A DNA stretch of 64,000 bases from Gemmatimonadota bacterium (GTDB taxonomy: Bacteria > Gemmatimonadota > Gemmatimonadetes > Gemmatimonadales > GWC2-71-9), in contig JANYLJ010000046.1 in assembly GCA_025357945.1 (NCBI GenBank), positions 62,001 to 126,000 on the forward strand. The letters run 5' to 3'. Under the pieces are notes generated by a model. That model was not told the DNA's origin, did not search any database, and worked only from the letters and a program-made list of their open reading frames with translations. The first letter of the stretch is position 1. Each line of letters starts with the position of its first letter. Of this stretch, positions 1 to 64,000 are shown one piece after another. A program made the translations under genes and the position numbers.

Positions 1-1
1 C

Positions 2-1075
2 ACCGTCGGCTACATCGCGACCAACCTGCTCGCGCTCGGACTCGTGCTTCAGGCGATCTTCGCAATCCCGCTCACGGCGGGCGTGCTGATCGGTACTGCG
101 GTCGTGCTGGCGTACTCCGCCACGGGCGGGATCCTCGCCGGCGTGTACACCGATGTCTTTCAGGGCACCGTCAAGGCGGTCGCGTCGCTGCTGGTGTTCG
201 CCGCCGTGCTGCGCGGCGGTGGCGGCCTTGCCGGTATTTCGCGGACGATCCTGGCCCACGATCCGGGGTTCCTCGGGCCCTGGGGGAAGCTGACGCCGCT
301 CGCCGCGTTGTCGTTCTTCCTGGTGTTCGGGCTGGGAACGCTCGGGCAGCCGCAGGTAATCAGCAAGTACTACATGCTCAAGGATCCCCGTCAGTTGCGT
401 TGGTACCCCTTGCTGATGACCGTCGTGCTGATCGTCACGTTGCTGCTCTTCTTCGGCATCGGCCTCGGCGTCAAGGCGGCGGTCCTCTCCGGCGCGATGC
501 CCGCGTTGGCGACCCAGGATGACGCCACGCCGGCGTTTCTGTTGCACCAGGCGTCTCCGCTTCTTGCGGCAATTGTTTTCAGCGGCATCGCCGCGGCGAT
601 CATGGGGACGGTCAACGCGTTTCTCAGCGTCGGGGCCGCCGCGGTAACGCATGATCTTCCGGTCGCGCTCGGACGCAAGGTCGGCAACGAACTCCGGGTC
701 GGGCGGGTGACGACCGTGGTGATCGCGGTGCTCGCCGCGGTCGTCGCACTCGTCAGCGGCAAGGCGGTGGCGTTCCTCGGCATTTTCGGGTGGGGGCTGT
801 TTGCCTCGACGCTGGTGCCGTCACTGGCGATCGGACTCAACTGGCCGGGCGCCACGCGGGCGGGCGCGATCGCCTCGATCAGCGTTGGTCTGGTGGTGAC
901 ACTGGTGTTCGAGACACTCGGCTATTTGAAGGTGTACACGTTCCCGGCGGGTGTCACGGCATCCGGCCTGGCGCTGGTATTGTCGCTGTTGACGTTCTTC
1001 GTGGTGTCGTGGGTGACGCGCGCCCAATCCGCCAGTGAGATCGATGCGGATGTTCGATTGATCATGGAGGCGTGA
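2..1075 (+). CDS. Sodium:solute symporter (SSS/PutP family), 5'-truncated
   Basis: This is the C-terminal ~357 residues of an inner-membrane Na+-coupled symporter. The reading frame is open from base 2, so the gene begins left of the window. About nine hydrophobic segments alternate with short loops. The YSATGGILAGVYTDVFQG stretch and the segment around MGTVNAFLSVGAAAVTHDL match the SSS fold. In the latter, the position of PutP Ser340-Thr341 (Na2 site) reads Gly-Thr. Family members are usually 450-550 residues, so roughly the first four helices are missing. The substrate (proline, pantothenate, a sugar or an organic acid) cannot be told from this fragment. recG starts 21 bp downstream. Confidence 0.85.
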   Translation, partial: TVGYIATNLLALGLVLQAIFAIPLTAGVLIGTAVVLAYSATGGILAGVYTDVFQGTVKAVASLLVFAAVLRGGGGLAGISRTILAHDPGFLGPWGKLTPLAALSFFLVFGLGTLGQPQVISKYYMLKDPRQLRWYPLLMTVVLIVTLLLFFGIGLGVKAAVLSGAMPALATQDDATPAFLLHQASPLLAAIVFSGIAAAIMGTVNAFLSVGAAAVTHDLPVALGRKVGNELRVGRVTTVVIAVLAAVVALVSGKAVAFLGIFGWGLFASTLVPSLAIGLNWPGATRAGAIASISVGLVVTLVFETLGYLKVYTFPAGVTASGLALVLSLLTFFVVSWVTRAQSASEIDADVRLIMEA

Positions 1076-1096
1076 GGCGCCTCGCTACCTTTCGTC

Positions 1097-3160
1097 GTGC
1101 CCCAGCTCCGACTAGACACCCCGGTCCAGTTCCTGAAAGGAATCGGTGAGAAACGCGCCGAGTCGTTCGCGCGCCTGGGTGTGGCGTCGGTGCAGGATCT
1201 CCTCTTCCATATTCCGCATCGGTACATCGATGCCTCATCGCTCACGCCGATGGCCAAGGCGCGTGTGGGCGATGATGTGGCCTGCGTCGGAACGGTGGTC
1301 AGCAAAGGCGTACTGCCGACTCGCAAGGGGCTGCGGATTTTCCATGCCGTGCTCCGCGACGCGAGTGGCTTGCTCGAGTGCGCGTGGCCGGGCCAGTCAT
1401 TTCTCGATCGCGTCATCATGCCGGGTCAGATTGTGCTCGTCGCCGGCCCGATCCGGTTCTATCATGGCCGCCAGATGGCGCCGCGCGAGCTGGTCATCCT
1501 CGGTGACGCTGATGATCCGACCGCCTCGGGGCGGATCATCCCGGTCTACCCGGCGACCGAGGGACTCAGTCACAAGCAGATCCGGGCGGTGATCAATCAG
1601 CATCTCGACGCGATGGTCGCGATCGTCCCCGATATCCTGCCGGAGGCGCTGCGCGAACGCTTCAAATTGCCGTCGCTGCGCGATGCACTGCACGCCCTGC
1701 ATCGACCGACGTCGGCGGCGGCGGCAGAGGACGGCCGTCGGCGGCTCGCGATCGATGAGCTGCTCGACCTGCAACTGATGCTGGCGCGCGCGCGGCAGGT
1801 GGCTCGCGAAGGGCAGCGTGGCACCCAGTTCACCGTGCGGAAAACGCTCACCACATCCTTGCGGGAAGCGCTGCCGTGGGAACTGACTTCCGACCAGAAG
1901 CAGGCGATCCGGGAGATCTTCGACGACATGACGAAGGCGGAACGGATGCATCGCTTGCTCATGGGTGACGTGGGTACCGGCAAGACCGTCGTGGCGCTGT
2001 TCGCGATGTTGCTGGCGCTCGAGAATGGCTACCAGGCGGCCTTGATGGCGCCCACAGAACTCCTGGCCGAGCAGCACTATCAGACGTTGTCGAAGTTGCT
2101 CGCCCCCCTGGGGCTCGTGCCGGAGCTCCTGCTCGGCCGGCTGGGTGCGGTCGACAAGCGCGCTGCACGGGCACGGTTGGCGGACGGCACCACGGCGCTC
2201 GTTATCGGTACCCACGCGCTAGTGCAAGAGCAGGTCGCGTTCCAGAAACTTGGCCTGGTCGTGATCGACGAGCAGCACCGGTTTGGCGTGGAACAGCGGG
2301 CGGCGTTGATGCAGAAGGGCGACGCACCCGACGTGCTCCTGCTCACGGCGACACCGATTCCACGATCGCTTGCCCTGACACGATTCGGTGACCTCGACAT
2401 CTCAATCCTGCGCGCCAAGCCGCCGGGGCGCGGCATCATTCGTACGGCGTTGCGCACGCCGGCGCATCGCAATCGCGTCTTCGAATTCGTTCGCAAGACC
2501 GCGCTCGCGGGCGGCCAGGCGTACGTGGTGTTGCCGGTGATCGAGGAATCGGAGCGGGCCGATTTGCGCGCGGCCGAAACAATGGCGACGTCACTGACCG
2601 CGAAGTGGTTGGATGTCGGGGTCGGGCTCGTGCACGGCCGACTCAAGCCACCGGAACGCGACCAGGTGATGCGCGCCTTTCGCGACGGCGAGGTGCAGGT
2701 GCTTGTCGCGACCACCGTGATCGAGGTTGGCATCGACGTGCCGAACGCGACCGTGATGGTGATCGAGCACCCGGAGCGGTTTGGCTTGGCGCAGCTGCAT
2801 CAACTGCGGGGCAGGGTGGGGCGCGGCGAGAAGGAATCGCACTGCATCCTGCTCGCGGCGTCGAGCAACGTGCCGGAACGGCTGCGTGCGTTCACGCTGA
2901 TCGATGACGGCTTCGAGATCGCCGAGCTCGATCTCGCGGAGCGTGGGCGCGGCGATTTGCTTGGCGCACGCCAATCGGGCGGTATCGACTTCAAGATCGC
3001 TCGCTTCCCTGAGGATACTGACTTGCTGAGCGAAGCACGGGCACTCGCCCGCGCCGTGCTTGATGCTGATCCCACACTCAAGCAGCGGGAGAACAAGGCG
3101 TTGCGCGATCGCGCGCTGGCGCGGTATCCGAGAGGTGAGGTGCTGTTTCGGGTGGGCTGA
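1097..3160 (+). CDS. recG: ATP-dependent DNA helicase RecG
   Basis: RecG is a branch-migration and fork-regression helicase acting on Holliday junctions and stalled forks. At 687 aa it has normal family length. The N-terminal wedge/OB region (about residues 60-160) precedes an SF2 core with Walker A GDVGTGKT near residue 290 and a DEQHRFG motif II (DEQH box) near residue 391. The core also has LLTATPIPRSLALT motif III and the C-terminal QLRGRVGRG motif VI. The start is GTG at 1097, with the family opening (L-D-T-P-V-Q-F-L-K-G-I-G) directly after it. It sits alone between the symporter and asnS, with no partner suggesting regulation. Confidence 0.96.
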   Translation: MPQLRLDTPVQFLKGIGEKRAESFARLGVASVQDLLFHIPHRYIDASSLTPMAKARVGDDVACVGTVVSKGVLPTRKGLRIFHAVLRDASGLLECAWPGQSFLDRVIMPGQIVLVAGPIRFYHGRQMAPRELVILGDADDPTASGRIIPVYPATEGLSHKQIRAVINQHLDAMVAIVPDILPEALRERFKLPSLRDALHALHRPTSAAAAEDGRRRLAIDELLDLQLMLARARQVAREGQRGTQFTVRKTLTTSLREALPWELTSDQKQAIREIFDDMTKAERMHRLLMGDVGTGKTVVALFAMLLALENGYQAALMAPTELLAEQHYQTLSKLLAPLGLVPELLLGRLGAVDKRAARARLADGTTALVIGTHALVQEQVAFQKLGLVVIDEQHRFGVEQRAALMQKGDAPDVLLLTATPIPRSLALTRFGDLDISILRAKPPGRGIIRTALRTPAHRNRVFEFVRKTALAGGQAYVVLPVIEESERADLRAAETMATSLTAKWLDVGVGLVHGRLKPPERDQVMRAFRDGEVQVLVATTVIEVGIDVPNATVMVIEHPERFGLAQLHQLRGRVGRGEKESHCILLAASSNVPERLRAFTLIDDGFEIAELDLAERGRGDLLGARQSGGIDFKIARFPEDTDLLSEARALARAVLDADPTLKQRENKALRDRALARYPRGEVLFRVG

Positions 3161-3182
3161 GGAGCCGGGAGCTGATTCACGT

Positions 3183-3262
3183 CGTGTCGCCCTGAACGCA
3201 GCGAAGGGCTTCGGGGGCCAACACGGCACAGTTCTCGGACGTCCTTCCTGGCGCTCAGGACG
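3183..3262. repeat. REP-like palindromic intergenic element
   Basis: The recG-asnS gap holds CCTGAACGCAGCGAAGGGCTT-type sequence at 3191-3211. It resembles the CCTGAGCG(C/A)AGCGAAGGA elements seen between genes in many bacteria. GCCCT (3189-3193) pairs with AGGGC (3205-3209), and CGTGT (3183-3187) can pair with ACACG (3221-3225). A second small hairpin, CGTCCT/AGGACG (3240-3245 with 3257-3262), carries the related GCGCTCAGGACG in inverted orientation. This may be a degenerate REP pair; only two or three copies are visible in the window. Confidence 0.45.
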
Positions 3263-3306
3263 CCAATGGCCGTTGCCCACCGGCCAATTTCGGCCTAAAA
3301 TGCGCC

Positions 3307-4608
3307 ATGCCAACGACTTTCGTTTCGATCGGCGGGTTGCAGCACCATGTCGGCGAGCAGGTGGCCGTGCCGGGCTGGGTGATGACCACCCGCTCGTCTG
3401 GCAAGATCGCCTTTCTCGTGTTGCGCGATGGTAGCGGCTACCTGCAGGCGGTGTTTCCCAAGACGGAAATCGTCGCTGGCGCCTGGGACCGGTTCGCGAC
3501 CCTGACGCAGGAAGCGAATGTGCTGGTCACCGGAACCGTTCGCGCCGACGCGCGGGCGCCAGGCGGATATGAACTGACGGCCTCCGATGTGACCCTCGTG
3601 GCGCCAAGCGTCGACTTCCCGATCTCACCAAAGGAACATGGCACCGCCTTCCTGTTCGAGCATCGCCATCTCTGGCTTCGCTCGCGCAAACAAGTGGCGA
3701 TCGCGCGCGTGCGCAACGAAATCGAGCATGCGATCAGCGAGTTCTTTTACGACCGCGGCTTCATTCGCGTCGATACGCCGATTCTCACCGGATCGATCGG
3801 CGAACAAGCCGGTGAATTGTTCGCCACCGACTATTTCGATCTCGGCCAGGCGTACCTCGCGCAGACCGGCCAGCTCTACGGTGAAGCGGCCGCTGCCGCC
3901 CACGGCAGGATCTATTGCTTCGGCCCGACCTTCCGCGCGGAGAAGTCGAAGACACGCCGGCACCTGACGGAATTCTGGATGTGTGAGCCGGAGGTCGCGT
4001 TCGCCGACAGCGATGACAACATGCGCCTGCAGGAGGAGCTGGTCTCCTATCTCGTGGCGCGGGCGCTCGAACGGTGCCAGGGAGAGTTCAAGGAGCTGGA
4101 GCGCGACACGGCGCGGCTGGAAAAGGTGACCGCGCCATTTGCCCGCCTGACCTACACCGATGCGATCGCGAAGCTGCAGGCACAGGGCAGCGACATTCAG
4201 TGGGGCGCCGACCTTGGTGCCGATGACGAGACCGCCCTCGGCGCGGCGTACGACACACCGCTGTTCGTGATGAACTATCCGAGGGCGATCAAGGCGTTCT
4301 ACATGAAGGAGAACCCGGCCGATCCGCGGACCGTGCTCTCCAACGATTGCCTGGCACCGGAAGGGTACGGCGAGATCATTGGCGGGTCACAGCGGGAAGA
4401 TGACTACGACAAGCTGCTGGCGCGGATCATCGCACAGGGGCTCGATCCGGAGAGCTACAAGTGGTATCTCGACCTGCGGAAGTATGGCGGATTCGTGCAC
4501 TCGGGGTTCGGGCTGGGGCTGGAGCGGACGGTCGCATGGATCTGCGGGATTCCGCATATTCGCGAGGCGATCGCCTTTCCGCGCCAGATTCATCGACTGT
4601 ATCCGTAA
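3307..4608 (+). CDS. asnS: Asparagine--tRNA ligase
   Basis: This class IIb aminoacyl-tRNA synthetase charges tRNA-Asn with asparagine. At 433 aa it has an N-terminal OB anticodon-binding domain (residues ~10-110, opening with GWVMTTRSSGKIAFLVLRDG). The catalytic domain follows, with motif 2 FRAEKSKTRRHLTEFWMCEP and motif 3 GFGLGLERTVAWICG. The GGSQRE block and the conserved C-terminal FPR support Asn over Asp specificity. The RLYP ending recalls archaeal/eukaryotic-type AsnRS more than the E. coli ending; this is an impression, not a tree. ATG 3307 is followed immediately by the OB domain. The gene converges with mazG across a large inverted repeat. Confidence 0.95.
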   Translation: MPTTFVSIGGLQHHVGEQVAVPGWVMTTRSSGKIAFLVLRDGSGYLQAVFPKTEIVAGAWDRFATLTQEANVLVTGTVRADARAPGGYELTASDVTLVAPSVDFPISPKEHGTAFLFEHRHLWLRSRKQVAIARVRNEIEHAISEFFYDRGFIRVDTPILTGSIGEQAGELFATDYFDLGQAYLAQTGQLYGEAAAAAHGRIYCFGPTFRAEKSKTRRHLTEFWMCEPEVAFADSDDNMRLQEELVSYLVARALERCQGEFKELERDTARLEKVTAPFARLTYTDAIAKLQAQGSDIQWGADLGADDETALGAAYDTPLFVMNYPRAIKAFYMKENPADPRTVLSNDCLAPEGYGEIIGGSQREDDYDKLLARIIAQGLDPESYKWYLDLRKYGGFVHSGFGLGLERTVAWICGIPHIREAIAFPRQIHRLYP

Positions 4609-4615
4609 GAGGGGA

Positions 4616-4684
4616 GGAGAGACGAGAGACGAGAGACGAGAGAAAAAAAGGTTCGTCAGCTCGTCTCTCGTCTCTCGTCTCTCC
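4616..4684. repeat. 25-bp perfect inverted repeat of GAGACGA heptamers, likely bidirectional terminator
   Basis: Arms 4616-4640 and 4660-4684 are perfect reverse complements, each built from about three tandem GAGACGA heptamers. A 19-nt loop contains a run of seven A. The element lies exactly between convergent asnS and mazG. The right arm is inside the mazG frame and encodes its Arg/Glu-rich last residues. A-rich and T-rich tracts flank the arms (CTTTTC at 4692-4697). Termination in both directions is inferred from position and structure. Confidence 0.6.
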
Positions 4685-5441
4685 GCTCTCGTCTTTTCAC
4701 CTCGTCCCACAACTCATCGAGCCTTGCCAGTCCCGCGCTCGCCATCGCGACTCCGCGTTCCTTCGCGAGTCGCTCGACGCCTTCGAATCGTGTTCGGAAC
4801 TTCCGGTTCGCTCGATCGAGCGCTGCCCCGGGCTGCACGTTGGCTTTCCGGGCGAGATTGACGACGGCGAACAACAGGTCACCGATTTCATCCGCGAGCC
4901 GATCGTGGGCCAACGTGTCGGCGTTCGCGAGTTCATGTTCCACTTCGGTCAATTCTTCGCGCACCTTGGCGATCGGCCCCGTGGCGTCGGGCCAGTCGAA
5001 CCCGACGCCAGCGGCGCGTTCCTGCAGTCGGAACGCCATCAGCAGGTCCGGCAGGGTCGCGGGTAACCGGTCCAGGGCGCCCCGATCGTGCTGCCGTTCG
5101 CGCCCCTTGAGCGCCTGCCACTGTTCCTCAGGTCCCAGGTCGAAGAGATGCGGGTGGCGGCGACGCATCTTGGCGACGAGATCGTCGGCGATGGCGTCGG
5201 GTGTGAACTCGCCGGCTTCCTGGCCGAGAACGAGCTGCCAGGCGAGGTGCAGCATCACGTCGGCTACCTCGTCGCGAATCGCGGCGGCGTCGCCGCTGGC
5301 CAGTGCGGCATCGAGCTCGTGGACCTCCTCGATGAGGTAGGGGCGGAGCGTTTCGCGGGTCTGAACCCGGTCCCAGCTGCAGCGGGCGCGAAGATCGGCC
5401 ACCATTGCGACCGCCCTGCCCAGCGCGGATTCGTCTTGCAT
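4656..5441 (-). CDS. mazG: Nucleoside triphosphate pyrophosphohydrolase MazG
   Basis: MazG hydrolyses (d)NTPs to NMP plus pyrophosphate and serves as a house-cleaning enzyme. Two MazG-type all-alpha units are visible: N-terminal EEVHEL with DEVADVMLHL, and C-terminal EELTEVEHEL with DEIGDLLFAVVNLAR. These carry the E-x-x-E and E-x-x-D metal ligands. From ATG 5441 the protein is 261 aa, matching E. coli MazG (263). An upstream ATG at 5471 is possible, but it would share its CATG with the divergent alr start. The last ~10 residues (RRERRDERRETS) are encoded by the right arm of the inverted repeat, so the tail is probably an acquired extension. Confidence 0.92.
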   Translation of the reverse strand: MQDESALGRAVAMVADLRARCSWDRVQTRETLRPYLIEEVHELDAALASGDAAAIRDEVADVMLHLAWQLVLGQEAGEFTPDAIADDLVAKMRRRHPHLFDLGPEEQWQALKGRERQHDRGALDRLPATLPDLLMAFRLQERAAGVGFDWPDATGPIAKVREELTEVEHELANADTLAHDRLADEIGDLLFAVVNLARKANVQPGAALDRANRKFRTRFEGVERLAKERGVAMASAGLARLDELWDEVKRRERRDERRETS

Positions 5442-5469
5442 CACGTCCTCCGGGGTCCTAGTCTCCGAC

Positions 5470-6552
5470 ATGCGTAAACGCCTGACACCGGACACCGCTC
5501 GCGCCTGGGTCGACGTCGACCTCGACGCGCTGGTCCGCAACGCGCGCTCCTATATCGCCGCGACAGGGGTGCCAGCGATCCCCATGCTCAAGGCCGACGG
5601 CTACGGTCTCGGCGCCCTGATGGTGGCGCGGGCGCTCGCCGAAGTCGAGCCCTGGGGCTACGGCGTGGCGACGGTGGACGAGGCGAGGGAACTCCACCTC
5701 AATGGCATTATCCGGCCGATCGTGGTGTTCACGCCGCTGGTGCCGCGGATGATCGAGTTCGTCAATGCGGTCGCCGCACGGCCAACGATCTGCGATATCG
5801 AGGCGCTGCGCGCCTGGCTCGAACAGGGCACCGGGCCGTTCCACGTCGAAATCGACACCGGGATGGGCCGCTCCGGAATTCCCTGGGATGATGTCCAGTC
5901 GCTTGCTGCCGCGCGGAATCTGCTTGGCGACGCGGCAGGATGGGAGGGCATCTTTACGATGTTCCACTCCGCCGAGCGGAATCCGGTGGCGACTGGCGAC
6001 CAGTGGCAGCGTCTCCACGAGGCACTCGCCGCCCTCGGCCGCCGCCCGCCGCTCGTCCACGCGGCGGCATCGGCGGCTGGCGCGTACGGCGGCCGGTATG
6101 CTGCCGATGCCACCCGTCCGGGGATCCATCTGTACGGCGGGCGGGTGAGCGGGCTCGACGGCGTCCCGGTCGCGGCCCTGCGGGCGCGAGTCGTGGCGAC
6201 TCGGCGCGTGTTCGCCGGCACCAGCATTGGCTACGACGCCAGCTGGACGGCGCCGAACCAGACGACGATCGCGACGGTCGCGATCGGTTACGCCGACGGC
6301 GTCCATCGTCGGCTCTCCAACACCGGGGTAGTGGAACTGCGAGGGCAACGCGTGCGTATCGTGGGTCGGGTGACCATGGATCACGTGATGGTCGACGCCG
6401 GCGACCTGCCGGTGGCGATCGGCGACATTGCGACCCTGTTCGGCGGCCTGGTGACGCTGGACGAACAGGCCGCGCTCGCCGGCACGGTCAGTTATGAACT
6501 GCTCACCGCACTTGGCCCGCGTCTTCCACGCCGGTATTCCAATCACGAATGA
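5470..6552 (+). CDS. alr: Alanine racemase
   Basis: This PLP enzyme interconverts L- and D-alanine for peptidoglycan. At 360 aa it has the PLP lysine in MLKADGYGLG (Lys41) of the N-terminal TIM barrel. The C-terminal beta domain contains the G-Y-D motif with the second catalytic Tyr near residue 254, and a GRVTMDHVMVD strand where many homologues have MDQ. It is divergent from mazG with only 28 bp between the chosen starts, so any promoter must lie inside mazG. Its stop overlaps the ATG of the next gene by 4 bp, implying coupling to the DUF1844 gene, deoB and cdd. Confidence 0.95.
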   Translation: MRKRLTPDTARAWVDVDLDALVRNARSYIAATGVPAIPMLKADGYGLGALMVARALAEVEPWGYGVATVDEARELHLNGIIRPIVVFTPLVPRMIEFVNAVAARPTICDIEALRAWLEQGTGPFHVEIDTGMGRSGIPWDDVQSLAAARNLLGDAAGWEGIFTMFHSAERNPVATGDQWQRLHEALAALGRRPPLVHAAASAAGAYGGRYAADATRPGIHLYGGRVSGLDGVPVAALRARVVATRRVFAGTSIGYDASWTAPNQTTIATVAIGYADGVHRRLSNTGVVELRGQRVRIVGRVTMDHVMVDAGDLPVAIGDIATLFGGLVTLDEQAALAGTVSYELLTALGPRLPRRYSNHE

Positions 6553-6800
6553 ATCAGCACTTCGGCTCCCTCGTTCTCGGTCTCGCCGCGCAGGCGAGCG
6601 CCGCGCTGGATGGCCAACTCCCGCCGGGCGCGGCGCCGACCGGTGCCAACGATCCGCGCAAGCTGGCGCAGGCGCTGATCGACACCATCACCGTGCTGGA
6701 GGAGAAGACGCGCGGCAACCTGGAAACTGATGAAGCACGCCTGATCGATCAGGCGCTGACGAGCCTGCGCATCCGTTTCGCCACTGGCAAACCCACGTGA
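6549..6800 (+). CDS. DUF1844 family small protein
   Basis: This 83-residue predicted cytoplasmic protein matches the DUF1844 pattern. It has an opening F-G-S-L-V-L-G-L-A-A-Q segment, a central DPRKLAQALIDTITVLEEKT stretch and a helix with LIDQALTSLR near the end. DUF1844 proteins have no established biochemical role. ATG 6549 overlaps the alr stop (ATGA) and the gene's own stop overlaps the deoB GTG start, so all three are probably translated together. It appears complete, and no metal-binding or catalytic residues are evident. Confidence 0.8.
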   Translation: MNQHFGSLVLGLAAQASAALDGQLPPGAAPTGANDPRKLAQALIDTITVLEEKTRGNLETDEARLIDQALTSLRIRFATGKPT

Positions 6801-7963
6801 CGCGCCGCGCGTTCCTCATCGTGCTCGATGGGCTCGGCGCTGGCGCTGCCCATGACGCCGCTGCGTACGGCGACCTCGGCAGCGCCACCCTCGGTAACGT
6901 CCTCCGGGCGAACCCGGACCTCCGCCTGCCGCATCTCGAATCCCTCGGGCTCGGCCTCTGCGGCGACACCGGCGTGCCAAAGTCTGCCAAGCCGCGAGCC
7001 GCCCACGGATCGGCGCAGCCCAGGAGTGCCGGCAAGGACAGCATATCGGGGCACTGGGAGCTCTGCGGCGTCATTCTCGAGACGCCGTTTCCGACGTATC
7101 CCAACGGATTTCCGCCGGCGCTGCTTGCCGAATTCGCTGGCCGGACCAACCGGGCGGTCATCGGAAACAAGGCGGCGTCGGGCACGGCGATTCTGGCTGA
7201 ACTCGGCGCCGAGCACATGGCCACGGGAAAGTGGATTGTGTACACATCCGCCGATTCGGTGTTCCAGATTGCCGCGCACGTGGACGTGGTGCCGTTGGAC
7301 GAGTTGTACGCCGCCGGTGAGATCGCCCGCGGGTTGCTGACCGGACCGCACGGCGTGGCGCGGGTGATCGCCAGGCCGTTCGCGGGCGCCGTCGGCGCGT
7401 TCCAGCGGACAGCCGACCGCAAGGACTTCTCACGTGAACCGATTGGACCGACGCTGCTCGATCACCTCGCGACGGCCCAGGTGCCGGTGCGGGGGGTGGG
7501 CAAGGTGGATGACCTTTTCGCGGGCCGCGGCATCACCAGCACGCATACGCCAACCAATCCGCAGGCCTACACGCTGATCGATCAGGCGATGGCGGGGATG
7601 GTCAACGGGCTGCTCTTCGCCAACGTGATCGAATTCGACCAGAGTTGGGGGCACCGGAACGACGTGGCCGGATTTGTGGGCGGGCTGAAGGAGCTCGACC
7701 AGTGGATACCCCGGCTGCTGCATCAGGCCCGGGACGAGGACCTGATTATCTTCACCGCCGACCATGGCAACGATCCCACCACGGCTTCCACCGACCACGC
7801 GCGCGAACGGATCCCGATCCTGGCCACAGGCCCACGCTGTCGGCCCGTGTCGATCGGCGAGCGGTCCACGTTCGCTGACGTCGGCCAGACCATCGCCGAA
7901 TTCCTCGGCGTTTCCCCGCTTGCAGCGGGGCAGTCCTTCCTGAGCGACATCTGGTCGGCATGA
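6797..7963 (+). CDS. deoB: Phosphopentomutase
   Basis: DeoB interconverts (deoxy)ribose-1-phosphate and -5-phosphate, linking nucleoside phosphorolysis to central carbon. At 388 aa it is of alkaline-phosphatase superfamily type. The N-terminal metal site [20 protein letters not shown] contains the conserved Asp. [13 protein letters not shown] and the C-terminal [19 protein letters not shown] provide further metal-binding Asp/His. The start is GTG 6797 (GTGA overlap). A 23-residue polar insert around residues 55-80, before [10 protein letters not shown], is longer than the equivalent in E. coli as I recall it. With cdd next door it forms a nucleoside-salvage pair. Confidence 0.94.
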
Positions 7964-8343
7964 CGCCACTGCGGGCTGCTGCCGAGGCGGCGCGCGAGCG
8001 CGCGTATGCTCCGTTTTCCGGATTCCGGGTCGGCGCGGCCCTCGAGTCGGAGGACGGCACCATCTTCGCGGGGTGCAACGTCGAAAACGCCTCGTACGGC
8101 CTCACCATCTGTGCCGAGCGAAGCGCGGTAGTGTCGGCGGTATCTGCCGGTCATCGCCGCTTCCGGCGCCTGGTGCTGGTGAGCGACGCGGTCGCGCCGA
8201 TCACCCCATGCGGTGCGTGCCGGCAGGTGCTGGCGGAATTTGCACCCGACCTGCCCGTGGAAAGCTGTGCCGGCAACGACGTCCGAACCTGGACGATCCG
8301 CGAACTGCTGCCGGCAGGGTTCACGGCCGACGTGCTGCCATGA
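7960..8343 (+). CDS. cdd: Cytidine deaminase
   Basis: This zinc enzyme deaminates (deoxy)cytidine to (deoxy)uridine. The 127-aa protein is the short homotetrameric type. It has [17 protein letters not shown], carrying the first zinc Cys and catalytic Glu (C-A-E), and [12 protein letters not shown] with the other two zinc cysteines. The opening helix and [13 protein letters not shown] are typical. ATG 7960 overlaps the deoB stop by 4 bp, consistent with one salvage operon. The following lipoprotein gene starts at the cdd stop. Confidence 0.95.
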
Positions 8344-9533
8344 GACGCACCCTCCTGCTGGTGTTTGGCGTGGCACTTCTCGCGAGCGGGTGTACCGAGC
8401 ATCTCACCACGACCGGGACCTGCCCGACGTTCTGCCCCGGCGGGCAGTCGGTATTCCGCGACACGATCCTGACGCCGATCCAGAATGGCGACTCCAGCTT
8501 CACCGGGTTCCTGGAGGCGACCTCCCTGATTTCCGTCCTGACATCGAGCGGCGGTGCCTACGGGCAGAACCGAGCGGTCATCCGCTTCCTGTCACGGACG
8601 GACTCGACACTGGTTTCGGATACGCTGCGGGCATTCACGGTCGATTCCGTCAGTCTCGAGGTCGGGCTTCAGGCGATCGACACGACGGTGAAAAACTTCG
8701 TACTCGAGATCTATCGACTCCCACGTACGATCGACTCGACGGCGACGTTCGCGACGATCGACGCGTTGATGACCCCGGCGAACAAGATCACCGAAGTGCC
8801 GAAGGCGGTATCGTACCGTTCCGGAGTGGTCCGGTTGGTGTTCGGCGGTGACACGCTGTCGCGCTTCGCGTTCGTGCCTGGCGACAGCGCGGTGCTCGAG
8901 CTCGGCTTCCGCGTCCGGGCGGACGGGCCGACCGCGGTCAGGATCGGCACGCCCGCGTCCGGTGGATTCGCGCCGTTGTTCACCTCGTACGTGCACGCGA
9001 TCGGCGTCCCGGATTCGCTCGCGAAACCAAGTATTGGTGTGATCGCGGACCTGTACTTCACGTCGACGCCAGCGTCGACCGCGCCGTCATCGTCGCTGCT
9101 GGCGGTCGGCGGCATCCCGGTGGCGCGCAGCTTCCTGCGTTTCGCGCTGCCGCCGTATCTGCGCGACTCGGCGACGATCATCCGCGCCACGCTGCATCTG
9201 CAAGCCGACGTGCCGGTGATCGGGATTCCCGCGGACACGGCACTGCTCCTGGCGACCACCGTGATCGCGGACTTCGGCGCCAAATCACCGCCGTTCCCCG
9301 GCTTGGCCGCGTCCGTGCATCTGTTGCCTGGGTCGGCGACCGCCGACCTCGAGATCGCCTCGCTCGTGCAGCTCTGGCAGGGGGCGAGCGGTGCGCCTTC
9401 AATCGTGCGCCTGGCGCTCGCGCAGGAAGGCGGCACCTTCGTGTTTCCGATTTTCCGTTCGACGCGGTCAATATCCGGGACACCGACATTGCGCATTACC
9501 TACCGGCCACCCTTCGCCTTCGCGGGCTACTAA
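8340..9533 (+). CDS. Lipoprotein of unknown function, beta-rich
   Basis: The 397-aa product starts at ATG 8340, overlapping the cdd stop. It opens with a lipoprotein signal, [20 protein letters not shown], with the lipobox LASGC placing Cys18 as the acylated residue. The rest is Thr/Ser/Val-rich with repeated beta-strand-like segments. Two blocks look related in layout (about residues 35-200 and 215-390), each ending in segments such as [10 protein letters not shown] and LRITYRP. I do not recognise a family; it loosely resembles DNRLRE-type secreted beta domains. The barrel-like gene 2 bp downstream suggests a joint envelope role. Confidence 0.75.
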
Positions 9534-9535
9534 CG

Positions 9536-10726
9536 ATGCGGCGTGTCCTGTGTGGCGCCGTGGCCGTCCTGCTTTCGATCCCGGGAACGTCCCACGCCCA
9601 GTCGTCGCAATTCGGGATTCGCGGGCTGGGCGTGCCGGGCCGCGAGCTGTCGACGCGCAGCCTCGGGCTCGGCGGCGGGTCCGGGCTGTTCGATGGGGAG
9701 TCATCACTCAATCCGGCGGCGCTCGGAACGCTCTCCACCAGCACCGCGTTGTTCACGTCGAGCGGTTCCTGGAGCAGAACGACCAACCCCACCGGCTCCC
9801 TCTCGACGCGGGACACCCGGTTTCCCCAGATTCTGATCGGCGGCCCGATCCCGCACCATCCGTTGGCGATCGGCGTGAGCTATTCGCTGTATACCGACCG
9901 CGATTTCACGGTGGTGAGCAACGGAGTGGCCTCACCTCGCGGCGTCCCGGTGCTCGTGCATGACACGCTTTCGTCGCGCGGTGGAATCGACGACATCCGG
10001 CTGGGCGGCGCGTGGGTCGTGAACAAGCACCTCGCGCTCGGTGCTGCGTTCCACTTTCTCGCCGGCTCGAACCGGCTGGCATCGCGGCGTTTCTGGGAAG
10101 ACACCTCGTATCACTCGCCGGCCGAATCGGCCGAGCTATCGTACTCCGGTACCGGGCTGTCGCTTGGCGCGATCTGGGCGCCATCGCACGTCATCGAGAT
10201 CGCCGCGAGCTACCGTCGTGACGGTGCCGTCACGGTCACCCGCGATTCCACCGGCGTCGGTCAGGTGCAGCTGTCCGCCGCGGCGATCGGGACGGTTCGC
10301 CTTCCCCGAACGCTTGGCGCTGGCGTCCACCTCATCCCGAGCCGGCGATTCGCCATGTCGGCTTCGGTCATCAGCCGAAACTGGTCGGTGGCGGATTCAA
10401 GCCTGTTGACGCAGGGTGCGCCCGGCGCGCGCAATACCTTCGAGGTCAACGCGGGAATTGAGATTTTCCGTGACCTTCGGCGGCAGACCAAGTACCCGCT
10501 CCGGCTTGGTGCGCGTTACGCCACGCTGCCATTTCTGCTGGCGGCCGATCCGCAGCCGAAGGAATACGGGATCTCCATCGGAACCGGTCGCCGATTCGCG
10601 AACGATCGGGGCGGGTTCGATCTCGCCGTGCAGCACGTGTGGCGGTCGCAGGGCACCAATTACACCGAGTCTGCTACGTTGGTCACTTTTGGGATATCCG
10701 TTCGTCCCGGTGGGTTGACGCCGTAA
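9536..10726 (+). CDS. Putative outer-membrane beta-barrel protein
   Basis: The 396-aa protein has a clear signal peptide (MRRVLCGAVAVLLSIPGTSHA, cleavage after HA). The Gly- and aromatic-rich amphipathic strand pattern of a PorV/FadL-like barrel follows, including SSLNPAALGTL near the N-terminus, which resembles the NPA motif of UPF0164/PorV-type proteins. It ends in the strand-like segment VTFGISVRPGGLTP. It sits 2 bp after the lipoprotein gene, so the two are almost certainly co-translated. Substrate and partners are unknown. Confidence 0.7.
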   Translation: MRRVLCGAVAVLLSIPGTSHAQSSQFGIRGLGVPGRELSTRSLGLGGGSGLFDGESSLNPAALGTLSTSTALFTSSGSWSRTTNPTGSLSTRDTRFPQILIGGPIPHHPLAIGVSYSLYTDRDFTVVSNGVASPRGVPVLVHDTLSSRGGIDDIRLGGAWVVNKHLALGAAFHFLAGSNRLASRRFWEDTSYHSPAESAELSYSGTGLSLGAIWAPSHVIEIAASYRRDGAVTVTRDSTGVGQVQLSAAAIGTVRLPRTLGAGVHLIPSRRFAMSASVISRNWSVADSSLLTQGAPGARNTFEVNAGIEIFRDLRRQTKYPLRLGARYATLPFLLAADPQPKEYGISIGTGRRFANDRGGFDLAVQHVWRSQGTNYTESATLVTFGISVRPGGLTP

Positions 10727-10846
10727 CAGCGGCCGTGGGCCCGCCGTGGGCCGGGAGCCACGCGCCGCCCATGGTACCTTCGGCCGTGAACCTCGGATCC
10801 CTCGCCGAGTCTAGCGTCAGGGGCTCACGGCGCATGGCTTCCCACT

Positions 10847-10852
10847 TATACT
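10847..10852 (+). promoter_or_regulatory. Possible -10 box upstream of miaB
   Basis: TATACT at 10847-10852 lies 12 bp before the miaB ATG in a 138-bp gap. No good -35 hexamer is present at 16-18 bp spacing, so this is weak and would give a nearly leaderless transcript. The rest of the gap shows only a short GCCGTGGGCC direct duplication around 10732-10752. Confidence 0.25.
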
Positions 10853-10864
10853 CCGCACCACACC

Positions 10865-12175
10865 ATGAAGTCCATCTACATCGAAACCTACGGTTGCCAG
10901 ATGAACGTGGCTGACAGCGAGCTGATGCTCGGTGTGCTGGCCCGGGACGGGTACGTGCGGGCAGCGACACCGGATGACGCCGACGTCATGCTGGTCAACA
11001 CGTGCGCGGTACGGGAAAACGCCGAGCAGCGCGTGATTGGGCGGATGGGGGAGCTGCAGCGGCACAAGCGGGCTGGCAGCATCCTGGGCGTGGTCGGGTG
11101 CATGGCGCAGCGCCTGGGGCCGATACTGCTGGAACGGGTCCCGGCGGTCGATCTGGTCGTTGGCCCGGACGGATACCGCAACCTGCCGGAGCTGTTGGCG
11201 CACGCGCGGGCGGGCGAGCGACGGGCCGAGGTCGAGTACCGCAGTTGGGAACACTACGAGGACATCCCGCAGTTGCGTGAACCGGGACCGACCGCGTTCG
11301 TTACGGTGCAGCGCGGCTGCGACTACCGGTGCACCTTCTGCATCGTGCCGACAACGCGTGGTCCGGAGCGAAGCCGCCAACTGCACGACGTCGTTGGCGA
11401 GATCGCGGCGCTGGTGCACACCGGCATCAGCGAAGTGACGCTCCTGGGCCAGACCGTCAATTCGTACCACGATGGCAGCCACGGTTTCGGCGACCTGTTG
11501 CGAGCGGTGGGTGCGGTCGATGGGGTGCGGCGGATTCGTTTCACGTCGCCGTATCCGACCGACTTCACGCCTGAGGTGATCGAGGCGATGGCAACGACGC
11601 CGGCCGTGTGCGAACATGTGCACCTGCCGGTCCAGAGCGGATCGAACTCGGTCCTCAAGCGAATGTTGCGACGGTATACGCGCGAGCGGTATCTCGAGGT
11701 GCTCGAACAGCTGCGGACGGCGATGCCATCGATCACGGTGTCCACCGACATCATCGCCGGGTTTCCCGGCGAGACCGAAGCGGAATTTGCCGAAACGGTG
11801 AGCCTGGTGACTGACGCGGCCTTCGACGACGCGTACACGTTCAAGTATTCGGTGCGCGAGGGCACACCGGCGGAGCGGCTCAAGGGTCATGTGGCAGACG
11901 ACGTGGCATCCGAGCGGCTGGCGCGACTGATCGCGGTGGTGCGGGCACAGACACGGCGCCACAACATGCGGCGTGTGGGTGAAGTGCACGAAGCGCTGAT
12001 CGAGCGGCCTGCGAAACGCGGCGACCTGATGCTTGCGCGCACGCGGCAGAACTACCTGGTGCTCGTGGACGTGCCCGCGTCGGCAGTGGGAGAGTACCGG
12101 ATGGTCCGGTTCACCGGCACGACCGGGTCGACCTTTACCGGCAGCATCGAACATCCTGCCTTGGCGGTGCTATGA
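10865..12175 (+). CDS. miaB: tRNA-2-methylthio-N6-dimethylallyladenosine synthase
   Basis: MiaB is a radical-SAM methylthiotransferase that adds the 2-methylthio group to i6A37 of tRNAs. At 436 aa, the N-terminal UPF0004 domain carries the three cluster cysteines in ETYGCQMN, LVNTCAVRENA and GVVGCMAQR. The radical-SAM triad is in GCDYRCTFCIVP. A C-terminal TRAM domain (NYLVLVDVPASAVGEYRMVR) completes it. The start ATG 10865 gives the expected MKSIYIETYGCQMN opening. The next gene, comFB-like, overlaps its stop. Confidence 0.95.
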   Translation: MKSIYIETYGCQMNVADSELMLGVLARDGYVRAATPDDADVMLVNTCAVRENAEQRVIGRMGELQRHKRAGSILGVVGCMAQRLGPILLERVPAVDLVVGPDGYRNLPELLAHARAGERRAEVEYRSWEHYEDIPQLREPGPTAFVTVQRGCDYRCTFCIVPTTRGPERSRQLHDVVGEIAALVHTGISEVTLLGQTVNSYHDGSHGFGDLLRAVGAVDGVRRIRFTSPYPTDFTPEVIEAMATTPAVCEHVHLPVQSGSNSVLKRMLRRYTRERYLEVLEQLRTAMPSITVSTDIIAGFPGETEAEFAETVSLVTDAAFDDAYTFKYSVREGTPAERLKGHVADDVASERLARLIAVVRAQTRRHNMRRVGEVHEALIERPAKRGDLMLARTRQNYLVLVDVPASAVGEYRMVRFTGTTGSTFTGSIEHPALAVL

Positions 12176-12438
12176 TCATGAATTTGATGGAACGGCACGC
12201 GGCGGACGCGTACGATCGCCTCAAGGGGGCGATCAAGGAGTTCACCGATTCGCCGCAGCACCGGGAGGATGCCATCGTCTACGCGCTCAACCGGCTGCCA
12301 CCGAAGTATGTCGTGACCAACGAGGGAAAGGTGTTTACCGAGGTGTTGCTCGACGGTGACCAACACCGAGCTGCGATCGACGTGCAGGTGCTCGAGGCAA
12401 TGCGGCACGTTGCGCGGCGGCCGCGCGTGCCGGCGTAA
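12172..12438 (+). CDS. ComFB-domain protein
   Basis: This 88-aa protein resembles the late-competence ComFB family. The core DAIVYALNRLPPKYVVTNEG matches the family's D-x-x-x-x-A-L-N-x-L-P-P-x-Y-V-x-T block. ComFB proteins have been reported elsewhere as cyclic-di-GMP receptors, and the B. subtilis name comes from the comF operon. The usual Cys residues of some homologues are absent. It starts at ATG 12172 overlapping the miaB stop, with an in-frame ATG at 12178 as alternative. comEC begins 21 bp downstream, so a role in regulating DNA uptake is a reasonable inference. Confidence 0.75.
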   Translation: MIMNLMERHAADAYDRLKGAIKEFTDSPQHREDAIVYALNRLPPKYVVTNEGKVFTEVLLDGDQHRAAIDVQVLEAMRHVARRPRVPA

Positions 12439-12459
12439 GGCACCCGTGCCGCAACGTAC

Positions 12460-14700
12460 GTGACGCGCCCACCGGGCGTCGTACTCCTCACCATCGGCTT
12501 CGGGGCCGGTCTCGCGACCGGCCTTTCGCGTTTAACGGGGCTGCCATTCGTTATCGCGGGCGTGGTCGGAGTTGCTTTCCTGTTGCGCCGCGAAGGGTGG
12601 TGGCCCCTGCTGGCGGCGTTCGCGGTCGGGGTCCTGGCCGGCGCCCATGCCCGCACCAGCGTCGCCGCGTCGTGCGCCGCTCGCCTGCCGCTCGGCGAGC
12701 AGCGCTACCGGGTTCGGTCGATTGATCCCGGGGAAGGGACGGGTCGCGTCCTGGTAACCGGCACCGGCTGTACCGGTGCGGTGATCGCTCGATGGCCGCG
12801 GGCGGCGCGCCTCCCGGCCGGGTACACCATCGCCGTCACCGCCAGGTGGGTGCCGGCCGATCGCCCGCTCCAGCGACCGGACGGCATGCTGCTGATCCGT
12901 ACCGCGGATTCGGCTCGCGGGGCGCCCACCCCGGTTGAGCGCGCGCGTACGGCCATCGTTCGCTCGACCCGTGCGCTTTACGGTTCGCGGGCGCCGCTCG
13001 CGGCCGCGCTCGTTGCGGGGTGGCGCGGTGAAATCGATCCCGACGTGCGCGGCGCACTGGCAAGCGCGGGGTTGATGCACTTGCTGGCGATCTCCGGATT
13101 TCACATCGCCTGGCTCGCGGGATCGGTGTTGCTGTTGCTGCGGCTGGGGGGCGCGCCGCGACACCCGGCCGAGTGTGCTGCGGCGCTCGTCGCGTTCGCC
13201 TACGCGGCGTTTCTCGGTTGGCCGGCTGCGGCGCTGCGCGCAGCGCTGCTGTTGCTCCTGGCGGCGTTCTGCCGGTGGCGTCAGCGTCAGGTGCGGTTCG
13301 AAGGGTTGCTCGCGGCGAGCGTGCTGCTGGTGTTGATCTTCGATCCGTGGGCTGTGGCGGAACCGGGGGCGTGGTTGTCGGTGGTGGGCCTGGCGGGCGT
13401 CGTGACTGCGCTCCGTTGGAGCGATCGCGCCGTGGGAACGACGTGGCTGGTGCGCAGCCTGAGCGGATCGTGCGGCGCCGTGGTCGCGACGGCGCCAGTA
13501 ACTGCGGCGGTGTTCGGTCAGGTCGCGCCGATTGGCGTTCTGCTCAATCTCTTGGGGATGCCGTTGCTGCTCGTGCTCCTCCCGGCGGTGTTCTTTCCGG
13601 TGGCACTGTTCGCCGCGTTTCCATCGCTCGCCAGGGCGATCGCGGCGGCGGGCAACGGATTGCTCGCGCTACTCGAACTTCTCGCCCGGCTCGGGGCTCG
13701 GGCACCTGGCAGCGCCACGCCGGGTGCGACGGGGTTTGGCGCCGCCTGGCCGTGGCTTGGCGTGCTGGCGGCCGCGATCTGGCTGACCTGGGGCGGGACG
13801 ACGCTCCGTGAAGCGATGAGACGCGCGGCCTGGAGCACGACCTGTGCGCTAGGACTCACGCTCGCGACCGGGGGACGCCGAGTCATCGCCACCGATGATC
13901 ACGCGCTGACATTACTTTTCGTCGATGTCGGGCAGGGTGACGCGGCGTTGGTACGCACGCCCTCAGGGCACTGGATCGAAGTGGATGCCGGTCCGGCCGG
14001 CGACGGTTGGGATGCCGGGCGCCGGGTGATCGCGCCACTCCTGGCGGCGGCCGGTGTGCCCCGGGTCGACCTGTTCGTGCTGTCGCATGCCCACCGGGAT
14101 CATGTTGGCGGCGGAGCGGGAGTGCTCGACCGGCTGCAGATCGACCTGGCGATCGAGCCGGGTGAACTGTTCGCCGACAGCGCGTACGACGGTTGGCTCG
14201 CCGCGCTCGCGGCGCACCGGAGCCGGTGGCGCGGGGTGCGGGCCGGCAGTCATTGGACGCTCGACGGCGTCGGCTTTCGCGTGCTGCATCCGCCGACACC
14301 GTGGCTGCGCCAGGGTGAAAACCTGAACGAGGATTCCATCGTGCTCGAAGTGTCGTACGGCGACTTCCGCGCACTGCTGATGGGAGACGCCGGCTTCGTG
14401 GCGGAGTCCGCGATGGGAACGGTACTGCGTCCGGTCAACGTACTGAAGGTTGGCCATCACGGTTCGAAAACCGCGACCGGCGACGGCTTCCTCGCCGTCG
14501 CGCGACCGCAGGTGGCGATCGTGAGCGTCGGGCGGAACCACTATGGTCACCCGGCGGTGGAGACGCTCGATCGCCTGAACAGCGCGAATGTGGCGGTATG
14601 GCGAACCGACGTGGACGGCACCGTCAGCGTGACGACCGATGGGCGGACGTTCACCGTGAAGGGCGCGCAGGTCGCGGCTACATTCGTCACCAGCCACTGA
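12460..14700 (+). CDS. comEC: DNA internalization channel ComEC/Rec2
   Basis: ComEC forms the inner-membrane channel for single-stranded DNA in natural transformation. At 746 aa, an N-terminal membrane/OB region (DUF4131-like, residues ~1-150) is followed by the Competence domain. That domain has many hydrophobic helices (about 170-460) and includes LMHLLAISGFHIAWLAG. The C-terminal metallo-beta-lactamase domain has DVGQGDAALV, LSHAHRDHVGGG (near residue 541) and VLKVGHHGSKTATG. The H-x-H-x-D-H metal motif is intact, so nuclease activity of the domain is plausible. GTG 12460 is the chosen start. It is preceded by the ComFB-like gene. Confidence 0.93.
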   Translation: MTRPPGVVLLTIGFGAGLATGLSRLTGLPFVIAGVVGVAFLLRREGWWPLLAAFAVGVLAGAHARTSVAASCAARLPLGEQRYRVRSIDPGEGTGRVLVTGTGCTGAVIARWPRAARLPAGYTIAVTARWVPADRPLQRPDGMLLIRTADSARGAPTPVERARTAIVRSTRALYGSRAPLAAALVAGWRGEIDPDVRGALASAGLMHLLAISGFHIAWLAGSVLLLLRLGGAPRHPAECAAALVAFAYAAFLGWPAAALRAALLLLLAAFCRWRQRQVRFEGLLAASVLLVLIFDPWAVAEPGAWLSVVGLAGVVTALRWSDRAVGTTWLVRSLSGSCGAVVATAPVTAAVFGQVAPIGVLLNLLGMPLLLVLLPAVFFPVALFAAFPSLARAIAAAGNGLLALLELLARLGARAPGSATPGATGFGAAWPWLGVLAAAIWLTWGGTTLREAMRRAAWSTTCALGLTLATGGRRVIATDDHALTLLFVDVGQGDAALVRTPSGHWIEVDAGPAGDGWDAGRRVIAPLLAAAGVPRVDLFVLSHAHRDHVGGGAGVLDRLQIDLAIEPGELFADSAYDGWLAALAAHRSRWRGVRAGSHWTLDGVGFRVLHPPTPWLRQGENLNEDSIVLEVSYGDFRALLMGDAGFVAESAMGTVLRPVNVLKVGHHGSKTATGDGFLAVARPQVAIVSVGRNHYGHPAVETLDRLNSANVAVWRTDVDGTVSVTTDGRTFTVKGAQVAATFVTSH

Positions 14701-14718
14701 CGCAGAGAAGGAGAGCCC

Positions 14719-15741
14719 GTGCTCAATCGCACCTTGGTCACCACCCTGGAGCGCTTCATCCTGGATCAGGAAGCGGCGTTTCATTCGGACGCCAGCGGCG
14801 AGCTGACCAACCTCCTCTACGACATCGCGCTGGGGGCCAAGCTCATCGCGGCGCAGATTCGCCGTGCCGGCCTGGTCGACATCATCGGCACGGCGGCAGC
14901 GATCAACGTCCAGGGCGAGGAGCAGCAGAAGCTCGATGTCTTCGCCAATGAAACGCTCAAGAACGCCCTCAATCACACCGGGCGCGTCTGCGCGATGGCA
15001 TCGGAGGAGGACGAGGAGCTGGTGCCGATTCCCGACGGCTACCCGGCGGGCCGCTACGCCGTGCTGTTCGATCCCCTCGACGGCTCGTCCAATATCGACG
15101 TCAATGCCCCGGTGGGCACCATCTTCGCCATCGCGCGACGTGTCAGCACCAGCGGACAGGGCACGCTGCAGGATGTGCTGCAGCCGGGCCGCGACCTGGT
15201 CGCTGCGGGATACGTGATCTATGGGTCGAGCGTGATGATGGTGTATTCGGCTGGACACGGCGTCCACGGCTTCACGCTGGACCCGACGATCGGCGAGTTC
15301 CTGCTGTCGCACGCGAGCATCACGACGCCGGCCACGGGCAAATACTACAGCGTGAATGAATCGAATTTCGGGCGCTGGTCGCTGGGCGTGCAACGCGCCG
15401 TCCGCGGATTTCACGGCGACGACCCGACGCGGCTCAAGGGAAAGAACTCCCGGTACATCGGATCGCTGGTGGCCGACGTCCACCGCAACCTGATCACCGG
15501 CGGTGTGTTCATCTACCCGGGTGATTCCAAGAACCGCGATGGCAAGTTGCGCTTGCTCTACGAGTGCAATCCGATGGCGTTCCTCGCCGAGGCGGCCGGT
15601 GGCAAGGCCACCGACGGACGCCGGCGGATCCTGGATATCGTGCCGTCGGGGCTGCACCAGCGCACGCCGCTGGTGATCGGCAGCGCGGCGGACGTCGACT
15701 ACGTTGGCGAGGTGATCGCCGAGACCGAAGCGAGCGCGTGA
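14719..15741 (+). CDS. fbp: Fructose-1,6-bisphosphatase, class I
   Basis: This gluconeogenic enzyme hydrolyses fructose-1,6-bisphosphate. The 340-aa protein carries MASEEDEEL (metal-binding Glu), [20 protein letters not shown] (the Li+-sensitive phosphatase Asp cluster) and the substrate region [18 protein letters not shown]-terminal [16 protein letters not shown] is also typical. GTG 14719 is preceded by an AAGGAGA ribosome site (14707-14713). Its stop overlaps the GTG start of the mutase gene by 4 bp, so the two are probably co-transcribed. Confidence 0.96.
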
Positions 15742-17303
15742 CCGACCCGCTCTGCGTGCCCGCGCGACCGCTCGCTCACCCGGCGGACTGGACCGGCGAC
15801 CCCACCCGCGACCTCGGCGAGCCCGGTGCCTTCCCGTTCACGCGGGGTGCCTACGCGGAGATGTACACCCGGCGCCCGTGGACGATGCGGCAGTACGCCG
15901 GCTTCGGCACCGCCAGCGCCACCAACGAACGGTTCCGCGCCCTCCTCGCGGCCGGGCAAACGGGGCTCTCGACGGCATTCGACCTGCCGACCCAGATGGG
16001 ATACGACTCGGACCACCCGATGGCCGCGGGCGAAGTCGGCCGCGTCGGCGTCGCGATCGACACGGTCGAGGACATCGCAACGCTGTTCCACGCGATTCCG
16101 CTCGACCGCGTGACGACCTCGATGACGATCAACGCGACGGCGGCGATCCTGCTGGCGATGTACGTCGTGGCCGGTGAAGAACAGGGCGTGCCGCGTGACC
16201 AGCTTGGCGGCACGGTCCAGAACGACGTACTCAAGGAGTACATCGCCCGCGGCACCTACATCTATCCGGCGACGCCCTCGCTGCGACTCGTGACCGACAT
16301 CTTCCGCTTCGTGGCCGAGGAGCGGATGAACTTCAACCCGATCTCGATCTCCGGTTACCACATGCGCGAAGCCGGCGCGACCGCGGTGCAGGAGGTCGCG
16401 TTCACCCTCGCCAACGCGCTCGAGTATGTGCGCCGCGGCATCGACGCCGGCGTCCCGCTCTCGGCGTTCGGACCGCGGTTGTCGTTTTTCTTTGCCGCGC
16501 ACAACGACCTGTTCGAGGAGATCGCAAAGTTCCGGGCGGCACGGCGCCTGTACGCCCGCCTGATGCGCGAGCGCTTCAACGCCGACGACGCCTCCGCGCG
16601 CCTGCGCTTCCACAGCCAGACCGGCGGCGTGACCCTGCAGGCGCAGCAGCCACTGAACAATGTCGTTCGTGTCACCGTCCAGGCGCTGGCGGCAGTGCTC
16701 GGTGGCACCCAGTCACTGCACACCAACGGGTACGACGAGGCGCTCGCGTTGCCGAGCCAGGAGTCGGCGACACTGGCGTTGCGCACGCAGCAGGTGCTTG
16801 CGTTCGAAAGCGGGATGACCCGTCACATCGATCCGTTGGCGGGGAGCTGGTACGTCGAGGCATTGACCGATCGGATCGAGACTGAGGCACGCGCGTTGAT
16901 CGAACAGGTCGACGCGCTGGGCGGTGCGGCGGCCGCGGTCGAACGGGGCTTCTTCCAGCGGGCGATCGCCGCGAGCGCCTGGGCGATCCAGCAAGCGCAG
17001 GAGTCGGGCGAATTGACGGTCGTTGGCCTGAATCGATTCGCCGACGACGCGCCATCGCCGCCGATTCCGCTGCCGGACTACCGCGCCCTCGAGCAGGAGC
17101 AACAGGCGCGGCTGGCGGCAGTGAAGACGCAACGGGACAGCGCCGCGGTGGCCGTGGCGATCGCGCGGGTGAAAGAGGCGGCGGCCGGCACCGTGCCGTT
17201 GATGGCACCGATCATCGCCGCCGTGCGTGCGCGGGCGACCCTGGGCGAGATCAGCGACGCCCTGCGTGAGGTGTGGGGAACCTATCGGGCTCCGGGTGCC
17301 TGA
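15738..17303 (+). CDS. Methylmalonyl-CoA mutase, large-subunit catalytic domain
   Basis: This is an adenosylcobalamin-dependent acyl-CoA mutase of 521 aa, containing only the TIM-barrel substrate domain. The ~130-residue cobalamin-binding domain (DxHxxG) is absent, so a separate small subunit must exist elsewhere. Specificity residues read as in methylmalonyl-CoA mutase: Tyr in RQYAGFGTA (P. shermanii Tyr89) and Arg in [12 protein letters not shown] (Arg207). Isobutyryl-CoA mutases carry Phe and Gln there. His of [12 protein letters not shown] (His244) is present. The start is GTG 15738, overlapping the fbp stop. Confidence 0.9.
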
Positions 17304-17934
17304 GTTCCGCTCGTTGGTCGTGCCGCGGCACGCTCGCGTGGGCGTCGCGGGCGATCCCGACACCGCAGCCGAGGCGTGGCTCGTGTTGCACGGCTACGGC
17401 ATGCTCGCGCGAGGCATACTTCACTGGTTCCAGAAGGCGGAGCGGGCGGACCGGGTCCTGATTGCACCGGAGGCGCTGTCGCGGTTCTACAGCCAACTGA
17501 GTGATGCGAAGCGGGTGGTCGGCGCGTCATGGGTGACCCGTGAAGATCTCGCCAATGAACTCGAAGACCAGTACCAGTACGTGAACCGGGTAATCGCCGA
17601 TATCCTGCCGCCAACGACACCGCTGCACGTGCACGGCTTCTCCCAGGGCGTCTCGGTCGGCGCCCGATGGTCCGTCCGGACCGAGCGACCGATCACCCGG
17701 CTGGTCTGCTGGGCCGGGACGATGCCGGAGGATGTCCCCGCCGACAGCCTCAAGCGGACGTTTGGCCGTGAACCGATCCACCTCGTCGTGGGCGACCGGG
17801 ACGTCCGGGTACCGCCGGAGCGGATCGCCGCCGATGCCGCCCGCCTCCGTACCAATGGAGTGGCGGTGAAGCTTCATCGATTCGACGGTGGGCATCGGGT
17901 GGATGAGGGCGTGCTGGCAACGCTGTCATCCTGA
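17296..17934 (+). CDS. Alpha/beta-hydrolase, putative serine esterase
   Basis: The 212-aa protein has a carboxylesterase/phospholipase-like fold. The HGYG oxyanion loop (VLHGYGMLA) is near the start and the nucleophile elbow is HGFSQG. An acid in VVGDRDVRVP and a catalytic His in FDGGHRVDEG complete the triad. The start is GTG 17296, overlapping the mutase stop by 8 bp. There is no signal peptide, so it is cytoplasmic. The last codons and stop lie in TCATCCTGAGCGC, a REP-like core. Confidence 0.85.
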   Translation: MPEFRSLVVPRHARVGVAGDPDTAAEAWLVLHGYGMLARGILHWFQKAERADRVLIAPEALSRFYSQLSDAKRVVGASWVTREDLANELEDQYQYVNRVIADILPPTTPLHVHGFSQGVSVGARWSVRTERPITRLVCWAGTMPEDVPADSLKRTFGREPIHLVVGDRDVRVPPERIAADAARLRTNGVAVKLHRFDGGHRVDEGVLATLSS

Positions 17935-17938
17935 GCGC
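17925..17938. repeat. REP-like core at the 3' end of the esterase gene
   Basis: TCATCCTGAGCGC overlaps the esterase stop codon. It matches the core of the widespread intergenic CCTGAGCG elements also seen in variant form at 3191-3211 and 3249-3262. It may be chance or a relic that set the gene's end. Confidence 0.3.
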
Positions 17939-17958
17939 TCCGACTATCTTTATACGCC

Positions 17959-18336
17959 ATGCCAACTTACGAATACCGCTGCGAAAAGGGTCACGGCTTC
18001 GACCGGATCCAGAAGATGAACGACAAGCCGGTGGCCAAGTGCCCGCGTTGCGGCGCCAAGGCGTCCCGGATCATCTCGGGCGGTCAGGGCGTCATCTTCA
18101 AGGGCACCGGGTTCTACATCACCGACTACGGCAAGGACGGCAAGGGGCCGCGGAAGGATCCTGTCGCCGCGGGCACGCCTGACGCGAAGAACGATGCGAA
18201 GAGCGATGCGAAAAGCGAGTCGAAGGGCGAAGCAAAGAGCGACTCCAAGCCGGGCGAGTCAGCCACCAAGGGCGAACCGAAGTCCGCAGCCAGGCCCACC
18301 AGCACCCCGAAGCCGGGGAAGCCTGACGCGTCGTGA
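17959..18336 (+). CDS. FmdB-type zinc-ribbon protein with low-complexity tail
   Basis: The 125-aa protein opens MPTYEYRCEKGHGFDRIQ, the FmdB/CxxC_CXXC_SSSS domain. KCPRCGAKASRII then supplies the second zinc knuckle. The first knuckle has C-x3-H instead of the commoner C-x2-C-G-H, so zinc would be held by three Cys and one His. Residues ~65-125 are a hydrophilic Lys/Ser/Asp/Pro tail made partly of repeated DAKSDAKSESK-like units, probably disordered. The function of FmdB proteins is not settled. Its stop overlaps the argS GTG start by 4 bp. Confidence 0.85.
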   Translation: MPTYEYRCEKGHGFDRIQKMNDKPVAKCPRCGAKASRIISGGQGVIFKGTGFYITDYGKDGKGPRKDPVAAGTPDAKNDAKSDAKSESKGEAKSDSKPGESATKGEPKSAARPTSTPKPGKPDAS

Positions 18337-19964
18337 GTGAACGGTTGCGCGCAGAACTGGCGCGCGTGGCCGGAACGTTCGGCGGCGACGTCGCGTTCAC
18401 GCTCGAACGCCCCCGCGATCTCGCGCACGGCGATCTGGCCACCAACCTCGCCATGCAGCTCGCGCGGCGCGAGCGCACCAACCCACGCGCCATGGCGGAA
18501 CGGGTCGTCGCCGCGCTCGACCTGTCGTCAGCGAGGCTGGCGAGCGTTGAAATCGCCGGCCCGGGCTTCATCAACTTTCGTCTCGCTGCGGAGACGTTGA
18601 CTGAGGATCTCCAGCGGATTCTCACCGAAGGCGCCCGCTACGGCCGTTCGCAATCGGGCCAGGGTCGCCGGGTGAACGTCGAGTTCGTGTCGGCCAATCC
18701 AACCGGGCCGCTCCACGTCGGTCACGGTCGCGGGGCGGCGCTCGGCGACGGCATCGCGGCGCTGCTGGAGTGGACCGGCCACACCGTCACACGAGAGTTC
18801 TACGTCAACGATGCGGGCGCGCAGATCAGCCGACTCGCGGCGTCGCTCTGGACGCGGATTCAGCAGGCCGTCGGACGCACGGCCGAGATTCCCGAAGGGG
18901 GCTACCACGGCGACTATCTCAAGGAAGCGGCCGCCGAGTTACTGACGCGTGAGGGCGCCAGCTTCGCCGATCTCGACATCGCAACCGGTGTCGCCCGTTG
19001 CCGTACCGCGGTCCTGGTGCTGCAACGGGCCGAGCAGGACACGACCCTGGCCGACTTCGGGGTACACTTTGACGTGGTGTCGTCGGAACAGTGGACCTAC
19101 GATCACGGCGACGTGGACGCCGCCATCACGCGCCTCAGAATCGCCGGGCTCACCTTCGAGGACGGCGGCGCACTCTGGTTGCGCACGTCGTCGTTCGGCG
19201 ATGATCGCGATCGCGTCCTGCGCAAGTCTGACGGCACGTACACCTATCTCGCACCGGACATCGCCTACCATCTCGACAAGTTCGCCCGCGGTTTCGATCA
19301 TGCGATTGACGTGTGGGGCGCCGACCATCACGGCTACATCCCGCGGATGCAGGCCGCACTGACGGCGCTCGGGCTGCCGGCGGGCTGGCTCGACGTGGCA
19401 CTGGTGCAGCTGGTGCGCGTGGTGCGCGGCGGCGAGGAAGTGAAAATGTCGAAGCGTTCCGGCGACTTCGTGACGCTGCGCGACCTCTACGAGGAGACCG
19501 GGGTCGACGCGGCGCGTTACTGGTTCCTGATGCGACGCGGCGATTCGCATCTCGTGTTCGACATCGAACTGGCCAAGTCGCGCACCGACGAGAACCCGGT
19601 CTACTATGTCCAGATGGCGCACGCGCGCATGAGTGGCATCTTCCGTAACGCCGGCCGCGCCGCAGAAGACGTCACCGGTACCATCGCGCTGAGCGTGCTC
19701 GCCGTCGAGGATGTGGACCTGCTCAAGAAGTTGACCCAGTTTCCGGAGATCGTGGCGCGGGCAGCGATCGAGTCCGAGCCGCACCGCGTGACCACATATC
19801 TCGACGAGCTCGCCCGGATGAGTCACGGCTGGTACCACGCCTGCCGGGTGCTCGGCGAACCGCCCGAGATCGAGCACTCCAGGCTCCTGCTCGCCCGGGC
19901 GACGCGCCAGGTCTTTGCCAACGCCCTCACCGTGCTCGGCATTTCGGCCCCCGACCGGATGTGA
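18333..19964 (+). CDS. argS: Arginine--tRNA ligase
   Basis: This class I synthetase charges tRNA-Arg. At 543 aa it has the N-terminal Arg-tRNA-synthetase domain, FVSANPTGPLHVGHGRGAAL (the HIGH motif is HVGH, near residue 130) and EEVKMSKRSGDFVTL (KMSKS-type). A C-terminal DALR anticodon-binding domain follows (about 420-543). GTG 18333 overlaps the FmdB gene's stop. The length is typical and no active-site residue is missing. Confidence 0.96.
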   Translation: MSERLRAELARVAGTFGGDVAFTLERPRDLAHGDLATNLAMQLARRERTNPRAMAERVVAALDLSSARLASVEIAGPGFINFRLAAETLTEDLQRILTEGARYGRSQSGQGRRVNVEFVSANPTGPLHVGHGRGAALGDGIAALLEWTGHTVTREFYVNDAGAQISRLAASLWTRIQQAVGRTAEIPEGGYHGDYLKEAAAELLTREGASFADLDIATGVARCRTAVLVLQRAEQDTTLADFGVHFDVVSSEQWTYDHGDVDAAITRLRIAGLTFEDGGALWLRTSSFGDDRDRVLRKSDGTYTYLAPDIAYHLDKFARGFDHAIDVWGADHHGYIPRMQAALTALGLPAGWLDVALVQLVRVVRGGEEVKMSKRSGDFVTLRDLYEETGVDAARYWFLMRRGDSHLVFDIELAKSRTDENPVYYVQMAHARMSGIFRNAGRAAEDVTGTIALSVLAVEDVDLLKKLTQFPEIVARAAIESEPHRVTTYLDELARMSHGWYHACRVLGEPPEIEHSRLLLARATRQVFANALTVLGISAPDRM

Positions 19965-19968
19965 TGCC

Positions 19969-20889
19969 ATGACGCTTCTGGTGGTCGGCAGCGTCGCCCT
20001 CGATTCCATCTTCACCCCCTTCGGCTCGACGGCAGACGCGCTGGGAGGATCGGCGGTGCACTTTGCCGTGGCGGCCTCGTTGCTGCATCCGGTGCGCGTG
20101 GTCGGCGTGGTGGGTGACGACTATCCGATGCAGGAACTCGAGCGGCTCGCGCCGCGGGGGATCGACTGGTCGGGCGTGGAGCATGCGGCGGGCGAGTCGT
20201 TCCGCTGGAAAGGGAAGTACTCCTACGACCTCCAGAGCCGCGAAACGCTCGAGACCCGTCTCGGCGTCTTCGCCAATTTTGCGCCGAAACTTCCGGTTGG
20301 GGGCCACGACGCCAGGATCGTGTTTCTCGGCAACATCGATCCGGTGCTTCAGCTCGGCGTCCTCGATCAGGTGACGTCGCCGCGGTTCTGTGCGTGCGAC
20401 ACGATGAACTACTGGATTCAGTCCAAGCGCGACGACCTGCTCAAGTTGCTCAAGCGTGTCGACATGCTCATGGTCAACGATTCGGAGGCCCGGGAGCTCT
20501 CCGGCGACTGGAACATCCATCGCGCTGGCCGATGGATCCTTGAACAGGGCCCCACGCGCGTCGTGATCAAGCAGGGGGAATACGGCGCGTTGTTGATTGA
20601 ACCGGGGCGGAGCTTCCACATCCCCGCGTATCCGCTGGAAGAAGTATTCGACCCGACCGGGGCCGGTGATGCCTTCGCCGGCGGATTCATGGGGTATCTC
20701 GCGCGCGTCGGCGCGCTGGACACCGATCATCTGCGCCGGGCGATGGTGTACGGCGCCACGATGGGTTCGTATTCTGTCGCCGGATTCGGGGTGCGGGGAT
20801 TCGAGGGCGTCACCGCCGCCGATGTTGAGCAGCGAGTGCGCCAGTTCATCGACTTGACCCATATTCCCGCCGCCGAGCCCGCGCCGTGA
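19969..20889 (+). CDS. PfkB-family sugar/nucleoside kinase
   Basis: The 306-aa ribokinase-superfamily kinase opens MTLLVVGSVALDSIFTPFG with an early GGSAVHFAVAASLL substrate loop. The C-terminal signature VFDPTGAGDAFAGGFMG contains the catalytic Asp of GAGD, and VNDSEARELSG is the NxxE-like metal region. The substrate is unclear; adenosine, ribose and similar compounds are all possible. ATG 19969 starts 4 bp after argS and its stop overlaps the purM GTG, so it is within one long run of genes. Confidence 0.85.
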   Translation: MTLLVVGSVALDSIFTPFGSTADALGGSAVHFAVAASLLHPVRVVGVVGDDYPMQELERLAPRGIDWSGVEHAAGESFRWKGKYSYDLQSRETLETRLGVFANFAPKLPVGGHDARIVFLGNIDPVLQLGVLDQVTSPRFCACDTMNYWIQSKRDDLLKLLKRVDMLMVNDSEARELSGDWNIHRAGRWILEQGPTRVVIKQGEYGALLIEPGRSFHIPAYPLEEVFDPTGAGDAFAGGFMGYLARVGALDTDHLRRAMVYGATMGSYSVAGFGVRGFEGVTAADVEQRVRQFIDLTHIPAAEPAP

Positions 20890-21911
20890 CGTCGCCGCAC
20901 TACGCCGCTGCGGGCGTGGACCTCGATGCGGCCGAGGCGGCCAAGGCGCGAATCGCGACCTTGGTCGCCGGCGCACGCACGTCGCTTTCCGCGGGGTCGA
21001 TCGGCGCCTTCGGCGGCATGGTACGGCTGCCGGCGGGCATGCGCAAGCCGCTCCTGGTGATGAGCACGGACGGCGTGGGGACCAAGGTGCTGGTGGCGCT
21101 CCAGGCCGGTCGGTTCGACAGTGTGGGCGAAGATCTCGTCAACCACTCGGTGAACGACATCCTGGTCCATGGTGCCCGGCCGGTGGCGTTCATGGATTAC
21201 GTCGCGGGGCACCGGCTCCCGCCCGAGTTGATCGCCGGGGTGGTCGAGGGGATTGCGCGAGGGTGCCGCACGCACGACATGGCGCTGGCCGGCGGCGAGA
21301 CGGCGCAGATGCCCGGATTGTACGCCGAAGGCACCTTCGATCTTGCCGGCACGATCATCGGGGTGGTGGAAGAAGATGACGCGTTGCACGGCGATGCCAT
21401 CGCCCCCGGCGATGTGCTCATCGCCTACGCCTCCACCGGCCTGCACACCAATGGCTATACTCTCGCCCGGCACGTGCTGTTCGACGTGATGGGCCTGTCG
21501 CTGTACGCGACGCTGCCGGGCACCGATACTTCGGTGTGCGACGCGCTACTCGCGGTGCATCGCAGCTACGCCGACGCAATTCGTCCGGTGCTTGGTTCCG
21601 TCCACGGGATGGCGCACATCACTGGCGGCGGTATCGGCGGCAACCTCGGGCGTGTGTTGCCGAAGAATTGCGAGGCGGTGATCGAGACGCGGTCATGGCA
21701 GTGGCCGCCAGTCTTCCGTGCCATCGCGGCGGGCGGCGGCGTGTCGGTCGCCGAGATGCGCGAGGTGTTCAACCTGGGCGCGGGGATGATCCTGGCCGCC
21801 CCGCCGGAAGCTGCCGAGGCGGTGCACGCCGCCGCCCGCAACGTCGGCGTGCCGACCTGGAATTGCGGCACCATCCGCCCGGGGACACGCCGCGTGATTT
21901 TCACCGACTGA
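20886..21911 (+). CDS. purM: Phosphoribosylformylglycinamidine cyclo-ligase (AIR synthetase)
   Basis: PurM closes the imidazole ring in purine synthesis, converting FGAM plus ATP to AIR. At 341 aa it opens YAAAGVDLDAAEAAKARI. It has the ATP-binding MSTDGVGTKVLVAL, the signature VNHSVNDILVHGARPVAFMD and MALAGGETAQMPGLY. GGGIGGNLGRVLP and FNLGAGM mark the C-terminal half. The start GTG 20886 overlaps the kinase stop. No other purine gene lies beside it. Confidence 0.96.
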   Translation: MTSPHYAAAGVDLDAAEAAKARIATLVAGARTSLSAGSIGAFGGMVRLPAGMRKPLLVMSTDGVGTKVLVALQAGRFDSVGEDLVNHSVNDILVHGARPVAFMDYVAGHRLPPELIAGVVEGIARGCRTHDMALAGGETAQMPGLYAEGTFDLAGTIIGVVEEDDALHGDAIAPGDVLIAYASTGLHTNGYTLARHVLFDVMGLSLYATLPGTDTSVCDALLAVHRSYADAIRPVLGSVHGMAHITGGGIGGNLGRVLPKNCEAVIETRSWQWPPVFRAIAAGGGVSVAEMREVFNLGAGMILAAPPEAAEAVHAAARNVGVPTWNCGTIRPGTRRVIFTD

Positions 21912-21925
21912 TGCGGAGGCTGGCG

Positions 21926-22903
21926 ATGAGTCATTCGTTGCGCGCGGTTGTCGGCGTGCTCACCTGCATGCCGGCAACACTTGGCGCCCAAGGAAACGCG
22001 CAATGTGCCGCGCGCAACATTGGTCCGTTCGGCGGTGCGCAGGCGCAGAACATCTGCAACGCCGCCGTGGACGGCGCCGCCGTCTTCGTCCCGGTGGCGG
22101 GCATACTCGTCACCAGCGGCAACCCCTTTCTTGGCGCGACCGGCGGGCTCGGCGGCTTGCCGCACCTGGGCATCACGCTCCGGGTGAATGCGACGCAGGT
22201 GGTGATACCGGACCTCAATTACAACGGCATCGGCAACACGGTTGCGGCGGGCCAGACGGTCACCGCACCCGCACCGCTGATCGAGGGCGCCTTAGGCGTC
22301 TTTGGCGGATTGCATGGTGGCAGTCTCGCGCTGGATGTGCTCGGCTCCGCGCAACTGCTGCCGACCAACCTGATTGACAATGTGCATATCGACGTCAACG
22401 CCCGGCGCATCGGAAGCATCGCCCTCGGGCTCGGTTTTGGTGGCCGGCTCACTCTCCTCGCCGAAGGCACTCTGTTGCCAGCGCTGACGGTGAGTGCGAT
22501 GCGGCGAACGCTCCCCAGGGTCGGCGTCGGCAGTATTGTCGCCGGTGATCGGTATTCGTTCGCCACCGACCTGACGAGCACCGAGTACCGCGCGACGATC
22601 GGCAAGCGGTTCGGCCCGTTCGCCCTGGCTGCCGGCGCGGGCTGGACCGGGTACGCCGCCGATGCGCAGATCTTCTTCCTGAACCCGGTGACGACGGAGC
22701 CCGAACCGCCGGTGTTCGTGACGGTCAACGACTCACGGGCGGTGGGGTTCGTCGACGGTGGGCTCGCCCTCGGGCGAGTGTACCTCGTCGCCGAAGCCGG
22801 GCTCCAGCGGGGCAAGGATCTCGGCTTGGTCACCACGTTCACCGGTAATGATGCAAAGGACCAGCGCCTCTTTGGCAGCTTCGGCCTCCGCTTCGGATTC
22901 TAG
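21926..22903 (+). CDS. Secreted, probably outer-membrane barrel-like protein of unknown function
   Basis: The 325-aa product has a signal peptide (MSHSLRAVVGVLTCMPATLGAQ). A Cys pair near the N-terminus (QCAARNIG, QNICNAAV) and alternating amphipathic segments typical of a small outer-membrane barrel follow, ending in the aromatic strand LFGSFGLRFGF. ATG 21926 is preferred over 21911 because GGAGG at 21915-21919 is 6 nt upstream. It lies between purM and ribD with no functional link to either. Terminal Phe fits barrel-insertion signals. Confidence 0.65.
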   Translation: MSHSLRAVVGVLTCMPATLGAQGNAQCAARNIGPFGGAQAQNICNAAVDGAAVFVPVAGILVTSGNPFLGATGGLGGLPHLGITLRVNATQVVIPDLNYNGIGNTVAAGQTVTAPAPLIEGALGVFGGLHGGSLALDVLGSAQLLPTNLIDNVHIDVNARRIGSIALGLGFGGRLTLLAEGTLLPALTVSAMRRTLPRVGVGSIVAGDRYSFATDLTSTEYRATIGKRFGPFALAAGAGWTGYAADAQIFFLNPVTTEPEPPVFVTVNDSRAVGFVDGGLALGRVYLVAEAGLQRGKDLGLVTTFTGNDAKDQRLFGSFGLRFGF

Positions 22904-22925
22904 CGCCGGTCAGGACCAGCGCTTC

Positions 22926-23981
22926 ATGGCCCACGCCAACGAGCTGGCGTTGCGCGGGTGGGGCCGGACGTATCCCAATCCACTCGTGGGTGCGGTCGTC
23001 GTCCGTGACGGTACCGAGATCGGCGCCGGCTGGCACGCCGAGTATGGCGGGCCGCACGCGGAGGTGATCGCGCTCGCGGCCGCCGGTGCGCCGGCGCGTG
23101 GTGCAACGCTCTACGTCACGCTGGCACCGTGCACCCACCAGGGCAAGCAGCCACCGTGTGTGGACGCAATACTGGCCGCCGGCATCGTCCGCGTCGTGGT
23201 GGCGACGCGCGATCCGAATCCCGCGGCCGCCGGTGGTCTCGAGCTGCTGCGCGGCAACGGGATCGCGGTCGAGGTCGGCGTGCTCGCGCCGCAGGTAGCG
23301 CGGCGCAACGTTCGCTTCCTGCGCCAGTTCACGTCGCCGGCGCGACCATTTGTCGCGATCAAGCTGGCGGTGTCGATGGACGGCATGATCGCCGACGCCC
23401 AGGGTCACTCGCGCTGGCTGTCGAACGAATCGGCCCGGGCGTGGGTGCACTGGTTACGCGCCGGCTTCGGGGCGATCGGGCTGGGGGCGAGGTCCGCGAT
23501 CGCCGACGATGCGCGCCTCACTGTTCGCGGCGATGTGCAACCGCGTGTCGCTCCGACGCGCGTGATCTTCGACCGGACCGGACGACTGACGGCGGCGCAC
23601 CCGGTGTTCACGAACGCGGCGACCGTGCCGGTGGTCGTGGTCGTGGGCGTCGCGGCAGCCGAGGCCTCGCGTGGCGCATTGCGGAACACCGGCGCCGAGA
23701 TTCTTGTTGCTGATGAGGTGTCGGTGGCGCTCGGCCGACTCGCCGAGCGCGGGATCGATTCGGTGCTCGTGGAGGGCGGCGGTCGGCTGGCCGGGGCGAT
23801 GCTCGCGGCTGGTCTCGTCGACCGCGTCTATCAGATCCAGTGCCCGGTCTGGCTGGGCGCCGGGACGCCGGCCTGGATCGGACTCGGCACGCCAGCGATC
23901 GAATCGGTCAAGCGCTGGCAGGTGACCGACCGGTTCGGTCTGGGCGACTCAGGAGATGTCATGATTGAACTCGAGCCCTGA
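22926..23981 (+). CDS. ribD: Diaminohydroxyphosphoribosylaminopyrimidine deaminase/reductase
   Basis: RibD performs the second and third riboflavin steps. The N-terminal deaminase (residues 1-~145) has PNPLVGAVVVRDG, HAEVIAL and PCTHQGKQPPC (zinc ligands). The C-terminal reductase opens PFVAIKLAVSMDGMIADAQG. The usual T-L-E-P-C reads T-L-A-P-C here. From ATG 22926 the protein is 351 aa. Family-like residues (DQRF) extend upstream, so the true start may be ATG 22851, overlapping the previous gene by ~53 bp. This is the first of four riboflavin genes; no FMN riboswitch is visible. Confidence 0.93.
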   Translation: MAHANELALRGWGRTYPNPLVGAVVVRDGTEIGAGWHAEYGGPHAEVIALAAAGAPARGATLYVTLAPCTHQGKQPPCVDAILAAGIVRVVVATRDPNPAAAGGLELLRGNGIAVEVGVLAPQVARRNVRFLRQFTSPARPFVAIKLAVSMDGMIADAQGHSRWLSNESARAWVHWLRAGFGAIGLGARSAIADDARLTVRGDVQPRVAPTRVIFDRTGRLTAAHPVFTNAATVPVVVVVGVAAAEASRGALRNTGAEILVADEVSVALGRLAERGIDSVLVEGGGRLAGAMLAAGLVDRVYQIQCPVWLGAGTPAWIGLGTPAIESVKRWQVTDRFGLGDSGDVMIELEP

Positions 23982-23984
23982 ACG

Positions 23985-24590
23985 ATGTTCACCGGAATCA
24001 TCACCGCGATCGGTACGGTGCGCGAAGCGGCGAGCCTCGGCGGTGGTCGTACCGTCACGATCGCCGTGCCGTGGGATGACGTCGACATCGGCGAAAGCAT
24101 CGCCGTTGACGGTGCGTGTCTGACGGTGACGCGTCAGGGCGACGGCTGGTTCACCGTGCAGGTCGTCAGTACTTCGCTTGACCGCACCATGTTCGCGACG
24201 CACGCGACCGGTCGACGCGTCAACCTCGAGCGGGCCCTGCGGGCCGGCGACCGACTTGGCGGACATCTTGTCCAGGGGCACGTAGATGGCGTCGGCACCA
24301 TTCAGGAGGTCGGGCAGCGCGACGACGCACGCCTGCTGATCATTGCGGTACCGGCGGCCGTCGCGACGGTGTCGATTCCGCTGGGATCGATCACCGTGGA
24401 TGGCGTATCGCTCACGATCACCGCAATACCCGCACCCGGCACAATCCAGGTCTCGCTGATCCCGTTTACCTTGGAGCACACCACACTCGGTGCGCGGGTG
24501 CGGGGCGACCAGGTGCACCTCGAAGGAGACGCCGTGGGGAAGTACGTGCAGCAGTTATCGGCGCCGTGGCGGCCGGCGGGGCCGGAATGA
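23985..24590 (+). CDS. ribE: Riboflavin synthase alpha subunit
   Basis: It dismutates two 6,7-dimethyl-8-ribityllumazine molecules to riboflavin. The 201-aa protein contains two homologous lumazine-binding barrels. The first opens MFTGIITAIGTV with IAVDGACLTVT; the second carries GHLVQGHVDGVGTI and SITVDGVSLTIT. Both halves are complete. The gene starts 3 bp after ribD and its stop overlaps the ribBA ATG by 4 bp. The symbol follows the ribE = synthase convention. Confidence 0.95.
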   Translation: MFTGIITAIGTVREAASLGGGRTVTIAVPWDDVDIGESIAVDGACLTVTRQGDGWFTVQVVSTSLDRTMFATHATGRRVNLERALRAGDRLGGHLVQGHVDGVGTIQEVGQRDDARLLIIAVPAAVATVSIPLGSITVDGVSLTITAIPAPGTIQVSLIPFTLEHTTLGARVRGDQVHLEGDAVGKYVQQLSAPWRPAGPE

Positions 24591-25792
24591 CGTTGACGCC
24601 GATCGAACGGGCCATCGCCGAGGTGAAGGCCGGCAAGATGGTGGTCGTCGTAGACGACGAGGATCGCGAGAACGAGGGTGACCTCGTCTGCGCGGCCGAA
24701 CTGGTGACGCCCGAGATCGTCAACTTCATGGCGCAGCATGGCCGTGGCTGGATTTGCCTCGCCTTGACGCCGGAAGACTGTGATCGCCTCAAGCTGCCGC
24801 AGATGGTGGAGCGGAACACCGAGGCGATGCTCACCGCGTTCACGGTGACAATCGACGCCGACCGACGGTTCGGCGTCACCACCGGCATTTCGGCGGGCGA
24901 CCGTGCCACCACCATCCGGGTGGCGATTGACCCGAACACGACGCCGGGCGACCTGCGCCGCCCCGGCCACATCCAGCCACTGCGGGCGCAACGCGGCGGT
25001 GTGCTGCGCCGGGTGGGGCACACCGAAGCGAGCGTCGACCTGGCACGCCTCGCCGGGCTCAAGCCGGCCGGCGTGATCTGCGAGATCCTCAATGCCGACG
25101 GTTCGATGGCACGGCTCCCCGACCTCAAGACATTTGCCGCCGAACACGATCTCGCGTTGATCTCGGTCGCCGACCTGGTGGCCTACCGCTTGCGCACTGA
25201 ACAGCTCGTGCATCGCATCGCCGATGTCCGCCTGCCGACCGAATCCGGAGAATTCCGGCTGATCGGGTACGCCAATGACGTGGACCGCGCGGAACACGTC
25301 GCGCTGGTCTACGGCGACATCGCCGGCGAGGCCAACGTGTTGGTGCGGATGCACTCCAAGTGTCTCACCGGTGACGTGTTCCATTCGCTGCGTTGTGACT
25401 GCGGCATCCAGCTGCATCGTGCCATGGCGCTGATTGTCGAAGCCGGGAGCGGTGCGATCGTATACCTCGACCAGGAAGGTCGCGGCATCGGCTTGCACAA
25501 TAAGTTGCGTGCCTACGAGCTGCAGGACGCCGGGAACGATACGGTCGAGGCGAACGAGCGCCTCGGCTTCAAGGCCGACCTGCGCGACTTCGGCATCGGC
25601 GCGCAGATCCTCCGCGACCTGGGGCTCACCACGCTGCGCATCATGACCAACAATCCTCGCAAGCTGGTCGGGCTCGAAGGGTATGGTCTCGAGATCGTCG
25701 AACGGGTCCCGCTGCTGACCGACGCCACCCCGGACAACACCGCCTACCTGGCCGCCAAGCGCGACAAACTCGGCCACCTGCTGGCACACTGA
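24587..25792 (+). CDS. ribBA: Bifunctional DHBP synthase / GTP cyclohydrolase II
   Basis: The fused enzyme makes both riboflavin precursors. The N-terminal DHBP synthase (residues 1-~200) has DDEDRENEGDLVCAAE, TEASVDLARLAG and the acidic metal site. The C-terminal GTP cyclohydrolase II (about 205-401) has zinc cysteines in RMHSKCLTGDVFHSLRCDCG and YLDQEGRGIGL. At 401 aa it has the normal fused length. ATG 24587 overlaps ribE by 4 bp. Both halves look active. Confidence 0.95.
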   Translation: MTLTPIERAIAEVKAGKMVVVVDDEDRENEGDLVCAAELVTPEIVNFMAQHGRGWICLALTPEDCDRLKLPQMVERNTEAMLTAFTVTIDADRRFGVTTGISAGDRATTIRVAIDPNTTPGDLRRPGHIQPLRAQRGGVLRRVGHTEASVDLARLAGLKPAGVICEILNADGSMARLPDLKTFAAEHDLALISVADLVAYRLRTEQLVHRIADVRLPTESGEFRLIGYANDVDRAEHVALVYGDIAGEANVLVRMHSKCLTGDVFHSLRCDCGIQLHRAMALIVEAGSGAIVYLDQEGRGIGLHNKLRAYELQDAGNDTVEANERLGFKADLRDFGIGAQILRDLGLTTLRIMTNNPRKLVGLEGYGLEIVERVPLLTDATPDNTAYLAAKRDKLGHLLAH

Positions 25793-25795
25793 CTG

Positions 25796-26263
25796 ATGAG
25801 CGAATTCGAGGGACGGTTGGTGGCCGTGGGCCGGCTTGCGGTCGTGGTGTCACGCTATCACGAACGGGTGACCGCCCGCCTCCTCGAAGGCGCCATGGTG
25901 GCGTGCCTCGAAGCCGGGGTGCCGGATGCCGACGTCGACGTGCTCTGGGTGAGCGGCGCCTTCGAACTCGGCATCGTTGTCACGGCCGCGGCGCACGGCG
26001 GACGATACGCAGCGATCGTCGCGCTCGGCGTGGTGATCCGCGGTGACACGCCGCACTTCGAGTATGTCGCCGGAGAGACCGCGGCCGCCCTCGCCCGCGC
26101 CGCGACGGACGCGTTGGTTCCGGTCGGGTTCGGCCTGCTTACGTGCGACACGATGGAACAGGCAGAGGCGCGCGCCGGTGGCGCCGCCGGCAACAAGGGG
26201 CGCGAAGCAGCCGAGGCTGCGCTACGCACGGCGGACCTGATTCGCCAAGCGTTGGAGGAGTAG
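25796..26263 (+). CDS. ribH: 6,7-dimethyl-8-ribityllumazine synthase
   Basis: It condenses DHBP with the ribitylaminouracil intermediate. The 155-aa protein has VVVSRYHERVTARLLEGA, VSGAFELGIVV (substrate loop), GVVIRGDTPHFEYVAGE with the catalytic His, and FGLLTCDTMEQAEARAGG. ATG 25796 is 3 bp after ribBA, and nusB follows at once. The ribH-nusB order is common in bacteria. Confidence 0.95.
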   Translation: MSEFEGRLVAVGRLAVVVSRYHERVTARLLEGAMVACLEAGVPDADVDVLWVSGAFELGIVVTAAAHGGRYAAIVALGVVIRGDTPHFEYVAGETAAALARAATDALVPVGFGLLTCDTMEQAEARAGGAAGNKGREAAEAALRTADLIRQALEE

Positions 26264-26677
26264 GTGCTGCGCGCGGAAACCCGGATGCGCGCCCGCGCGC
26301 TGCAGTTGCTGTATGCGCTGGAAATCACCGGCGATGCCACGACCGACGTCGGCGCCGACGGCCTGGCCCGGCTCACCGGCGACGTGCGCCTCGTCGTCGA
26401 CGACGTGGAACCGATGGTGCGGCACATCCTCGCGCGCCGGGCTGACATCGACCGATTGGCGCAGGCGGCCACCGACAACTGGCGCCTCGAGCGGGTCGCG
26501 ACGGTCGAGCGGAACATCCTGCGCATTGCCATCTACGAGTTGCAGTGTGGTGAAGTACCGGCGAAGGTCGTGATTGACGAGGCGCTCTGGCTGGCGCACC
26601 GATTCGCGGGCGGCCGCGCCCCCGCCTTCATCAACGGGGTGCTCGATCGGGTCGGGCGAGACCTCGGTCGGCTGTAG
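26264..26677 (+). CDS. nusB: Transcription antitermination factor NusB
   Basis: NusB joins the boxA antitermination complex on rRNA transcripts. At 137 aa it opens ETRMRARALQLLYALEITGD and ends with IAIYELQCGEVPAKVVIDEALWLAHRFAG. The C-terminal FINGVLDRVGRDLGRL is the classic family ending. GTG 26264 directly abuts the ribH stop with no gap. Confidence 0.94.
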   Translation: MLRAETRMRARALQLLYALEITGDATTDVGADGLARLTGDVRLVVDDVEPMVRHILARRADIDRLAQAATDNWRLERVATVERNILRIAIYELQCGEVPAKVVIDEALWLAHRFAGGRAPAFINGVLDRVGRDLGRL

Positions 26678-26686
26678 GCGGCCACC

Positions 26687-27823
26687 GTGAACATCCTCAT
26701 CGCCAACTGGCAGGATCTCAGGAATCCGCACGCTGGTGGTGCGGAGATCCACCTCTTCGAACTGTTCTCGCGCATCGCCGCCCGCGGCCACCGCGTGCGG
26801 CTGGTGTGCTCCGGTTTTGACGGCGGCCTGGCCGAAGAGTCGGTCGACGGGATCGAGGTGCACCGGCATGGTGGCCGGCATTCGTTCGCGCTGTTGGGAT
26901 GGCGGGCGATTCGTCGCGCGGTGCGCGCCTTCGCCCCCGACGTGATCGTGGACGACATCAACAAGCTGCCGCTGATGACACCCACCCTGACCGACCGACC
27001 GGTGTACGTGATCGTGCCGCACCTGTTCGGGACCACCGCGTTCGACGAGGTGTCGTGGCCGATGGCCGCGACGGTGTGGGCAGCGGAGCGGGCGATTCCG
27101 TGGGTCTATCGTCGGGCGTGGTTCCACGCCATCAGCGATTCCACCCGGGACGATCTCGTCGGGCGTGGCATTCCGCGAGAACGGATCGCCGTGGTCTATC
27201 CCGGGGTGGACAGTCATCACTTCCGTCCCGACGCCGCCACCCCGCGTGCCGATCCACCCCGGTTCGTGTACATCGGGCGCCTGAAGCGATACAAGGGAGT
27301 CGAGTTTCTCATCCAGGCCTTGGCGATCGCTCGCCGGGATCGGCCCGACCTGACCCTCGACGTCGCGGGCTCCGGCGACGACCGGCCCCGGTTGGAGGCG
27401 ATTGCCCGGGCCGCCGGCTTGGCCGATGCGGTGCGCTTCCGGGGATTCGTGGACGAACCGACCCGGCTCAGGCTCTTGCGGGAGTCGGTGGCGAACGTAT
27501 TTCCTTCCCCGAAGGAAGGCTGGGGGATCACCGTCATGGAGGCGGCCGCCTGCGGGACACCATCGCTGGCATCGGACTCGCCCGGGTTGCGCGATTCGGT
27601 GCGGGACGGACGTACCGGGGTACTGGTCCCCCACCGCGACCCCGCTGCACTGGCCCGGGAGATGCTCCGCCTGGTCGCGGACCCCGTCCTGGTCGAGCGG
27701 CTCGGTCGCGCGGCGCGCACGTGGGCCGAGCAGCTCACTTGGGACGCTGCGGCGGCGACCGTTGAGGGGCATCTCGCGGCACTTGCCGCTGGCACGCTGA
27801 CTGCCGCGACACTGGGCAGCTAG
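26687..27823 (+). CDS. Glycosyltransferase family 4 (GT-B) protein
   Basis: The 378-aa GT-B enzyme transfers a sugar from a nucleotide donor. The N-terminal acceptor domain opens NILIANWQDLRNPHAGGAE, with the glycine-rich loop of GT4 enzymes. The C-terminal donor domain has FVYIGRLKRYKGVEFLIQAL and the E-x7-E motif in KEGWGITVMEAAACGTPSLA. There is no signal peptide; it is probably cytoplasmic or membrane-associated. Donor and acceptor are unknown. The start is GTG 26687. hprK follows after 27 bp, but no surface-polysaccharide cluster surrounds it. Confidence 0.88.
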   Translation: MNILIANWQDLRNPHAGGAEIHLFELFSRIAARGHRVRLVCSGFDGGLAEESVDGIEVHRHGGRHSFALLGWRAIRRAVRAFAPDVIVDDINKLPLMTPTLTDRPVYVIVPHLFGTTAFDEVSWPMAATVWAAERAIPWVYRRAWFHAISDSTRDDLVGRGIPRERIAVVYPGVDSHHFRPDAATPRADPPRFVYIGRLKRYKGVEFLIQALAIARRDRPDLTLDVAGSGDDRPRLEAIARAAGLADAVRFRGFVDEPTRLRLLRESVANVFPSPKEGWGITVMEAAACGTPSLASDSPGLRDSVRDGRTGVLVPHRDPAALAREMLRLVADPVLVERLGRAARTWAEQLTWDAAAATVEGHLAALAAGTLTAATLGS

Positions 27824-27837
27824 TTCACTCGGATACG

Positions 27838-27843
27838 AAGGAG
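27838..27843 (+). promoter_or_regulatory. Shine-Dalgarno site deciding the CTG start of hprK
   Basis: AAGGAG at 27838-27843 stands 7 nt before CTG 27851. No ATG, GTG or TTG lies in this frame between the upstream stop at 27821-27823 and TTG 27926. Conserved HprK sequence begins right after the CTG, so this site most likely directs initiation there. Confidence 0.75.
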
Positions 27844-27850
27844 CACCGCG

Positions 27851-28804
27851 CTGCGTTTTCGTGACTTTGTCGCTGCCGCCGAACTGCAGCTGGAAGCCCT
27901 TACCGGTGAGGTCGGTCTCGACCGATTGGTGCCGGACGCGGACATCGCGTCGCCAGGGCTCGCACTGGCGGGCTATCACGGGCGGTTCATGCCCGACCGG
28001 ATGCACGTCCTCGGCGAAACCGAGATCACCTACCTCGCCTCGCTCGAGGCGGTGATCCGCCGGTCAGCGCTGGAAGGTTTTTTCCAGTACGACCTCCCCG
28101 CCGTCTTCATCACGAAGAGCCTCGATCCGCCGGAGCCGCTGTTGGAGCTGGCGCTCGCGCGTCACATCCCGGTGCTCCGGACCGCCCTCAAGACGGCCGA
28201 GTTCTACAAGCGGATCAAGCCGATCATCGAGGACACGTTCGCGCCGCGAACCACATTGCATGGTTCGCTGACCGATGTGTACGGTGTGGGGCTCTTGTTC
28301 ATGGGCCGATCCGGCATCGGCAAGAGCGAATGCGTGCTCGACCTCGTGGAGCGCGGCCACCGGCTGGTGGCCGATGACGTGGTCAAGGTGACCCGTCGTG
28401 GCAACGACGTGCTGATCGGGCAGGGGCACGAACTGGCCGCGCACCACATGGAAATCCGGGGCGTCGGCCTGATCGACATTCCGGCGCTCTTCGGCGCGCG
28501 ATCGGTGCGCCAGCAGAAGCGCATCGAGGTGGTCGTCCACCTCGAGGACTGGGACACGGCCGAGGGCGCGGACCGGACCGGCCTGCAGCGCGACACGATG
28601 ACAATCCTCGACGTGGCCATCCCCAAGGTGATCGTGCCGCTGAATCCGGGCAAGAACATCACCGTGGTTTCTGAAGTCGTCGCGATGATGCACCTGTTAC
28701 GCTACAGTGGCGTGGACGTCGCCGCGGCGTTCAACGAACGGCTGATCAAGAAGATGCGCGAGAAGCGCGGCGTCCGGGAATACCTGCGGGGTGACCTCGA
28801 ATGA
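27851..28804 (+). CDS. hprK: HPr kinase/phosphorylase, CTG start
   Basis: HprK phosphorylates and dephosphorylates HPr on Ser46. Read from CTG 27851 it is 317 aa, close to the B. subtilis enzyme (310). The N-terminal domain contains ALTGEVGLDRLV and DIASPGLALAGYHGRF. The kinase domain has the conserved His (LHGSLTDVYGVG, ~137), Walker A GRSGIGKSE (~152-160) and the signature RQQKRIEVVVHLEDWD. Starting at TTG 27926 would remove ~25 conserved residues. Its stop overlaps the EIIA gene by 4 bp. The HPr in this cluster keeps Ser46, its expected target. Confidence 0.93.
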   Translation: MRFRDFVAAAELQLEALTGEVGLDRLVPDADIASPGLALAGYHGRFMPDRMHVLGETEITYLASLEAVIRRSALEGFFQYDLPAVFITKSLDPPEPLLELALARHIPVLRTALKTAEFYKRIKPIIEDTFAPRTTLHGSLTDVYGVGLLFMGRSGIGKSECVLDLVERGHRLVADDVVKVTRRGNDVLIGQGHELAAHHMEIRGVGLIDIPALFGARSVRQQKRIEVVVHLEDWDTAEGADRTGLQRDTMTILDVAIPKVIVPLNPGKNITVVSEVVAMMHLLRYSGVDVAAAFNERLIKKMREKRGVREYLRGDLE

Positions 28805-29172
28805 CCCAGATCAAGGGCGTTGTCGTCGGGCACGCCGGTCTCGCGGCCGCGCTGATCGGTGCGGTCGAGCAGATCAGCGGGCCCAACAGCGGGCTGGTGG
28901 CCATCTCCAACGTCGATTGCGATCGGGGCGCCCTCGAAGAGCGGATCATCGCGGCGGTCACACCGGGACCGTCGCTGGTGTTCATCGACATGCCGAGCGG
29001 CTCGTGCCACTTCGCGGTGATGCGGCGGATTCAGTCGATGGCAGGTGTGCGGGTCGTGACAGGCGTGAATCTCGCCATGTTGCTCGAGTTCGTGTTTCAC
29101 CGCGAGGAGCCGGTCGACGAGGTCGTGATCCACATCGCCGACGTCGGCGCGCGCGCGGTCGTGGCTCGCTGA
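28801..29172 (+). CDS. PTS mannose-family EIIA component
   Basis: This 123-aa phosphotransfer protein accepts phosphate from HPr. It matches the ManX EIIA domain: active His11 in VVVGHAGLAAALI, then VFIDMPSGSCHFAVMRR and VVTGVNLAMLLEFVF. It is a separate EIIA polypeptide, whereas E. coli ManX fuses A and B. ATG 28801 overlaps the hprK stop (ATGA). Sugar specificity cannot be read from EIIA. Confidence 0.9.
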   Translation: MTQIKGVVVGHAGLAAALIGAVEQISGPNSGLVAISNVDCDRGALEERIIAAVTPGPSLVFIDMPSGSCHFAVMRRIQSMAGVRVVTGVNLAMLLEFVFHREEPVDEVVIHIADVGARAVVAR

Positions 29173-29651
29173 TGCCGCTGTCGCTCCTTCGCGTCGACGA
29201 TCGGCTGGTGCACGGGCAGGTCGTGATCGGGTGGGGACGCCCGCTCGCGGCCAAGTTCATCGTGCTCGTGGACGACGCGGTGCGCGAGAGCAGCTGGGAG
29301 CAGGACCTGTATCGCATGGCGGTGCCGGAAGACGTGGCGATCATCTTCGCCAGCACCGTCGAGGCGATCGCTGGCCTGCCGGTGTGGTCCGCCGATTCGC
29401 GCCCCGGCATTCTGCTCACCGCCGACCTGGCGACTATGGCAACCCTCCACGATGCCGTGCCGGCCCTGGTCCGCCGTGTCAACCTCGGCGGCCTCCACCA
29501 TCGCCCAGGCCGGGTCGAGCGGCTGCGGTACATCTACCTCGCGGATGGCGACGAGGCGCTGCTGCGGCGGTTGGGGCGGGAAGGGACCGACATCACGGCG
29601 CAGGACCTTCCCACCGCGGCGGCGGTCGACCTGGCGACGTTGCTGCGATGA
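29172..29651 (+). CDS. PTS mannose/sorbose-family EIIB component
   Basis: This 159-aa protein passes phosphate to the incoming sugar. Its N-terminus, LLRVDDRLVHGQVVIGWGR, carries the phosphorylated His14. The rest follows the IIB(Man) fold, with FIVLVDDAVRE and RVNLGGLHHRPGR. ATG 29172 shares its A with the EIIA stop, so translation should be coupled. It overlaps EIIC by 4 bp. Confidence 0.92.
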   Translation: MPLSLLRVDDRLVHGQVVIGWGRPLAAKFIVLVDDAVRESSWEQDLYRMAVPEDVAIIFASTVEAIAGLPVWSADSRPGILLTADLATMATLHDAVPALVRRVNLGGLHHRPGRVERLRYIYLADGDEALLRRLGREGTDITAQDLPTAAAVDLATLLR

Positions 29652-30325
29652 TGCCGTCTCCGGTCGAGATCGTGGGCACGCTGGCCTGGGGCACGGTGGT
29701 CGGCCTCGACCTCGTGAGCGTACCGCAGGGGTTGTTGTCGCGGCCGCTGGTGGCGGCGACGGTGACTGGCCTGCTCGTCGGCAACATCACCGGCGGTTTG
29801 ATGGCCGGGATGGTCCTGGAGTTGTATGCCCTCGACGTGCTCCCCATCGGCGCGTCCCGGTATCCGGACTATAGTGTCGCCGCGGTGGCGGGCGGCGTGG
29901 CCGGCGCGCTGGTGACCCCGACCCTCGCCGTCGGTGTGGCCGGCTTGATCGGCTTGCCGATGGCGGCCGTCGGCGGCTGGACGTTGCAGACGCTGCGGCG
30001 ACGGAACGCGCTCTCCGTGCGGCGTCGCCTCGAGCGGGTCGCGGCGGGTGATGGACGGGCGATCTGGGAACTTCAGCGCAACGGCATGCTGCGCGACGCG
30101 TTGCGGTCGTTCGGACTGGCGGTGATCGGCAGCGGACTCGCCATCGTGGTAACGCGGGTCCCGTGGGACGAGTTCGCCAATGCCCGGGTGTTGTCGTGGG
30201 CGGTGCTGGCGGGCGGGATCGCCGCGGCGCTCGGCGGCGCCGTGCGCAGCGCCGGGCGCGGCGCGCGCCGCCGCTGGTTGGCCGTCGGGCTCGCGACGGG
30301 GACCATCGTGGTGCTGCTCCGATGA
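29648..30325 (+). CDS. PTS mannose-family EIIC permease
   Basis: The 225-aa membrane protein forms part of the sugar channel with EIID. It has about six hydrophobic segments and the EIIC(Man) block LLVGNITGGLMAGMVLELYA followed by LPIGASRYPDYS. It is somewhat shorter than E. coli ManY (266). ATG 29648 (or the adjacent ATG at 29651) overlaps the EIIB stop. Substrate is unknown. Confidence 0.88.
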   Translation: MMPSPVEIVGTLAWGTVVGLDLVSVPQGLLSRPLVAATVTGLLVGNITGGLMAGMVLELYALDVLPIGASRYPDYSVAAVAGGVAGALVTPTLAVGVAGLIGLPMAAVGGWTLQTLRRRNALSVRRRLERVAAGDGRAIWELQRNGMLRDALRSFGLAVIGSGLAIVVTRVPWDEFANARVLSWAVLAGGIAAALGGAVRSAGRGARRRWLAVGLATGTIVVLLR

Positions 30326-31062
30326 AGCCGCGCAGCCAGGCATTGCTGCGGTTGTTCGCGGTGCAGGCGTCGTACACCTACGAGCGGATGCTCGGGATCG
30401 GCGTCGGGCACGCCGCGATGCCACTGCTCAGGAACGTGCTCGCCACCCGATCGGCGCGTGCGCGCCACGAGGCGGTCGCCCGGTCGGCGGACTTCTTCAA
30501 TGCGCATCCGTATCTCGCCGGCGTCGCGGTCGGGGCGGAGGTCAAGGCGGAACAGGATGGCGCGTCGAGCGCCGTGATCTCCCGCCTGCGGACCGCGCTT
30601 TCGGGGCCTCTCGGCTCGCTTGGCGATCAGCTGATCTGGGCCGGCTGGGTGCCGGCGCTCGTCGGTGTCGCGTTGGCGGCCGCGACGTGGGCCGGGATCT
30701 GGGCGGTCCTCGCGATCGTGGTGATTCACAATCTCCTTCGCTTCCGCCTGATGTCGTGGGGACTGGATCTCGGCTTGCGAGAAGGACTCGGCGTCGGGGC
30801 GGCGTTGCAGCGTTCCTGGTTGCCGCGCGCCGCCAAGGATGCGCAACGCGCCGCCGCGTTCGCGGTCGGCCTCGCAATTCCGATCGTGGTGTGGCGGACG
30901 CTGGCCGGTGCGTCCCGGATCCACGTGACGATCACGCTGCTGGTCGGCTTGACGGGCGCGGCGGTCTCGGTGCTTCCCGCCACCCGCTCGCGGGTCACCG
31001 GCCTCCGGTTGGGCCTGTTGCTGGTGGGGCTTGCCGTTCTTGTTGCGGGAGGGGTGCGATGA
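30322..31062 (+). CDS. PTS mannose-family EIID component
   Basis: The 246-aa protein is the membrane partner of EIIC. It opens RLFAVQASYTYERMLGIGVG, then has FFNAHPYLAGVAVGAEVKAE and GPLGSLGDQLIWAGWVPALV, all typical of IID(Man). A hydrophobic C-terminal half follows. ATG 30322 overlaps EIIC by 4 bp. It is slightly shorter than E. coli ManZ but complete in its motifs. Confidence 0.9.
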   Translation: MKPRSQALLRLFAVQASYTYERMLGIGVGHAAMPLLRNVLATRSARARHEAVARSADFFNAHPYLAGVAVGAEVKAEQDGASSAVISRLRTALSGPLGSLGDQLIWAGWVPALVGVALAAATWAGIWAVLAIVVIHNLLRFRLMSWGLDLGLREGLGVGAALQRSWLPRAAKDAQRAAAFAVGLAIPIVVWRTLAGASRIHVTITLLVGLTGAAVSVLPATRSRVTGLRLGLLLVGLAVLVAGGVR

Positions 31063-31325
31063 TCGAACGGGAAGGCACCATCGTCAATTCGCTGGGGATG
31101 CACGCCCGTCCGGCGGCGCAGGTGGTGCGCCTTGCATCGGCCTTCAAGTCCCTGATCGAACTGGGACATGACGGGCAGGTCGTGAACGGAAAGAGCATCA
31201 TGGGCGTGATGACACTGGCGGCCGAATGCGGTGCGGTGGTGCGCGTGCGGGCTGACGGCGAGGACGCCGAGGCCGCCGTGGTCGCGTTGCTGGACCTGAT
31301 CGCGAAAGGATTCGGCGAGACGTGA
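31059..31325 (+). CDS. ptsH: Phosphocarrier protein HPr
   Basis: The 88-aa HPr relays phosphate from EI to EIIA. His15 lies in LGMHARPAA (catalytic site). Ser46 lies in NGKSIMGVMTL and is the HprK target. Both positions coincide exactly with the canonical numbering. ATG 31059 overlaps EIID by 4 bp and its stop overlaps ptsI by 4 bp. Retaining Ser46 in the same transcript as hprK indicates regulated phosphorylation. Confidence 0.95.
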   Translation: MIEREGTIVNSLGMHARPAAQVVRLASAFKSLIELGHDGQVVNGKSIMGVMTLAAECGAVVRVRADGEDAEAAVVALLDLIAKGFGET

Positions 31326-33130
31326 ACGAGCGCATGTTGCGGGGTGTCGGCGTGTCACCCGGTGTCGCGTTCGCACCGGCGTTGGTCGTCCGGTGGGCGT
31401 TTCCCGAGATCCCCGAGCGGACGATTTCACCAGCGGAGTTCGATACCGAGGTGGCGCGACTGCACCAGGCGGTGCAGGCCGTCGTCGACCAGCTCGCGGC
31501 GCTCCGGCTGCGCACGCTGCAGCGCGCGGGGCCCGAAGCCGCCGGCATTTTCGACGCCCAGATCATGATGGTCCAGGACGGAGACTTCCTGGCGGGTGTC
31601 GAGTCACTGATTCGCAAGAACCTGTTGTCGGCGGAAAGCGCCTACGAGTTCAAGGCGCTGGATCTTCGGAACACGTGGCAGAACGCTCGCCAGTCGTTCC
31701 TGCGGGATCGACTGGCCGACCTTAACGCGATCCAGCTGCGGATGTTGCTGCACTTGCTGGGGCGCAGTGCGGACGATGCGTGGCTCGGCGAAGTCCAGGA
31801 ACCGGTCGTACTGGTCGCCCACGAACTCTCACCGGGGCTGACGGTCCAGCTCGATCGCGACCATGTGGCGGGACTGATCAGCGAGGAAGGGACGCGCACG
31901 TCGCACGCAGCGATCCTGGCACATTCCCTGGGTATTCCGGCGGTGATGGGCGTCGCGGGGGCGCTGGACCGCATCGCCGATGGCACCAGCGTGTTGCTCG
32001 ACGGGCAGACGGGCCAGATCCTGCTCGAGCCCACCCCCGATGAAATGGAAGCGGCCCGATTGCAGGCGGTGCGTCGCCACCGGCTCGAGGTGCAGCTGGA
32101 GAGCATCGCGACCGAGCCGGCCACGACGCCCGATGGCGCATCGATCGTATTGCAGGGCAACGTCGACCTGCCCGAGGAGATTGAGGTCGCGCTGCGGCAC
32201 GGCGCGGAGGGCGTCGGCCTGCTGCGAACGGAATTCCTCATTACCGGTCGCACGTCACTGCCGAGCGAGGACGAGCAGACGGACTACTACCGTCGGGTCA
32301 GCGCGGCGTTCGCGGGGCATCCGGTGGTGATTCGCACCTACGATCTCGGCGGCGACAAGTTCCCGGCAGCCTTCGTGGCACCCCACGAGCCGAACCCGTT
32401 CCTCGGCTGGCGTTCGATTCGCGTCTGCCTCGATCAGCCGGAGATCTTCCGGCCGCAGTTGCGGGCAATTCTCCGCGCCGCCGTCGACCGTCACATCTGG
32501 TTGATGTTGCCAATGGTGATCTCCCTCGACGAGCTCGCCGAGTCGAAGGCATTGCTTGCGGAGGAAGCGGCAGCGCTGCGAAGCGCCGGGACACGGGCGG
32601 CCGATGACGTGCCGGTAGGCGTGATGATCGAGACCCCCGCGGCGGTGATACTCGCCGACGAGTTCGCGCGTGCCGCCGCGTTCCTGAGCGTGGGCAGCAA
32701 CGATCTCACCCAGTACACGCTTGCGGTCGACCGGAGCAACGCCCGGCTCGCGAGCCGGTTCGCGCCGCTCCATCCCGCGGTCGTGCGCCAGTTGTCCCAG
32801 GTGCGCGAGGCGGCGGCGCGCGCCGGGATCCCGGCATCGGTGTGCGGCGAGATGGCGTCCGACCCCGTCGCTGTGGTGTTGTTGCTGGGGCTCGGGTACA
32901 CCCGACTCAGCACGGCACCGCCAGCGATCCCGCTGGTCAAGTGGGTGGTGCGGAACCTTCCGGTGACCGCCGCCCGCGAAGCCGCTGCGCTGGCGGTGCG
33001 CGCCACCACCACCGACGAGGTGCACGAGGTGCTCCGTCATGCGCTCGGTCGCCATGTGGACCTGCGCCTGGTCGACCCATCGAGTGCGTTGCCGCGCCCT
33101 TCCGTCGGCGCTACCTTGCGCCGCAGTTGA
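31322..33130 (+). CDS. ptsI: PTS enzyme I (phosphoenolpyruvate-protein phosphotransferase)
   Basis: EI takes phosphate from PEP and gives it to HPr. At 602 aa the N-terminal domain has the active His195 in [19 protein letters not shown]. The PEP-binding barrel has [17 protein letters not shown]-like [13 protein letters not shown] and [18 protein letters not shown]. The C-terminal Cys is in [14 protein letters not shown] 31322 overlaps ptsH. It ends the PTS block; metK follows after 40 bp. Confidence 0.95.
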
Positions 33131-33170
33131 TGAGTGTTCTCCCCATCTCGAACGCGGTGACGGTCGCATC

Positions 33171-36659
<3,489 letters not shown>

Positions 36660-36748
36660 GCCCATACTCGACGTTCGCGGGTGATCCGCCCCCATCACAC
36701 ACCAGCGACGCGTTGGGCGTCACCGCTCGGGCCCTCTTGCGATCGCGA

Positions 36749-36776
36749 TTGCGGCCGAATAGCTTCGCCCTACAAT
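36749..36776 (+). promoter_or_regulatory. Putative sigma-70-type promoter of the B12 operon
   Basis: TTGCGG (36749-36754) and TACAAT (36771-36776) are separated by 16 bp. The predicted transcript start near 36783 falls 5 nt before the riboswitch P1 helix, which fits the expected architecture. No other strong promoter was seen in the 36660-36785 stretch. Confidence 0.5.
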
Positions 36777-36787
36777 CGATTTTCGTT

Positions 36788-36938
36788 CGCGAACGGGGAC
36801 GCTCGGAAGACCGGTGCAAGACCGGCGCGGCCCCGCCACTGTAACGGGCAGCTGTACCACCGTCGCTCACCATGCCACTGGGTTGATCCCGGGAAGGCGA
36901 GCGCCGGCGCCCGAAGCCAGGAGACCTCTCCGTTCGCG
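36788..36938 (+). ncRNA. Cobalamin (AdoCbl-type) riboswitch aptamer
   Basis: The 5' region GACCGGTGCAAGACCGGCGC, the CCCCGCCACTGTAACGG core (GCCACTG at 36835-36841) and the B12 box GAAGCCAGGAGACC (36913-36926) are hallmark elements. A perfect 9-bp P1 helix joins CGCGAACGG (36788-36796) and CCGTTCGCG (36930-36938). It binds adenosyl- or methylcobalamin and controls the operon for B12 import just downstream. Class was judged by motif only. Confidence 0.95.
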
Positions 36939-37019
36939 CCACCAGCACACCCTCGGGGGAGGGAATGGTGGCGTGGTCGCTGGCACTGCCGCCATCCGCG
37001 GTGGTCTCTCGCCTCCTCG

Positions 37020-37052
37020 CCCGTCTCACCCCCAGGGAGAGACGGGTTTTTT
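37020..37052 (+). terminator. Rho-independent terminator, riboswitch expression platform
   Basis: CCCGTCTC (37020-37027) pairs perfectly with GAGACGGG (37039-37046), followed by six T. This intrinsic terminator ends 2 nt before the proposed btuC-like TTG start. Upstream, GAGACC of the B12 box (36921-36926) can pair with GGTCTC at 37003-37008, giving a candidate ligand-dependent switch. A smaller CCCTC/GAGGG hairpin lies at 36950-36963. Confidence 0.85.
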
Positions 37053-37053
37053 C

Positions 37054-38049
37054 TTGGGAACTTCCGGCACCACTCGCTCCCCCATCGCGTTGCCGATCCT
37101 CGGGATCGGCGCGCTGGCGGCGGGTGTACTGGCCATGCTCCTGGGTGCGATCCCGCTCTCCCCCGGGGCGGTGTTCGCGGCACTTCACGATGCCAATGCG
37201 CCCGATGCGGCGATCGTGCGCGAGCTGCGGTTGCCGCGCGTGTTGCTGGCGTTCGGGGTGGGCGGCGCGCTCGCCGTCGCCGGCGCATCGCTGCAGGCAC
37301 TGCTCCGCAATCCGCTGGCGGAACCATGGCTCCTGGGCCTCTCGGGCGGCGCATCGCTCGGGGCGGTACTCGCGGTGGTGATCGGCTTGCCGCTCGGCTG
37401 GAGCGTCGCGGCGTGCGCGACGGTCGGTGCCCTCGCGGCGATGGCGCTGGTGTACCGGATCAGCGTCGTCGCCGGACGACGGCTCGACCCGCGAATCCTG
37501 TTGCTCGCGGGCGTGGTGGTCGGCGCATTCACCGCGGCGATCACATCGGCGCTACTCGTCATCGCCGACCCGTTCACCTTCCATTCAGCCACGGTGTGGC
37601 TGTTCGGCGGTTTCGGCCGGTCGAGCTGGGACATGCTCTGGCACTTCGTGGCCGTGGCGGCGTTGCCGCTCGCCCTGCTCTGGTGGCTCTCGCGTTCGCT
37701 CGACCTGCTGGCGCTCGGTGATGACAGCGCGGCCACGCTCGGTGTGGATGTCGAGGGGACGCGCCGCCTGATCATCGTCGCGACGTCCGTGCTCACGGCC
37801 GCGACCGTGGCCGCTGCGGGCGTCATCGGATTTGTCGGCCTGGTGGTACCGCATGCGCTACGCAGCATCGTGGGACCGCTGCATCGCTCCCTGCTTCCGG
37901 CGGTGTTCATCGCCGGCGGTGCGTTCACGGTTCTTGCCGACATGGTGGCGCGGACGGTACTGCGGCCGGCGGAGCTACCGGTCGGCGTGGTCACGGCGTT
38001 GATCGGGGTACCGGTGTTTGCGGTGCTGTTGCGCCGAAGCCTGCGATGA
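37054..38049 (+). CDS. B12-type ABC transporter permease (FecCD family)
   Basis: This inner-membrane permease, likely BtuC-like, has ~10 hydrophobic segments. It includes LPRVLLAFGVGGALAVAGAS, LQALLRNPLAEPWLLGLSGG and GFVGLVVPHALRSIVGP, all FecCD signatures. The start is TTG 37054, directly after the terminator (331 aa); TTG 37090 is an alternative, and no ATG or GTG precedes the first helix. The only upstream purine run, AGGGAGAG (37034-37041), sits inside the terminator arm. The riboswitch supports cobalamin over iron as substrate. Confidence 0.85.
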   Translation: MGTSGTTRSPIALPILGIGALAAGVLAMLLGAIPLSPGAVFAALHDANAPDAAIVRELRLPRVLLAFGVGGALAVAGASLQALLRNPLAEPWLLGLSGGASLGAVLAVVIGLPLGWSVAACATVGALAAMALVYRISVVAGRRLDPRILLLAGVVVGAFTAAITSALLVIADPFTFHSATVWLFGGFGRSSWDMLWHFVAVAALPLALLWWLSRSLDLLALGDDSAATLGVDVEGTRRLIIVATSVLTAATVAAAGVIGFVGLVVPHALRSIVGPLHRSLLPAVFIAGGAFTVLADMVARTVLRPAELPVGVVTALIGVPVFAVLLRRSLR

Positions 38050-38843
38050 GGCTCGCGGCGTCCAGCGTGACCGTCCAATATCCCGGTGCCGCGGTGCCGG
38101 CCCTCGACGAGGTGTCCTTCGGCGTGTCGGGCGGCGAGCTCGTGGCTGTTGTCGGCCCCAATGGGAGCGGCAAGACCACGCTGTTGCGCACGCTACTGGG
38201 ACTGACGCGGCCCCAGTCCGGCGTCGTCCGCCTGGATGATCGCGACATCGGTACCTGGACCCGGCGCGCACTCGCCGGGGTGATTGGCGCGCTGCCACAG
38301 CGAGAGGAACCGGCGTTTCCGCTCACCGTGCGCGAGGTGGTGTTAATGGGGCGCTGGGCCAGGCTCGGCCCGACCGCTGCGATCACGGCGGATGACGAGG
38401 CGGCGATTGCCGGTGCGCTCGCGCGCTGCGATGTCACCGGATTCGAGGATCGTGGCATCGAGACGCTTTCCGGCGGCGAGTGGCAGCGCGTCCGCGTTGC
38501 GCGCGCCCTGGCAGCAATGCCGCGACTCCTCCTGCTCGACGAACCGACGGCGGCACTCGACATCGGCCACGAGATGGCGCTGTTCGAACTGCTGCGCCAG
38601 CTCGTGGGCGACGGGCTTGGCGTGCTGGTCATCACGCACCACCTCAACCTGGCGGCGCGCTACGCCGACCGGCTGGTATTGCTCGATCGCGGCCGGGTCG
38701 TCGCCGATGGACCGCCAAACGCAGTGCTCCGCGCCGACCTGGTGGCCGCGGTGTTCGAGTGGCCGGTGGCGGTGGTGCCGTGGCGCGATGGCACGTCGCA
38801 GGTGCTGCCATTGAAAAGGAACGAAGAACGCCGTGCGCCGTGA
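38046..38843 (+). CDS. B12-type ABC transporter ATPase
   Basis: The 265-aa ATP-binding subunit powers the adjacent permease. It has Walker A GPNGSGKTTLL, the signature LSGGEWQRVRVARAL, Walker B LLLLDEPTAALD and switch His VLVITHHLNLA. FecE/BtuD/HmuV subfamily assignment comes from its partner. ATG 38046 overlaps the permease by 4 bp. No BtuF substrate-binding gene is in the operon. Confidence 0.9.
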   Translation: MRLAASSVTVQYPGAAVPALDEVSFGVSGGELVAVVGPNGSGKTTLLRTLLGLTRPQSGVVRLDDRDIGTWTRRALAGVIGALPQREEPAFPLTVREVVLMGRWARLGPTAAITADDEAAIAGALARCDVTGFEDRGIETLSGGEWQRVRVARALAAMPRLLLLDEPTAALDIGHEMALFELLRQLVGDGLGVLVITHHLNLAARYADRLVLLDRGRVVADGPPNAVLRADLVAAVFEWPVAVVPWRDGTSQVLPLKRNEERRAP

Positions 38844-38858
38844 GCCCGTGACGCCGCG

Positions 38859-38881
38859 TTCGCGTGTGTGGCGCACGCGAA
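38859..38881 (+). other. Intercistronic hairpin between the ATPase and receptor genes
   Basis: TTCGCGTG (38859-38866) pairs perfectly with CACGCGAA (38874-38881) around a 7-nt loop in the 90-bp gap. There is no T-run, so it may be an mRNA-processing or stability element or a weak attenuator. Confidence 0.35.
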
Positions 38882-38933
38882 GGTGGATTCCGTGCTCATG
38901 GCGCACAACCCGTCACGCAAGAGGATGGCCACT

Positions 38934-40889
38934 GTGAACAGCAATCTTCGCGTTACCGTATTGCTCGCGCTGTTCGTGCCGGCGGCCGCTACTGCGCAAT
39001 CCGACACCACCCATCTCGGCGACCTCGTGGTCACCGCGACCCGGGTGCCGACGACCGCCAGTGACATCGCCGCCGCCACGACCGTGATTCGCGGCGACGA
39101 TCTCCGCGCGCGCGGCGTGCAGCTCGTGCTCGACGCGTTGCGCGAGGTGCCCGGGATGATGGTGGTGCAGGCCGGCTCGTATGGCGCGCAGACGTCGGTA
39201 TTTCTCCGGGGCGGCCAGAGCGACTACGTCAAGGTGCTGCTCGACGGCGTACCACTCAATCGGCCCGGCGGCAGCATCAACTGGGCGAACCTGACGACGG
39301 TCGATCTCGACCGGATCGAAATCGTGCGTGGCCCGGCGAGCGTGCTCTACGGCGCCGACGCGATGAGCGGGGTGGTACAGCTGTTCACGCGCGCCGCCAG
39401 TGCGGTACCGACGGTGGTGGTGGCGGCACGCGGCGGGACATTCGCGAGCACGGACTTCAATGGCCACCTCTCGCTTGTCGACCGAGCATGGTCACTCAGC
39501 GCCACCGCATCGCGCGAAGCGACCGACGGCAGTTACGCCTTCAACAGCGGGTATCGCAACGCTGTCGGCTCCGTTCGGCTCGGGCTCGATCGTGGATCGA
39601 GCGGCCGCGCCGCATTCACGCTGCGGTACGGCAGCGGGATCGCGCACTTTCCCACGGACGGCGGCGGCGCCCCGGTCGATCACAACCAGTTCACCACCGA
39701 GAAGACGCTCGCCATAGGCCTCGATGCGTCGTGGGCGACCGGTACCAGCGGCACCTTCAATGTCCACGGCTTCGCCTCCCGGCTCAACGAAGGGTACACC
39801 AACCGCGCCGATACCCCGGCAGACACGACGGGCTTTGACTTCGTGGACGATCGCAGCAGCATCACCTGGCGCCGCGGGATCGATATCCGCCTCGATCGCC
39901 ACGTGCGCGGGAGCCTGGTGTCCCTCGGCGTAGGGCTCGAGCATGAAAACGACGACGAACACGACGTCGGCGTCTCCAACTTCGGCTTTGGCGTGTCGCA
40001 CGACACGTCGGCGTTTAGTGGTGATCGCAGCACGCGCAACGCGTACATCCAACTGCTGTCGGAGCCGGGCGCGACGGTGTCGACCCAGGCCGGCGTGCGG
40101 CTCGACGACAACTCGGCCTTCGGCACCTTCACGACCTGGCGCGTCGGCGCGACGTGGCATGTTGGCGCCGATACGAGGCTGTGGGTCGCGGCTGGAACCG
40201 CGTTCAAGGCGCCGACCTTTTCGCAGCTCTTTGCCGCGAGTGCATTCGAGGTCGGCAATCCGGCGCTTGCGCCGGAGCGGAGCAAAAACAGCGAGGTCGG
40301 TCTCGAGAGGACGTCCGCCAACCATCACGTCACGCTGGCGGTCACCGCATTCTGGCAGCAGTTCCGCGACCTGATTCAGTACGTCGGTGCGGCGCCGGGC
40401 CAGCCCACCTACGTGAACCTGGGCGGCGCGAACGCTCGCGGCGTGGAGCTCACGGTGGTCGCGAATCCGTCGCCGCGGCTGACCCTCAGCGCGCACTGGA
40501 CCTGGCTCCATACCGAGGTGACGGACACGGGTTCCGCCGCTTCGTTGAGCTTTCAGCAGGGGGCATCGCTGATCCGCCGGCCCGGATCGAGCGGCGGGGG
40601 GACGGCGGCATACCGCTGGCACGGCCTGACGCTCGCCGGGACCGCCACCCGAACCGGGACACGCGATGACGTCGATTTCGCCGGGTTCCCGGGAACTCGG
40701 GTTATTTTACCAGCATACACCACGTTGGACCTGTCCCTCGACGCGCCGATTCGGCGCAGCGCGGGCCGGTCCCTCGGCATCGACCTGACGCTGCGCGGCG
40801 AAAATCTCTTCAACGCTGTCTACCAGCAGACGGTTGGCTTTCCAGGCCGCGGCCGCACCCTGTTCGCCGGGGGCCGCGCCCGGTTCTGA
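38934..40889 (+). CDS. TonB-dependent outer-membrane receptor, BtuB-like
   Basis: The ~651-aa outer-membrane receptor imports its ligand using TonB energy. A signal peptide ends at ATAQS. TonB box-like LGDLVVTATRVP is followed by a plug domain with FLRGGQSDYVKVLLDG and IEIVRGPASVLYGADAMSG, and then a 22-strand-type barrel ending LFAGGRARF. GTG 38934 is preferred because AAGAGGA (38919-38925) is 8 nt upstream; ATG 38925 is an alternative. Riboswitch, permease and ATPase upstream argue for cobalamin. Confidence 0.9.
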   Translation: MNSNLRVTVLLALFVPAAATAQSDTTHLGDLVVTATRVPTTASDIAAATTVIRGDDLRARGVQLVLDALREVPGMMVVQAGSYGAQTSVFLRGGQSDYVKVLLDGVPLNRPGGSINWANLTTVDLDRIEIVRGPASVLYGADAMSGVVQLFTRAASAVPTVVVAARGGTFASTDFNGHLSLVDRAWSLSATASREATDGSYAFNSGYRNAVGSVRLGLDRGSSGRAAFTLRYGSGIAHFPTDGGGAPVDHNQFTTEKTLAIGLDASWATGTSGTFNVHGFASRLNEGYTNRADTPADTTGFDFVDDRSSITWRRGIDIRLDRHVRGSLVSLGVGLEHENDDEHDVGVSNFGFGVSHDTSAFSGDRSTRNAYIQLLSEPGATVSTQAGVRLDDNSAFGTFTTWRVGATWHVGADTRLWVAAGTAFKAPTFSQLFAASAFEVGNPALAPERSKNSEVGLERTSANHHVTLAVTAFWQQFRDLIQYVGAAPGQPTYVNLGGANARGVELTVVANPSPRLTLSAHWTWLHTEVTDTGSAASLSFQQGASLIRRPGSSGGGTAAYRWHGLTLAGTATRTGTRDDVDFAGFPGTRVILPAYTTLDLSLDAPIRRSAGRSLGIDLTLRGENLFNAVYQQTVGFPGRGRTLFAGGRARF

Positions 40890-40908
40890 GTCCAACGGAG
40901 GGAGCGAC

Positions 40909-41970
40909 ATGCGGCTCGGGCGCTGGGCAGTGCTGGCACTTGGTATCGCGGCCGCCGCGTGCGCGTCGACCATCGGCCCGGTCGTCCCATCGGTGCAGGT
41001 GCTCGTCGTGCTCGACAGCATGGACGATACGCTCCGGATCATTCCGGTCGACACGCCGGACGTCGTCCACAAAGTGGCGCTCAACATCGGTATCGCTTCC
41101 TTCGGCAAACATGCCCTGGCGCTGCGGGGTCAGTTGGCCGCGATCGGCCTCGGCCGAACTGCCCTGCTGTACGACTTGGCTCCGCTGCAGCGCCGGTGCA
41201 GGGTGGACTTCGCCGACACCGTTGGCGTGATTGTATCCCTCGCGTTCGCCGACAACAACGGTCAGGTATACGCGGCCCTTCCGGCGACCAATAATGCCCC
41301 GCACTTCGATCCGACCACCTGCGGCGTGGGCAATGTGCACGTTCGCGGCGGACCGAGTGCCTTTGTCAGCGCCCGATCGACATTTTTCGTGGTGACTGGC
41401 GGCGCCGCCGCGTTCAGCTGGCTCTCGACGACAAACGGCCCGACCAGTGACAACTTGCCGTTGTCGCCCGCAGATTCGATTCCGCTTTCGCTCCCGGGCA
41501 ACGCGAAGGGGGCCGTTTTCGGTTCCGACGGATTCCTGTATGTGATCAACGCGGGAACCGGCCTGCCGAATGCGCGGCTGTCCCAGGTGAATCCCGTGTT
41601 GAGGACCGAGTTGAACGTCATTCCGGGCTTCGGGACACTGCCGCGGTTCATCGCCACCGATGGTGCTGACCGTATCTTCGTCGCGAGCGCGCTCGAAGGG
41701 CTTATGGTGTACAACATCCGCACCAATCAGGTCGAGCGTGGTGCCAACAGTGCGATTCCGCTCTTCGGTACGCCGCGCGGCCTCGCTGCCGACGACCTCG
41801 GGCGAGTGTATGCCCTGATCGCCGGAGCATGCAAAGCTGGCGGTGCCTTGGGAAGCGTCCGCGTCCTCGGTGCCGACCTGGTGTACAAGCGCGTGGTCAA
41901 CGTCGGCGGCTGTCCGGTCGCCGTCGGCGTCACCGACATTCCCGCCACGCTCTACCGCTTCGATAGCTGA
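40909..41970 (+). CDS. Beta-propeller-like lipoprotein of the B12 operon (BtuG-like candidate)
   Basis: The 353-aa product starts at ATG 40909, preceded by CGGAGGGAG. The signal MRLGRWAVLALGIAAAACAS has a lipoprotein-type cysteine (AAAC). The body has recurring strand blocks such as ADNNGQVYAALPAT, GSDGFLYVINAGTG, DGADRIFVASALEGLMVYN and ADDLGRVYALIAG, typical of NHL/YncE propellers. Its place directly after the BtuB-like receptor suggests a surface or periplasmic B12-binding partner comparable to Bacteroides BtuG. That function is inferred from fold pattern and position. recO begins 4 bp later. Confidence 0.7.
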   Translation: MRLGRWAVLALGIAAAACASTIGPVVPSVQVLVVLDSMDDTLRIIPVDTPDVVHKVALNIGIASFGKHALALRGQLAAIGLGRTALLYDLAPLQRRCRVDFADTVGVIVSLAFADNNGQVYAALPATNNAPHFDPTTCGVGNVHVRGGPSAFVSARSTFFVVTGGAAAFSWLSTTNGPTSDNLPLSPADSIPLSLPGNAKGAVFGSDGFLYVINAGTGLPNARLSQVNPVLRTELNVIPGFGTLPRFIATDGADRIFVASALEGLMVYNIRTNQVERGANSAIPLFGTPRGLAADDLGRVYALIAGACKAGGALGSVRVLGADLVYKRVVNVGGCPVAVGVTDIPATLYRFDS

Positions 41971-41974
41971 TCCA

Positions 41975-42724
41975 GTGGCGGGCGCACCGCTGCTGACCCC
42001 CGCGATCGTTCTCGGCTCGCTGCGTTACGGCGAGACGTCGCGTATCGCGCGCCTGGCGACGCGCGAGCATGGCGTCGTGAGCGCCATCGCCAAGGGAGCC
42101 TTGCGGCCGAAGAGCCGGTTCGGCGCGGCACTCCAACTGCTGAGCGAAGGGCAGGCACATCTCCTGCCGTCGCGGTCGAGCGACCTGCACACGCTGGTGG
42201 CGTTCGACCTGACGGCGACCCACTCGGGGCTGGCCGGCAACCTCGAGCGTTTTGGTGCGGCCTCGGCACTCGCCGAGGTGACGGCGCGCTTCGTACCAGC
42301 GATGGCCAATCCGCTACTCTACGACCAGCTGCGCGACGATATCACGCTGATCGAACTCGCGCCGGTGAACGCCATCGGCGTGGTGGCACTTCGGGCGATG
42401 TGGCGGCTCATTTTCGAGCTGGGGTTCGGGCCCACGGTGAGGCAATGTGCCCGGGATGGTGCGGCGCTTCCTGGGGGCGCTGTGGCGTTCTCGCTGCGCG
42501 ACGGCGGCTTTCTCTGTCCTGCCTGCGGCCGCCTTGGCGCCACGACGCGACTCGCCCCCGAGGATCGGGCCGACCTGACGGCGCTGCTCGAGCCGCGGGC
42601 CGACCTGCCGTTACTGGGCGACGCCCAGGCTGCCGCCCACCGGCGGCTCCTCCTGCGTTGGGTGCGGGAACACCTGGGGGACGGCGTGATGCCGGCGCTG
42701 GAGGCGTGGGGGGCTAGCCACTAA
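41975..42724 (+). CDS. recO: DNA repair protein RecO
   Basis: RecO helps RecR load RecA on SSB-coated DNA. The 249-aa protein has an N-terminal OB domain (TPAIVLGSLRYGETSRIARL, then GVVSAIAKGALRPKSRFGAA). A helical C-terminal region follows, including a CPACGRLG knuckle where only one Cys pair of the usual zinc site is obvious. GTG 41975 is 4 bp after the lipoprotein gene, so it may share the B12 operon transcript. No other recombination gene is adjacent. Confidence 0.88.
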   Translation: MAGAPLLTPAIVLGSLRYGETSRIARLATREHGVVSAIAKGALRPKSRFGAALQLLSEGQAHLLPSRSSDLHTLVAFDLTATHSGLAGNLERFGAASALAEVTARFVPAMANPLLYDQLRDDITLIELAPVNAIGVVALRAMWRLIFELGFGPTVRQCARDGAALPGGAVAFSLRDGGFLCPACGRLGATTRLAPEDRADLTALLEPRADLPLLGDAQAAAHRRLLLRWVREHLGDGVMPALEAWGASH

Positions 42725-42797
42725 CTTCCAGGCGCAGGTTCTGTCTTCCCGGAGGTTGGTTCGATCCACGATTAGTCAGCAGCCTGAAGGAGCGTCC

Positions 42798-43220
42798 ATG
42801 CGCCGGTTCGTTCGGCCGGGACTTGGCCTGCTGCTCGGAGGGGTCGTGGCGCATCCCGCCGCCGCCCAGCGATCACCAGCCGCACCGGTGATTGCGCTCG
42901 AGGAGCCCAGGGCCAACCCCGTCCTCCCGGCGGCGCTCGTCCCGTTCTCGATCGCGTCGGACGTCTGCAAGCGGGGCCACGTTCCCCGGGTTGCACTGCA
43001 GGTCTACAATGTGCTCGCGGAGCCGGTGGCGACTCTTCGCCTCCGGGACCGCCCTGCAGTGGTACTGGACCGCATCCCGTTGCGATGCGGACAGTTTGTC
43101 GGCCTGTGGGACGGCACCGTCGCGAGAGGTACGAGGGCGGCATCGCCGGGTATCTATTACATGACTCTCAGTGTTGATGGTGTACCGAAAGCGAAGCGGT
43201 TCCGGATCACTGAGCCCTGA
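42798..43220 (+). CDS. Secreted FlgD-like/Ig-like small protein
   Basis: The 140-aa protein has a signal peptide (MRRFVRPGLGLLLGGVVAHP, cleavage after AAA). A short beta-sandwich with VALQVYNVLAEPVATLRL and a closing GIYYMTLSVDG then KAKRFRI follows. This layout matches FlgD-type Ig domains often found at the ends of secreted Bacteroidetes/Gemmatimonadota proteins. Two cysteines (VCKRGH, LRCGQF) may form a disulfide. ATG 42798 has AAGGAG 5 nt upstream. Role unknown. Confidence 0.65.
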   Translation: MRRFVRPGLGLLLGGVVAHPAAAQRSPAAPVIALEEPRANPVLPAALVPFSIASDVCKRGHVPRVALQVYNVLAEPVATLRLRDRPAVVLDRIPLRCGQFVGLWDGTVARGTRAASPGIYYMTLSVDGVPKAKRFRITEP

Positions 43221-43250
43221 GGGATGCCCTGGCATCCCTCACCGCTTTTA
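43220..43250 (+). terminator. Intrinsic terminator before clpB
   Basis: GAGGGATGCC (43220-43229) and GGCATCCCTC (43232-43241) are perfect complements that overlap the stop of the previous gene. CTTTT follows at 43246-43250. The T-tract is short and interrupted from the stem, so efficiency is uncertain. Confidence 0.6.
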
Positions 43251-43305
43251 ATGGCGGTCGCGTCCTGGCCCCGGCCTTGCCATCTTCCACTCGGGAGGCC
43301 CGACC

Positions 43306-45906
43306 ATGCTGCGTCCAGATCGTCTCACGCTCAAGGCTCGCGAAGCGGTGCACGGTGCCCTCGAACAGGCCCGTACCCGCGGCAATCCTGTCGTCAACGA
43401 CGCCCACCTGCTATCGGCCCTGCTGGCACAGGACGAAGGGATCGTGCAGCCGCTCCTCGCCAAGGCCGGCGTGTCGATCCCCCGGCTCAGCAACCGGGTC
43501 GAGTCCGAAATCGCCTCGTTGCCCACCCAGCGAGGCGCGATCGACGTTACACCAACCCTCGACCGCACGCTCTCGAAGGTGTTCGCGCGGGGTGAGACGA
43601 TTGCCAAGGAACTCGGCGACGCGTACGTGTCGACCGAACATCTGTTGCTGGCGCTGGCGGCAGAGAAGGGGACGTCGGCCCGGGCGATGCTCGAGGGCGA
43701 AGGCCTGACGCCCAAGGAACTGCGGACCGCGCTGGACCAGGTTCGCGGTTCCCACCGCGTCACCGACGAGACACCGGAACAGCAATACCAGTCGCTGGAA
43801 AGATTCACGCGCAACCTCACCGACTCGGCGCGCGCCGGCAAGCTCGATCCGGTGATTGGTCGCGATGAGGAAGTCCGCCGCGTGATGCAGGTATTGTCGC
43901 GCCGAACCAAGAACAACCCGGTGCTGATCGGCGAACCAGGCGTGGGCAAGACGGCGATCGTCGAAGGGCTCGCGCAGCGGATCGTCAACGGCGACGTTCC
44001 TGACTCGCTCAAGGGCAAGGACATTGTGTCGCTCGATATCGGCCAGCTGCTTGCCGGTGCCAAGTACCGGGGTGAGTTCGAGGAGCGCCTCAAGTCCGTG
44101 GTGAAGGAGCTGATCGACGCCGGCGGACGCTACATCGTGTTCATCGACGAATTGCATACCCTGGTCGGTGCCGGCAAGGGCGAGGGTGCGGTCGATGCGT
44201 CCAACCTTCTCAAGCCGGCGCTCGCTCGCGGCGAGTTGCACGTGGTGGGTGCCACCACGCTCGACGAGTACCGCCAGAACATCGAGAAGGATCCGGCGCT
44301 CGAGCGCCGCTTCCAGCCGGTATACGTCGGTGAGCCCAGCGTGGAGGACACCATCGCGATCCTGCGGGGCCTGAAGGAGAAGTACGAGGTCCACCACGGT
44401 GTGCGGATCACCGACAACGCGCTGGTCGCCGCCGCGACGCTGTCGAATCGCTATATCGGCGATCGGTTCCTGCCCGACAAGGCGATCGATCTGATGGACG
44501 AAGCGGCCTCGCGAATCCGCATGGAGCTCGATTCGCTGCCGCAGGAAATCGACGAAGTCGAGCGCCGCATTCTCCAGTTCGAGATCGAACGTCAGTCGCT
44601 GTTGCGCGACAAGGACAAGGCGTCGGTGGAGCGGCGTACGGCGCTGGAGCAGGAAATCGCCGAGGCCCGCGAGAAAAGCGCCGGCATGAAGGCGGGCTGG
44701 CAGGCGGAGAAGCAGTCGATCGAGGGCGTCCAGAAGAAAAAGGCCGCGGTCGAGGCGCTGCGGGCCGAAGTCGAACAGGCGACGCGAAGCGGCGACCTGC
44801 AGAAGGCTGCGGAGCTTCGGTACGGCAAGATTCCGGAGCTCGAGCGCGCGATCAGCGGCGAGGAGCAGAAGCTCGCCGGGATCCAGAAGTCGTCGAAGTA
44901 CCTGCGCGAAGAGGTTGGTCCGGAAGACATCGCCGACGTGGTGGCGAAGTGGACCGGGATTCCGGTCACCAAGATGCTCGAGTCGGACAAGGAGCGACTG
45001 ACGCGTCTGGAAGCGGAGTTGGGCCGGCGTGTGGTCGGCCAGCCCGAGGCGCTCGCGGCGGTGGCCAACGCGGTGCGCCGGGCGCGCGCCGGCTTGCAGG
45101 ACACGGCCAAGCCGACGGGCTCGTTCATCTTTCTGGGACCCACCGGCGTCGGGAAGACGGAGACGGCGCGGGCACTGGCGGAGTTCCTGTTCGACGATGA
45201 GCGCGCCATGATCCGGCTGGATATGTCGGAATACATGGAGAAGCATGCGGTGGCCCGGATGATCGGCGCGCCGCCCGGATATGTCGGGTACGAGGAAGGG
45301 GGCCAACTCACTGAGGCGGTGCGCCGCCGCCCGTACTGCGTCATCCTCTTCGACGAAATCGAGAAGGCGCATCCGGACGTGTTCAACCTCCTGTTGCAGG
45401 TGCTCGATGATGGTCGCCTGACCGATTCGCAGGGCCGCGTCGTCGACTTCCGCAACACGGTCATCCTGATGACCAGTAATATCGGCTCGCGGTACTTGCT
45501 CGAGGCCAAGGATGTTGGTGGGGCCGGCTGGCCCGAGGCCGAGGCGAAGGTACTTGCGGAATTGCGCGAGCATTTTCGGCCGGAATTCCTCAATCGTGTC
45601 GACGACGTGGTCGTTTTTCGCCCGCTGACGCGCGAAGACCTCGACCACATTGTCGCGTTGCAGCTCGGGCGACTCCGCGCGCTGGTTGCGGCGAAGGGAC
45701 TCGTCCTCGACGTGGACCCCGACGCGATGACCTGGTTGGCAGAGACCGGCTACGACCCGCTCTACGGCGCGCGGCCGTTGAAGCGGGTGATCCAGCGGGA
45801 GTTGCAGAATCCGATTGCGATGCAGGTGCTGGAAGGGAAGTACGCTGAGGGTGATACGATCCGGGTGCGCGTCAAGGATGGTCAGCTCGTCTTCAGTGAC
45901 TCCTGA
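43306..45906 (+). CDS. clpB: ATP-dependent disaggregase ClpB
   Basis: ClpB rescues aggregated proteins with DnaK. At 866 aa it has a Clp_N domain (residues 1-~145), NBD1 Walker [10 protein letters not shown] (~211) with [14 protein letters not shown], and a coiled-coil middle domain (~400-520). NBD2 has GPTGVGKTE (~611) and [16 protein letters not shown]. The middle domain distinguishes it from ClpA and ClpC. ATG 43306 is preceded by GGGAGG. A terminator just upstream suggests its own promoter. A long minus-strand frame across it is a codon-bias shadow. Confidence 0.96.
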
Positions 45907-45921
45907 TCGGCGGGCGGTGCG

Positions 45922-46389
45922 ATGATTCCGGTGTCTGCTGCCGATGTTGACGGAATGCGGCTCGCGCTCGCTGAGGCGGAGCGTGCGCGCGACGAGGGCG
46001 AGATCCCGGTGGGTGCCATCGTGATGCAGGGCGGTGCCGTGATCGCTGCGGCACACAACGAGACCGTGGCGCTCGGTCACCCCACGGCACACGCGGAGTT
46101 TCTCGCCATCCACCGGGCGCTCGCCGAGTTGGACACCGATCGCCTCACCGATGCGACACTGTACGTCACGCTCGAGCCGTGTGCCCAGTGCGCCGGCGCG
46201 ATCGTGCTCGCCAAGGTCGGCCGTGTGGTCTTCGGCGCCTGGGACGACAAGGCGGGGATGGCGGGATCGGTGTACGACATCCTGCGCCACCCCCGGCTCA
46301 ATCATCAGGCCGAAGTGATCGGCGGCGTGTTGGCCGAGGCGAGCGGGACGTTGTTGGCGCATTTTTTTCGCGACCGAAGGGGGCCGTGA
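45922..46389 (+). CDS. tadA: tRNA-specific adenosine deaminase
   Basis: TadA converts A34 to inosine in tRNA-Arg(ACG). The 155-aa protein has the catalytic HAEFLAI (zinc His and Glu) and TLEPCAQCAGAI (zinc cysteines). EIPVGAIVMQGG and GAWDDKAGMAGSVYDIL are also typical, the latter distinguishing it from guanine deaminases. ATG 45922 is 15 bp after clpB. Its stop overlaps the DinB-family gene's ATG. Confidence 0.93.
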   Translation: MIPVSAADVDGMRLALAEAERARDEGEIPVGAIVMQGGAVIAAAHNETVALGHPTAHAEFLAIHRALAELDTDRLTDATLYVTLEPCAQCAGAIVLAKVGRVVFGAWDDKAGMAGSVYDILRHPRLNHQAEVIGGVLAEASGTLLAHFFRDRRGP

Positions 46390-46943
46390 TGCACACGCGA
46401 ATTCAGGAATTGCTCGACCACCTCAGCACCACCCACCAGCTGCTGCTCGCCGCGGTTGAGGGCGTGCCCGTCGCGCTCCGCGGCCGGCGTCCCGCCCCGG
46501 AGCGGTGGTCCGTCGCCGAGGTGCTGCAACACCTCGCCATCGTCGACGGCCGAATTGCCGCGAATCTCACCAAGCGAGTCGCCGCCGCCCGGAGTGATGG
46601 GATCGGTCCTGACCGCGACACGTCGGCGATTCTCCCGACGATCGACCTGTCGCGGCTCCGCGATCGGACCGCGAAGGTGGCCGCGCCGCCGCCGATCCTG
46701 CCGCTGGAAACCCTCGACGAGGCCACGGCGCGCCAGCGGCTCGAGAGCGCGCACGCCACGCTCTGCGACGCTGTCCGGGCCAGCGACGGCGTCGATCTCG
46801 TCTCGCTGACCACGCCGCACCCCTTGTTCGGCGAGATGCACCTGTACCAGTGGATCGCGTTCGCCGGGGGGCACGAGGTGCGCCACGCCGCTCAGATCAC
46901 CGAAATCGCGGACGCACTCAACGCGAACGCCGGTAGACCCTGA
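46389..46943 (+). CDS. DinB-like (DUF664/DinB_2) protein
   Basis: The 184-aa protein shows the DinB four-helix bundle. It has HLSTTHQLLLAAVEGV with a first metal His, APERWSVAEVLQHLAIVDGR (the strongly conserved W-S-x-x-E-x-x-x-H-L), and a C-terminal AGGHEVRHAAQITEI. Together these give a three-His metal site. Family members include thiol transferases and many uncharacterised proteins. ATG 46389 overlaps tadA. Substrate unknown. Confidence 0.8.
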   Translation: MHTRIQELLDHLSTTHQLLLAAVEGVPVALRGRRPAPERWSVAEVLQHLAIVDGRIAANLTKRVAAARSDGIGPDRDTSAILPTIDLSRLRDRTAKVAAPPPILPLETLDEATARQRLESAHATLCDAVRASDGVDLVSLTTPHPLFGEMHLYQWIAFAGGHEVRHAAQITEIADALNANAGRP

Positions 46944-47008
46944 CGAACACCACGCCTATTATTCGCTCGCACGACGAACCGTTTTCTGACCCCTACCGGA
47001 GCAGGTCA

Positions 47009-47296
47009 ATGGCAAGCAGAAAGAAGTCGGTCAAGAAGTCGGTCAAGAAGTCCACGAAGGCGGTCAAGAAGTCGGCCAGGAAGGTCGCGAAAAAGAGCGC
47101 GAAGCGCGGCAAGACGGGTGTGGCCAAGGGCAAGGCAGGGGCCAAGCGGGTCATCGCCAAGGGTAAGGCCCAGGCCAAGCGCGTCGTTGCCAAGGCCAAG
47201 ACCAGCGTGAGGGAGCATCCTGGCATGGTGGCTGCGGCCGCAGCGGGAATGGCGGCGATGGTCGCCGGTATCGCGGCGGTTCGCGCCCGGCGGTAG
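47009..47296 (+). CDS. Lysine-rich histone-H1-like protein with hydrophobic C-terminus
   Basis: The 95-aa protein begins with a Lys/Ser/Ala block (MASRKKSVKKSVKKSTKAVK and on to about residue 65). It resembles the C-terminal tails of H1-like bacterial proteins (AlgP/HC1 style). It then has SVREHPGMVAAAAAGM and a hydrophobic stretch to GIAAVRARR, like the C-terminus of DUF883 proteins. It could bind DNA and tether it to a membrane; this is inference. The 5' end is a 12-bp tandem DNA repeat (AAGAAGTCGGTC). It stands alone, with 65 bp upstream. Confidence 0.7.
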   Translation: MASRKKSVKKSVKKSTKAVKKSARKVAKKSAKRGKTGVAKGKAGAKRVIAKGKAQAKRVVAKAKTSVREHPGMVAAAAAGMAAMVAGIAAVRARR

Positions 47297-47324
47297 TACT
47301 CAAACAACCCGACGGGAGGCGTTC

Positions 47325-47744
47325 ATGGATCGCACCGGCAAAGCGCGCTGGGAAGGTGACCTGAAGCAGGGAAAGGGGACGCTCAGCCTCGGCAGTGGGG
47401 CGTTCGTCGGCGCGTATTCTTTTGGCACGCGATTCGAGGGCGCCCCCGGCACCAACCCTGAAGAGTTGATCGGCGCCGCGCATGCGGCGTGTTTTTCAAT
47501 GGCTTTCTCGGCCGGACTCTCCGGGGTCGGCTTCATCCCGACCTCCGTCGAGACGACAGCCACCGTGCACCTTGGTCGAGTGGACGGCGGGTCTGCCATC
47601 ACCGGTATCGACCTGGTCTGTCGCGCGGTCGCCGGCAACATCCCGCCGGAGCTGCTGGCCAAGACCGCCGAGGATGCCAAGGCCAACTGTCCCGTGTCGA
47701 AGGCGCTCGCCGCGGTGCCGATTACACTCAAATTGGTGACCTGA
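47325..47744 (+). CDS. OsmC-family peroxiredoxin
   Basis: The 139-aa protein belongs to the OsmC/Ohr superfamily, which reduces organic hydroperoxides. The two reactive cysteines are in AAHAACFSMAFS and AKANCPVSKAL. The opening KARWEGDLKQGKGTLSLGSG and GTNPEELIGAA indicate the OsmC rather than the Ohr subgroup. It follows the H1-like gene by 28 bp and precedes a lipoprotein gene. No regulator such as OhrR is adjacent. Confidence 0.9.
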   Translation: MDRTGKARWEGDLKQGKGTLSLGSGAFVGAYSFGTRFEGAPGTNPEELIGAAHAACFSMAFSAGLSGVGFIPTSVETTATVHLGRVDGGSAITGIDLVCRAVAGNIPPELLAKTAEDAKANCPVSKALAAVPITLKLVT

Positions 47745-47787
47745 TGCCGCGCGCCATAGCTGGCGTTCGACCCGTGGCGGTGCAGAT

Positions 47788-49533
47788 ATGACCTGCCGAT
47801 CGCCCGCGTTGTGGCGCTTGGTGTTGCTTGCCGGCGTCCTGGGCGGGTGCAGTAGCGGTTCGGGCATGACTGTCGTCAACAATGGCAACGGCGTATTTGC
47901 CAACAACCCTTGCCTGCCGACGGGAACGCTGTCGCTCAGCGTGGCCCACGCCACTCGCATCGATTGCAGCAATGGCGGGGCCACACTGACGCTCGCGGGC
48001 AACGGCGCCAGCTACCTGATCGTGCCGCAATTTCCGACCAACGTGGTCCTCAACCAGGCGGTGTCGTATACGCTCGCCACGGGGAACCTGGCGGCGGCAT
48101 CGCTCAGTGCGGCGCGGGCCGCAGCGCTCCGGGCAGTACCGTCGACCAGCGGACCTGCCGAGTGGTCGTTCACCGCCGGACCGCGACCTGGCCTGCGCCA
48201 ACAGGAATTCGAGCGGGCGATCCGGGCCCGGGCCGCGCGTGCGGGCGGCACGCTCGCGACCCGGCCGTCACTGGTGTCGCCGCCGACGCTGGGGAGTACC
48301 CGCGGATTCAAGGTGCTCTCGAACTTCACCGCGAACACCTGGAGCAGCATCACCGCACAACTCGTCTACGTCGGCGACAACATCTATCTGTATATCGACG
48401 TCAATGCGCCAGCGAATGGATTCACGGCGGTGCAACTCGCCGCGTTCGGCCAGCTGTTTGACCAGACGCTCTATGGGATCGATATCGCGGCGTTTGGGCA
48501 GCCGGCAGACGTCGACCAGAACGGCCACGTCATCATGCTGATGTCGCCGCTGGTGAACGCGGGCACGCCAACGGCCAACTGCGCCACGCAGGGCTACGTC
48601 GCCGGTTTTTTCGATGCCGAGGATTTCAACGGTCCGTCCGATCCGAATTCGAACCAGGGCGAAGTGTTCTATTCGGTGGTTCCCGATTCGGCCGGCAGCC
48701 TCAGTTGCGCCCATACCGTGGCCGAACTTGGCCAGGTGCTTCCGGCGACGTTCCTGCACGAACTGCAGCACCTGATCAACTACTCGCAGCATGTGGTGGT
48801 GAACCACCTGGGCGCCCAGACGAGCTGGCTCGATGAGGGGCTCAGTATCGTCGCCGAAGAACTCGGGTCGCTCTACTACGAACAGAAGTGCCCGCCGCCC
48901 GCGTGTCGCACCAACCCGGGCCAGCTCTACCCGGACTCATCGCAGGCGTTCGTCCAGAGCTTCTTCGAAGACTCGTACATCTACGCGGTCGCCCCGGACA
49001 GTGTCAGCCTCACGCTGCACCGCGACTCGGAAAACGGGTTTTCGTGGCGCGGCGGCGACTGGTTACTCACCCGGTACCTCGGCGACCAGTTCGGGAGCGG
49101 CTTCTTCAAGCTCCTCGAACAGGGCCCGGCCGACGGATTGAATGCGATCGCGAGCGCGGCGGGACAGCCGTTCCCGAACCTCTTCGCCAACTTCGGTCTG
49201 GCGTTGTATTCCGATAGTTTCCCGGGGTTGCCGCGAGCCACGGCGCCACCGGTGAACCGCTTCCCGCGCAACTTGCGCCAGATGTGGGCCCGTTTCTACG
49301 CCAATGAGGGGCCGTCGACCATCGTGCCCCGCGTCATGCCGCTGGAGCTCTTCCCGATAGGCACCGATAGCACAGTGTACGTGATGAATCCCGGCGCGAT
49401 GTCGTTCTGGCGGCTCGACACGCCAGCGGCATCGGCCACGGTCTCCATTCGCTTCGCGGCTCCCGGCGGCCGCGCGCTCCCGGCCGTGCTCCGGCCACAG
49501 ATGGCAGTGTTCCGGCTCCCCGCGGGGCAGTAG
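47788..49533 (+). CDS. M30-like secreted lipoprotein zinc metallopeptidase
   Basis: The 581-aa lipoprotein has signal MTCRSPALWRLVLLAGVLGG with a Cys at the GGC lipobox. An N-terminal Ser/Ala-rich beta region (about residues 25-180) precedes the peptidase. Zinc motif HELQH (residue ~324, in TFLHELQHLINYSQ) is followed by a downstream WLDEGLSIVAEE supplying the third ligand Glu, a gluzincin arrangement like peptidase M30 (hyicolysin). An all-beta tail follows. The enzyme may act at the outer surface. Substrate unknown; assignment rests on the motif. Confidence 0.75.
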   Translation: MTCRSPALWRLVLLAGVLGGCSSGSGMTVVNNGNGVFANNPCLPTGTLSLSVAHATRIDCSNGGATLTLAGNGASYLIVPQFPTNVVLNQAVSYTLATGNLAAASLSAARAAALRAVPSTSGPAEWSFTAGPRPGLRQQEFERAIRARAARAGGTLATRPSLVSPPTLGSTRGFKVLSNFTANTWSSITAQLVYVGDNIYLYIDVNAPANGFTAVQLAAFGQLFDQTLYGIDIAAFGQPADVDQNGHVIMLMSPLVNAGTPTANCATQGYVAGFFDAEDFNGPSDPNSNQGEVFYSVVPDSAGSLSCAHTVAELGQVLPATFLHELQHLINYSQHVVVNHLGAQTSWLDEGLSIVAEELGSLYYEQKCPPPACRTNPGQLYPDSSQAFVQSFFEDSYIYAVAPDSVSLTLHRDSENGFSWRGGDWLLTRYLGDQFGSGFFKLLEQGPADGLNAIASAAGQPFPNLFANFGLALYSDSFPGLPRATAPPVNRFPRNLRQMWARFYANEGPSTIVPRVMPLELFPIGTDSTVYVMNPGAMSFWRLDTPAASATVSIRFAAPGGRALPAVLRPQMAVFRLPAGQ

Positions 49534-49552
49534 CTGACGCCGTTCCGGCCCG

Positions 49553-49600
49553 CAACGCTATGGGGGGGCCTCCGCCTAGCGCGGGCGCGCCCAACGCTAT
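49553..49600. repeat. Short direct repeat upstream of the metal-efflux operon
   Basis: CAACGCTAT occurs at 49553-49561 and 49592-49600, 39 bp apart, just before the first gene of the efflux operon. A GGGGGGG tract and GCGC-rich stretch lie between them. This could be an operator for a metal-responsive regulator, or chance. Confidence 0.25.
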
Positions 49601-49613
49601 ATCGTTATTGGTT

Positions 49614-49997
49614 ATGGCTTTCGGCATGAGGGGCGAGCTGGCAACTGCGATCAGGCGCGCGCTGGCAGGCGTTGCGATTTTTGCGCAATTGCTGTTGCTG
49701 TTTGCTCCGCTGGTGGAATTGCACGATGGTGACGCCGGGCCGCGGGCGATTGCCGCCGGGGTGACGCCGTCCGGCCCGGCGATGCTCGCGGGTCAGCCGG
49801 GTCGGGCGCCACAGCACAACCCGACGACCTGCCCGGCATGTATCGCGCAGTCGCTCCACGCCCAGCTCGAATCCAGCGTTCGCCTGCCCACGGTCGTCGT
49901 CGCACAGCACGCGCCGGCCGACCGTCGGACGGCACTCCTCCCGCATCACGATACACCTGCTACCCATCGTTCGCGCGCTCCTCCGCTCGTAAGCTGA
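49614..49997 (+). CDS. Small secreted protein with CPAC motif, DUF2946-like
   Basis: The 127-aa product starts at ATG 49614. A hydrophobic N-terminal segment (VAIFAQLLLLFAPLVELHDG) is followed by a His-rich, low-complexity region and TCPACIAQSLHAQ. The last ~40 residues are rich in Pro, His and Arg. DUF2946-type proteins often accompany metal pumps. The CPAC pair plus histidines could bind metal. It is transcribed toward the TolC-CzcA genes, 63 bp away. Confidence 0.5.
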   Translation: MAFGMRGELATAIRRALAGVAIFAQLLLLFAPLVELHDGDAGPRAIAAGVTPSGPAMLAGQPGRAPQHNPTTCPACIAQSLHAQLESSVRLPTVVVAQHAPADRRTALLPHHDTPATHRSRAPPLVS

Positions 49998-50060
49998 CGC
50001 GTTGTCGATCGTTGAGCCGTGCCCATCCGGGACGGCTTGCGTCTCTTACCGTGGAACCGC

Positions 50061-51437
50061 ATGCGATATCTCCTTTCGGTTTTTGCATTGGCAACAGTTG
50101 CCAGCGCCGGGCTGGGACAGCAGCCGAGTCAATCGGCGACCGGGACATCACTGGTGCCACCGCCAGAAACGGTGGTGCCGCCCGAGTGCGCGTTGGCCCC
50201 GCCGCCGGCGTCGGCGCCGGTACTTCGTCCGGGCGACTCGCTCTGCGTTTCGCGCGCCGGCGCGATCGCCGGGGCGCTGATCGCCAATCCACAAATGCAG
50301 GTAGCTGCGGCGCAGGCGCAGCAGGCGCGTGCCGCGCGCGTTCAGGGCGTGGCACTCCCCGACCCGACGTTCGGCGCGGCCTGGGCTGGATCGACGGCGC
50401 CGTTCGGGATCGGCGGCCTGACCAGCGAGGTGTTCGGCGCGTCGATCACGATTCCGTTCTTCGACAAGTTCCGCCTCAACGGTCGGATCGGTACGGCAGC
50501 GATCCGGCAGAGTGAGTCGGACTCGGTCGCGGTCCGGCACGCAATCGCATCGCAGACATCGCAAACCTACGACTCGCTTCTCGGAGCACTCCGCCGCCGT
50601 GCAAACCTGCACGAGGCGGATTCGCTTGCTGGCGACTTCCTGAAGAAGACGCAGGCACGCTTCGATGCCGGCACGGTAGCGCGACTCGACGTGGTCAACG
50701 CCCAGGTCGCCGTGGCGCAGGCACAGAACGACCTCATCGCCAATGAACGCGACATCGCCAATGCGCGGTCGTCACTCAATCGCCTGCTTGGGCGCCGGCT
50801 CGGCGCGCCGTTGGCCACCGCCGACTCGTTGGCGGTGCCGGCACCACTTCCCGCGCTGTCGGCCCTCGAGCGCGCCGCGCTCGACAACCGACCGGAATTG
50901 GCGTCGCTCCTGCACCGGCAGCAGGGCGCCCACGCGACGACGAGCCTGGCGCGGGAATTCTGGCTCCCGGATTTGACGATCGGCATCAGCAAGGACTTTC
51001 TCGCCGGTCCCACGCCAGGGTACCTGAACACCGGCGTTGCGTTTCCGATCCCGATTTTTTACGGGAACCACGCCAAGGGCGAGATCGCCCAGGCCAGGTT
51101 CCGCGAGGACGAACTCGCGGCGACCTATCGAGATCTTCAGGCCGCGGTGGGCCAGGACGTGCGGGTCGCGTATGCCACGGCATCGACCGCACTGCGACAA
51201 GCGGTTTTCATCCGCGACCAATTGCTCCCGGCATCACGTCAAGCGTATCGCATCGCCGCGGCCAGTTACGGCCTGGGCAGTTCGTCGGCGCTTGAAGTCA
51301 ACGCCGCGCGGGTGGCACTGGTCAGCGCCGAAAGCCAATACACCGTTGCCCTCGCTGCCGCAAACGGTGCGCGGGCCGACCTGGAGCGTGCGGTGGCCAC
51401 ACCGCTCACGATGTTTGAAACGGGAGCGTCCCAATGA
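50061..51437 (+). CDS. TolC-family outer-membrane efflux channel
   Basis: The 458-aa outer-membrane factor completes the tripartite pump. A signal peptide (RYLLSVFALATVASAGLGQ) is followed by two OEP repeats. The first contains MQVAAAQAQQARAARVQG and DSLAGDFLKKTQARFDAG; the second VLVDVVNAQ-type helices and SYGLGSSSALEVNAARVALV. ATG 50061 is preferred to GTG 50019 because it begins the signal. Its stop overlaps the adaptor ATG by 4 bp. Confidence 0.88.
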   Translation: MRYLLSVFALATVASAGLGQQPSQSATGTSLVPPPETVVPPECALAPPPASAPVLRPGDSLCVSRAGAIAGALIANPQMQVAAAQAQQARAARVQGVALPDPTFGAAWAGSTAPFGIGGLTSEVFGASITIPFFDKFRLNGRIGTAAIRQSESDSVAVRHAIASQTSQTYDSLLGALRRRANLHEADSLAGDFLKKTQARFDAGTVARLDVVNAQVAVAQAQNDLIANERDIANARSSLNRLLGRRLGAPLATADSLAVPAPLPALSALERAALDNRPELASLLHRQQGAHATTSLAREFWLPDLTIGISKDFLAGPTPGYLNTGVAFPIPIFYGNHAKGEIAQARFREDELAATYRDLQAAVGQDVRVAYATASTALRQAVFIRDQLLPASRQAYRIAAASYGLGSSSALEVNAARVALVSAESQYTVALAAANGARADLERAVATPLTMFETGASQ

Positions 51438-52585
51438 CCGGCAGCCGGACACGTCGTAGCGGACTTTTGGCGGTAGCCTTCACGGCGATGCTCGCCGGCT
51501 GCGGGCCTCGCAAGGGCGATGCCGCCGCCGCGACGGCGGCCGCCACCGACAGTGCGATCACCGTCACTGCCGCGCAACGCGGGCAGATCATTACCACCAG
51601 GGTGGAGCAGAAGACGTTCAACCCCACGATTCTGACGACCGGCACGGTCAACTTCAATGGTGACAAGTCGACGCACGTCATCGCGGCGATCTCTGGTCCG
51701 GTGTCGAAGGTCCTGGCGCAGCTGGGTGAGTCCGTGACGATCGGCCAACCGCTGGCGACCGTGGCGTCGCCAGACTTCGCCGCCGACGTCGCTGCATATC
51801 GCAAGGCCGAGTCGGCGTTGCACAACGCGCAACGCATCGCCACGCTCGACGAGAAGCTGTACACCAACGACGCACTGGCGCGCGCGGCGCTCGACCAGGC
51901 GAAGAGTGACCTCGCGGCGGCCGAAGCGGACCGCGACGCGACGGTGCAGCAACTCGCCGCCCTGGGCGTGGATTCGGCATCGATCGACGCGATCCGGCAG
52001 GGGAAGCAGGTGCCGGGTGCTCAGTCTGCCATCCGCGCGCCGATTCCCGGGATCGTCGTGGAGCGGCTGGTGACCGCCGGCCAACTGCTGCAGGCCGGTG
52101 CAACGCCAGCGTTCACGATTGCCGATCTCTCGTCGGTGTGGGTGATGGGCCATGTGTTTGAAGGGGATGCGGGGTCGGTGTTCAAGGGTGAACCGACGAT
52201 GATCACGATCGAAGGTGTGGCGGACTCGTTTCCCGGTCACGTCGACTACGTCGGTGCCCTGGTTGATCCCGATAGCAAGGCGCTCGTGGTCCGCATTCTG
52301 GTGCCGAACACGCAGGACCGGCTCAAGCAGAACATGCTGGTGCGTGTCGAGCTCCGCGGCGCGCGCGCGCGCGCCGGCATCGTGATTCCGGTGGCCGCCG
52401 TGCTCCGCGACGACGAGAGTCTTCCCTTCGTCTACCTGGATGTTGGCAACAATCGCTTCAACCGGCGGCGGATCGCGCTCGGCGGGCGCACCGGTAACGT
52501 GTATGAGGTACTCAGCGGACTCAAGGTCGGCGAGAGCGTGGTCATCCAGGGGGCGCTTTTCCTCCAGGAAGTCGGGTCGCAATGA
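51434..52585 (+). CDS. RND efflux periplasmic adaptor (CzcB/CusB-like lipoprotein)
   Basis: The 383-aa membrane-fusion protein links pump to outer channel. The signal ends at a lipobox (MLAGCGPR). The biotinyl-lipoyl-like domain (VSKVLAQLGESVTIGQPLAT), a helical hairpin (~residues 110-180), a beta-barrel (VWVMGHVFEGDAGSVFKGEP) and a membrane-proximal domain follow in order. ATG 51434 overlaps TolC; its stop overlaps the RND gene. No His-rich metal motif is seen. Confidence 0.9.
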   Translation: MTGSRTRRSGLLAVAFTAMLAGCGPRKGDAAAATAAATDSAITVTAAQRGQIITTRVEQKTFNPTILTTGTVNFNGDKSTHVIAAISGPVSKVLAQLGESVTIGQPLATVASPDFAADVAAYRKAESALHNAQRIATLDEKLYTNDALARAALDQAKSDLAAAEADRDATVQQLAALGVDSASIDAIRQGKQVPGAQSAIRAPIPGIVVERLVTAGQLLQAGATPAFTIADLSSVWVMGHVFEGDAGSVFKGEPTMITIEGVADSFPGHVDYVGALVDPDSKALVVRILVPNTQDRLKQNMLVRVELRGARARAGIVIPVAAVLRDDESLPFVYLDVGNNRFNRRRIALGGRTGNVYEVLSGLKVGESVVIQGALFLQEVGSQ

Positions 52586-55500
52586 CCGAACCGCACAGCA
52601 ACCACGGGCACGGGGAGCCCGATGTTTCGACGACCAGACGCTCGGTGATCCACCAGATCGTCAGGACAGCGCTCGCGCAGCCACTCCTGGTGCTGGTCGC
52701 AAGCGTCGCCCTGGCGGCGGTCGGCATCTGGTCGTTCTCGCGGTTGCCGATCGACGCCTATCCTGATCTCGCGCCGTCGATCGTCAGAATCTCCACGCAA
52801 TGGCCGGGGCAGGCCGCCGAGGAGGTCGAGCGACAGATTACGGTACCGATCGAAACGGAGATGAACGGAACGCCGGGCATTCATGTGCTCCGTTCCATCT
52901 CGTTCTTCGGCCTCTCGTCCGTCAACCTGACGTTCGACGATGGGACCGATCCATATTTCGCGCGCCAACAGGTGTTCGAGAGACTCGCCAATGTCACGCT
53001 GCCGGCGGGGGTCAGCGCGGGTGTCGCACCACTCTACTCGCCGTCGGGGTTGGTCTATCGGTACGTGCTGCAGAGCCCGGACCGGACCCCGATGGAGCTC
53101 AAGACGATCAACGACTGGGTGGTCGCGAAGGCGTACAAGGCGGTGAAAGGCGTCGCCGACATGTCAGGGTTCGGCGGCCCGACGATGCAATACCATGTGC
53201 TGGTCGACCCGACCAAGCTGGCAGGTGCCGGACTCGCCGTCTCCGACGTCGTCACAGCGCTCGGCAACAACAACGGCAACGCTGGCGGCGGGTTCTACTC
53301 CGAAGGCGGGCAGTTCTATTATGTCCGCGGACTCGGGCGCCTGCAGACGCCGGAAGACATCGAAAACGTGGTGCTGGCGGTGCGCGGTGGCACGCCAATC
53401 CTGGTCAAGACCATTGGCCGGGTCGAAATCGGCAACGCACCCCGCACCGGCCTGTTCGGGTTCAACAAGAACAATGACGCGGTCGAAGGTGTCATCCTGA
53501 TGCGCACGGGTGAACAGGCGCAGACGGTGCTGAAGGGCGTCCAGAAAAAGACCGACGAACTCAACAGGTCGATTCTGCCGACGGATGTCAAGATCAAGCC
53601 GTACTATGACCGGAGCAGCTTGATCGAACTCACCACCCGAACGGTCGAGGCGAATCTCGGTCGCGGGATCGTGCTCGTCGTGGCGGTGCTGATCTTCTTC
53701 CTGTTCGACATTCGCTCCGGCCTGATCGTGGCCGTGACGATTCCGCTGGCACTGCTCTTTGCGTTCATCTGCCTCGACCTCAAGCACATCCCGGCCAACC
53801 TCCTGTCGATCGGGGCGATCGACTTCGGCATCCTGGTGGATGGCGCGGTCGTAATGGTGGAGAACATCCATCGCACGCTGGTCCGCAGGCACGGTACCCG
53901 CTATTCGATTCGCGAAGTCATCGCGGAAGCGGCGGCGGAAGTCGATCGCCCGATCGTGTATGCGGTCGCGATCATCGTGGCCGGCTTCCTGCCGATCTAC
54001 GTCCTTTCCGGCCCGTCCGGTCGACTCTTCAAGCCGATGGCGGACACCACGATCTTCGCCCTGGTCGGCTCGCTCGTCCTGGCATTGACGGTGTTGCCGG
54101 TACTGTGCGCCGTGATCCTGCGGCGGGGCGTCCAGGAGCGGCGTAACGGTGCCTTCGAGTGGATCCGCGATCGGTACACCGGCGCCCTCGATTGGTGCCT
54201 CGGGCGACCCAGGCTGACGGTGGCCGTATCAACCGGCATTTTCATCGGCGCGCTCCTCCTCTCGACGCGACTCGGCGCGGAATTCATGCCGCATCTCGAC
54301 GAGGGAGCGCTCTGGGTCCGGGCGACCATGCCGGCCACGATTTCGCTGGACGAATCGGCGCGGCTGGTCCCGCAGGTTCGCGACATCCTCAAGGCCTTCC
54401 CCGAGGTCACCGACGTGGCGTCGGAGCACGGCCGGCCCGATGATGGCAGCGACCCGACGGGGTTTTTCAACGCCGAGTTTTTCGTGGGGCTCAAGCCGTA
54501 CTCCGCGTGGACGGGGGCATACCACACCAAGGCGGAACTGATCGAAGCGATCGGCAAGCAGTTGCAGCAGTTCCCGGGCGTCGCTTTCAACTACACCCAA
54601 CCGGCGGAAGACGCGGTCGACGAGGCCGAAACGGGGCTCAAGAGCTCCCTCGCGGTGAAGATCTTCGGCGGTGACCTCAAGGTGCTGGAACAGAAGGGCA
54701 CCGAGATTGAAGCGGTGTTGAGTCACGTGCGCGGGATCAGCCGGATCACCCAGGTCCACGAGTTGGGCCAGCCAAGCCTGACGGTCAAGATCAACCGCGC
54801 GAGGATCGCGCAATACGGCGTGAATGCAGGCGACGTCAACGCGCTGATTTCGGCCGCGGTGGGCGGCGCTGCGGCGACGCAGGTGGTGCAGGGGGAACGC
54901 CTCTTCGACCTGGTGGTCCGGCTGCAGCCGCAGTTCCGCGAGACACCGGAGCAGATTGGCGCGATCCTGATGGCGACGCCAACAGGGCAGCAGGTGCCGT
55001 TGCGCGAGCTCGCCGAGATCCAGGTGTCGAGTGGTGCCTCGTACATCTATCGCGAAAACAACTCGAGGTACATCGGCGTCCAGTTCGCCGTGGTCGATCG
55101 CGATCTCGCTGGCGGCGTGCAGGACGCGCAACGACAGGTCGCAGCGCGGGTCAAGCTCCCGGCTGGCTACCATGCGGACTGGGGCGGCGAGTATGAGGAT
55201 TACACGGCATCGCGCGGCCAGCTCGCGTTTGTGCTGCCACTCACGATCGTCCTGATCTTCGTCCTGCTCTTTGCGTTGTATCGCAACTTCACCTTCCCGA
55301 TGATCACCATCGTCGGCGTGGTGCTGTCGGCGCCGGTCGGCGGTCTCCTCGCACTCGCGGCGACGGGGACACCGTTGTCGGTCTCGTCCGGCATCGGATT
55401 CCTCGCCCTGTTCGGCGTCTCGGTGCAAACCGCAGTCGTCTACATCTCCTACGTCAACGAACTGCGACTGCGCGGGATGGGCATCGCGGAGGCGGCGCGC

Positions 55501-55722
55501 GAGTCGGCGTCGCAGCGGCTCCGTCCGATCATGATGACCGCACTCGTCGCCGCACTCGGGTTGCTGCCCGCCGCGTTCTCCACCGGGGTCGGATCGGACT
55601 CGCAGAAACCGTTCGCGCTGGTGATCGTCGGGGGCCTGTTCTCGCGACTCCTGATCTCGGTATTTCTGATGCCGGTGCTGTATGTCGGCACGGCGCGGGT
55701 GGGGGATCGACTGGAGGTCTAG
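52582..55722 (+). CDS. Heavy-metal efflux RND pump, CzcA type
   Basis: The 1046-aa inner-membrane pump exports divalent cations. The helix-4 motif reads DFGILVDGAVVMVEN with Asp414, Asp420 and Glu427, the pattern and spacing of CzcA Asp402/Asp408/Glu415. CusA-type copper/silver pumps lack this Asp pattern. Twelve-helix topology, the HME-type GAEFMPHLDEGALWVRATMP and EYEDYTASRGQLAFVLPLTI are present. ATG 52582 overlaps the adaptor by 4 bp. The exact metal cannot be read from sequence. Confidence 0.93.
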   Translation: MTEPHSNHGHGEPDVSTTRRSVIHQIVRTALAQPLLVLVASVALAAVGIWSFSRLPIDAYPDLAPSIVRISTQWPGQAAEEVERQITVPIETEMNGTPGIHVLRSISFFGLSSVNLTFDDGTDPYFARQQVFERLANVTLPAGVSAGVAPLYSPSGLVYRYVLQSPDRTPMELKTINDWVVAKAYKAVKGVADMSGFGGPTMQYHVLVDPTKLAGAGLAVSDVVTALGNNNGNAGGGFYSEGGQFYYVRGLGRLQTPEDIENVVLAVRGGTPILVKTIGRVEIGNAPRTGLFGFNKNNDAVEGVILMRTGEQAQTVLKGVQKKTDELNRSILPTDVKIKPYYDRSSLIELTTRTVEANLGRGIVLVVAVLIFFLFDIRSGLIVAVTIPLALLFAFICLDLKHIPANLLSIGAIDFGILVDGAVVMVENIHRTLVRRHGTRYSIREVIAEAAAEVDRPIVYAVAIIVAGFLPIYVLSGPSGRLFKPMADTTIFALVGSLVLALTVLPVLCAVILRRGVQERRNGAFEWIRDRYTGALDWCLGRPRLTVAVSTGIFIGALLLSTRLGAEFMPHLDEGALWVRATMPATISLDESARLVPQVRDILKAFPEVTDVASEHGRPDDGSDPTGFFNAEFFVGLKPYSAWTGAYHTKAELIEAIGKQLQQFPGVAFNYTQPAEDAVDEAETGLKSSLAVKIFGGDLKVLEQKGTEIEAVLSHVRGISRITQVHELGQPSLTVKINRARIAQYGVNAGDVNALISAAVGGAAATQVVQGERLFDLVVRLQPQFRETPEQIGAILMATPTGQQVPLRELAEIQVSSGASYIYRENNSRYIGVQFAVVDRDLAGGVQDAQRQVAARVKLPAGYHADWGGEYEDYTASRGQLAFVLPLTIVLIFVLLFALYRNFTFPMITIVGVVLSAPVGGLLALAATGTPLSVSSGIGFLALFGVSVQTAVVYISYVNELRLRGMGIAEAARESASQRLRPIMMTALVAALGLLPAAFSTGVGSDSQKPFALVIVGGLFSRLLISVFLMPVLYVGTARVGDRLEV

Positions 55723-55731
55723 CGGGACCTG

Positions 55732-55767
55732 CCCCGTCGTCCTCCGCGGTGCTCAAGGACGACGGGG
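55732..55767. terminator. 12-bp perfect hairpin after the RND gene
   Basis: CCCCGTCGTCCT (55732-55743) and AGGACGACGGGG (55756-55767) are perfect complements with a 12-nt loop, 10 bp after the pump gene's stop. No T-run follows, so it is a terminator-like or transcript-protecting hairpin rather than a classical intrinsic terminator. Confidence 0.5.
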
Positions 55768-55865
55768 TATGCCCACCCCTGGTCGCTCATCGGCACGTTC
55801 CTGTCCGTCGCAGTAGCTTTCCGGGTTCCCCACAGACCTCCCGCCACCTCTTCGCGGAAGCCGAG

Positions 55866-58421
55866 ATGACCAGCAAGCGTCTTGTTCTCCTTCTCACGGC
55901 CGTCTTCGCGGCGGCCTGCTATCGCAACGTGCCCGCGCCGGCTCCCGTACCGCCGGCAGCACCGCCCGCCGCCGTGGGGCGCGGTGTCGCGACTCCGGCC
56001 GACACTTCTGCCGGCGCTCCAGGTGGTGGCCGCGGCGGTGCTGCGAATGCTGCGCCGCGGCCGTACGGGCAGGTGATCCGCGGTGCGGATCTCCGGACCA
56101 GGACCGGCCTCTTCACGACGCACCGCATTGGCGACTCCCTCTTCTATGAAATCCCGCGGGGCGAGCTCAACCGCGACATGTTGCTCACGACCGAGATCGC
56201 GAAAACGCCACAGGGGGTCGGCTACGGCGGCCAGGCAATCGCCGCGCACCTGATTCGCTGGGAGCGGCGCGACAACCGGATTCTCCTCCGCGGCATCAGC
56301 GAGGGGATCACCGCATCGGATACCACCAATCCGGTGACGATGGCGGTACGGAACGCGAGCTATTCGCCGATCATCGCGGCGTTCCCGATCGCCACATTCG
56401 GCCCGGACTCCGCGCCGGTGATCAACGTCACCGCGCTCTACAAGAATCCGCCGGCGGAAATGAGCGTGACGACGCGCTACCGCGGGGCCATCGACCCGCT
56501 GCGGACGTTCCTCAACAGCGTGGCCACCTACCCAACCAACATCGAGGTGCGGACCGATCTCACGGTCAACTCCGCTGGCGCGGCTGGCGCGGCCGGTGCG
56601 CCGGACCCGAACGCCGGACGCGGGGGCGGTGGGCTGCCGCCGAGTGCGACGTTCCTGGTGCACTGGTCGATGCTCCGGCTGCCGGATCACCCGATGCAGC
56701 CGCGCCTGTTCGACGCCCGCGTCGGCTTCTTCTCGAACAGTGTCACCGATTTTGCGCACGCCTCGCAGAAGTCGGAAACCCGGACGTTCGTGACGCGCTA
56801 TCGCCTGGAGTGCTCGAGCCAGAAGGTCGGCAATCTCTGCGTGCCGGTGAAGCCGATCACCTACTACGTCGATCCGGCCACGCCGAAGTGGCTGGTGCCG
56901 TGGGTCAAGAAGGCGATCCTGGACTGGCAGCCGGCGTTCGAGGCGGCCGGGTTCAAGGACGGGATCGTGGCCAGGGAAGCGCCATCCAAGGCCGAGGATC
57001 CGGATTGGTCGCCGGAGGATGCCCGCTATGCCGTGATCGACTGGCTGCCGTCCACCACGGAAAATGCCGTTGGACCGCACACCGGCGATCCGCGCACCGG
57101 TGAGATCATCAGCGCCCACCTGCAGATTTATCACAACGTGATGAACCTCAATCGCGACTGGTACTGGACGCAGGCGGGTGCGGTTGATCCGCGGATGACG
57201 CGTCTGCCGCTGCCGGATTCGCTGGCAGGCCGCCTGATGGAGTACGTGATCGCGCACGAAATCGGGCATTCCATCGGCCTGCAGCACGACATGAAGGGGA
57301 GCGCGATGTATCCGGCGGATTCGGTGCGCAGCGCCTCGTTCGTGCACCGGATGGGTCATACGCCGTCGCTGATGGACTACTCGCGCTACAACTATGTGGC
57401 GCAGCCGGAGGATCACATCGCACTCGAGGACCTGATTCCGCGCGTTGGTCCATACGATATCTGGGCGATCGGTTGGGGCTACCGTCCAATTGCGACCGCC
57501 GGGTCGGCGGATGCCGAGCGCTCGACGCTCGATCAGTGGGCGCGCGAACAGGACACCAAGCCTTGGCTCCGGTTCGCCACGGTGGACGCCGCGGGCGCCG
57601 ATCCGCGCGAGAACACCGAGGCGGTCGGTGATGACGACGCGGTCAAGTCCACCGGCTGGGGCATCAAGAACATCAAGCGGTTGGTGCCGATGCTGGTCCC
57701 GGCCACAGTCAACCCGACCGAGGACAACGCCGACCTGAAGGAGATGTACGCCCGACTCTTCGGCCAGTGGGCCACCGAACTGCGTCACGTCGCCGTCATC
57801 ATTGGCAGCGCCGAGACACAGGAGAAGTATGGGTCGCAGTCGGGCACGCGGTTCACCCCGGTGAGCGTTGCACGACAGCAGGCGGCCGTCCATTTCCTCA
57901 ACGCCAATGCGTTCCAGACGCCGATGTTCTTCCTCCGTCCCGACCTCGTCAACCGGATCGAGCCGTCGGGTACGGTAACCATGGTGAACAGCGCGCAGTC
58001 CGGCATCCTGAACACGATGCTCGCCAACGCCCGGCTCGGCCGCCTGCTCGAGTGGGAAGCGACGGCCAAGGCCGGTGACGTGTACACGGTGCCGCAACTC
58101 TTCGCCGATGTGCGGGCCGGGATCTGGGGCGAACTCAACGCTGCGTCGGTCAAGGTTGATGTCTACCGTCGCGGCTTGCAGCACGCCTATGTGACGATGC
58201 TCAGGAACAAGATCGTGGTGACTCCTCCGCCGGCCGGTCTTCCGGCAGGGTTTGTGATCCCACCAACGCCGCCCGACGTCCGGGCATTGGCGCGCCAGGA
58301 GTTGAAGACGCTCGACGGCATGCTGGCGGCGGCGCAGAAGAAAACCACCGACACCGTCACGCGGGCGCACCTCGACGACCTGCGGCATGAGATCGATGAG
58401 ACGCTGAACCCGAAGAGCTAG
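55866..58421 (+). CDS. Zinc-dependent metallopeptidase lipoprotein (DUF5117/DUF5118 type)
   Basis: The 851-aa lipoprotein starts at ATG 55866. Its signal (MTSKRLVLLLTAVFAAACYR) has a lipidation Cys. A Pro/Ala/Gly-rich linker (about residues 20-65) follows, then the DUF5117-like region and a zincin motif HEIGHSIGLQHD near residue 464 (H-E-x-x-H-x5-H). Methionines after it (MKGSAMYP, SLMDYSRYNY) fit a metzincin Met-turn. C-terminal ~300 residues resemble DUF4953. Substrate unknown. Confidence 0.82.
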   Translation: MTSKRLVLLLTAVFAAACYRNVPAPAPVPPAAPPAAVGRGVATPADTSAGAPGGGRGGAANAAPRPYGQVIRGADLRTRTGLFTTHRIGDSLFYEIPRGELNRDMLLTTEIAKTPQGVGYGGQAIAAHLIRWERRDNRILLRGISEGITASDTTNPVTMAVRNASYSPIIAAFPIATFGPDSAPVINVTALYKNPPAEMSVTTRYRGAIDPLRTFLNSVATYPTNIEVRTDLTVNSAGAAGAAGAPDPNAGRGGGGLPPSATFLVHWSMLRLPDHPMQPRLFDARVGFFSNSVTDFAHASQKSETRTFVTRYRLECSSQKVGNLCVPVKPITYYVDPATPKWLVPWVKKAILDWQPAFEAAGFKDGIVAREAPSKAEDPDWSPEDARYAVIDWLPSTTENAVGPHTGDPRTGEIISAHLQIYHNVMNLNRDWYWTQAGAVDPRMTRLPLPDSLAGRLMEYVIAHEIGHSIGLQHDMKGSAMYPADSVRSASFVHRMGHTPSLMDYSRYNYVAQPEDHIALEDLIPRVGPYDIWAIGWGYRPIATAGSADAERSTLDQWAREQDTKPWLRFATVDAAGADPRENTEAVGDDDAVKSTGWGIKNIKRLVPMLVPATVNPTEDNADLKEMYARLFGQWATELRHVAVIIGSAETQEKYGSQSGTRFTPVSVARQQAAVHFLNANAFQTPMFFLRPDLVNRIEPSGTVTMVNSAQSGILNTMLANARLGRLLEWEATAKAGDVYTVPQLFADVRAGIWGELNAASVKVDVYRRGLQHAYVTMLRNKIVVTPPPAGLPAGFVIPPTPPDVRALARQELKTLDGMLAAAQKKTTDTVTRAHLDDLRHEIDETLNPKS

Positions 58422-58440
58422 TCGTTTCACTCGTGTTGTC

Positions 58441-58474
58441 CCGAACCCCGGTGCGATGTTGCACCGGGGTTCGG
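58441..58474. terminator. 14-bp perfect hairpin after the DUF5117 gene
   Basis: CCGAACCCCGGTGC (58441-58454) is perfectly complementary to GCACCGGGGTTCGG (58461-58474) with a GATGTT loop. It lies 19 bp after the stop. A T-run is absent, so it probably ends or stabilises the transcript by structure alone. Confidence 0.55.
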
Positions 58475-58557
58475 TGCTTGCTGCCGCGTGCGGTACCATA
58501 CCGACCGCAGCGGGACCGACATAACCTTCACGCTCCTCCCAACAGAGGCTCGCCCCG

Positions 58558-60507
58558 ATGACGTCGCTTCGTTGCTCGGCCGCAATTGCAACGGTCATAC
58601 TCGCTTTGGCAGCGGGTGCGCGGTGCGCGGCGGGGCAGGGTGCTGCCGCCGACAGCTCGCCGTTTCGCCAACTCGACCTGCCTACCGCCAACGAATACCG
58701 CAGCGGTTCAGGCCGACCCGGGCCCCGGTACTGGCAACAGCGCGCGGATTACCGGATCATGGCCACCCTCGATCCGGCGCAGAATGCGGTGCGGGGCAGT
58801 GAAACGATTCACTACGTCAACCACTCGCCGGATGCGTTGCCCTACCTGTGGCTCTTTGTGGAGCAGAACCTGTGTGACCCGGGGAGCCTCACCAATGTGC
58901 TCAACCAGCCGCCGCTGGTGTTCCTCGGGAGCGCGTTCGATTTCTCGTGCCAGGGCTTCAGCGGCGGACTGACCCTCGACTATGTCAGGCTGACTGGGCG
59001 CCAACCAACTGCCACCAACGCCGGCCCGAATCTTCGTCACACGATCCATGGCACGACCATGCGCGTGGAGCTGCCACACCCGCTGGCAACCGGAGCGTCG
59101 ATCGACATTGACCTGGCGTGGACCTTTCACGTTCCGGCGCAGGGCGGTGGTCGGATGGGTCACGACGGCCCGCTCTATGAAATCGCGCAGTGGTATCCGC
59201 GGGTGTGCGTGTACGACGATGTCCGCGGCTGGAATCATGAGCCGTACATCGGTGCCGGCGAGTTCTACCTCGAGTACGGCTCGTTCGATATCGCGATCAC
59301 GGTTCCGGCCAATTACATCGTCGCGGCGACCGGGCAGTTGCAGAATGCCGACTCGGTACTCACGGCCGGGCAGCGCGCCCGCCTCGTCAGGGCGCGCACG
59401 TCGGAATCACCGGTCGCGATCATCACGAAGGATGAGGCAGGTGACCCGGCGAAGACGCGGCCGAGAACAGCGGGCACGCTCACCTGGCACTACACCGCTG
59501 ACTCGGTGCGCGACGTGGCGTTTGCGGCCGGTCCGGGGATGCGGTGGGACGCCAGTGGCTACCAGGGGATCCTGATCGAGACGCTCTATCGCCCGCGAGC
59601 CGACAAGTGGGAAGAGGCCAACCGGATGGCTCGTGAAGCGATCAAGTACTTCAGCGAGCAATGGTACCGGTATCCCTATTCGCATGCCACGACGGTCGAG
59701 GGTCCGATTGAAGGGATGGAGTACCCGATGCTCACCTTCGTGCCCAACAGCCCGACGCGCGAGGACCAGCAGTGGGCGCTGGCGCACGAGTTCGGGCACG
59801 AATGGTTTCCGATGATTGTCGGATCGAACGAGCGCCTGTATCCGTGGATGGACGAGGGATTCAACACCTTCATCGACCTGCGCAACGCGGCGAACTACTT
59901 CAAGGGCACGCCGTACGGCGATTCGATTGAGGTGCATCCGTTGCACCTGTACCTGGAACACGGCGCCCGGCCAAGCGAGCAACCGCTGATCAGCAACCCG
60001 ACCGAAGTGCACGACCTGTTCTGGAGCGGCTACCAGAAGCCGGCGCTGATGCTACAGCTGCTCCGCAACGAGGTCCTCGGGCGGGACCGCTTCGACACCG
60101 CGTTCCGCGAGTACATCCGTACCTGGGCGTTCAAGCACCCGACGCCAACGGACTTTTTCCGGCTGATGCGCGATGCGTCGGGCATGGAGCTCGACTGGTT
60201 CTGGCGCGGCTGGGTGATGACCACCGCGCATCTCGATCAGGCGATCGACTCGGTGACCAACAACCCGGCGAAGGGTGCGTTGGTCTACCTCCACAACCGC
60301 GGCACCATGGTGATGCCGGCCGAGCTGGCGATCACCTTCGACGATGGATCGACCCGGGTCGTCGCATTGCCGGTGGAAATGTGGAACCTGGGCCCGCAGT
60401 TCGCGTATCACGTTGGGGACACGCGGCGGGTACGGCGGGTGGCGGTGGATCCACGCGAGGCGCTCCCCGACCTGGACCGCAAGAACAACGTGTGGGGGCA
60501 CGAATGA
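58558..60507 (+). CDS. M1-family metallopeptidase, secreted
   Basis: The 649-aa aminopeptidase-like enzyme has a signal peptide (ending ARCAAGQG). Zinc motif HEFGHEW is near residue 410 with LYPWMDEGFNTFIDL supplying the third ligand. GMEYPMLTFV replaces the usual GAMEN exopeptidase motif with G-M-E-Y. The N-terminal saddle domain (DYRIMATLDPAQNAVRGSETIHY) is typical. It is probably periplasmic or secreted. It ends 25 bp before the convergent GH35 gene. Confidence 0.9.
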   Translation: MTSLRCSAAIATVILALAAGARCAAGQGAAADSSPFRQLDLPTANEYRSGSGRPGPRYWQQRADYRIMATLDPAQNAVRGSETIHYVNHSPDALPYLWLFVEQNLCDPGSLTNVLNQPPLVFLGSAFDFSCQGFSGGLTLDYVRLTGRQPTATNAGPNLRHTIHGTTMRVELPHPLATGASIDIDLAWTFHVPAQGGGRMGHDGPLYEIAQWYPRVCVYDDVRGWNHEPYIGAGEFYLEYGSFDIAITVPANYIVAATGQLQNADSVLTAGQRARLVRARTSESPVAIITKDEAGDPAKTRPRTAGTLTWHYTADSVRDVAFAAGPGMRWDASGYQGILIETLYRPRADKWEEANRMAREAIKYFSEQWYRYPYSHATTVEGPIEGMEYPMLTFVPNSPTREDQQWALAHEFGHEWFPMIVGSNERLYPWMDEGFNTFIDLRNAANYFKGTPYGDSIEVHPLHLYLEHGARPSEQPLISNPTEVHDLFWSGYQKPALMLQLLRNEVLGRDRFDTAFREYIRTWAFKHPTPTDFFRLMRDASGMELDWFWRGWVMTTAHLDQAIDSVTNNPAKGALVYLHNRGTMVMPAELAITFDDGSTRVVALPVEMWNLGPQFAYHVGDTRRVRRVAVDPREALPDLDRKNNVWGHE

Positions 60508-60531
60508 CCGGCTGCGCGTAGCGAGACCGTG

Positions 60532-62328
60532 TTACTCCCACACCGACTTTGCCAGCCCCGTCATCGTCAGGTGATCCGGTACGGCAAGGTCGAAGACGAC
60601 CACTGCATTCTTCCCGCGACGCAACCACGCCCCGGGGACGTACATCGTGCGCTGCGGCCCGATGTCCCAGAAGCGGCCGAGGGCGTGTCCGTTCACCCAA
60701 ACCGCACCCTTCCCCCAGCCACGGGTATCGAGGAACGTGTCAGCCGGCTTGGCCGTGGTGAACTCGCCACGGTAGAACGTCGGCCCCGGCGGCCCCGGCG
60801 CGCGCGGAATCGCGGCCGGCTGTGCGCCCATCGGGAGCGGGTACACATCCCAGCCGAGCAGCTCCTCGCCGCCGAGCGTAACGGCGCGAGTGATGCCCTT
60901 GCGTTCGGTGCGCAGCACTTTCTGAAAATTGACGCGACCGCCGTTCTCGACCAGGATGTCGAGTCGGGCGGCACCGTCCGGGAGTGCCATGGTGACGGAG
61001 TCCTGTCCGAGGCGTCGATCCAGTACCGCCACGAGCGCGCCGTTCACGTACACCTGGGCGTAGTCGCGGACCGCTTTCACGGCGAGTATACTGCGCGATG
61101 GGCCGCGGAGCATAGTACGATAGAGGATGTACCCGTACGACTGGCCGAACGATTCCATGCTGCGTGGATGTTCGACATGCACTGGTCGGCCAAGTCGCTC
61201 CCATAGCGACCCCACCGCTGCGAATGAGAACGTGACGAGCGGCGCGGTGGAGTCGGTGCGCGGTATCGATGGCACGGCGCCCTGCGTGTACTTCGCGATC
61301 ACGTCGCGGAACGCGAAGTATTTCGGCGTCGGACGTCCCGACTCGTCGAGCGCCGCGTCGTAGTCGTAGCTGGTGGTCTGCGGGTGGTACTTGCCGCCGT
61401 CGATGTTGGCGCCGTTCATGAAGCCGAACGTGGTGCCGCCGTGGAACATGTACAGGTTGACCGAGTAGCCGCGGCTCAGCATCCAGTCGAGTTCGCGCGT
61501 CTGTTTGGCGGCGTCACTGTGGGCGTGCTTCCCGCCCCATTGATCGAACCACCCGGCCCAGTACTCGCCGCTCATCAGCGGATCAGCAGGCCGAAACCGC
61601 TCGAGCCGCGCGAACGCGCTGTCGGCTTCGCCGGTGCCGAAGTTGACGACGGCTGGCAGGCCGGGAAGGGTACCGTCGCGCAGCTGATCATCGCCGTCTG
61701 CGGTGTAGAGGCGGGCGGTACCGAACCCGGCGTGCTTGAGCGCGTCGCGCTGCCACGCCATGTAGGCCTGGTCCTTGTCGAACGAGCCGTACTCGTTCTC
61801 CACCTGAACGGCGATGATCGGTCCGCCGTGGCTTGCCAGGAGCGGGGTCAGCTCACGCCCGAGGCGATCGAGCCAGCGTGCCGCCGCCGCGGTGAACTGC
61901 GGTTGCGTGCTTCGGAGCACCATGGTCGAATCGGCGAGCAGCCAGGCGGGGTAGCCGCCGAGGTCCCACTCGGCACAGACATACGGCCCCGGGCGCAGGA
62001 TGACGTTCAGCCCTTCCTGTTGAGCGATCCGGACGTATTCGGCAACGTCCTTCTCCCCCTTGAAGTCGTATCGACCTGCTTTCGGTTCGTGCAGGTTCCA
62101 GAACACGTAGGTGGAAATCGTGTTAAGGCCCATCGCCCGCGCCTTGCGGAGCCGGTCGCGCCAGTACGCGCGCGGGATGCGGGCGTAGTGCATCTCACCG
62201 GAGATAATCTGGATCGGCGTGCCGCGGAGCATGAAGTGGCCGGACTCGGCGGTCAGCGCCGGGTGCTGGGCGGCGAGTGTGCCAGCCGCGATCAGGGCGA
62301 ACGCGGCGAGCCAGAAAACGCGTGTCAT
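60532..62328 (-). CDS. GH35 beta-galactosidase, secreted
   Basis: The 598-aa enzyme cleaves terminal beta-galactosides. A signal peptide (TRVFWLAAFALIAAGTLAAQ) precedes the TIM barrel, with VFWNLHEPKAGRYDF, GPYVCAEWDLGGYPAWL and the signature GGPIIAVQVENEYGSF. The acid/base Glu is in the last block and the nucleophile lies further on, near LMSGEYWAGWFDQW. C-terminal jelly-roll domains follow. ATG 62328 overlaps the stop of the threonine dehydratase gene by 4 bp, so both share a transcript. Confidence 0.93.
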   Translation of the reverse strand: MTRVFWLAAFALIAAGTLAAQHPALTAESGHFMLRGTPIQIISGEMHYARIPRAYWRDRLRKARAMGLNTISTYVFWNLHEPKAGRYDFKGEKDVAEYVRIAQQEGLNVILRPGPYVCAEWDLGGYPAWLLADSTMVLRSTQPQFTAAAARWLDRLGRELTPLLASHGGPIIAVQVENEYGSFDKDQAYMAWQRDALKHAGFGTARLYTADGDDQLRDGTLPGLPAVVNFGTGEADSAFARLERFRPADPLMSGEYWAGWFDQWGGKHAHSDAAKQTRELDWMLSRGYSVNLYMFHGGTTFGFMNGANIDGGKYHPQTTSYDYDAALDESGRPTPKYFAFRDVIAKYTQGAVPSIPRTDSTAPLVTFSFAAVGSLWERLGRPVHVEHPRSMESFGQSYGYILYRTMLRGPSRSILAVKAVRDYAQVYVNGALVAVLDRRLGQDSVTMALPDGAARLDILVENGGRVNFQKVLRTERKGITRAVTLGGEELLGWDVYPLPMGAQPAAIPRAPGPPGPTFYRGEFTTAKPADTFLDTRGWGKGAVWVNGHALGRFWDIGPQRTMYVPGAWLRRGKNAVVVFDLAVPDHLTMTGLAKSVWE

Positions 62329-63281
62329 ATCAGCGCCTTCAATCGGTCGAGGTCCACGTTCCCGCCACTGAGAATTGCGACAACACGCTTGCCAATGGCT
62401 TGCGGCACCCGGCCGGCAAGCAGCGCGGCCGTCGCCGCCGCACCGGCGGCCTCGGCCAGCAGCTTGCACCGGGTCAGGATGAGTGACATCGCGGCGGCGA
62501 TCTCATCGTCGGTTACCAGCACCACATCATCGACGATATCCCGAATGATCGGATAGGTCAGTTCGCCAGCGAACGGTGCGGCGAGTCCATCGGCGATCGT
62601 GTCGAGCTTGTCGAGCGTGATCGGATGGCCTGCGGCCAGGCTCTTGTGCATCGCGGCAGCACCCTCGGGCTCGACGCCGACCACGATCACCTTCGGATTG
62701 ATCTGCTTGACCGCGCTCGCGATGCCAGCAAGGAGGCCGCCGCCGCCGATCGGCACCACGACCACATCGACATCGCGCACCTGCTTCATGACCTCCAGCC
62801 CCACCGTGCCGGTGCCGCACATCACGTCGAGGTGATCGAACGGTGGAATGAGCGTGTAGCCCTTGTCGGCAGCCAACTCGGTCGCCTTGACGAAGGCCTC
62901 CGCGCTGGTGCCGTGGAGCACCACCTCGGCGCCGTATCCCGCGCTCGCGGCGGCTTTGCTCCTGGAGGCGGTCGCCGGCATGACCACGGTACAGCGGACA
63001 CCGAGTGTGGTGGCTGCCCACGCCAGCCCCTGAGCGTGGTTGCCGGCGGAGACCGTGATGACGCCGCGGGCGCGGGCAGCGTCGTCGAGCCGACTGATGG
63101 CGTTGAGCGCGCCGCGCACCTTGAACGAGCCGGTCTTCTGGAGCGACTCGCATTTGAGCGAGAACGTCGTGACGGCGCACCGCTCGGCCAGGGTGCGCGA
63201 GTGCAGCATCGGCGTGGCCTGGAGGTGGCCAGCGATACGGGACTGGGCGGCGTAGATGTCGTGAAGGAGTGGCCTCGCCAT
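62325..63281 (-). CDS. Threonine ammonia-lyase (catabolic-type, PLP)
   Basis: The 318-aa fold-type II PLP enzyme deaminates threonine to 2-oxobutanoate (serine also possible). The PLP lysine is in KTGSFKVRGALNAI. SAGNHAQGLAWAA and the phosphate-binding VVPIGGGGLLAGIA are conserved. It lacks the C-terminal ACT regulatory domain of IlvA, matching TdcB. Serine racemase is an alternative. It is the first gene of a two-gene minus-strand operon with the galactosidase. Confidence 0.88.
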   Translation of the reverse strand: MARPLLHDIYAAQSRIAGHLQATPMLHSRTLAERCAVTTFSLKCESLQKTGSFKVRGALNAISRLDDAARARGVITVSAGNHAQGLAWAATTLGVRCTVVMPATASRSKAAASAGYGAEVVLHGTSAEAFVKATELAADKGYTLIPPFDHLDVMCGTGTVGLEVMKQVRDVDVVVVPIGGGGLLAGIASAVKQINPKVIVVGVEPEGAAAMHKSLAAGHPITLDKLDTIADGLAAPFAGELTYPIIRDIVDDVVLVTDDEIAAAMSLILTRCKLLAEAAGAAATAALLAGRVPQAIGKRVVAILSGGNVDLDRLKALI

Positions 63282-63480
63282 TTGGAAATCTAGCGCTTTG
63301 CGGCACGGCGTCGCCCGGCCTCCGTAGTCGTACTATTGACAAAACCAGCGCTTTCACGCCAGACTTGGCATAATCCCGTTACTAGCACAATTGCCGATTA
63401 GTGGTACACTCGTTGCCCGTCCCCCGACGGCCGGATCGTCGGCTGTACGAAATTTCCCTGCATCGCCAAGAGGTCCAGGT

Positions 63481-64000
63481 ATGACGATTCTTGTCCGACT
63501 TCGGAGTGCGCTCGGTGCCGTGTTCGTGTTCGCCGCACTCGGTTCGCCGCTCGCCGCCCAGCAAGGGACCATCACCGGCCGCATCACCGACAGCGCCAGC
63601 AAGCAGCCGCTGGTGGGATCGAGTGTCCAGATAATCCAGACCGGCCGGGTGACGCTTGTCCGCGGCGACGGTCGTTACACGATCACCGGTGTCAGTCCGG
63701 GGGCCTACGACATTCGGACCCTCGCGATCGGCTATGCGGCGCAGCGGAAAACCGTAGTGGTCAAGGCCGATGAAACGGTGGCGCTCGACTTCGCGCTCGC
63801 CGCCGTGCCGTTCACCCTCGAGGAATTGGTGACGACGGTGACGGGCGTGCAGCGGCGCCTCGAGATCGGGAATAGCGTCAGTACCATCCGGGCCGACTCC
63901 CTGACTCAAACGCAGCCGATCGCCGACCTGACGCAGCTGCTACAGGCGCGTTCGGCCGGGGTGGACATTCTGCCAAGCTCGGGCACGGTGGGATCCGGGA
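63481..64000 (+). CDS. TonB-dependent SusC/RagA-like receptor, 3'-truncated by the window
   Basis: The gene starts at ATG 63481 and stays open to the right edge (173 codons shown). A signal peptide (VFVFAALGSPLAAQ) is followed by a CarboxypepD_reg-like domain (TITGRITDSASKQPLVGSSV, YTITGVSPGAYDIRTLAIGY). A plug start then appears, with LTQLLQARSAGVDI. This order is typical of SusC/RagA outer-membrane receptors. The 5' gap (63282-63480) is AT-richer, but no confident promoter was placed. Substrate unknown. Confidence 0.85.
   Translation, partial: MTILVRLRSALGAVFVFAALGSPLAAQQGTITGRITDSASKQPLVGSSVQIIQTGRVTLVRGDGRYTITGVSPGAYDIRTLAIGYAAQRKTVVVKADETVALDFALAAVPFTLEELVTTVTGVQRRLEIGNSVSTIRADSLTQTQPIADLTQLLQARSAGVDILPSSGTVGSG

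Follow-up and report, generated by a model that had tools for sequence, protein, structure and literature searches.

The lipoprotein encoded at the end of a cobalamin-riboswitch operon in a Gemmatimonadota bacterium is, judged by sequence comparison, a divergent homologue of BtuG of Bacteroidota, and this homology is well supported. We consider it probable that this protein, under control of the riboswitch, captures corrinoids and passes them to the TonB-dependent receptor BtuB. The operon lies in the window analysed here, a stretch of 64,000 nucleotides from a genome (G000, operon on contig G000:C32) that is 99.8% complete. The original prediction had read the order riboswitch, permease, ATPase, TonB receptor and lipoprotein, which matches to RF00174, PF01032, PF00005 and PF07715/PF00593 bore out:

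36779-36946, plus strand: cobalamin riboswitch aptamer (RF00174; cmscan 70.2 bits, E 2.8e-15)
37019-37053, plus strand: intrinsic terminator, 9-bp outer stem followed by U6 (sequence and RNA fold)
37090-38049, plus strand: btuC-type permease (FecCD; PF01032, 2e-88), the sole FecCD protein in the genome
38046-38843, plus strand: btuD-type ABC ATPase (PF00005, 7e-33), overlapping the permease gene
38934-40889, plus strand: BtuB-like TonB-dependent receptor, GTG start (PF07715, plug, and PF00593, barrel)
40909-41970, plus strand: BtuG-like lipoprotein of 353 aa, predicted seven-bladed propeller (AF2, Foldseek, family alignment)

The predicted coordinates were nearly right; the riboswitch start moved, from 36749 to the 36779 given by cmscan. 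A genome-wide scan found this aptamer to be the only cobalamin riboswitch of the genome. Between it and btuC, the hairpin at 37019-37053 folds with -24.5 kcal/mol (z -3.0); it was absent from the list of a simple terminator scan. Since this strong hairpin carries a U tract, the riboswitch probably acts by transcription termination, with the hairpin as its likely switching element. Because the terminator separates the aptamer from btuC, btuC probably starts at TTG 37090, a start deduced from the terminator position and the start of the profile match. The top NCBIfam models of the ATPase were heme and corrinoid ABC ATPases, under their cut-off. E. coli BtuB accounted for the six top PDB matches of the receptor (best 1e-33). 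Among NCBIfam models, TonB-B12 (TIGR01779) scored highest for it, with 236 bits, below the model cut-off of 599.7. The lipoprotein gene begins 19 bases past the receptor stop codon. Directly upstream of the riboswitch, a gene at 35736-36659 that is retained in most loci of the same family encodes a membrane protein; it shows a weak match to a carboxypeptidase-regulatory-like domain and has no known family at threshold. Still further upstream (33039-35749), ORFs resembling by eye S-adenosylmethionine synthetase and adenosylhomocysteine hydrolase fit a methionine-cycle neighbourhood.

The lipoprotein carries a signal peptide and the lipobox AAAC18. The lipid cysteine, Cys18, is invariant in alignments A1 and A3, and nearly all aligned members possess one. 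Cys308 and Cys335 are also invariant in the alignment of the bacterium's own family (A1), as is the corresponding cysteine pair in the alignment from other families. Of 102 genomes from the bacterium's own family, 53 encode relatives, and full-length relatives occur widely in other families of Gemmatimonadota; profile-profile comparison showed the two subgroups to be one protein family (E 3e-74). Neither Pfam nor NCBIfam assigned the lipoprotein to a family at threshold, and no relative was found in the plasmid collection searched. A first search of genome contigs with a broad lipoprotein alignment gave a pattern that was not usable. At two loci the gene is present in two tandem copies (L116 3056-5310 and L066 44-2322), the L116 pair standing behind a single btuB.

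The NHL/YncE-like repeats originally noticed gave a weak signal in the single sequence (one sub-threshold NHL match, E 0.027), while the propeller itself was confirmed by the AF2 model and the family profile. Computed from an alignment of 24 natural sequences, 23 of them relatives, the model reached a confident pLDDT of 87.3 and pTM of 0.86. Counting its strands gives seven blades, the first of which is completed by the C-terminal strand; a single-sequence fold (pLDDT 33) was set aside. Foldseek placed BtuG2/BtuG3-type Bacteroides structures at ranks 1-9 of 1434 significant PDB matches, above every other propeller, with moderate TM-scores of 0.67-0.71 by query length and about 12% identity. 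The prediction of a BtuG-like propeller was therefore upheld by structure prediction.

In order to survey the genomic context, profiles of the operon proteins were run over fetched Gemmatimonadota loci. In families other than the bacterium's own, a TonB receptor gene immediately precedes the lipoprotein gene in 32/32 loci with at least 1 kb upstream, and btuFCD is often not nearby. Within the family, 41 of 42 loci have the gene as part of the btu operon. The operon gene closest to it encodes the receptor in 23/42 and the ATPase in 15/42; an extra binding protein stands between in 3/42, and at the remaining locus another copy of the lipoprotein gene is all that precedes it. RF00174 was found upstream of the lipoprotein operon in the majority of loci with enough sequence to reveal it. 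The adjacency expected in related genomes was thus observed, and the homologues showed no conserved context foreign to B12. At L071 (3143-3808), L095 (6458-7123) and L135 (5619-6284) we noted a second PF01497-type binding protein, from another clade, between btuB and the lipoprotein gene. Several genera have lost btuB from the operon and retain the lipoprotein gene with btuFCD; in such cases a TonB receptor is encoded at another locus, which usually has a riboswitch too. In the sister species G076 (L034, 7046-7261), a C-terminal remnant of btuB still separates btuD from the lipoprotein gene, and an intact receptor gene is kept at a separate locus (L090). Since some relatives conversely have btuB with no lipoprotein gene behind it, the pairing is not obligate.

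These displaced receptor genes bear on the side of the outer membrane that the lipoprotein faces. It might look into the periplasm and relay B12 between BtuB and BtuF instead of forming a surface lid. This arrangement would suit the many genera of the family that keep the gene with btuFCD after the departure of btuB. It would also suit the window protein, in which the sequence at Cys18 reads CASTIGP and no acidic lipoprotein export signal of the Bacteroidota type follows; in other families of Gemmatimonadota, acidic residues do follow the lipid cysteine. Such a signal belongs to the export route of the phylum Bacteroidota rather than to the BtuG fold, yet its absence bars plain BtuG membership. 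Against a relay, btuB is the constant neighbour outside the family (32/32), where btuFCD is often distant, and Bacteroides displays the homologous BtuG on its cell surface (PMC6143338). We therefore regard a periplasmic relay as unlikely and exposure at the cell surface as the better reading.

The relationship to BtuG was examined by profile comparisons. In PDB searches with family profiles, BtuG1 (8blw, 8ptd, 8ptf) was the top or the second natural match (6.6e-7 and 2.3e-10). In the run at 2.3e-10 only an archaeal YVTN propeller outscored it, and most other significant matches were BtuG entries. The hhalign comparison with Bacteroidota BtuG gave E 2.1e-32 over 329 columns, co-linear from the lipobox to the C-terminus, and the own-family alignment gave 2.9e-25; controls with a propeller family gave 4e-8, in a shifted register, and 6e-7. 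In a blind test, 296 genomes belonging to the same phylum as a record titled 'Bacteroidetes' were searched with a profile of the Gemmatimonadota members from other families. Among the 29 best loci, counted without the entry genome, a TonB receptor gene stood immediately 5' of the propeller gene in 25, and at another two the propeller gene came straight after a cobalamin riboswitch. The control query, a single propeller protein encoded in the same genome as the lipoprotein, was run over the same group and gave 0/30 loci adjoining a TonB receptor (Fisher 8e-13). All 20 loci that were extended showed a cobalamin riboswitch, then a TonB receptor, then the propeller, and TonB-B12 was the best model for the five receptors tested. 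The proteins at these loci are BtuG, as their profile matched BtuG1, 2 and 3 over their length at 1e-58 to 1e-65. Two BtuG-like proteins of this phylum (L215 947-2275 and L221 946-2268) lack a lipobox and end in a sequence that looks like a type IX secretion sorting domain.

The entry record itself (L150, 'Bacteroidetes bacterium isolate Ww261') contains a btuB-lipoprotein locus of Gemmatimonadota that matches MAG Ww169. Because a Gemmatimonadetes MAG from that project has the same protein, we read the locus as likely binning contamination rather than a transfer, and we used the record solely to reach its phylum.

A generic YncE/NHL propeller could also have been recruited independently beside BtuB and have converged on BtuG. 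Propellers are easily confused, and the archaeal YVTN protein outscoring BtuG in one profile run, like the matches of the own-family profile to designed propellers, would agree with such an origin. The same-genome control propeller nevertheless behaved otherwise in the PDB, hhalign and blind genome searches, and the BtuG alignment is full length and co-linear. Convergence is disfavoured after this control and appears to us quite improbable. The original prediction had offered an independent or a divergent capture system: full-length homology to Bacteroidota BtuG does not support an independent invention, and the fold, the homology and the conserved B12 context agree with a divergent BtuG-like propeller partner of BtuB outside Bacteroidota.

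Charge and pocket residues of the divergent BtuG homologue were also compared with those of BtuG2. BtuG2 draws B12 via a negative face (PMC10404256). The mature window protein has a net charge of +1, compared to a median of -24 for relatives from other families; a control propeller family is also negative (-18), so that net charge was discarded as an unspecific BtuG marker. Among the pocket aromatics of BtuG2 (Trp194, Trp272, Tyr316 and Tyr335), only the Trp272 position is kept, as Phe, in 15/17 members from other families. It is Leu in the window protein, which keeps none of these aromatics as far as they can be aligned; the positions were mapped by profile alignment only and vary among Bacteroidota BtuG too. 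With its +1 charge, no acidic signal and no aromatic at the Trp272 site, the window lineage looks derived in comparison with the other families, and its corrinoid binding, to go by the sequence, may be weaker or different.

The same pocket residues raise the question of the ligand. XusB, the partner of the TonB receptor XusA, is likewise a seven-bladed propeller lipoprotein forming a lid on its receptor, and its ligand is an iron-siderophore (PMC13142918). A lid of this type, for a siderophore or some other ligand, could sit in a B12 operon by descent only, and would account for the loss of the BtuG2 aromatics. We find this very improbable, because the top fold and profile matches are BtuG, the window gene, like its relatives throughout, is under a cobalamin riboswitch, and the blind search landed on B12 loci. 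No XusB entry appeared among the best PDB matches listed for the lipoprotein family.

The absence of BtuF had been part of the original prediction. It holds for the operon, and no BtuF gene was present in operons of the same genus among the fetched loci; it does not hold for the genome, where exactly one PF01497 protein, of BtuF type, is encoded elsewhere (G000:C62, a contig without riboswitch), which amounts to a relocation. As the genome has exactly one such protein and exactly one FecCD permease (BtuC), the former must serve the latter. In relatives outside the genus, the PF01497 gene comes first in the operon in 26 of 31 own-family loci with 6 kb upstream. In a tree, the relocated proteins of the genus grouped as a single clade within the BtuF group; the operon BtuFs of other families were closer to this clade than those of the own family, and its long branch fits either replacement or fast divergence. 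That the lipoprotein stands in for BtuF as the binding protein of BtuCD, as the BtuF-less operons of the genus might suggest, was rejected as largely refuted and scarcely credible, since the genus-conserved protein at G000:C62 falls inside the BtuF clade and has the single FecCD permease available to it, and since relatives hold BtuF and the lipoprotein in one operon. The genome encodes B12-binding enzyme domains, and the corrin-ring protein CbiC was not found in it, indicating a need for imported B12. Cultured Gemmatimonadota require added B12 (PMC10581226).

For the BtuG homologue we propose the following mechanism, built on the observed riboswitch, gene order, homology, phylum-wide linkage to B12 genes and single BtuC and BtuF-type protein, and on a predicted fold. 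When B12 is scarce, the riboswitch terminator would remain unformed, and btuC, btuD, btuB and the lipoprotein gene would be co-transcribed. The lipoprotein would be anchored in the outer membrane through Cys18. We infer that it is exposed on the outer face, contacts BtuB and binds corrinoids, most likely in the mouth of the propeller, handing them over to BtuB. BtuB would import them using TonB energy, and the BtuF encoded elsewhere would ferry them to BtuCD.

The receptor, permease, ATPase and BtuF-type protein resemble the E. coli BtuBFCD system, which is not known to have a propeller lipoprotein partner. With BtuG1/2/3 and BtuB of Bacteroides thetaiotaomicron (PMC6143338, PMC10404256), the system shares a seven-bladed propeller lipoprotein that gives the top fold match and full-length profile homology, adjacency to btuB and a cobalamin riboswitch. 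It differs in belonging to another phylum, with about 12% identity in structural alignment, in a window protein that is not acidic and is without the Bacteroidota export signal, in an E. coli-like receptor, in forming one operon with btuCD and in the invariant Cys308 and Cys335. BtuG has been reported as exclusive to Bacteroidetes, by BLASTP in gut genomes (PMC6143338), and a full-text literature search returned no publication that mentions both BtuG and Gemmatimonadota.

BtuG homologues now extend to a second phylum, Gemmatimonadota, of the same FCB group as Bacteroidota. Within the scope of the homologue search, Gemmatimonadota and Bacteroidota, this distribution fits either a common FCB ancestor or a later transfer. 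We tentatively raise the possibility, less than even in our judgement, that BtuB-BtuG surface capture predates the split between these phyla; the pair surviving here would then combine an E. coli-like BtuB with a lipoprotein exported by another route, which in the window lineage would do without electrostatic steering. The presence of homologues in a second phylum suggests that capturing B12 with the help of a lipoprotein arose before, and reaches beyond, competition in the gut. The Gemmatimonadota proteins also make it possible to test which features of the BtuG mechanism (charge, pocket, lid or export signal) are essential.
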